This document shows positions 1 through 33,546 of a stretch of DNA of 33,546 bases, piece by piece. The translations under genes were made by a program, and so were the position numbers. Below the pieces are notes generated by a model. It made no database searches. It was given only the letters and a program-made list of their open reading frames with translations, and was not told where the DNA came from. Numbering within the stretch: position 1 is the first letter of the stretch; each line of letters starts with the position of its first letter. The DNA comes from Blastocatellia bacterium (lineage in GTDB: Bacteria > Acidobacteriota > Blastocatellia > HR10 > J050), in assembly GCA_026985075.1 (NCBI GenBank), contig JALSQX010000077.1:1-33546 (forward strand). Reading direction: 5' to 3'.

Positions 1-74
1 CCACCAATGTTTTTGCATCTTTAGCATCTCTGCGGTGCGTTGGCCGGTGCGCAAATCTTCCGCCGGGAAGCGTT

Positions 75-103
75 TTGCCGGGCTGCCGCCGATGTGGTAA
101 AAT
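75..103 (+). promoter_or_regulatory. Sigma70-type promoter for the WWW-repeat hydrolase
   Basis: A -35 box TTGCCG (75-80) and a -10 box TAAAAT (98-103) are separated by 17 bp. Nothing else in the 5' flank is as good. If used, transcription would start near 110 and the mRNA would carry a leader of about 480 nt containing a small palindrome (AGCCCT/AGGGCT, 179-193) and the structured element at 394-589. The call is by consensus only. Confidence 0.45.
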
Positions 104-393
104 CCACTCCCCTGGAGTGATCCTTCCAGGATCGGGTCCGGCTGCTTTCCAGGGGCGATGTCCCTGGCTATGGCATTCAGCCCTTTCAGGGCTCATGTGA
201 TACACTTCAGACGGCTTCGGCACTCGGACCTCAAAGCCCGGACTAAGAGCCTGTCCTAAATTCGGACGAAGAAGGGAGGAGAGAACTGGACAGAATCAAG
301 TCTGTCCCACCTTTTGGGAGAAGTTCTGAACATTTTCGTTCAAAAAGGGCCTGGATGGTAGTCAGAGGGCCCGGAGGAGTGTACCAACTTTTC

Positions 394-589
394 ATGTCGC
401 CGGCGGTGCGAGCGAGGTGCTCCCTGAGGGAGCCAGCCCATGGTTCTTCCGCTTCGCTCTGGACGGCTGGGGACGCGGTTGATGAAATTGTGGGAATCAG
501 CAGCCAGTTGCCAGTGGAATGATGGAAGGCGACCCACGTCTGGCCTGATTTCTGGGAAGAACCGAGATTCGAAAAGGAGGACTCTGATC
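394..589 (+). promoter_or_regulatory. Structured 5' leader RNA, copy 1
   Basis: This leader matches the one at 6119-6253. The core aligns without gaps over 65 nt (394-458 with 6119-6183). Outer stem: AGCGAGG 411-417 with CTTCGCT 452-458 (one G-U). Inner hairpin: GCTCCC 419-424, loop TGA, GGGAGC 428-433. An 18-nt 3' linker holds GGTTCTTC (442-449), which pairs exactly with GAAGAACC at 556-563, just before a shared ATTCGA (567-572) and the Shine-Dalgarno AGGAGG (575-580). The helix extends to 10 bp (441-450 with 555-564). Against copy 2, pair C422-G430 becomes U-A and C450-G555 becomes U-A. No known riboswitch class was recognised. It is likely a cis-regulatory RNA controlling translation of the downstream gene; function is inferred. 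Confidence 0.6.
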
Positions 590-2353
590 ATGAAATGTTT
601 GCCATCTCGGCAAGGGCGCAAGCGCCGACTTCTTCTCAGAGGAGTCATCGCGCTCTTGCTCGCACTCACCTTGATCACGCCCGCTCGCGCTGATGATGAG
701 CGAGGCTCGACCACTCCCACCGGTTGGTGGTGGCTCCACGGCGTTTCTGCGGATCAGATCAAAGAGAGAATCGACCAGGGCTTCCGCCTCATCGACCTGG
801 AGGTCGAGCAGACCTCGCCGCTTCGATTCAGCGCAGTGTTTGTCAAGAACCAGGGGGTGCACCAGAAAACGTGGTGGTGGTATTTCGGTGCTACCAGAGA
901 CTTCCTGGCCAGTAAGCTGCAACAGCACCGGGCTCGCCTTCTCGATCTGGAACCGTACGAAGTGAACGGTCAAACGCGGTTCGCGGCCGTGCTCGTCCGC
1001 AACACCGGGTCCCAAGCCAAAGCGTGGTGGTGGTATTGGGGCGTGAGTACCACCAGCTTCATCACCTCGAAGCTCAGTCAAAATGGCGCGCGCCTCATTG
1101 ATATCGACACATATTTCATCGGTGGCCAGCGCCGCTACAGCGCTGTGATGATCCGCAACGCGGGCGCCGATGCTAAGGCGTGGTGGTGGTATTTCAATGT
1201 CTCGCCCAGCTTCATTGCTTCGAAGCTCCAGCAGCATCGAGCACGACTGGTCGATATTGAGCGACACACGTCCAGCACGTTCACGGTCATCATGGAGCGG
1301 TCGCAGGGCGAGCCCTGGTGGTGGTACTACGGTGTCAGCGGGCAGCAGGTCAACGAGCTATTGGCGCAGAACGGCGCGCGCCTCATTGACATCGAGTCTT
1401 ACCGGGTCAATGGTCAGAAGCGCTTCGCCGTGCTCATGCTCAACAACTCGAATGCGCTGACTACCCGAGTCGGTCAGATGTTGCGAGCGGGCACCGATGG
1501 AGCCTCTGGACTCTATCTGAAGCGCATCAACGGTCCTGTCCTCGCCTCGCTCCAGGCGACGAGGGCCTTCGAGCCGGCCAGCGCGATTAAGGTGCTCATT
1601 CACGTGCATGCGATGCTTCAAGTCCAGAACGGCAACGTCACCCTCCAGACTCAAGTTCCGTGGAAGGGAGACCCAAGCAAGTACAATGCGCTAGGCAACT
1701 ATATGTGCGGGGGCAATGATTGTTACAGTGACAATACAGTCGATGAGTCCGATGCGCTCGAAGATGCCTTGCGGTTGATGATGGAGTGTTCGGACAACGC
1801 CCTGACGCAAGCCCTGCGGGACTTTTTCGGCGATGCTCACATCAACGCTACCCGCCAGATGCTCGGCATGACGAATACTCGTCTGCGACATTCGATCGGA
1901 TGCGGTCAAGAGGCGGTGAACAACCCCAATCGGCTGACACTGGTTGACGTTGGGCGCCTGCACGAGAAGGTGGCCACGGGCCTGCTGACGCCGACCAACC
2001 GGGAGACCTTCTATGATTTGATGCTCAATGGCCTGTTCCCAAAGATGGATGATATCATCGCTGAGGAGGCCGTGGCGCTGGGCCTGTCAAAGGAAGACGA
2101 GGATGCTTTCAGGAGCGAGGTGGACATAGCGTATAAAGGCGGCAGCTACGGATTGCCGAACGGCAAGAGCTACCGGTCGGTAGCAGGCTGGGTGCAGCTT
2201 CCGTTCATCAGCAACGGGAGCTTGAGTCACCGCCAGTACGTCTTCGGCATCTTCATCGACCGGGCGACCACGATCAACATCAATGTCCGCGATGCTGCAT
2301 CCGAGTTGCTCCGAGATGAGATTCGCGCGGCCCTGGAGACGTTCAAGCCCTGA
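590..2353 (+). CDS. Secreted WWW-tandem-repeat protein with class-A-beta-lactamase-like serine hydrolase domain
   Basis: 587 aa. The ATG at 590 follows AGGAGG by 9 nt; in-frame codons upstream lie inside the conserved leader. Residues 1-34 form a signal peptide with a basic N-region, a hydrophobic core and a likely cut after ARA. Five tandem repeats of about 50 residues begin with WWW at residues 46, 95, 146, 198 and 243, each continuing to an R-L-[IVL]-D-[IL] strand. This resembles the bacterial tandem repeat domain of polyglycine-hydrolase-type proteins. The C-terminal domain carries the class A serine hydrolase triad: SxxK (S331-A-I-K334), SDN (401-403) and KGG (516-518, in place of KTG). 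Family knowledge suggests a secreted peptidase or esterase/beta-lactamase relative; the substrate is unknown. The distance from SDN to KGG is longer than in true beta-lactamases, so antibiotic resistance is not implied. Confidence 0.85.
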   Translation: MKCLPSRQGRKRRLLLRGVIALLLALTLITPARADDERGSTTPTGWWWLHGVSADQIKERIDQGFRLIDLEVEQTSPLRFSAVFVKNQGVHQKTWWWYFGATRDFLASKLQQHRARLLDLEPYEVNGQTRFAAVLVRNTGSQAKAWWWYWGVSTTSFITSKLSQNGARLIDIDTYFIGGQRRYSAVMIRNAGADAKAWWWYFNVSPSFIASKLQQHRARLVDIERHTSSTFTVIMERSQGEPWWWYYGVSGQQVNELLAQNGARLIDIESYRVNGQKRFAVLMLNNSNALTTRVGQMLRAGTDGASGLYLKRINGPVLASLQATRAFEPASAIKVLIHVHAMLQVQNGNVTLQTQVPWKGDPSKYNALGNYMCGGNDCYSDNTVDESDALEDALRLMMECSDNALTQALRDFFGDAHINATRQMLGMTNTRLRHSIGCGQEAVNNPNRLTLVDVGRLHEKVATGLLTPTNRETFYDLMLNGLFPKMDDIIAEEAVALGLSKEDEDAFRSEVDIAYKGGSYGLPNGKSYRSVAGWVQLPFISNGSLSHRQYVFGIFIDRATTININVRDAASELLRDEIRAALETFKP

Positions 2354-2374
2354 GAGCTTGAATACATGGTGGTT

Positions 2375-2455
2375 ACCGCCCGCGATCTCGGTCGTCTGAA
2401 CTTGACATTGATCAGACTACCGACGTAACGGGCGGTCGCTCTTGCGCCTTTTTTT
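2375..2455 (+). terminator. Nested hairpin and T-tract after the WWW-repeat hydrolase
   Basis: ACCGCCCG (2375-2382) pairs with CGGGCGGT (2429-2436). Inside, CGGT plus GTCTGA (2389-2399) pairs with TCAGAC plus ACCG (2412-2422), leaving a symmetric 6x6 internal loop. A run of seven T follows at 2449-2455. The T-tract sits about 12 nt after the stem, so it is an imperfect intrinsic terminator, but placement 22 nt after the stop codon fits. Confidence 0.45.
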
Positions 2456-2830
2456 AGCGCCCCGGTCCCGCGGAGCGTGGCCCCCGCTTTCCGGGGCCAT
2501 AGGTGCCAGATTCCGGTCGGTCATGTCCATGAGTGCATGGAGACGATTCCATGCTGCCCTGAAGGGGCTCCAATAGCCGGGAGGAGCCCAAAGGGCGTCA
2601 CCCCGACCGCTAGCCCCCTCACCCGATGGGCACCCTGAAAGGGTGCTCCTGAGACCGGGGGTGGCGAGCTCGCGCCCTGACCCCCGGATATGGAGTGGGG
2701 CCCCTTCAGGACCCATGACTGACGGCTTATCCTGGCACGTCGGCATGTGCAGCGCTCCCGGCAGCAGTTGCCGTCTTTCAGGGCCCCTTGACTGACGGCT
2801 TATCTTGGCGCGTATGCCTTCCGGTACCTC
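2440..2830. repeat. REP-like palindrome cluster
   Basis: A GC-rich stretch without a credible gene, packed with short palindromes such as GCACCCT-GAA-AGGGTGC (2630-2646) and several CCCTGAAGGGG/CCCCTTCAGG variants. Such clusters resemble REP/BIME-type intergenic repeats. No RAYT transposase is in the window. A 25-nt unit starting TGACTGACGGCTTATC occurs at 2716-2740 and again at 2789-2813 with two mismatches, 73 nt apart. Confidence 0.5.
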
Positions 2831-3673
2831 CGGGGATCACCTCAGCCTGATGACGTGCGGCGGAATCGACTATGTCTATGCCTGTCAGGGACTCACCAGC
2901 GCGGCGGCCGAATCTTTACAAAAAAGCCGATCATGCTGAGGTGTAAAACCCGAACCCGTCCACCCGGGACGCTTCGGGCAGGACGATGGCCAGGACACAA
3001 CCCGCGACGCGCTCGCGGGATGACCGATGAAGCCTCACCGCTTCAGGCTCCGTGGAAGATCCTTCGAGTGCTCCCGCACCAGTATGCGCGCCCTAAGATC
3101 CAGGGGGAGGGGGCGCCAGAACGGCGAAGATGACCGCCAGGACAGCCGCGGACACGCGCAGGCACTCCCGGTCGCCGTAGGAGCTCTGGAAAGAGGCCAG
3201 CAGCAATCGCAAGCAAACTGAGCTCGAACATCTGACGCCGCCCCGCCGGATCCAGGCTGCGACGCAGCGGCGACATCGACCGATCGTCGAGCGTAGATAC
3301 CGTCGCCGTGAGGCCCGCAAAGATGGCTGCGAGTTCGCAAACTTGGAAGAGGGAGTCAGACTGTGCGGGCCTCTCAGAGCAGTGCCAGACCTGCAACCGG
3401 CGGTTCACTCTAACGGCTTCGTGAATGACCTGAGGCGCAGCCACGGGAACTCCTCAGCTCGGCTGCGACTCGCCACATGGACTAACCCACCACCTGGAGG
3501 AACTCGCCGCGCCGTCAAATCCGTTCACTCGGTGGGTGGCCGGCATCAGGTGTTCGCACGCCGGGCCCACCATGAGCAGCCGTACGTGCCCCCGCAACTG
3601 CCGGGAAAGCCGGGGATTTCACCGAACAGAACCATGATACGTCAAAAGCGAAGACGCTAGACAGGAGAGCCGA

Positions 3674-3752
3674 GGTCAGACCCTGCAAGCCTTCTCGGAT
3701 TCGGCATAAACCCTTGGTGAGGCCATCAACGCCGAGCCAGGGTCAGACTCTG
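3674..3752. repeat. Direct repeat pair, period 67
   Basis: GGTCAGACCCTG (3674-3685) recurs as GGTCAGACTCTG (3741-3752), 67 nt later, each followed within a few bases by a GCC-TTC-CGG-like stretch. The intervening DNA is not duplicated. Confidence 0.4.
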
Positions 3753-3986
3753 AAGCAGGCCTTCCCGGAAGAGAAGGCTGACAGCGAACACCGCGGTAAT
3801 CATGAGGATGTCAACTGCGATTCATGGACCCCAGCACCAGGAGAGTTCGGACCAGCGATACCCCCGTAGAACAGTCCGACAGCACCATACCGCACCAGAG
3901 GACCCACCATCGGCAGATTGCCAGCGATAGACCTATCACGACCGCAATGAGAACCGCTCCCAGGAGGGCAGCCGAAACGCAGCGCA

Positions 3987-4079
3987 CTCTGGATCTTAAG
4001 GCCGTTCGTGATCAAGGACTCGCTCGTCGGGTAGAGCGAGTCCAATATGACCCTCTGGGTCTTAAGGCCATTCGTGATC
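3987..4079. repeat. Direct repeat pair, period 66, flanking a perfect hairpin
   Basis: A 27-nt unit (core TCTTAAGGCC-TTCGTGATC) lies at 3987-4013 and 4053-4079 with two mismatches. Between them is a perfect 10-bp inverted repeat, GGACTCGCTC (4016-4025) and GAGCGAGTCC (4034-4043), with an 8-nt loop. No gene overlaps it. It could be a small mobile or structural element; no T-run makes it a terminator on either side. Confidence 0.55.
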
Positions 4080-4155
4080 CATCTTCAGCTCGTTATCCTC
4101 GAGCTTCCGCGTCGTGGCCTCAGTCACCACTCATTGGCTCGGGGGAGATTTTATT

Positions 4156-4515
4156 TCAACAGCCACTCCTAGACCCCTCCAAGGCCTTGTGCTCCTCCAA
4201 TTCAACGAGAGCCTCCGCGTAGCGCCCTTGGCGCTCCTTTTTGAAGAAGTCGTCACGCACCGGATGAACACACCCAAGACTGGCCATGATGAGCGACATG
4301 GCCATGTGAGGGATCAACATGGATGGGAACGCTGGTTTACCCTCAAGGTGAAAGAGGACCAGTGCACTGGAGAGAGCAAAACAGAAGATCGGGAGTATGG
4401 CATTGCCTATATCCAGACTGACGCCGACCACCACCCTTCTCTCCTCTTTGACCTGTCGTTCCCTCCGGCATTTGGCCTCGCGCGACGATTCAAGCCACTG
4501 TCTATGGTCGCTCAA
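4156..4515 (-). pseudogene. Open frame with two hydrophobic segments, possible gene relic
   Basis: 119 codons beginning at a TTG with no ribosome binding site. The translation has two hydrophobic stretches that could be membrane helices, then a charged C-terminal region. It directly continues from the transposase remnant region on the same strand. No family was recognised. It may be chance, or part of a decayed gene. Confidence 0.2.
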
Positions 4516-5022
4516 CTTGAGCCCGCAGCAGAGACGACGTGCTGGGAGAAGGTGTGGCCGAAGAAGAAACAGTCGCGGTGAAAGTCAAAGCCCCATCGGC
4601 GGAGGGATCGGAGTAGAGGTGGAAGCAGTCACAGTGGTAGGTGTAGTGGTTGCGTCCGTCGCAAACCGGCTTTCCGGCCGGGCTCCAGGGGCAGGGTCGA
4701 GTCGTCAGTGGGGTGATTCAGATTGCCGAGCAAGCCGTGTTGGGCTGGAGGGAGGACGGCCATGGTGAAGAGCAGATCTTCGAGCTGTTTGGGGAAGTCT
4801 TCACGCCGGAGCTGATCGGCCTTCCGGAGAAGTTCCCGCTGGAGATGGTGAGCGCCTGATCGAGGATCTGCTGGCAGCGAGCTTCTTTGTCGACCTTCTC
4901 CCGGTTGAGGTTCCGCCGATGGCGTCCCTTACACTGGACCGACGGCTTGAAGTGATGAGGGCAAGCCGGCGTGAACGGGTTGTCTTCAAGCTGGTCGATG
5001 AAGAGAGAGAAGGTCTCCATGG
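4500..5022 (-). pseudogene. Frameshifted DDE-type transposase remnant
   Basis: Reading the minus strand in three successive frames recovers one continuous transposase-like protein. It begins near 5020 with METFSLFIDQLEDN and a Cys/His/Lys-rich stretch. A frame change follows near 4830 to LLRKADQLRREDFPKQLE and LLFTMAVLPPAQHGLLGN. Another change gives HYTYHCDCFHLYSDPSAD, and a final one-base slip at a GATGG (4592-4596) gives WGFDFHRDCFFFGHTFS. The order and the D-W-G-F-D...H-R...F-F-G-H pattern are typical of insertion-sequence transposases. At least three frameshifts make it inactive. I could not define terminal inverted repeats or assign the IS family. Confidence 0.55.
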
Positions 5023-5026
5023 CCGA

Positions 5027-5191
5027 GGTATGATGGGAGCAAACCGGGCCGGGATGCTGACATTCCCAATCCCTTCGCCACCCTAGCCGCCGGTATGATG
5101 GCGAGCAAAGCGGGCCGAGATGGCCAGCTTCGATGCGCTGTCGGGGTAGAACGGCGTGAAGCCATGGTAAAACGCAAAGCCAGCCGGGATG
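5027..5191. repeat. Three degenerate direct repeats, periods 65 and 74
   Basis: A roughly 30-nt unit, GGTATGATGG-AGCAAA-CGGGCCG-GATG, occurs at 5027-5056, at 5092-5122 with one insertion, and more degenerate at 5166-5191. Intervening DNA is unrelated. The array lies directly beside the transposase remnant. Confidence 0.45.
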
Positions 5192-5254
5192 GTCAGCCCA
5201 GGGCCGGGTTGTGGACACACTGAGAGAGACTCTCATACCGCAAGGATCAGCATC

Positions 5255-5358
5255 GGGAGCAGGACGCGCCGCAGCCAGACCAGATCATTGGGCACTGAAT
5301 AGATGAGTATTGCGGCCGCATTGGAGGGAGCAGGACGCGCCGCAGCCAGACCAGATCA
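5255..5358. repeat. Perfect 33-nt direct repeat pair, period 71
   Basis: A 33-nt sequence starting GGGAGCAGGACGCGCC is identical at 5255-5287 and 5326-5358, 71 nt apart. The 38 nt between them are unique. Its perfect conservation makes it the freshest repeat pair in the window. Confidence 0.7.
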
Positions 5359-5730
5359 ATGAGAGGGCGACCTCGCGGCGAGGGGGAATAGCGCTATTGC
5401 AACAGCGGTCACACAGAATCGAGGTTGATCCGGAGTAGCAGGGTAGCGCGGTGGTGTTTTCCACTCCAACTGCCGTGTCTTGCGTTGCCGGTGGGTGAGT
5501 GCCTCACAGAGAGTTTCTGGTATGCTGAATGGACGATCTTTTTCATCGGCCCTCTTTGTTGGATTTGGTGCCTGATCATTAAGCTGCACAGGGGTCTTGG
5601 GGAATTTCTGACAGGGCAAGAAGGTTCCTGGCTCTGCGAGCACTGCATTAAACCGCACAAAGAGGCCTTGGGAAATGTCTGAGGGACAGGTAGGCCTTGG
5701 CAAAGAGATTGAGGAGCCTAGGGAGCGTCT

Positions 5731-6067
5731 CGGCAGCTACTGCAAGATCAACCGCCTGACAATTCTGAGCTGCCTCTGCAATGAAAGAGATTGATAGAAA
5801 TTACATCCTCGTCACCGCTGCCCAGCCAAGCGCCTGGAATTTCTCAACGACCGAATTCGTGTAGCGCACCGTATTGCCCCATCGCGATCTTTCTGGTATA
5901 CTGGGCGGGAATATTTTGGATATTCATGTGTGATGAACCTCCCCGTTCGCGCGAGGAGGTTGTGGTAGATTATGGGAAGGATCTAGGGCGGAGCCAGGGA
6001 AGAGAGCAATAAGAATTCCACCTCGGCAACCGCGACCAAAATAAGCGCCCGGAATTTCACAATCGCC
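5731..6067. repeat. Three imperfect copies of a leader-proximal repeat
   Basis: A degenerate unit of about 40-47 nt (GCGCC[TC]GGAATTTC near its end) is seen around 5731-5772, 5805-5852 and 6020-6067. The last two agree at roughly three quarters of positions. They bracket the promoter at 5874-5902, upstream of the orphan secreted protein. No coding function is apparent. Confidence 0.35.
5874..5902 (+). promoter_or_regulatory. Sigma70-type promoter for the orphan secreted protein
   Basis: TTGCCC (5874-5879), a 17-bp spacer and TATACT (5897-5902) form a near-consensus promoter. It would give a 5' UTR of about 345 nt containing the leader element at 6119-6253, the same layout as the promoter at 75-103. 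Confidence 0.5.
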
Positions 6068-6118
6068 TCTTGTTTTGTCTGGAGTGCAGCACAAAGATGC
6101 TCATAGGAGCCATTGCTT

Positions 6119-6253
6119 ATGTCATTAGCTGTGCGAGCGAGGTGCTTCCACGGGAAGCCCATCCATGGTTCTTCTGCCTCGCTGGCCATGACATTCGCTC
6201 ATCATGACCACACCTGAGGAGAACCAATATTCGACCCAGGAGGGGATATCACA
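6119..6253 (+). promoter_or_regulatory. Structured 5' leader RNA, copy 2
   Basis: Second copy of the leader at 394-589. Outer stem AGCGAGG 6136-6142 with CCTCGCT 6177-6183 is perfectly paired. The inner hairpin is GCTTCC 6144-6149, loop ACG, GGAAGC 6153-6158. The 18-nt linker contains GGTTCTTC (6167-6174), which pairs with GGAGAACC (6218-6225), one U-G; adding flanking U-A pairs gives 10 bp (6166-6175 with 6217-6226). ATTCGA (6229-6234) and AGGAGG (6238-6243) follow at nearly the same distances as in copy 1. The segment between core and 3' partner is shorter (33 against 96 nt), as expected if only the helices matter. Translational control is inferred. Confidence 0.6.
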
Positions 6254-6880
6254 GTGATGAGAACGACGTTCAACTTGATGAACCTATCCATCCTCGGACT
6301 GCTCCTCTGTGGAGCATATATAATGTCCATCCCATCAGTTTACGCTGCTCCTCAGCCGGGCCAGGACCGGCCGACGAGCATCGAGAGGGCGAAACAAGAC
6401 CTGATCGAGGCCGCCGAAGACCGAATGCGCCGAGCGGCCGGCGTGGCCGGATTTTCCATCGCCGATTTTTCCATTCTCGCCACCGACGATGGCGCGCTCT
6501 TTGTCAACGGCGTTGTTCCCGAAATGGAGCACTACGATGACATGGACTTCCAGCGAGGCGTCACCATTGGCTTCCTGTACATCTCGCTGCCCCCACGCTC
6601 GCGCATACTCGAACCCGCGGGAGCGGGTGGACTTCTCTCAGGGCAAGTCTATCAGGTCCAGGCCCAAGTGTCGCCGCGAACCGGGGAATGGAGCCTCATC
6701 TTCATAGATGAGGAGGGTACACCCGTCGGCGCGAACTTTTTTGACTCCACGAGTCCTCCGTTCCAGCGCATAGGCATTGATATCAGCTTCGAAAAAAATG
6801 GTAAGAAAAGAACACTCTGCGGGAGCTGGCACGGTGTGCTCGTATGCATTCATGCGTGCATCTCCTGGACTAAGGACTGA
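6254..6880 (+). CDS. Orphan secreted protein, unknown function
   Basis: 208 aa from the GTG at 6254 (10 nt after AGGAGG); the next codon is an ATG at 6257, 13 nt away, and could be the real start. Residues 1-32 look like a signal peptide ending in VYAA. The mature part starts with a charged helix (about 40-60), then a beta-rich acidic region. I recognise no family. The last 25 residues are compositionally different, with three cysteines and two tryptophans, after a run of seven A (6793-6799), so the true C-terminus may have been altered by a frameshift. It shares its leader with the WWW-repeat hydrolase, suggesting joint regulation and an extracellular role. Confidence 0.6.
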   Translation: MMRTTFNLMNLSILGLLLCGAYIMSIPSVYAAPQPGQDRPTSIERAKQDLIEAAEDRMRRAAGVAGFSIADFSILATDDGALFVNGVVPEMEHYDDMDFQRGVTIGFLYISLPPRSRILEPAGAGGLLSGQVYQVQAQVSPRTGEWSLIFIDEEGTPVGANFFDSTSPPFQRIGIDISFEKNGKKRTLCGSWHGVLVCIHACISWTKD

Positions 6881-7233
6881 TGCCAGAAGCGTCTGGGGCG
6901 GCTCTGCCGTGGATGACAGACTCTGAGGGCAGACGTTCGGTTCACGAGAGCATCGCGTGACACGCCGAACTCATGGGGGTGGGACACCGTGCCCACTCCC
7001 TCTCGCTCACCAGGATCTCTTCCCTCACGATTCCCCCCGGCAGGCGACGCTCGCCCGACATGCTCACCATCGGTCACTCGCATTGCGGATGACTTCGCTG
7101 CACCATTGAGCCCATCAATCCGAAAGCTCATAGAGCGATCCAGGAGGAACCAACACCGGCTCGAACAGAAACATCGCTCATGGACTCGTTGCTCACGGGC
7201 AGTCATCCAAAGTTCGTCCGCCCAGATCGGTTC

Positions 7234-7336
7234 CCACGAATATGTCACTCTCTCACGGCTCGTGGAAAGTCATCGTGATCGTGCGATTGAGGTGGTGGAT
7301 ATATCCACGAATATGTCACTCGTTCGAGGCTCGTGG
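7234..7336. repeat. Tandem hairpins (two 32-nt copies, period 71) with a 14-bp palindrome
   Basis: Copies at 7234-7265 and 7305-7336 agree at 28 of 32 positions. Each starts CCACGAATATGTCACTC and closes a CCACGA/TCGTGG stem. Just before and overlapping copy 2 is the perfect palindrome GTGGATATATCCAC (7295-7308), which uses the same CCAC and would compete with the copy 2 stem. CCAGA-TCGGT (7222-7231) can pair with ACCGG-TCTGG further on (about 7343-7355), enclosing the array. The array lies about 70 bp upstream of the protease promoter, so it may be an operator or an upstream transcript. Confidence 0.5.
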
Positions 7337-7405
7337 AGAGAGACCGGTTGTCTGGAGCGCAGATCCTCGGCATTTCATCCTCTCCCTCCGAGACGACCAG
7401 CTCAG

Positions 7406-7434
7406 TTGACGCCACAGCGTTGTGACTGTAAAGT
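7406..7434 (+). promoter_or_regulatory. Promoter of the metzincin protease
   Basis: TTGACG (7406-7411), a 17-bp spacer and TAAAGT (7429-7434). The expected start near 7441 gives a leader of about 79 nt with a small CAGCC/GGCTG hairpin before AGGAGG. It lies downstream of the tandem hairpins. Confidence 0.5.
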
Positions 7435-7519
7435 CTTTCACCGAGCAAACCTGTCCATTGGAATGTCTCGTGGCCATCAGCCCGGTTGGCTGCTTAAAGC
7501 TTTTTCAAGGAGGGGTGTG

Positions 7520-8767
7520 ATGAAGTCTATGATCTGGTTGTTAATTCCTGTCGTCTTTCTGGGCTTTGATCCGGCTCCAGCGGCTATCTCTCAGTCGTCT
7601 CCGGACCGGACGCTCATGGCCGATATAGAGAAGGCTCCCGTCCTCTTGGAGACGGATGCGGGGCGCCAAGAGTCGTCTATGAGGGGGCAGATTGTGTTGC
7701 AACGCTCCATCGATAAACAGGGGCAGGTCGTCTTGCAACTGCAAACGCTCAATCTGCTCATCGCCGGGGTGAAAACTCGGCAGGGGAGGGGAGAATCCGG
7801 TCAAATCTCGCTCAGCCTGACCAATCCCGTCCGGACTTTCCCACGAGCCAGTAAAGCTGGCGAGACCTTCGAGTTGGAGTTGCAGATGACCGGTCATTAC
7901 CCACTCATCAATGCGTTGAAAGGATATGGTCGTGCTGATCCCGAGCAGGTGGATAATTACCCGGCACTCACCGAGGAGTTCGTGGGAAGGCTCAAAGGTG
8001 AGCTCACCTTGCCCAAGGGAGAGCGCGAAGACGAAGAGGGCTCGCTGACCCTCACGGGCGAGTTCGTTCTCGGACAACATATCGTCCTGGCGGCGATTCG
8101 ACGATTCATTTTTGAACTCCCTTTGAGGATCCACATCTTTCCACTGACCTGTCCCGATGGTACCGTCTCTCGAACGCGTACATTGTGCGTGAAGCCCGTC
8201 TTTGTGCGCGCCGGCCCGGGCGATTCCACTACCGCTCAGGAGATGTATTTTGCCGAACAATTGGCCAACGCCAATGCCATCTGGGCTCGATGCTGCGTGC
8301 GGTTTGTAGAGAGCAGCGGCACCTTCGTCAATCGCGCCGATCTCCAGGTCCTCACCACGAACGACGGTATCACGTCGGAAGAGGAGGCCGATCTGCTGAA
8401 TGAAGTTGATGATGATGACTGCGTGGAGGTGTACATCATCGAATCGTTCGCTCCACAGTCCTCTCATGGCGGCGGCGCAACCTGGGGTGGAGGAACGGCG
8501 GACACGAAAATCATCTCGGCGGCGAATAATCCACCCATCAATCAACGACATCTCGCTCATGAACTGGGACACGCTATGGGACTGTGTCACCCGGGTACGG
8601 GGTGCGTGCCTCCCCGAGCCGATGGGACGGCTGGCAGTCTCATGACGCCGAGTGGTTTTTTCGCCGATAACCCCGATGTCCTGCGGCAACAAGAATGTTC
8701 CAATATCTCCAATCCGCTCATTCGACTTCGATTGCTGACGGGATGTTGTCCCCATCCGGATAGGTAG
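7520..8767 (+). CDS. Secreted metzincin-type zinc metalloprotease
   Basis: 415 aa. The ATG at 7520 has AGGAGG 6 nt upstream; the frame is open for 177 codons before it, but the promoter at 7406-7434 lies inside that stretch. A signal peptide covers about residues 1-22. The N-terminal 200 residues are a beta-rich domain without a recognised family. The C-terminal domain has the metzincin zinc site H347-E-L-G-H351-A-M-G-L-C-H357 (HExxHxxGxxH) with E348 as catalytic base, and a Met-turn candidate in SLMTPSG (M375). Several cysteines near the site suggest disulfides and an extracytoplasmic location. The substrate is unknown. A strong intrinsic terminator follows. It is the third secreted protein in this accessory stretch but lacks the leader of the other two. 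Confidence 0.85.
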   Translation: MKSMIWLLIPVVFLGFDPAPAAISQSSPDRTLMADIEKAPVLLETDAGRQESSMRGQIVLQRSIDKQGQVVLQLQTLNLLIAGVKTRQGRGESGQISLSLTNPVRTFPRASKAGETFELELQMTGHYPLINALKGYGRADPEQVDNYPALTEEFVGRLKGELTLPKGEREDEEGSLTLTGEFVLGQHIVLAAIRRFIFELPLRIHIFPLTCPDGTVSRTRTLCVKPVFVRAGPGDSTTAQEMYFAEQLANANAIWARCCVRFVESSGTFVNRADLQVLTTNDGITSEEEADLLNEVDDDDCVEVYIIESFAPQSSHGGGATWGGGTADTKIISAANNPPINQRHLAHELGHAMGLCHPGTGCVPPRADGTAGSLMTPSGFFADNPDVLRQQECSNISNPLIRLRLLTGCCPHPDR

Positions 8768-8801
8768 CGGTTTCGCCGCTCACAAGCCGCATCTTCGTTC
8801 G

Positions 8802-8830
8802 AAAGCCCGACCGGATGGTCGGGCTTTTTT
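8802..8830 (+). terminator. Intrinsic terminator of the metzincin gene
   Basis: AAGCCCGACC (8803-8812), loop GGAT, GGTCGGGCTT (8817-8826), running into six T (8825-8830). A perfect stem with a U-tract 35 nt after the stop codon. Confidence 0.85.
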
Positions 8831-8980
8831 GCTTCTCCACGAGCTGGTTCGAGAGCGCCCGGAACATGCAGAACAACGCCGAATAGAATACGGATTGGCG
8901 CAGCGAAAAGCGGGGTGGACACAGGGACACCTCGCCGCTGGTCGGCGAGGAGGGGTCACGCTCCGAGCCATTAGGTGGGA

Positions 8981-9077
8981 GCGTCACGATCCCCGGAGGC
9001 GGGCTCCAGGGCATTCGTGTAAGAAGCGCCGAGCTTGGAGAGGTGATGGGCGTCACCATCCTCGGAGCCGGGCTCCA
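8981..9077. repeat. Direct repeat pair, period 69, in a non-coding spacer
   Basis: A 28-nt unit starting GCGTCACGATCCCCGGAGG is at 8981-9008 and again, with a few mismatches, at 9050-9077. The whole 8831-9477 spacer shows no credible gene and contains several related GGAG/GGCTCC fragments. Confidence 0.5.
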
Positions 9078-9477
9078 CGACGTGGAGTAAGTGCGGAAGC
9101 ATCCAATGAGGAGCGAGCGTCAGGGGCCCCAGAGGTGAGTTCCAGGGGCATTCATTGAGGTTTGCCAGGTGAATGGACCATATCCTCATCTCTAACCTGG
9201 CCTGAGTTGAGAACGCCTCCTTGCGCCGACGCCGGGCGCGAGCTGCCCATACGGGATATCCTCGATGGGCCCCCGCTCTCCCACTTGAGGGGTTGGGAAC
9301 CAATGCTCAATAGTGTCACTGACAGACTGATCGGTTCCCGTCCTCCCACCCGGACAGCCGGGAAGCTCGAACGCTCATTGGTTTTCTTCACAATGCGATG
9401 AAATCGAGCCATTGTCACGACACAATCGCTCATTCCACTTCTCCACCTGGGGAGTTCCTGGCGTGCAGTTGATTCTC

Positions 9478-9506
9478 TTGCAAAATGATGGGGAATCGGC
9501 TAAAGT
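9478..9506 (+). promoter_or_regulatory. Promoter of the class III aminotransferase
   Basis: TTGCAA (9478-9483), 17 bp, TAAAGT (9501-9506). The predicted start near 9513 lies after the in-frame ATGs at 9485 and 9488, supporting initiation at 9533. Confidence 0.45.
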
Positions 9507-9532
9507 CTCTGCTCAACCGTGGGAGGCGTGAG

Positions 9533-11173
9533 ATGAGCGTGTACATCACTCATATCAAGGAAGATGAGAAGGATCGAGCCTGCTTCACACATCCGTTAAC
9601 TCAACAGCAGTATTACCGAGGCCAGCTCAACGTTCGGGTGAATCGAGACGAGCTCCTCGGTCAATTGGCCGAGGAGGTGGTCAACAAACAGAAGACGCAC
9701 ATCACTCCGACGACGCATCCCGATTTTCCGGCCATCCTCGATCCCACTCATATTGCCATTGGCCCGTTCATCAGTGGGGTGGGAGAAAACCTCTTCTTCG
9801 ATGCGGTGCTCGGCGTCGGGACCCATGCCATATTCGGATATAATCATCCTCACATTTTCCAGAAGGTCCAGCGATTGGCCCAGATCATCCCCGGTTTCAT
9901 GGGGGCGGGGACGGACTTTTACTTTCATTCTCGGTACGGTGGGCCTACGGCTCAGGATCTGGCCGCGGTGCTCAATGAACTGGCTCGTGAGGCGTATGGC
10001 GTTCAGTTCATCACCAACTTCTCCAATTCGGGAACCGAAGCGAACGAGAATGCGTTGAAGATCGCCATGTTCAACAAATTCCGACAGGTTCGGCAGCGCC
10101 TCGGCGAGCGCCTTTACGCCGAGATGTGCGCCCAGCTCAGCATCGTGCCCCTTCGCCCGGAGGTTGACGAGTTGTGGTCCAACTATCCCTTCTTCGTCAT
10201 CTCGTTCCACGGTGCATTCCATGGGCGCACCGGGTCGAGCAACACGCTGTCCATGAGCAAGCTGGCGCAGAAGGAGGGCTACCAGGCTATTCCATACGTT
10301 CTCCATCTCCCCTATGATGCCACCGTCGATTTCCAGCGCCATATCGAGTTCACGCCATTGGAGACGCTCATTGCCGAACGACAATTACGGCGCGTGGTCG
10401 AAGAGCGCAAGATCCCCATCGATCTCCTCAGCGCGGTGATCATGGAACCCATCCAGGGCGAGGGGGGATACGTCATTCCCGAGGATGGATTCTTGCAGAA
10501 GCTGAGCGACTTCCTGGGGGCCTACCGGGATCGAGGCATATGTTTCATTTCCGATGAGGTGCAGGCCGGACTCTTCCGCACCGGGGAGTTCACCGGCATG
10601 CAGAATTGGTATCAGCGGTATCCCAATTTGAGACCGGATATCCTGACGTTGGCCAAGCCCCTCCATGTGGGAGCGGCGGTCGCCGAGAAGCGGTGGCTGG
10701 AGGATTGGCCCACGGGGAAGTTCTCCGGAACCTGGTCCGAAGGGAACTTGCTGGGCATCGCCATCGCATACTACAGCCTGGAGGAGTTGAAGCAGCGGCA
10801 TCCCATCACGCAGCAGCCGTATCCGGACCACGCCAAGTCGAGCGGAGCCTACCTGCGTCAACGATTGGCCGATATGGCCGATCGTCTGGCGCATCAATAT
10901 CGGGACGCGCATCTGGTGAGTCATATTCGGGGCGTCGGTCAGATGAACGCTTTCGATGTGCCCACGAAAGAACTGCAATCGGAGATCGTCCATCAGGCGT
11001 TCCTTCATGGCCTCCATCTTCTGGGAACGGGAGAGCGATCCATTCGGATCTTCGGCACCGTGGACCAGCGGCAGCGCGAGGCCGACATGCTGGTTCATAT
11101 TCTGGAAGACGCCATTCAGGCGGCGATGGAACAATCCCCATCAGTCACCGCCCAGCGTCGTTGCCATGTGTAG
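9533..11173 (+). CDS. Class III PLP-dependent aminotransferase
   Basis: 546 aa, cytoplasmic. The ATG at 9533 has GGGAGG 6 nt upstream; earlier ATGs have no ribosome site. Family signatures in order: the phosphate-binding stretch NSGTEAN (165-171), the aromatic cofactor loop FHGAFHGRT (H226, H230), EPIQGEGGY, the pyridine-binding aspartate in SDEVQAG (D341) and the Schiff-base lysine in LAKPL (K375). These indicate a fold type I omega-aminotransferase acting on a terminal amino group, such as ornithine, 4-aminobutyrate or lysine; substrate cannot be told. It is about 100 residues longer than typical members because of an extended N-terminus and an insertion near residues 180-215. It is transcribed alone. 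Confidence 0.85.
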   Translation: MSVYITHIKEDEKDRACFTHPLTQQQYYRGQLNVRVNRDELLGQLAEEVVNKQKTHITPTTHPDFPAILDPTHIAIGPFISGVGENLFFDAVLGVGTHAIFGYNHPHIFQKVQRLAQIIPGFMGAGTDFYFHSRYGGPTAQDLAAVLNELAREAYGVQFITNFSNSGTEANENALKIAMFNKFRQVRQRLGERLYAEMCAQLSIVPLRPEVDELWSNYPFFVISFHGAFHGRTGSSNTLSMSKLAQKEGYQAIPYVLHLPYDATVDFQRHIEFTPLETLIAERQLRRVVEERKIPIDLLSAVIMEPIQGEGGYVIPEDGFLQKLSDFLGAYRDRGICFISDEVQAGLFRTGEFTGMQNWYQRYPNLRPDILTLAKPLHVGAAVAEKRWLEDWPTGKFSGTWSEGNLLGIAIAYYSLEELKQRHPITQQPYPDHAKSSGAYLRQRLADMADRLAHQYRDAHLVSHIRGVGQMNAFDVPTKELQSEIVHQAFLHGLHLLGTGERSIRIFGTVDQRQREADMLVHILEDAIQAAMEQSPSVTAQRRCHV

Positions 11174-11222
11174 GGGGTGAGGCGAGCGAGGCCGAGCTTT
11201 CAGGTCCCGGTTCATTTTTACC

Positions 11223-11250
11223 TTGACTTCGCTCAAATTTTAAGTACAAT
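11223..11250 (+). promoter_or_regulatory. Promoter of the TPR-HTH regulator
   Basis: TTGACT (11223-11228), 16-bp spacer, TACAAT (11245-11250). One of the best promoters in the window; it gives a short leader of about 30 nt to the ATG at 11289. Confidence 0.6.
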
Positions 11251-11288
11251 GGCAACGTCGGCGAAATCTCTGAACTCGGGTGGTGCGT

Positions 11289-12761
11289 ATGGTAGAACAA
11301 GCCTCCGTCAAAAAGGCCTCTTCCCCTAAGACGGCTTCACGTACGCCCCGGCGGGGTTCCTTGCGGGCCATGTTGCTCATCGATTCCGGAGAGTTTGCCA
11401 GCGCCAAACGGCTCCTGGAAACGGAGCACATGGAGGGGCGAAAAGATCCTTATCGCGAGACACTGCGCGCGGAAGTCGCCCTCTATTACGGGCAGTATGA
11501 TGAAGCGGATGACCTCCTTCGCGAAGCGACGCCGCAGTTATCCGGCGTGCGATCGGTGACCCGATGGACGCGCGCCCGCGGTCAGCTCCACTACTGGCGG
11601 CGCGAGTATGATGCCGCCCGTGAGCTGATTCAAGCCGCGCTGCGGAACTATCAATATCTGGATGATGGTCACGGTACGGCCCTCGCTCTTTACGATCTCG
11701 GACAACTGGAGCGACGCATCGGTCAATATGAGCGGGCGGAAGCCCTATTGTGCCAAGCGGGGGCGCGCCTTGATGGGAAAGGACGCCGCGGAGAATTCCT
11801 CGGGGGATTGATCAATTTCAACCTCGGCATTTGCCGGCAGCAACGAGGCCTCCTCGACGAGGCGCAACAGTGCTATGAGACGAGTCTCTCGCTCCTCCGC
11901 AAGACGGAGAATGGGCGTTTCTATGGACTGGCGCTCAATAGCTATGGCACCTTGTTGGAGGATCAGGGCCAGTATGACCTGGCGTTGAAGGCCTTGGAGG
12001 AAGCGGCGGTCATCGCCGAGGAGCAGGGAACCGATGAGGACGCGGCCATCGTGCGGTGGAATTTGGGCCAGTGTTTGTTGCGAGCCAATAGACCGGAATT
12101 AGCCGAGGTCGTGCTCTGGCAAGCCCGGGAGCTGAACGAGCAGGTGAAGAACATCCCGGGCATCTGCGCTACATTGGAATTGCTCGCCGAGTTGTATTTC
12201 GAGCAAAACGCCATCGATAAAGCCGAGCAATGCACGCGGCAAGCGCTGACTCAGGCCGAGACGATCGCGGATGATTACCATATCATCCTGGCTCAGATCA
12301 TGCTGGCGCGGATCTGTATCCTGCGGAACCAAAAAGAGGAAGCTCAAGAGATGCTGTTGGCGGCGTCAGAGCGAACCGAACAGCTCTCTTTCCCTTCGTT
12401 GAAGGCGCAGTGCTTGATGTACCTGGCCGAATCCTGTCTGCCCAGACGAGCGCCCGAAGCTCAGAGCTTCCTGGAGCGCGCAGAAAGCATGCTTCGGGAA
12501 CTCGCCGATCCCAAGTTGAAGCGGGAGCTGGAGCGCATCCGTACCAAGGCCAAGCACTCGCGCATTCGCATCACTCAGGAGGGCGATCTGATCATCAGTA
12601 AATCCTTCCTGCCCGGGTGGAGCGAGGCGAAGGAGGCCGTCGAGTCGTTCCTCATCAAACATGCGCTGGAGCAGGCCGAAGACAATAATACGCGGGCGGC
12701 CAAGATCTTGAGTATCTCTAAAGTGCATCTTTGCGAGAAACGCAAGCAGTATAAACTTTAG
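11289..12761 (+). CDS. TPR-repeat protein with C-terminal Fis-type helix-turn-helix
   Basis: 490 aa. Start taken at ATG 11289; GTGs at 11280 and 11283 are possible. No strong ribosome site is seen. Most of the protein (about 30-420) is helical TPR-like repeats, with recurring A-x-x-x-Y/G patterns such as ALYDLGQLERRIGQYERAE. The last 45 residues match a Fis/NtrC-type HTH: a helix, then NNTRAAKILSISKVHLCEK, close to the usual N-x-S/T-x-A-A-x-x-L-G-I-S arrangement. There is no AAA+ or receiver domain, so it is probably a DNA-binding regulator whose TPR part senses a protein or peptide partner. Target genes are unknown. Confidence 0.75.
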   Translation: MVEQASVKKASSPKTASRTPRRGSLRAMLLIDSGEFASAKRLLETEHMEGRKDPYRETLRAEVALYYGQYDEADDLLREATPQLSGVRSVTRWTRARGQLHYWRREYDAARELIQAALRNYQYLDDGHGTALALYDLGQLERRIGQYERAEALLCQAGARLDGKGRRGEFLGGLINFNLGICRQQRGLLDEAQQCYETSLSLLRKTENGRFYGLALNSYGTLLEDQGQYDLALKALEEAAVIAEEQGTDEDAAIVRWNLGQCLLRANRPELAEVVLWQARELNEQVKNIPGICATLELLAELYFEQNAIDKAEQCTRQALTQAETIADDYHIILAQIMLARICILRNQKEEAQEMLLAASERTEQLSFPSLKAQCLMYLAESCLPRRAPEAQSFLERAESMLRELADPKLKRELERIRTKAKHSRIRITQEGDLIISKSFLPGWSEAKEAVESFLIKHALEQAEDNNTRAAKILSISKVHLCEKRKQYKL

Positions 12762-12816
12762 GAGACAGCGGGAAGGAAAGAGACAAGTCGCTCGCGCTTC
12801 GCATCGTTCTCTCAGC

Positions 12817-13458
12817 ATGAACCGTCGTGGGGATGGAGCCCGGCCCGAGAGATGTACGGCCGATCGGGAGCATCGGCTGTGGGCGTCCGGTTATCGGCGC
12901 ATCGCTGGTGTGGATGAAGTCGGACGTGGCGCGCTGGCCGGTCCACTGGTGGCGGCAGCGGTCATCCTGGACCCCGGCTGCATTCCTCAGGGCATTGATG
13001 ATTCCAAGAAGCTGACGGCCAGCAAGCGAGAGCGATTGGCGGCTGCGATTCGAGACACCGCTCTGGCCATTGGCGTGGCATCGGTCGAACCACGAGAGAT
13101 TGACCGGCTCAATGTCGGCCGGGCCACGCGCCTGGCCATGCGCCGGGCTATCGAGCAATTGCGCCCGCCTCCGGATTACCTCCTCATCGATGCCATGGAG
13201 CTGGATGGTTTGGCGATCCCTCAACAGGGAATCATTCATGGTGATTGCCTGTGTGTGTCTATCGCCGCCGCTTCCATCATCGCCAAGGTCACCAGAGATC
13301 GCCTCATGCGCGCTTACGATCAAACCTATCCTGGATATGGATTTGCTCGGAATGTCGGATATGGCACGCGGGAGCACCGTCGTGCGCTCGCTCGGCTCGG
13401 TCCCTCGGCCATTCATCGTCTCAGTTTTCGCGGAGTGGGTCCCGATCTCTTCGCCTGA
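12817..13458 (+). CDS. rnhB: Ribonuclease HII
   Basis: 213 aa, standard length for the family. It hydrolyses RNA in RNA-DNA hybrids and nicks 5' of single ribonucleotides embedded in DNA, using two divalent metals. The DEDD carboxylates are visible: D33 and E34 in GVDEVGRG, D125 in LLIDAMEL and D161 in KVTRDRLM. The family stretch SIAAASIIAKVTRD and the GYGFARNVGYGT region are intact. The ATG at 12817 is 55 nt after the TPR regulator and lacks a clear ribosome site, so co-transcription is possible. A GGCCGGA/TCCGGCC hairpin about 90 nt downstream has no T-run. Confidence 0.95.
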   Translation: MNRRGDGARPERCTADREHRLWASGYRRIAGVDEVGRGALAGPLVAAAVILDPGCIPQGIDDSKKLTASKRERLAAAIRDTALAIGVASVEPREIDRLNVGRATRLAMRRAIEQLRPPPDYLLIDAMELDGLAIPQQGIIHGDCLCVSIAAASIIAKVTRDRLMRAYDQTYPGYGFARNVGYGTREHRRALARLGPSAIHRLSFRGVGPDLFA

Positions 13459-13892
13459 CGCTCTATCTTGAACGCGACGAATCTCGGCGAGTCGCCTCGT
13501 CAGTGAGCCGCAAGCTGTGCATCGGATGATCAATCCTCAGTCATGAGGCCGGAATCACTCCGGCCGAGGTGACGTCAATGAGGCCGCCAATGGTTGAGGC
13601 TATCCGCCCGCGGCCGCCGTGTTTCATGGACGCCGGGGAGCGAAGCGCTGATTGTCTGCCGTAGGGATCTGAAGGCGATACCGAGGAGGGGGTCAAACGC
13701 ACTGGCCGATGTACGGCGGTCGTGACCACCATGGAGAGCCATCGCGGGGGAGGCGTCCCAGACATCTGGTGAATGAGACATCCCTTTCTCTGGCCGTCGT
13801 TGATGAAGAGGACCGGCGGTGAACGCCGATCAGGCGCTGATCAAAGGTCGGCTCTCATTCCTCCGCGAACGTCAATCGAAAACGGCTCTCCA
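13459..13892. other. Non-coding spacer between convergent rnhB and the Hfq-like gene
   Basis: 434 nt with no credible coding frame. It holds a small hairpin, GGCCGGA-ATCAC-TCCGGCC (about 13551-13569), which could act as a weak bidirectional terminator. I see nothing else in it. Confidence 0.4.
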
Positions 13893-14348
13893 TCAGGATT
13901 CTTCCTCCTCTTCCTCCTCTTCTTCTGTCTCGTCTTCGACTTCAACGTCTTCTTCGACGCCTTCTTCATCGAGCGCCTCTTCCACGTCTATCTCTTCCAC
14001 TTCCTCTTCCTCAACGGGCAGCGCTTCGACCTTTTGCTCCTGCTTATAGAGGTATTTGATGCTGTGCTTGAAAATGAGAAGGTTCGGTTCATCGGTGCGG
14101 TGGATCTTTATGCAATTCTTATCGTACCACTCGATCGTTCCAAACACCGTCTCCCCATCGTTGAGCACGACGGCCATCGGCGTCCGATTTTCCATTTGCT
14201 TCCGATAGTAGTAGTTTTCGGCGTGCGTCTGTTCCGGCGGAACGCGCTTGCGCGGCCGTTGGGGGGCCGGGCGTGACACATTCATTTGATCGTAGCCTGT
14301 TCTCGTCGGATAATCCGTGTATGTCGATCTCAAGGTTCGTTTGTTCAC
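13893..14348 (-). CDS. Hfq-like Sm-fold RNA-binding protein with long acidic tail
   Basis: 151 aa from a GTG at 14348, preceded 8 nt upstream by a perfect AGGAGG (plus-strand 14357-14362). A longer in-frame start at 14384 lacks such a site. Residues 1-40 are basic and proline/arginine-rich. Residues 44-102 match the Hfq fold: an N-terminal helix, a Sm1-like strand pair around [18 protein letters not shown], and FKHSIKYLY, the counterpart of the Hfq Sm2 motif YKHAIS. Residues about 110-151 are almost all Glu and Asp. Hfq proteins are hexameric sRNA/mRNA chaperones; acidic C-termini in Hfq are known to affect RNA release. Here both extensions are unusually long. True RNA chaperone activity is inferred. 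It has its own strong promoter. Confidence 0.75.
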
Positions 14349-14411
14349 AGAAGCAACCTCCTGATTTCGTTCATTGAAATTCACTTTCGGGGAGAGTGAA
14401 TTTACAGCTTA

Positions 14412-14440
14412 ATAATAGCGCAGGATGATCCGATTGGCAA
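14412..14440 (-). promoter_or_regulatory. Promoter of the Hfq-like gene
   Basis: On the minus strand, TTGCCA (plus 14435-14440), a 17-bp spacer and TATTAT (plus 14412-14417). The start would be near 14405, giving a leader of about 57 nt ending at AGGAGG-GTG. Confidence 0.6.
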
Positions 14441-14820
14441 GAGTCGGTCTCTTCCGGCAGTGGGCAGCCAGAAGGCCGGTGCTTCGAAGGTCCACGCTCC
14501 ATGAGACGAATGCCCTAGCTCATCCAGCGGGTGAGAGATCGGCGATGGCTGTGGATCTTCCTCAGTATCTGATGAGCGCTGCCTTACCGAGCGCCTTGCG
14601 CGGTCGCTCTCCGAATGGGGATAATATACGTTCAAGGTATCTTTGCTGGCCGTCGCTTTCGATCGCGTTAACCTCAGCCAGGGGAATCCCTGTTTCCGAG
14701 CACCAAGGCCGAGATACCGATTCGGCGGCCGGGGGTGATCTTTTTGGCCTTTCATGATGTATAATTATGACGTGATTTTGATACCAGACTCCGTCCCCGC
14801 ATGTGGAGGCCGGTGAGGAG
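14441..14820. other. Divergent intergenic region between the Hfq-like and TPM genes
   Basis: About 380 nt between divergent genes. A perfect -10 box TATAAT sits at 14760-14765 for the TPM operon, with only a weak -35. Frames open here show no motif or ribosome site. Nothing else is recognised. Confidence 0.4.
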
Positions 14821-14826
14821 ATGAAG

Positions 14827-15711
14827 ATGAAAATATGGATGTCCATACAACGGACGATGAGGGCTGAGCGTTGGTTCATGGCGTTGGCGCTCCTCATAGC
14901 TCTCTTGTTTACGACCGGGGCCTTTGCCGACGAATATCCTGCTCCTCGCGGATTCGTCAATGATTTTGCCGGCATCATTGAGCCTCAGGTGGCAGTCGAA
15001 ATGGAAGCCCTGCTCCGGCAATTGCGCGATCAATCGGGCATTGAGATCGCCGTGGTGACCGTCCCCTCCTTGAATGATCGCCCCATCGAAGACTACGCCA
15101 ACGAACTCTTCCGTCAGTGGGGCATCGGTAGCAAGCAAGAGGATACGGGACTCCTGCTCCTCATCGCTCCTCGCGAGCGGCGATATCGCATCGAGGTGGG
15201 ATATGGACTGGAAGGCGATATTCCGGATGGACTGGCCGGTGAGATCGGGCGGCGGATGGTTCCCTATTTCCGACAACAAGAGTACAGCCAAGGGATTATG
15301 GTCGCCGTCGAATCGATCGTTGCCACGTTAGCCGAAAAGCGCGGCATTCGCATCGAAGGGGCTGATCCGCGATTGGCCTATCGTGGTCCAGTTCGGCGAA
15401 GCCGAGGAACGGGGATGGTGGGGATCGGTTTTCTGTTCATCATGCTCATCTTCATCATCGTGATGATCATCGCCGCGGCTGATGCTGGGCGGCGCGGAGG
15501 ACCACGAGGAGGCGGACGTCGCCGGTTCTACGGAGGGGCCGATTGGTTATGGGCCGCTATTTTGCTCAGTGGATGGTCCGGTGGCGGCTATCGAGGTCGT
15601 GGATCCGATTGGGGCGGTTTCGGTGGCGGTTTCGGCGGCGGTTTCGGCGGTGGCTTCGGTGGGTTCGGTGGCGGCTCTTCTGGCGGCGGTGGGGCCAGCG
15701 GGAGTTGGTGA
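14827..15711 (+). CDS. TPM-domain membrane protein with glycine-rich tail
   Basis: 294 aa; start chosen at ATG 14827, 6 nt after GAGGAG (ATG 14821 is an alternative). A signal peptide (1-34, ending GAFA) is followed by a TPM domain (about 38-175) with the usual opening PAPRGFVNDFAGII and the GIEIAVVTV strand. One transmembrane helix (about 196-216) follows, then a Gly/Arg and finally almost pure Gly/Phe/Ser tail (220-294). This is the architecture of YgcG-type proteins, which occur beside LemA and face the periplasm. TPM domains are linked to envelope maintenance and, in plants, photosystem II repair. The biochemical role here is unknown. It heads a three-gene operon ending in LemA. Confidence 0.85.
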   Translation: MKIWMSIQRTMRAERWFMALALLIALLFTTGAFADEYPAPRGFVNDFAGIIEPQVAVEMEALLRQLRDQSGIEIAVVTVPSLNDRPIEDYANELFRQWGIGSKQEDTGLLLLIAPRERRYRIEVGYGLEGDIPDGLAGEIGRRMVPYFRQQEYSQGIMVAVESIVATLAEKRGIRIEGADPRLAYRGPVRRSRGTGMVGIGFLFIMLIFIIVMIIAAADAGRRGGPRGGGRRRFYGGADWLWAAILLSGWSGGGYRGRGSDWGGFGGGFGGGFGGGFGGFGGGSSGGGGASGSW

Positions 15712-15771
15712 GCGAAATTGGCACGAGATCACTCTGTCCCATCGACCGGGAAAGCGTCAAGGAGATGGAAC

Positions 15772-16485
15772 ATGGAAAAAGAATTGACCGCGCTGGTTGA
15801 AGATCTCAAGAAGGCGCACGCCGACAATTTAGTCTCGATTGTGCTCTACGGATCGGCCGCTGCTGGCGAGTATGTGCAGGGACAATCGGATCTCAATGTG
15901 CTGGTCGTCTTGAGGCATATCGGACCCGAGGATCTTCGGGCATCCCGCCCGGTGGTCGAACGCTGGCAAAAACGAGGCAATCCACCGCCGGTGTACTTCA
16001 CCGAAGAGGAGATGACCAGAGCCTCGGATGTCTTTCCCATCGAATTCTCCGACATGAGTCGCGTTCACCGGGTGATGTACGGATCAGATCCGTTCCACGG
16101 GCTGGAGATTCGAGAGCACAATCTCCGCCATCAGCTCGAATACGAACTCCGCAGTAAGCTCATTCGGTTGCGCGCGTTGTACATTCCGGTCAGTGAGGAT
16201 GCCAAGCGCCTCCGCGCGCTGATGGTCGATTCGCTGAGGAATTTCATCGTTCTTTTCCGCCACACCGTGAGATTGTTGGGGGCCGAACCTCCGCTGAACA
16301 AGCGGGCGGCTGTGCTCCGCCTGGGAGAGGTGTCAGGCGTGGAGGTGAAGCCGTTTTTGGATGTCCTGGCGCTGGCCGAGGACGGCAAGAAGCTCTCGCT
16401 GGAGCAGATGACGGAACGTTTCACGGCTTACCTGGCAGGGCTGGAAGCGGTCATTCGTCGGATCGATGAATTGGAAGGAGGATGA
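15772..16485 (+). CDS. Nucleotidyltransferase-fold protein with altered metal site
   Basis: 237 aa. ATG 15772 follows AAGGAG by 7 nt. Residues 20-48 have the polymerase-beta-type nucleotidyltransferase signature: LYGSAAAGEY (G27, S28), then SDLN (39-42). The family pattern is GS-x(9)-D-x-D; here the second metal-binding aspartate is Asn42, so transfer activity may be lost or altered. The rest (about 90-237) is helical, as in nucleotidyltransferases fused to a substrate-binding helical domain. It sits between the TPM and LemA genes, 60 nt after one and 102 nt before the other, same strand. The link with the envelope pair is unexplained. No partner HEPN/antitoxin gene is visible. Confidence 0.7.
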   Translation: MEKELTALVEDLKKAHADNLVSIVLYGSAAAGEYVQGQSDLNVLVVLRHIGPEDLRASRPVVERWQKRGNPPPVYFTEEEMTRASDVFPIEFSDMSRVHRVMYGSDPFHGLEIREHNLRHQLEYELRSKLIRLRALYIPVSEDAKRLRALMVDSLRNFIVLFRHTVRLLGAEPPLNKRAAVLRLGEVSGVEVKPFLDVLALAEDGKKLSLEQMTERFTAYLAGLEAVIRRIDELEGG

Positions 16486-16587
16486 CGTCCCCGCTGGAGA
16501 GCATCATCAGAAGCTGGGGCGATCGTTCTTCAGTCGGAAGAGAGATCTTGTTCATCGGACTCTGGAGAACGGGAGAGGAGAAGGCTT

Positions 16588-17244
16588 ATGAGTGATTTCC
16601 TTGAACAACAAACTCCGGGGCGCGAGCAATTTCGCGAGGAGTATTATCGTCAGCAACAAGCATTGGCTCGAGAGAAATCGCGAAAGCGCGTGACCTGGAT
16701 CGTCGTTGCCGTCGTGCTCGTCGTGCTCGGCTTGTGGATGATGTCCAGCTACAATAGTCTGGTCGAGCAGCGGGAGCGCGTCCGCACGGCGTGGTCGCAG
16801 GTGGAGAATGTCATGCAACGGCGCGCCGATCTCATCCCCAATCTGGTGAATACGGTCAAAGGGGTCACCAAACAGGAATTGGCCGTTTTCTCGCGGATCG
16901 CCGAGGCGCGATCCAAACTCCTCAGCCCCACGGCAACGCCCGAAGAGCGCATCCGGGCCAGTGAGCAGATCGCTCAGTTTCGCGTCCAGATGCTCTCGTT
17001 GGCCGAGCGGTATCCGGAATTGCGCTCCAATGAGACGTTCCAGCGGTTGATGGACGAGTTGGCGGGAACGGAGAACCGCATTGCCGTAGCCCGTCGGGAC
17101 TACATTCGCGCCGTGCAACAATATAATGTGGCCACGTCACGATTCCCCACCGTGTTGATCGCTCGACTCATGGGCTTCGAGCGGGAGCAAAATTATTTCA
17201 AAGCGGCAGAGGGTGCCCGCGAGGCGCCCAAAGTGGAGTTTTGA
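16588..17244 (+). CDS. lemA: LemA family membrane protein
   Basis: 218 aa. ATG 16588 with AGGAG 7 nt upstream. A charged cytoplasmic N-terminus (1-34) precedes one transmembrane helix (about 35-54), then the LemA domain with its hallmark SYNSLVEQRERVRTAWSQVE and RRADLIPNLVNTVKG, followed by a long alpha-helical bundle to about residue 200. LemA proteins are widespread, membrane anchored and usually next to TPM/YgcG genes, as here; their molecular role is unclear. The last codons are duplicated as a 23-nt repeat 66 nt downstream. Confidence 0.92.
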   Translation: MSDFLEQQTPGREQFREEYYRQQQALAREKSRKRVTWIVVAVVLVVLGLWMMSSYNSLVEQRERVRTAWSQVENVMQRRADLIPNLVNTVKGVTKQELAVFSRIAEARSKLLSPTATPEERIRASEQIAQFRVQMLSLAERYPELRSNETFQRLMDELAGTENRIAVARRDYIRAVQQYNVATSRFPTVLIARLMGFEREQNYFKAAEGAREAPKVEF

Positions 17245-17315
17245 TCGGGACCGAGGCGACGTCATCGAAAAGCCGCTGTTGATCGAACGGAGCCCGGAGT
17301 GGCGTTTTGATCGGG
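17227..17315. repeat. Direct repeat pair at the lemA 3' end, period 66
   Basis: The 23 nt at 17227-17249, spanning the lemA stop codon (core AGTTTTGATCGGG), recur at 17293-17315 with three mismatches. The spacer is unrelated. This pair includes coding sequence, unlike most others in the window. Confidence 0.5.
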
Positions 17316-17348
17316 GCGCGCCCGCATCTCAATGAGTGGCGCGGACGG

Positions 17349-17840
17349 TCACCCTTCATCCATCGACGACTGAGCGAGTTCGTCGATCTTGCGCCGCACC
17401 AGCTCATGATCGAAGCCCAGGCGAATGAGGTGATCGAAGAGTTTCTTGGCTTGCTGACGGGTGCGGGGGCGGCCGCGAGTTCTCAGTCGTTTCTGAATGG
17501 CCCGATCGATGAGGGTCTCTTCAGTGACGACCTCGTAAAGGCGATCCAAGGTGGTGGCGATGATGGCTTCGGGGACTTTCCTCTCGGCGAGTTCGCGAGC
17601 CAATCGTCGTCGCCCCAGAGGCTTGAGGCGGAGCCGAGAGGCACTATAGTCGGCGGCGAACCGAGCATCATTGAGATATCCCCAATCCTGGAGTCGAGCG
17701 ATGACGCGCTCGATGATCGCCTCGCTGGCTGGAACCTTCTCCCGCAATTGTTCGCGAAGTTCGGCGACGGTTCGCGATTTGGTCGAGAGCAATTTGAGGG
17801 CGCGGGCCATCGTTCGATCGTATTCATCTTGACCGACCAT
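17349..17840 (-). CDS. recX: RecX regulatory protein
   Basis: 163 aa, typical length. RecX binds RecA filaments and modulates strand exchange and the SOS response. Three RecX-type three-helix repeats are recognisable: YDRTMARALKLLSTKSRTVAELREQL, the second repeat with DWGYLNDARFAADY and RLKPLGRRRLARELAERKV, and RQQAKKLFDHLIRLGFDHELVRRKIDEL. recA is not in the window. The start at 17840 is unusual: GGGAG directly abuts the ATG, and both are inside a hairpin (17835-17872). A 32-codon reading frame ends at the outer edge of that hairpin, suggesting translational coupling. A second in-frame ATG (codon 11) has no ribosome site. Confidence 0.9.
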   Translation of the reverse strand: MVGQDEYDRTMARALKLLSTKSRTVAELREQLREKVPASEAIIERVIARLQDWGYLNDARFAADYSASRLRLKPLGRRRLARELAERKVPEAIIATTLDRLYEVVTEETLIDRAIQKRLRTRGRPRTRQQAKKLFDHLIRLGFDHELVRRKIDELAQSSMDEG

Positions 17841-17872
17841 CTCCCGGCTATCAAAGCACAGCCGGGTTGGTC
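17835..17872 (-). promoter_or_regulatory. Hairpin enclosing the recX ribosome site and start codon
   Basis: On the minus-strand RNA, GACCA pairs with TGGTC (plus 17868-17872 with 17835-17839) and CCCGGCT with AGCCGGG (17860-17866 with 17843-17849), loop of 10 nt. The 3' arm contains GGGAG and two bases of the recX start codon. The stop codon of the upstream 32-codon frame (17871-17873) overlaps the 5' arm, so a terminating ribosome would open the structure. The pairing is read directly; regulation is inference. Confidence 0.5.
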
Positions 17873-17969
17873 ATGTCAACGAGGAGGGCAATAATCGAAG
17901 ATGGCGAGACAACCCCTCCTCGCCCCGCCCACGGTCGGCGGGGAACAGTTCCTGAGGTGACTCTTGCAT
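17871..17969 (-). CDS. Putative 32-codon upstream ORF of recX
   Basis: ATG at 17969 with AAAGGAG 4 nt upstream, encoding a peptide starting MQESPQELFPADRGRG, with a stop at 17871-17873. It lies 30 nt ahead of recX on the same strand. No similarity is recognised. The peptide may matter less than the act of translating it, since its stop overlaps the hairpin that covers the recX start. It may also be chance; the support is its ribosome site and placement. Confidence 0.35.
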   Translation of the reverse strand: MQESPQELFPADRGRGEEGLSRHLRLLPSSLT

Positions 17970-18436
17970 GATGCTCCTTTCGAAAATAAGTGTGGCGTAC
18001 GTTGCCAACTTGCGCGACGCATTCTCATCTCCTCGGTGTGGAGTTCCAACACCATGAGCGACTCCTTCGAAGTCCCTATTCCCGATCGACACACCGTGGA
18101 GATGATAAAGGAGATTTCTCGCCATCGAGTGGCGACGATGGTCATGTTTCGTCATGCTGAGATACAATGCAACGTCTCCCCGCCCGGGCCCAAAGTCGGC
18201 TTTGAGGTTGTTGCCCCTCATCCGTTCCTTTGTCGCATCGACTCTTCTCCCGAAGACGCCGGAACTCGGCTCCGGGGATCGCGACGCTTCTCGCTATCTT
18301 TGGTACAGTCAACGATGCCATGAGAGAAAAAATCTGCTATGATTACATATGTCTGCTGGTGGCGACGAACCGGTCGGCGACCGGACGTCAGCCGATCTGG
18401 CAGCAGAAAGGCATAATCCTGGTGAGGAGGGGAGCT
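17970..18436. other. Divergent spacer between recX and the zinc-ribbon gene
   Basis: About 470 nt. Open frames on both strands lack ribosome sites and motifs. A TATGAT box (about 18337-18342) could be the -10 of the zinc-ribbon gene but has no good -35. Nothing else is recognised. Confidence 0.35.
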
Positions 18437-18601
18437 ATGCCGGTCTATGATTATCGTTGCAAGAAGTGCGGGAAGAAATTCTCTATCACCATGAGCATCA
18501 CAGAGCATGATACCAAGAGAGTGAAGTGCCCGAAATGCGGGAGTCGAAGCGTCGAGCAGCAAGTGGCGGCTTTTTACGCCGTCACATCCAAGAAGAGTTA
18601 G
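18437..18601 (+). CDS. FmdB-type small zinc-ribbon protein
   Basis: 54 aa. ATG 18437 with a strong GAGGAGGGG site just upstream. The sequence opens MPVYDYRCKKCGKKF and has two zinc knuckles, C8-x2-C11 and C31-x2-C34, as in FmdB/CxxC-CxxC regulatory proteins, which are usually 50-110 aa. The family is often called a putative regulatory protein but no mechanism is established. It is 56 nt ahead of the zinc-finger membrane protein gene on the same strand and may be the first gene of an operon that ends with the DNA polymerase gene. Confidence 0.85.
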   Translation: MPVYDYRCKKCGKKFSITMSITEHDTKRVKCPKCGSRSVEQQVAAFYAVTSKKS

Positions 18602-18657
18602 TGAGCGATCGGCTGTCAGCGATCGGCGATGATCGATGAGCCGGAGGTGGACGACTG

Positions 18658-19323
18658 ATGGGGAGCGCCATCCTCCAGGCTCGGTCAGAATCGATGCCTC
18701 CTATCGGATCGCCGACGGCCGAGAACGATGTGGAGGAGAAATCGTTGACACTCCATATTGATGAGTCCACGTTGACGGCGCTCGCTCGTGACGAGCTCAC
18801 GGACAACGAGCGAAGGCAGATTCAACGGCATTTGAAAGGTTGTGACTTTTGCCGAACCCGGGTGGCCCTCCGATTGGGGTTTTCGCCTCAGGTGTCGGTG
18901 GAGGACCGCCCGTTCTTCGTCCATGTGATCCAGGAGTGGCTGAATGTCCGACGATTCCTGGCCGGCCTGGTCGTACTGGCCATGATGGCGGGCATCTCGA
19001 CTCCCATTCTCTACATGACCTTGCGGGTGGACCAACGTACATCTGGGCATCGACAGATCAGGCCAATGGAACAGTCCGGGCGTTCGGTGACGACCACCGT
19101 CCCCACCCGACGGGTGGGAGCGAAAACGTTCTACCTCGTTCGAGGAATATGGATCGACAGTGCCTTTGACGCCCAAACCTATCCTCGCGTGATCCCTTGC
19201 TCGTTGACGCAAGCATCTGGTCAGGATCTGCTCAAGCGCGTTCCCCAACTGCGAACTTACGCCCACCTGGATGGCCCGGTCATCGTCGTCATAGAGAATA
19301 ACGCTTACTGGATCTTCCGGTAA
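18658..19323 (+). CDS. Single-pass membrane protein with anti-sigma-type zinc finger
   Basis: 221 aa. ATG 18658 with GGAGG about 12 nt upstream; Met13 is an alternative. Residues 40-72 contain H58-x3-C62-x2-C65 in RQIQRHLKGCDFCRTRV, the zinc site of anti-sigma-factor (zf-HC2) domains. A transmembrane helix covers about 99-121, and about 100 residues outside the membrane follow with no known domain. The layout is that of a membrane anti-sigma factor, but no ECF sigma gene is adjacent, so it may act on a sigma factor elsewhere or have another role. It is 6 nt from the polymerase gene, a tight link that suggests co-translation. Confidence 0.65.
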   Translation: MGSAILQARSESMPPIGSPTAENDVEEKSLTLHIDESTLTALARDELTDNERRQIQRHLKGCDFCRTRVALRLGFSPQVSVEDRPFFVHVIQEWLNVRRFLAGLVVLAMMAGISTPILYMTLRVDQRTSGHRQIRPMEQSGRSVTTTVPTRRVGAKTFYLVRGIWIDSAFDAQTYPRVIPCSLTQASGQDLLKRVPQLRTYAHLDGPVIVVIENNAYWIFR

Positions 19324-19329
19324 TCATAG

Positions 19330-21075
19330 ATGCGTCATTACCAACTCATTGAAACGCCCGAACCGCTCGGCGAGATCGCTCAGCGTCTCAGTGATCAGCG
19401 CGCCATTGGCGTGGATACGGAGACGACGGGGTTAGATCCGTTTACCTCCCGGGTGCGACTCCTGCAACTGGCCAGTCCAGAGGAGGTCTTCATCCTCGAT
19501 CTGTTTCACCTTCCGGCGGCGGCGCTCGCCCCGATCAAACGGATACTGGAAACGGAGCGCCCGGTCAAGGTCCTCCATCACGCCAAGTTCGACATCAAGA
19601 TGTTACGCCACCATTTCGGCATAGAGATCGATCCGTTATTCGATACCATGCTGGCGTCACAGTTGATCAGCGCCGGCGATCTCAATCAGCGACAAGGATT
19701 GGCGGATCTCGCCGAACGATATCTCGGGCGGCGGTTGGATAAGAGCCTCCACCAGAGCCAATGGGCGGGATCGCTGACGCCGGCCATGTTGACTTATGCG
19801 GCCGAGGATGCGGCCATTCTCCTCCCTCTGCGCGAGCGGTTGATCGAGGAGATCAAAAGCTGGCAACTCGTTCGCGTCGCCAAGCTGGAATTTGATTGTG
19901 TGCTGCCCACGGCGGCCATGGAACTGGCCGGCCTCTATCTGGACCGGGACTGTTGGCAGCGACTCATCGAACATCTGGAGGGGGAGCGGGATCGTCTGGA
20001 AGGCGAGCTCAAGCGGGCATTGGTTTCTCCCGAGCAAGACAGAGATCTGTTCGGTGAAGCGAGCATCAATCTGAACAGCCCTCAACAGGTGCGCGAAGCC
20101 CTGTCGCGATTGGGCATCCCCGTGGCCAATACGCGAGAGCTCGAGCTCGGCTCGTTCGCCGATCGATATCCCATCGTGGGTCAATTGATCAGGTATCGAC
20201 ACGTTCAGAAGCTGTTGAGCGCTTACGGGCGAAGTCTCCTGGAGCACGTTCATCCGGTCACCGGGCGCATTCACGCCGATTTTCGTCAGATCGGTACGCC
20301 AACCGGTCGCTTTTCGTGCAGTGGCCCTAATGTTCAACAGGTGCCCAATATTCCAGAGGTGCGCGCGTGTTTCAAGGCTTCACCGGGCAAGAAACTGGTG
20401 GTGGCCGATTATTCCCAGATTGAGTTGTGCATCCTGGCCGAGTTCTCTCACGATGCGAGGATGGTGGAAGCGTTCTTGAGCGGCGTCGATCTGCACCGCT
20501 CCACGGCCAGTTTGATGTTCAATGTGCCCATCGACAGCGTCACCAAGGAGCAACGAGCGGTGGCCAAAACGCTCAACTACGGCCTTCTCTACGGCATGGG
20601 GACGCAGGCGCTGGCGGCGCGCACGGGGACGACGCTCAGCGAGGCCGAGGCGCTCATGAAGCGATATTTCAGCATCTATCAAGGCGTCGCCCGCTGGCTC
20701 CGCGCCGCCGCCGATACGGCCGTATCGATCGGTCATAGTCGCACGCATTGGGGACGGGTGTGGAAGTTCCGCTTCGATCCGACTGACCGCAGGCAGGTGG
20801 ATGCGGTGCGGCGACTGGGAAAGAATGCGCCCATTCAGGGCACGAGCGCCGATATTCTCAAGCGGGCGATGCGCCTCGTTTACGAAGCGCTTCGGGGGCG
20901 CGACGCTCAGATCGTCAATTCCATTCATGATGAGCTCGTCGTGGAGGTCGACGAAGCCATCGCCGACGAGGTCGCCGAGATCGTCAGCCAGCGCATGGTA
21001 GCGGCAGCGCAGGAATTCATTCGCATTGTGCCGGTGAACGTGGATGTGAGCGTCGCCGAAGCCTGGCTCAAATGA
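19330..21075 (+). CDS. Short family A DNA polymerase with 3'-5' exonuclease, no 5' nuclease
   Basis: 581 aa against about 930 for full Pol I; it begins directly at the proofreading exonuclease. Exonuclease sites are intact: D29 and E31 (VDTETTG), D88 (HHAKFD) and Y156/D160 (YAAED). Polymerase motif A is D360-YSQIEL-C367, motif B R409-...-K413-...-Y417-G, and motif C H533-D-E535. Position 367 is Cys where E. coli Pol I has Arg712, and 417 is Tyr where E. coli has Phe762 (Phe667 in Taq). Tyr at that site is known to reduce discrimination against dideoxynucleotides. The protein is a natural Klenow-like enzyme, probably for repair or gap filling. It is 6 nt after the zinc-finger protein and ends 7 nt from the convergent antiporter gene. 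Confidence 0.9.
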   Translation: MRHYQLIETPEPLGEIAQRLSDQRAIGVDTETTGLDPFTSRVRLLQLASPEEVFILDLFHLPAAALAPIKRILETERPVKVLHHAKFDIKMLRHHFGIEIDPLFDTMLASQLISAGDLNQRQGLADLAERYLGRRLDKSLHQSQWAGSLTPAMLTYAAEDAAILLPLRERLIEEIKSWQLVRVAKLEFDCVLPTAAMELAGLYLDRDCWQRLIEHLEGERDRLEGELKRALVSPEQDRDLFGEASINLNSPQQVREALSRLGIPVANTRELELGSFADRYPIVGQLIRYRHVQKLLSAYGRSLLEHVHPVTGRIHADFRQIGTPTGRFSCSGPNVQQVPNIPEVRACFKASPGKKLVVADYSQIELCILAEFSHDARMVEAFLSGVDLHRSTASLMFNVPIDSVTKEQRAVAKTLNYGLLYGMGTQALAARTGTTLSEAEALMKRYFSIYQGVARWLRAAADTAVSIGHSRTHWGRVWKFRFDPTDRRQVDAVRRLGKNAPIQGTSADILKRAMRLVYEALRGRDAQIVNSIHDELVVEVDEAIADEVAEIVSQRMVAAAQEFIRIVPVNVDVSVAEAWLK

Positions 21076-21082
21076 GAACGCT

Positions 21083-23104
21083 TCAATCGGCCGCTTCCAC
21101 GGCCACGGGACCGCGCTCGGAGCGTTTCGAGATCTCCGCCGGGACGTAATCCTCGACCGGTTTCCCCACCATCACAATGACGGCGATGAGCAGTATCGCC
21201 CCCAGCAACAATCCCACCCACGGGCTCCACCAGCCGAGGCCGGTAGGCAAATCTCCCACCAGGACGCCGATCAACCCTACTGTGAGGGCATACGGCAACT
21301 GGGTGCGCACGTGATCGATGTGATCGCAGGAGGAGGCCATGGAACTCATGATCGTCGTATCCGAGATGGGCGAGCAGTGGTCGCCCCAAACCGAGCCGGC
21401 CAGCACCGACGAGATCGTCCCCAGCATGATCGTCTCCTGGCCAGGCGCCATCTGATGAGCCAGGGGAATGACCAGCGGGAAGAGGATGCCCATCGTACCC
21501 CACGATGTGCCGGTGGCGAAGCTCACCGTGGCCGAGATGAGGAACACGAGCGCGGGCAGGAACGCCGGATTGAGCCACCCGCCAATGGCGCTGATGATGT
21601 AATTGGCCGTGTGAAGGTCGCCACAGACGGCGCCCAACGACCAGGCGAGCACGAGGATGAGGACGGCCAATACGAGCGATTTCACGCCGGTCAGCCAGGC
21701 GTCCATCGCTTCCATCAAGCTGAGGATGCGTTGTCCGACGACCATCAGGATGGCCACCGTGCAGCCGAGCAATGACGCCCAGACGAGAGCCTTGAACGAA
21801 TCGGCCTTGGCGAAGATGTTTTGCAGCGTGAGCGCTCCACCAGATCGCAGGAGTTGAGCGCGCCCATCCAGATACATGCCCACCAGAATGGTCGTGATGA
21901 CGACCACCACCGGGACGGCGGCATTGATCCATCGGCGCGGGGCATCCGGTTTGGGGGCAATGGTCGGATCCTCGAAATCGGAGGCCGGCCGCGCTTCATC
22001 GGCCATCAGCTTTCCCGTCCGGCGAGCGCGCCGCTCGGCCCGCCACATGGGACCGAAGTCGCGTCGAGTGAAGATGACGATGAACCCGAAGATGAGCATC
22101 AGGATCGGATAAAACAGATGGGGAATCGTCCGCAGAAAGATGACATAGGCATCCCCCTCGATGCCCAACGCTCGATACTGATCGGCAATATAACCGATCT
22201 CCACGCCGATCCAGGAGGAGATGAGCGCCATGCTGGCCACCGGGGCCGCCGTGGCATCTACGATGAAAGCGAGCTTCTCTCGACTGATGCGCAACCGGTC
22301 GGTGATCGGTCGCATGGTCGAACCGACAATCAGCGTGTTCGAATAATCATCGAAGAAGATGAGAATGCCCATGAGCCAGGCGCTCAATTGGCCCCGCTTG
22401 CTGGACGTGGCGAATCGCGTGACCAGAGTCGCCATGCCCAATGCGCCACCCGACTTGGCGAGGACGCCGATCATCCCGCCGAGGAGAAGACTGAACACGA
22501 TGATCGAAGCGTGACCGTGATCGGTGAGCGCATCGATGACGTAGGTGTCTGCCGCCCGAAGTAGAGCGATGAGGGGAGCGTAGTCGAATCTGATGAGCGC
22601 GCCCAACCAGACCCCGGCCAGGAGCGCCACGATCACCTGGCGGAAGATCATGGCTAATCCGATGGCCAGAATCGGCGGCGCCACTGACAGCCATCCCGGC
22701 ACCACGCGGATCGTCCGTTCGATCGGGCGCCACTGACCGATCTCGAATTGCAAAGGGATCGTCCCGGCATGAGGCAGTCGAAGATTGCCCATCTGAGCGG
22801 TTGGTTTCGGTCGCCCCGTCTCATCGAAGAATGTGAGGCGTCCCATGCCGCCAGGAATGGCGCGACCGGTGTTTCTATCGATCACCCGATAAGGGATCTC
22901 CGCCGGCTGATCCGGAGGGCGGGAGATTCTCACCGTCGCGGCGAACTCCACGCCGGTGAGCGCCAGCTCAGGGAGTTCGACCTCGATGACGATCGGCTCG
23001 GTGGCCTCCTGGGCGAGGACGGCGCTGGCCGAGAGAATCATCAACGTTCCGACGAGAATGTGAAGAGCGAACCACGATCGCTGTCCCGTATGAATCACTC
23101 TCAT
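21083..23104 (-). CDS. NhaC-type Na+/H+ antiporter with extracytoplasmic N-terminal domain
   Basis: 673 aa. ATG 23104 with GAGGAG 8 nt upstream. Residues 1-31 are a signal-like segment (ending VLAQ), followed by about 100 residues of beta-sandwich-like sequence without membrane segments, then a polytopic C-terminal part with about a dozen hydrophobic helices. The antiporter part has family features: FFDDYSNTLIVGSTMRP, DATAAPVASMALISSWIG and the C-terminal GSVWGDHCSPISDTTIMSS plus HVRTQLPYA. NhaC proteins exchange sodium and protons, sometimes with organic acids. The extra N-terminal exported domain is common in the larger members but its role is unknown. The gene has its own promoter and faces the polymerase gene. 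Confidence 0.88.
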   Translation of the reverse strand: MRVIHTGQRSWFALHILVGTLMILSASAVLAQEATEPIVIEVELPELALTGVEFAATVRISRPPDQPAEIPYRVIDRNTGRAIPGGMGRLTFFDETGRPKPTAQMGNLRLPHAGTIPLQFEIGQWRPIERTIRVVPGWLSVAPPILAIGLAMIFRQVIVALLAGVWLGALIRFDYAPLIALLRAADTYVIDALTDHGHASIIVFSLLLGGMIGVLAKSGGALGMATLVTRFATSSKRGQLSAWLMGILIFFDDYSNTLIVGSTMRPITDRLRISREKLAFIVDATAAPVASMALISSWIGVEIGYIADQYRALGIEGDAYVIFLRTIPHLFYPILMLIFGFIVIFTRRDFGPMWRAERRARRTGKLMADEARPASDFEDPTIAPKPDAPRRWINAAVPVVVVITTILVGMYLDGRAQLLRSGGALTLQNIFAKADSFKALVWASLLGCTVAILMVVGQRILSLMEAMDAWLTGVKSLVLAVLILVLAWSLGAVCGDLHTANYIISAIGGWLNPAFLPALVFLISATVSFATGTSWGTMGILFPLVIPLAHQMAPGQETIMLGTISSVLAGSVWGDHCSPISDTTIMSSMASSCDHIDHVRTQLPYALTVGLIGVLVGDLPTGLGWWSPWVGLLLGAILLIAVIVMVGKPVEDYVPAEISKRSERGPVAVEAAD

Positions 23105-23136
23105 GCATCCGGCTCCTCTGCTCGATGACAGAGGAG

Positions 23137-23165
23137 ACCATAGCCAATTGCCGTCGAGAAGTCAA
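23137..23165 (-). promoter_or_regulatory. Promoter of the NhaC-type antiporter
   Basis: Minus-strand TTGACT (plus 23160-23165), a 17-bp spacer and TATGGT (plus 23137-23142), about 33 nt upstream of the start codon. Confidence 0.6.
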
Positions 23166-23236
23166 AAGAGATCGTGACTGACCGACGCTCGGCTGGGGGT
23201 GGGGAGGGTTCGGGCAGATGGGCGTCGGTGGGGACC

Positions 23237-26921
<3,685 letters not shown>

Positions 26922-27269
26922 TGGTCCTAAAGTTTATCACATTCACAGCAGTGGAGGTAGCACGAACGCTCGTCATCGTGCGCCGATATGGCGTTCGGAG
27001 ATGCCGGATGGCCGGAGCCCGGGCTTCGGGAAATCGTCGCTCATCCTCATCGGTCCTGAACGGATCGAAAGGGCGTGGCAGTCGGTAGATCCCCTCCTCT
27101 CGTCGGGATGGTCATCTTACAGAGGCGGAGCGTCATTGGCGAGCGGCTTGAGGCGCGTGGTGCCTCGTCTCCCAATCATCCCTGTAGAGGCGGAGCGCCA
27201 TTGGCCGGGAGACGACGAATCCGGTTCCAGGGGCAGAATGCCAGGGGCCGTCATGATTGAGGCGGTGTG
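26922..27269. repeat. Repeat-filled spacer with units of period 65 and about 72
   Basis: The space between recF and the propeller/PPC gene has no coding frame of note. The unit GAGGCGGAGCGTCATTGGC appears at 27122-27140, at 27187-27205 with one change, and degenerate at 27259-27277, where it runs into the stop codon of the PPC gene. Intervening DNA is unrelated. Confidence 0.5.
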
Positions 27270-28787
27270 TCACTGGCGCGGAGGGGAGAGCGAGATCGTG
27301 GCCTCATAGTTGAACTGCGATCCTCCCTTGTTGCGGCTCTCGCGAAGGCGAATGAAATAGCGCCCTGGAGCCGGCAACACGACCTCCACTCGCGAATCGA
27401 ACGTCGCGCCCACATCATCGTTTTCGGCCAGGACGTGACCCTGGCCATCCAACAGCGCGACGACCGTATCCGCCGCCGACGGCGGATCGAGCCGTTGAGC
27501 CCGCGTCTCGACGATCACTTGCTCTCCGCCCTGGGCGTCGAAACGGAAATAATCCTCATCCCCGGCGGGATCGAAGACGCCGATCACCGTCACATCGGGG
27601 ACGATGGCGTTGGCCTGCTGGAGATCGTCGTTCGGTTCCTGTTCGCGGAAGAATGCTGGCGGCGTCAAGTGGGGAACGAAAGCGATGCTTTGCTGCGCTC
27701 CTTCCAGGGTGTTCACCATCTCGGAGGAACCGATGCGGGCCGTCTCTCGGGGATCTTCCGTCAGCACATCGGAGATGATGGAGAGCGTCGTCCGTCCTCC
27801 CGTATCGATATTGGCCAGAAGCGCCAGTTGGCCATCGGGCGAGAGGGCCACGCCGCCTTGTCGCGCGGCGCGCGATCGTGGGCCGACCCGGAGAAGTTTC
27901 AGAAGAGCGGGCCCCATGTCCGTCTCTTGGTAGATGAACAAGCCCTGGAATCCGGGCACGAGCAGTCGCGAGCCATCCGGCGTCCGTCTCAGATTGGAGA
28001 AGGTCGACGATGCGATGGCGCTCATTCCCGCCAGGAATGGGTGTTCACCGGGCTGCACGCCCTCGATGGTCAACACGGCGAATCCCTCGCCCGACAGGAG
28101 CGAAGCCGTGTAGATTCTCGTCTCATCGGGGGCGACGGCCAGACCTTGCACGCATCCGACGAAGTCAAATGGAGAGCCGGGCCGGAACGCCGCGGTCCCA
28201 CTCAGAAGGCCATCGAGCAGGCTGAGACCACCGCAGCCGGCGCCGATGGCCGCCGTCTCGCCCGAAGGAAACATGGCGATATCCAGTTCGCTCCCTGGAA
28301 GGGCTCCGGGAATGGGGAGCGTCGTGCGCACCGTCGGCGCATCGGGAAGTCCGTCAATGATGGTGAGCAGGGGTGGGTTCTGGCCGCTGCTGAGGATGAG
28401 CGCCGTCGATCCATCAGGGGTGATGGCCACGCCACTGGTGCCGAGACCCGCGGGCAGCAGGCGCTCTTCCACCGGTTGAAGCGTATCCAGCCCGGTGAGG
28501 AGAGATGCGGTGCCACTCTGATTGATGGCCAGAGCATATCGGCCATCGGGGGCGACGGCCAGCTCGACGGTGCGCCCGGTGGTGGGAATGGAGCCGAGAA
28601 CGGTTCCTTCGTCAGGCGTCACCGTCAACATGGTCACATCGCCCGTGCCCGGAGCCGTCCGGTTGCCGGAAGCGGCAATCAGCGCCACATAGCGCAGCGT
28701 CTCCTGGCCGAGCGCCGAGAGCGCACTCGGCAAGAGACAGCCGCCGATGAAGACGATGCCGATGAGCAGTTTCGTTCTCCAGGTCAT
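27270..28787 (-). CDS. Secreted beta-propeller protein with C-terminal PPC domain
   Basis: 505 aa. The ATG at 28787 has GGAGG 5 nt upstream; the frame is open further back but overlaps aroK. A signal peptide covers 1-about 27. Residues about 35-360 hold repeated four-strand units with V-A-[VI]-[TA]-P-D-G (AVAPDGRYAL, AITPDGSTALI, ALSPDGQLALL), typical of YVTN/lactonase-like beta-propellers. The C-terminal region (about 395-500) is a pre-peptidase C-terminal (PPC) domain: EQEPNDDLQQAN, GDEDYFRFDAQGGEQV and GRYFIRLRES. PPC domains usually sit on exported enzymes. No catalytic motif is seen in the propeller, so a binding role is likely. It follows aroK by 19 nt and appears to share its transcript. 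Confidence 0.85.
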   Translation of the reverse strand: MTWRTKLLIGIVFIGGCLLPSALSALGQETLRYVALIAASGNRTAPGTGDVTMLTVTPDEGTVLGSIPTTGRTVELAVAPDGRYALAINQSGTASLLTGLDTLQPVEERLLPAGLGTSGVAITPDGSTALILSSGQNPPLLTIIDGLPDAPTVRTTLPIPGALPGSELDIAMFPSGETAAIGAGCGGLSLLDGLLSGTAAFRPGSPFDFVGCVQGLAVAPDETRIYTASLLSGEGFAVLTIEGVQPGEHPFLAGMSAIASSTFSNLRRTPDGSRLLVPGFQGLFIYQETDMGPALLKLLRVGPRSRAARQGGVALSPDGQLALLANIDTGGRTTLSIISDVLTEDPRETARIGSSEMVNTLEGAQQSIAFVPHLTPPAFFREQEPNDDLQQANAIVPDVTVIGVFDPAGDEDYFRFDAQGGEQVIVETRAQRLDPPSAADTVVALLDGQGHVLAENDDVGATFDSRVEVVLPAPGRYFIRLRESRNKGGSQFNYEATISLSPPRQ

Positions 28788-28806
28788 GTCAGCCTCCCCC
28801 TTGATC

Positions 28807-29379
28807 TCATGTCGATGATGATCGACGAGTGCTCCGGTCGCGCAATCGTCCGATGATCTCTTCCACCAGTTCCGCGGGTTGGGATCGACTGGCATCGATT
28901 CTCAGATCCGCCTGGGCATAACTGGACAGGCGACTCTCCAGCAGCCGGCGTAACTGCTCGGGCGATGAGTTCAACGGACGATCGTTGGTTCCCTCCAGTC
29001 GCTTCACAATGATCTCGAATGCGCAGTCCAACCAGATGGACACGCCGCTGGCCTGAATCATTCGTCGATTCACCTCGCTGACGAATGCGCCGCCGCCGAG
29101 GCTGATGACCGCCTCGGGTTCATCGATCACCTCGCCGATGAGCTCCGTCTCCAGTTGTCGGAACGCCGCTTCGCCTCTCTCGGCGAAGAGACGAGAGATG
29201 GATCGTCCCGTGCGCTCGACGATGCGCTCATCGAGGTCGATGAATGGGCGGCCGAGCCGGCGAGCCAGGAGGCGCCCAATGGTCGTCTTTCCACTCCCCA
29301 TGAATCCCACGAGGAAGATGCGGGGAGGGATGGAGGACGCGGGCACCGACTGTTTCTGAGCGTTGAGCGCGCGTGACAT
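28807..29379 (-). CDS. aroK: Shikimate kinase
   Basis: 190 aa. Start chosen at ATG 29379 (GGAGAGG about 9 nt and AAGG 3 nt upstream), 40 nt after the aroA stop; Met at 29397 is an alternative. The enzyme phosphorylates the 3-hydroxyl of shikimate with ATP in chorismate synthesis. Visible sites: Walker A GFMGSGKT (25-32), the shikimate-binding FIDLDERI (D50), R74 in FRQLE, the GGG of SLGGGAF (95-97) and the lid region NDRPL. A roughly 15-residue N-terminal extension precedes the core. Together with aroA it forms a mini aromatic operon. Confidence 0.95.
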   Translation of the reverse strand: MSRALNAQKQSVPASSIPPRIFLVGFMGSGKTTIGRLLARRLGRPFIDLDERIVERTGRSISRLFAERGEAAFRQLETELIGEVIDEPEAVISLGGGAFVSEVNRRMIQASGVSIWLDCAFEIIVKRLEGTNDRPLNSSPEQLRRLLESRLSSYAQADLRIDASRSQPAELVEEIIGRLRDRSTRRSSST

Positions 29380-29419
29380 GTGCCTTGACCTCTCCATCCT
29401 TACGGGGTTATCGGGGTCG

Positions 29420-30718
29420 TCATCGCACGACGAGGTCGTCCAGAGTACGGAAAAATCCCGGGAAGGAAATGTCGACGACCTCGCTCGAGTCAATCACCGT
29501 CTCTCCCTCGGCCATCAATCCGGCGATGGCGAACGCCATGGCGATGCGATGATCTCCGCGAGCGTTCACCAGCGCGCCCCGCAGCGATTGCGGTCCAGGA
29601 ACGTGTAAACCGTCGGGGAACTCCTGGACGCGAGCGCCCATTCGGCGCAGATTCTCCGCCACCGTCCGAATGCGGTCGCTCTCCTTGACGCGCAGTTCCT
29701 GGGCATCGTGGATGGTCACGCCGCCCTCGATGCGCGTGGCCAGGACGGCGAGAATGGGTATCTCATCAATCAGGCGAGGGATCATTTCTCCTCCAATCGT
29801 CAACGGACGCCGAGCGCGCAATGGGGCCGAACGAACGACGAGATCGGCCACCGGTTCATCCTGCCAGGAGCGTCGGTTGTGCCACTGGATGGGCGCGCCC
29901 AGCGACTGGAGCAGCTCGATGAATCCCGTGCGCGTTGGATTCACGCCGACTCCCGTCAGTCGGATGAGCGACCCAGGGAGGGCGAGAGCCGCGGCGATGA
30001 GGAAAGCGGCCGATGAGAGATCTCCGGGGATGCGATACTCGCGCCCGGTGAGTTCGGCAGGTCCGGTCACGGCAACCGTCCGGTCCCCTATCTCCACGCG
30101 GGCGCCGAATTGACCGAGCATGATCTCGGTATGATTTCGCGTGACCGCCGGTTCCGTCACCTGCGTCGTCCCATGCGCCAACAGGCCGGCCAGCAGGATG
30201 CACGATTTGACCTGCGCGCTCGCTATGGGTAACTGGTAGGCGATCGGTCGCAACCGGGTTCCACGAATGCGGAGCGGGGCGCGGCCATCCTCCCGAGCCG
30301 AAATCTCGGCGCCCATCTTCGAGAGGGGGTCGATGATGCGTCGCATCGGACGGCGTCGCAACGAGGCATCGCCGGTGAGGACGCTCTCGAACGGTTGGCC
30401 CGCCAGCAGTCCCGCCAGCAGTCGCATCGTCGTTCCCGAATTGCCGGCGTCCAACGTCGCCGTCGGCGCGCGCCATCCGTGGAGACCGCACCCACGAATG
30501 TGAACGCGCCCCGGCCAGGAGGCGACCGAGACGCCCAGTGCGCGCAAGCAGCGGAGCGTGCTCTGGCAATCGGCGCTCGGCGAGTAGTTGACCAGTTGAG
30601 AATCGCCGCTGGCGATCGCGGCGATCAGGGCGGCGCGGTGCGAGATCGATTTGTCCCCGGGCAACGCGACGCTGCCTCTGAGGCAGCGCGCCCGATAGAC
30701 CGTCTTGCTTGACATCAT
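29420..30718 (-). CDS. aroA: 3-phosphoshikimate 1-carboxyvinyltransferase, class II
   Basis: 432 aa, normal length. It transfers the enolpyruvyl group of PEP to shikimate 3-phosphate, the step before chorismate synthase and the target of glyphosate. Substrate-site motifs are present: LPGDKSISHR (K23, R28), the PEP loop AGNSGTTMR (91-99), RPMRRI, and the late ELRVKESDRI. The four marks of class II enzymes are all visible: GDKS (21-24), SAQVK (167-171), RNHTE (194-198) and NPTR (260-263). This predicts reduced glyphosate sensitivity relative to class I enzymes; the loop keeps Gly rather than the Ala of CP4-type enzymes. Start is ATG 30718 or 30715. aroK follows 40 nt later. Confidence 0.95.
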   Translation of the reverse strand: MMSSKTVYRARCLRGSVALPGDKSISHRAALIAAIASGDSQLVNYSPSADCQSTLRCLRALGVSVASWPGRVHIRGCGLHGWRAPTATLDAGNSGTTMRLLAGLLAGQPFESVLTGDASLRRRPMRRIIDPLSKMGAEISAREDGRAPLRIRGTRLRPIAYQLPIASAQVKSCILLAGLLAHGTTQVTEPAVTRNHTEIMLGQFGARVEIGDRTVAVTGPAELTGREYRIPGDLSSAAFLIAAALALPGSLIRLTGVGVNPTRTGFIELLQSLGAPIQWHNRRSWQDEPVADLVVRSAPLRARRPLTIGGEMIPRLIDEIPILAVLATRIEGGVTIHDAQELRVKESDRIRTVAENLRRMGARVQEFPDGLHVPGPQSLRGALVNARGDHRIAMAFAIAGLMAEGETVIDSSEVVDISFPGFFRTLDDLVVR

Positions 30719-30738
30719 CCAGGAGCTATGTTACACCA

Positions 30739-30772
30739 ACCATCTGGAAGACGCGAGTGGAATACAGATGGT
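30739..30772. promoter_or_regulatory. Inverted repeat between divergent aroA and rsbW-like genes
   Basis: ACCATCTG (30739-30746) and CAGATGGT (30765-30772) are perfect inverted repeats with an 18-bp centre, lying in the only 71 bp between two divergent operons. It could be an operator or an RNA hairpin; no good promoter pair was found here. Confidence 0.35.
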
Positions 30773-30789
30773 GAGGTATCCGACCTGGA

Positions 30790-31245
30790 ATGCAGCAGCG
30801 TAAACCCACGGTGGGTTTAACAATCGCCAGTGACTTTCATTTCGTTGAACTCGCCGAGATCGTCACCAAACATGTCGCCGAGCTGGTCGGATTCGATGAA
30901 GATGCCGCCGGGTGGATCAGCATGGCTGTGCGCGAGGCAGTGATTAATGCCATTAAGCATGGGAACAAACAGGATCGCAATAAACCCGTGGAGATCGAGT
31001 TCTCCTTCAATGCGGATACTATCACCATCCAGGTCATGGATCGGGGAGAGGGCTTCGATCTGGCAGACGTCCCCGATCCCCTCGATCCGGAGAACCTGTT
31101 GAAGCCCAGTGGACGCGGAATCTTCTATATCCGGTCGTTCATGGATGAAGTTCACTTTTCGTCTCGCCCCGGCGGGGGGACGATCGTCAGCATGGTGAGA
31201 CGGAAAAGTCGAAAGGAGGGCGAGAAGAAAGATGCTGACCATTAA
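30790..31245 (+). CDS. Anti-sigma-factor type serine kinase (RsbW/SpoIIAB-like)
   Basis: 151 aa, GHKL-fold ATPase of the switch-kinase group. The N-box is E49-AVIN53-AIKHGN, the G1 box is DRGEGFD (84-90) and the G2 region is PSGRGIFYI (107-113). Such kinases bind a sigma factor or other client and phosphorylate a STAS-domain antagonist; the next gene, which overlaps by 14 nt, encodes just such a STAS protein. No sigma factor is adjacent. The ATG at 30790 lacks a strong ribosome site. Client identity is unknown; partner switching with the STAS protein is strongly suggested by the overlap. Confidence 0.88.
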
Positions 31246-31573
31246 GCAACGGGACGCTGAGGGCATCACCATCCTGGATTTGAGTGGGAGGATCACCATC
31301 GGCCAGGGGAGCGCGCAGTTTCGCGAGACGATCCGTCAATTGATGGAACAAGGGCGAAATCGCCTGTTGTTGAATTTCGCCGACGTCTCTTATGTCGATA
31401 GCTCGGGGATCGGCGAGTTGGTCAGTGCCTATACGACGCTCAATAATCAAGGTGGACAACTGAAATTGCTCAATCTGCCCAAGCGCATCAAGGACCTTCT
31501 GCGCATCACCAAGCTGCTCACCGTGTTCGAGACATTCGACGACGAGGCGGCCGCTCTCCGGAGCTTTCAGTGA
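31232..31573 (+). CDS. STAS-domain anti-sigma factor antagonist
   Basis: 113 aa, one STAS domain. Start at ATG 31232 overlaps the kinase gene by 14 nt, with GAGGGCGAG upstream inside it. The conserved phosphorylation loop is [14 protein letters not shown] at 56-59, matching the SpoIIAA/RsbV site. The N-terminal strand pattern and [17 protein letters not shown] helix fit the fold. When unphosphorylated, such proteins release the sigma factor from the kinase. With the kinase it forms a partner-switching pair; the phosphatase is not in the window. Confidence 0.92.
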
Positions 31574-31585
31574 CCATCACCGTGA

Positions 31586-33412
31586 ATGATGAACAGAATC
31601 ATCGCGCTCATCTGGATCGGCCTCGGGCTCTCTCTCTGGGCGTTTCCCGGCGCACCGGATCGCTCATCGAGAGTGCCGGGGGAGATTTCTGTTGAACGAG
31701 CCTCCCGGCAAACGCCATCCGCGGTTCGGCCCGAAGAGGTCAATGTGTTCGTGCAAACGGACCCCCGCCTGTTCACCGTCATGGCGGCGCTCCTCGTTGC
31801 CGGATACGGAGCGACTTCCGACCATCAAGGAGAATCAGCGCTCCTTGCACGCATACGACGCGATCTGGCCGGAATCGATCAGTCCCTGCGGGCGCGATTG
31901 GCCGATTACTATAAGGTTCATCTGGAAGCGCCGGACCAGGCCTCCCCGAGCATCAGCGGCTATGTGGGGCTGAGCCTGGTTCTCTCGCCGCCGCCCGATC
32001 TCGTCGTGGTTCCTTCGCGGGAGGCATTACCCGAAGATATTCGTCGAGCCGCCGACTTCGCTCCTCTGGTGCGGGAGTTCTACGCTCAGTCCGGGGTGGC
32101 CCACTTGATTCGTTCCTATCTTCGCCAGTACCAGCCTCACGTTCACAGGCTCCGACAACACGTGGGATCACTCATTTTCGAGATGCTCAGTTATCTCCAC
32201 ACGCTGCCCATCACGCGGCTCACCGGGCGCGTCGATGAGGCCGGTGAGCGCACCGGGGAGGCAGGATCGAGAAAGCCGAAGGAGAAAAAACGGGGGCGAG
32301 CCGGGCGTGACAAGAGAGGCGAAAAAAGGCTCGCCGCTCCGCCAAGGCAACAGCGCACCCGCCGGTTGTTCGTCGTGTTGAATCCTCTGGATCGGCCCCA
32401 TGCCGCTTACGTTCGCAATGATATTTTGAATGCCGCCGACACCGAGACGGTTCGAGCATTGGGCGACGATTATTTCGTCATCATCGGCTCGCCAGCCGAT
32501 CGTGATGCCGTCCAAATGGGGTTCCTGCGGTTCGTACTGGAACCGCTGGGAGAACGGTTCGCTCGCACCATCCGAGAGCGCGCCGACGCTATTCATCATC
32601 TGGCCGAGCAGATCATCGGAGAGAAGGCCGCCGAAGAGACGGCGTTCTCCATCGTCAACGAATCGCTGATCCAGGCGGTGCACGCGCGATTGCAACGCCG
32701 GGCGCGAGGGAAAGTCAAAGACGTCACTGCCGACGACGAGGCCATCTATGAACTGAGCGAGGCCTATGAACGAGGAGCGGTGCTGGCGTTCCACTTCTAC
32801 GAGCAACTCATCCCCTGGGAGCGCGCGGGCATCGACATCGCCGATTATTACGAACACCTGTTGCGCACCATCGATGTGGAGCGCGAGGCCGCCCGACGTC
32901 GGACCGTTCGGGAAGCGCGCGCCCGCCGGGAAGCCCGTCATCGCGCCTCTCGTCCGTCGGGCGCTGACGCCTCCCTGGGACAACAGCTTCGCCGCGCCGA
33001 CACCCTGATCCGAAATGGCGAGTTCCAACGCGCCCGGGCGCTCCTTCAGGAACTCGTGAAAGCGCATCCGCACCATGCGCGCGCCCTCTATGGACTGGCC
33101 GAGGTCACCAGCCGAATGGCCAGTCGGATCAATCCCGCCGAGAGCCGGGACGAAGACGCCGCCTGGGAACGGTTGATGACCGAGTTGAAGCAGGCCGTTC
33201 AACTCTATCGCCGGGCGATTGCCGCCGCCTCTCCGGAGGAGAAATGGCTCGTTTCGCGAGCTCACGTGGCCATCGGCAAGATCCTGGAGTTCGTCGGTCA
33301 GGAAGGAGCAGCGCGAAGCGAATACGAGAAGGCGGTCAATCTCGGTGACATCCCTCATGGCGCCTACGATGAAGCCCGGAAACGCCTGCGGGAGATCTCA
33401 GGCAAGACATGA
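31586..33412 (+). CDS. Exported TPR-containing protein of unknown function
   Basis: 608 aa. ATG 31586 (or 31589), 12 nt after the STAS gene, no clear ribosome site. Residues 1-22 form a signal peptide. Residues about 50-210 are helical with no known family. A very basic stretch follows (about 225-262, KPKEKKRGRAGRDKR and nearby), then a region that includes LFVVLNPLDRPHAAYVRND, and a helical part with an Arg/Ala-rich segment (about 435-460). The C-terminal 140 residues contain two or three TPR units (LIRNGEFQRARALLQELVKAHPHHARALYGLAEV). No catalytic motif is visible. Its place in the partner-switch operon suggests an envelope-related job, but that is only context. Confidence 0.7.
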   Translation: MMNRIIALIWIGLGLSLWAFPGAPDRSSRVPGEISVERASRQTPSAVRPEEVNVFVQTDPRLFTVMAALLVAGYGATSDHQGESALLARIRRDLAGIDQSLRARLADYYKVHLEAPDQASPSISGYVGLSLVLSPPPDLVVVPSREALPEDIRRAADFAPLVREFYAQSGVAHLIRSYLRQYQPHVHRLRQHVGSLIFEMLSYLHTLPITRLTGRVDEAGERTGEAGSRKPKEKKRGRAGRDKRGEKRLAAPPRQQRTRRLFVVLNPLDRPHAAYVRNDILNAADTETVRALGDDYFVIIGSPADRDAVQMGFLRFVLEPLGERFARTIRERADAIHHLAEQIIGEKAAEETAFSIVNESLIQAVHARLQRRARGKVKDVTADDEAIYELSEAYERGAVLAFHFYEQLIPWERAGIDIADYYEHLLRTIDVEREAARRRTVREARARREARHRASRPSGADASLGQQLRRADTLIRNGEFQRARALLQELVKAHPHHARALYGLAEVTSRMASRINPAESRDEDAAWERLMTELKQAVQLYRRAIAAASPEEKWLVSRAHVAIGKILEFVGQEGAARSEYEKAVNLGDIPHGAYDEARKRLREISGKT

Positions 33413-33546
33413 GCAACATCAGTGGTCCTGGAACATCAGCAGAGAACCGCTGGTGAGCCCTGAGATGGGATATCCTCCGAATCATCGGAGGCCGCTATCC
33501 TTCCATGGACGTCGGAATCATGATTGGACGCACTGAACACATTCGC
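33413..33546. other. Right-edge spacer with a small hairpin
   Basis: A 7-bp hairpin CCTCCGA-ATCA-TCGGAGG (33474-33491) lies 62 nt after the TPR gene; without a T-run it is at best a weak terminator. An ATG at 33505 stays open to the window edge (14 codons) but has no ribosome site. Confidence 0.3.

Follow-up and report, generated by a model that had tools for sequence, protein, structure and literature searches.

The preQ1-II, SAM-II and c-di-GMP-II riboswitches form a pseudoknot at the ribosome-binding site. Another kind of leader is represented by the stem in the ompA 5′ UTR, which stabilizes the mRNA of an abundant exported protein. We analyzed a stretch of 33,546 nucleotides from a Blastocatellia bacterium (hereafter, the window), in which two leaders, called W1 (394-589) and W2 (6119-6253), precede genes for predicted exported proteins. 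Like the three riboswitch classes, these 5′ leaders contain a hairpin loop that is complementary to a sequence near the Shine-Dalgarno, an arrangement that fits translational control. Unlike in those classes, the putative pseudoknot is located beside the Shine-Dalgarno and not on it, no Rfam family matches, and the genes encode secreted proteins that do not belong to a shared family. With ompA-type stabilizers, the leaders share a predicted long stem ahead of a gene whose product is exported. However, the leader studied here is common to unrelated genes and occurs across genera, and we know of no conserved complementarity between a loop and a 3′ strand in ompA-type stabilizers.

Among lineage-restricted structured RNAs of Acidobacteria, Acido-1 and Acido-Lenti-1 are classed as non-cis-regulatory by Weinberg et al. 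(2010, PMC2864571). Our leader is likewise lineage-restricted and predicted to be structured, but its position is that of a cis-regulatory element, and neither of the two RNAs matches it. In agreement with the preliminary description, which recognized no known class, a search of the whole window with Rfam 15 (4227 families) gave no match at the gathering score, on either leader or elsewhere. When the five leader loci described below were all searched at permissive settings, nothing above chance was returned on the leader. We also considered attC sites by inspection; in our motif the conservation is inside the hairpin and the ends are free sequence, and the inspected loci have no cassette array. 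A sub-threshold match to Acido-Lenti-1 (RF01687; 26.0 bits versus a gathering score of 37) is present on the forward strand at 149-193, about 200 nt upstream of the W1 leader, with an E value of 2e-4 that applies to a short stretch.

We consider it about an even bet (probability roughly 0.5) that the motif is a lineage-restricted, cis-regulatory structured 5′ leader, whose predicted pseudoknot would tune the translation initiation of exported proteins.

The leader core and its further copies

All features of the two window leaders are on the forward strand. The preliminary description had claimed a gapless alignment over 65 nt, and this is what we find: 77% of the positions are identical between 394-458 and 6119-6183, with no gap. 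The linker that it called nearly invariant includes an 11-nt sequence, CATGGTTCTTC, that is identical at 439-449 and 6164-6174. Stem P1 pairs 411-417 with 452-458 in W1 and 6136-6142 with 6177-6183 in W2. It encloses an inner hairpin, P2, which occupies 419-433 in W1 (six base pairs, 419-424/428-433, around a 3-nt loop) and 6144-6158 in W2 (6144-6149/6153-6158). Both stems can form as had been described, and they consist of standard pairs only in both leaders. The pair changes reported within them are real (C422-G430 becomes U-A, and G416-U453 becomes G-C), but the covariation read from these two sequences is not distinguishable from chance, with 255 of 500 shuffles being equal. The stability of the whole leader is ordinary in W1 (z -0.32) and slightly above chance in W2 (z -1.74).

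We searched for relatives with a covariance model of W1 and W2 (R1) and with a four-sequence model that adds the first two copies found in relatives (R2). A genome of the window’s genus, G001, has one copy (G001:C164:14419-14474; E value 2.6e-6 with R1 and 6.6e-11 with R2). A genome from another genus of the same family, G002, has two. The first, G002a (G002:C83:14854-14911), has E values of 3e-11 with R1 and 1.7e-12 with R2. The second, G002b (G002:C38:30659-30704), is weaker (E 0.002-0.003); P2 is absent from it and P1 is possible via G-U pairs (GGUGAGG with CUUCGCU), and the loop is exactly kept. There are therefore five leader copies in three genomes. Given the R2 E values in the two relatives, the predicted motif is not a chance match.

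Beyond these copies, the distribution is narrow. The window’s own 5.2-Mb genome contains only W1 and W2, as judged by BLAST, and the covariance-model search detected no further copy among the others of the 162 class genomes. When 84,980 species genomes were scanned for the exact pattern, the G001 copy (RFHM01000012.1, an Acidobacteria MAG) was recovered along with five chance-like matches, where our own estimate is that about seven chance matches are expected. Viral contigs and plasmids had no match to the leader. Mismatch-tolerant variants of the DNA pattern gave no extra copies, and their other matches lack a 3′ partner before a Shine-Dalgarno. We found no specific description matching this leader in the literature, and the motif is real, lineage-restricted and apparently undescribed.

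The five copies are on the sense strand, 70-131 nt ahead of the start codon. The preliminary description had named a lack of further copies, or copies inside genes or on random strands, as evidence against its proposal. Further copies exist, and those that have both halves of the motif (see below) are without exception in sense orientation and upstream of a start codon. A conserved predicted structure in this placement in three genomes is what is generally expected of a cis-regulatory leader. The one exception to the placement is a weaker, partial sixth copy that is located 3′ of a gene and is missing the 3′ half. It is found on the minus strand at G002:C83:14090-14147, within 14019-14147, downstream of the G002a gene. 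Its stems P0 (the outer stem, discussed below) and P1 are near-perfect, but its loop reads TGTTCTAC instead of the conserved sequence and has no partner strand on the 3′ side.

Complementarity between the loop and the ribosome-binding site

The preliminary description interpreted the conserved linker as a free site for binding a ligand or protein, and overlooked a 3′ half of the leader, which is complementary to the linker at 555-564 and 6217-6226. Its broader proposal of a structured 5′ leader common to secreted-protein genes stands and now extends to five copies in three genomes, but the rationale based on an unpaired linker is not supported. The linker has its complement in a strand beside the Shine-Dalgarno, with which it most likely forms a long-range helix.

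In W1, the conserved loop, which would be the 5′ strand of the pseudoknot, is UGGUUCUUCC at 441-450. The 3′ strand, GGAAGAACCG at 555-564, ends 25 nt before the start codon, and a Shine-Dalgarno, AGGAGG, was identified from sequence at 574-579. The corresponding elements of W2 are UGGUUCUUCU at 6166-6175, a 3′ strand at 6217-6226 that ends 27 nt before the start codon, and AGGAGG at 6238-6243, again identified from sequence. Stated generally, the loop GGTTCTTC is complementary to GAAGAACC/GGAGAACC located just 5′ of the Shine-Dalgarno in all five copies. The complement is GGAAGAACC in W1 (at 555-563) and also in G002a, AGGAGAACCA in W2, GAGAACCA in G001 and GGAAGAAC in G002b.

Between P1 and the start codon, every copy can form 7-9 consecutive Watson-Crick pairs, or 8-10 when G-U pairs are counted. 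Compared with real DNA of the same length, the Watson-Crick run has a p value of <0.001 to 0.013 per copy. A test based on helix energy gives a combined p of 3e-4 for the five copies, which are related, so that the tests are not fully independent. Because of this relatedness, the conserved complementarity could partly reflect shared descent. We also searched the three genomes with a pattern combining the 3′ element and the Shine-Dalgarno, which matched four of the leaders and nothing else. As these leaders were the source of the pattern, the result speaks to its specificity and is not an independent discovery.

Measured from the end of the 3′ strand, the start codon is 25, 27, 27 and 26 nt away in four copies and 45 nt away in G001. 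In the G001 copy, one position of P1 and two of the pseudoknot are also mismatched. By contrast with this near-fixed distance, the spacer from the loop to the 3′ strand ranges from 30 to 104 nt. Complementarity in every copy and a distance of 25-27 nt in four of five are as predicted for a pseudoknot at the ribosome-binding site. Position, orientation, complementarity and the nearly constant spacing from the start codon together argue for an RNA that acts on translation initiation.

We propose the following mechanism. A two-part stem, made of P0 with free sequence and P1 with conserved sequence, together with the optional hairpin P2, would present the loop CCAYGGUUCUUC. The partner of the loop would be GAAGAACC, which precedes the start codon by about 25-27 nt and the Shine-Dalgarno by at least 9 nt, and this pairing would close an H-type pseudoknot that abuts the ribosome-binding site on its upstream side. 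A single nucleotide lies between the loop strand and the 3′ strand of P1, which would allow the two helices to stack. Opening and closing of the pseudoknot would most likely govern the access of the 30S subunit and thereby tune translation of the exported proteins. The scheme presumes that the leader is transcribed as drawn and that the pseudoknot forms, and from the arrangement we infer an effect on translation rather than on mRNA stability, as well as a regulated state. If confirmed, the leader would be an undescribed RNA family that links unrelated exported proteins and comes with a clear structural test, namely loop against 3′ strand.

The strongest rival is that the leader is a constitutive mRNA stabilizer or translation enhancer of strongly expressed exported proteins, which folds and senses nothing. 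We regard this as possible, though on the whole improbable. Strong closing stems toward the 5′ side, P0 and P1, are what such an element would have, and predicted export, the only trait that the five genes have in common, fits as well. In addition, no intrinsic terminator, attenuator or similar site is present in 1-700 or 5700-6300, and the functions of the genes behind the leaders offer no hint of a ligand. However, a stabilizer needs neither an exactly conserved loop nor a complementary strand at a fixed distance from the start codon. Moreover, the sequence of P0 is free, whereas the loop and the 3′ strand are nearly invariant.

Outer stem, covariation and folding

An outer stem, P0, is possible in all five copies with unrelated sequences (combined p about 2e-4 versus shuffled flanks). 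Singly, W1 has a p of 0.069 and W2 is not significant. In W1, a duplex test places the strands of P0 at 395-404 and 466-475, with nine of ten positions paired. In W2, AUGUCAU at 6119-6125 pairs with AUGACAU at 6188-6194, according to both sequence and fold.

In an alignment of the five copies, 93% of the cells assigned to pairs are paired, versus 37-54% in slid controls. Three pairs vary in a compatible manner: P1 pair 6 is G-U, G-C or C-G, P2 pair 4 is C-G or U-A, and pseudoknot pair 10 is C-G or U-A. These double changes at three pairs come from five related sequences only, and measures over the whole structure are matched by 31-61 of 500 shuffles. We therefore regard the apparent covariation in the five-copy alignment as suggestive.

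The energy-based folding was performed with ViennaRNA, which cannot model pseudoknots. The minimum for W1 does not contain the P1/P2 core. In the predicted fold of G002b, the helix between the loop and the 3′ strand forms directly. The gap between P0 and the 3′ strand is only about 2 nt in G001, which probably makes P0 and the pseudoknot mutually exclusive in this leader. Such exclusion, predicted for this one copy, would amount to a switch.

Genes behind the leaders and other explanations

The W1 gene (590-2353, forward strand) encodes 587 amino acids with BTRD1 repeats and a beta-lactamase-type domain (PF13354). Its frame is open from an ATG inside the conserved loop (440-589), and automatic annotation may set the start 50 codons early. 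The W2 gene (6254-6880, forward strand) encodes an orphan of 208 amino acids, for which we found no Pfam or PDB relative. The remaining products are a repeat protein of 397 amino acids (G001) and orphans of 177 (G002a) and 578 amino acids (G002b). All five proteins have a signal peptide, as judged by eye. We found no homology among them.

The G001 and G002b leaders are located downstream of orthologous genes for a Reg_prop sensor kinase and a LuxR-type (GerE-type) response regulator. At these loci, the two genera can be aligned over the leader and over the block that runs from the 3′ strand up to the start codon, but not over the gene. The orthologous locus in the window’s own genome (G000:C20) has a different secreted gene and retains a remnant of the G001 gene’s end (6840-7925 in G000:C20 compared with 14350-15890 in G001:C164). 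No leader copy is present near the regulator’s orthologue or its paralogues in that genome. Given that the leader was kept between genera while the gene changed, a leader can outlast the gene behind it.

These loci might be read more ambitiously, with the leader as a new class of riboswitch or protein-responsive RNA that coordinates a shifting repertoire of exported proteins, and with the locus as a fixed expression site at which one secreted gene is swapped for an unrelated one. We put this forward tentatively and consider it rather doubtful. If the leader family itself is confirmed, it would be a case of a regulatory leader that outlives its gene, and would provide a route into the regulation of export in poorly studied bacteria.

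The proximity of the regulator genes also raises the idea that the conserved blocks act as DNA, either as sites for response regulators, such as the adjacent LuxR-type protein, or as inverted-repeat recombination sites (GGTTCTTCC ... GGAAGAACC), given that the two blocks are inverted repeats at the DNA level. This is unlikely, in our view. An operator does not need the P0 pairing, which is kept with unrelated sequences, and anywhere from 30 to 104 nt lie between the blocks, of which, in four of five copies, the second has a fixed position relative to the start codon. Adjacency to the regulator is known in only two of five copies (the W1 contig begins 393 nt upstream of the leader), and the regulator’s orthologous locus in the window’s genome is missing the element. 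We also rejected an invertible promoter: in three copies, the repeats of 8-9 bp are separated by just 30-45 nt, a spacing that is short for inversion.

It is also quite improbable that the copies are left over from a repeat or mobile unit and precede these genes by chance. The partial sixth copy, located after a gene and accompanied in G002:C83 by a direct repeat of 36 nt with a spacing of 71 bp, would suit such a unit, as would the absence of orthologues of the W1 and W2 proteins from the relatives searched. It is harder to reconcile with only two copies in a 5.2-Mb genome, with the constant orientation, and with the spacing between the 3′ strand and the start codon, which is kept in four of five copies. 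Divergence is non-uniform, being concentrated outside the loop, P1 and the 3′ strand, and at the orthologous locus it was the leader that persisted between genera and the gene that changed.

We rejected the very remote alternative that the conserved block encodes the first residues of an upstream leader peptide (ATG GTT CTT CYG CNT CGC): the ATG in CCATGG follows a purine-rich stretch by about 8-10 nt and its frame is open into the W1 gene, but ACG replaces ATG in G002a, second codon positions vary where third positions are fixed, and the W2 frame ends after eight codons.

About 3.7 kb between the two leader genes (2400-6100) are without a convincing gene. The window also has a 36-nt direct repeat at 5255-5290 and 5326-5361, with 71-nt spacing. 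Its unit length and spacing equal those of the unrelated repeat in G002:C83, which is probably a coincidence.
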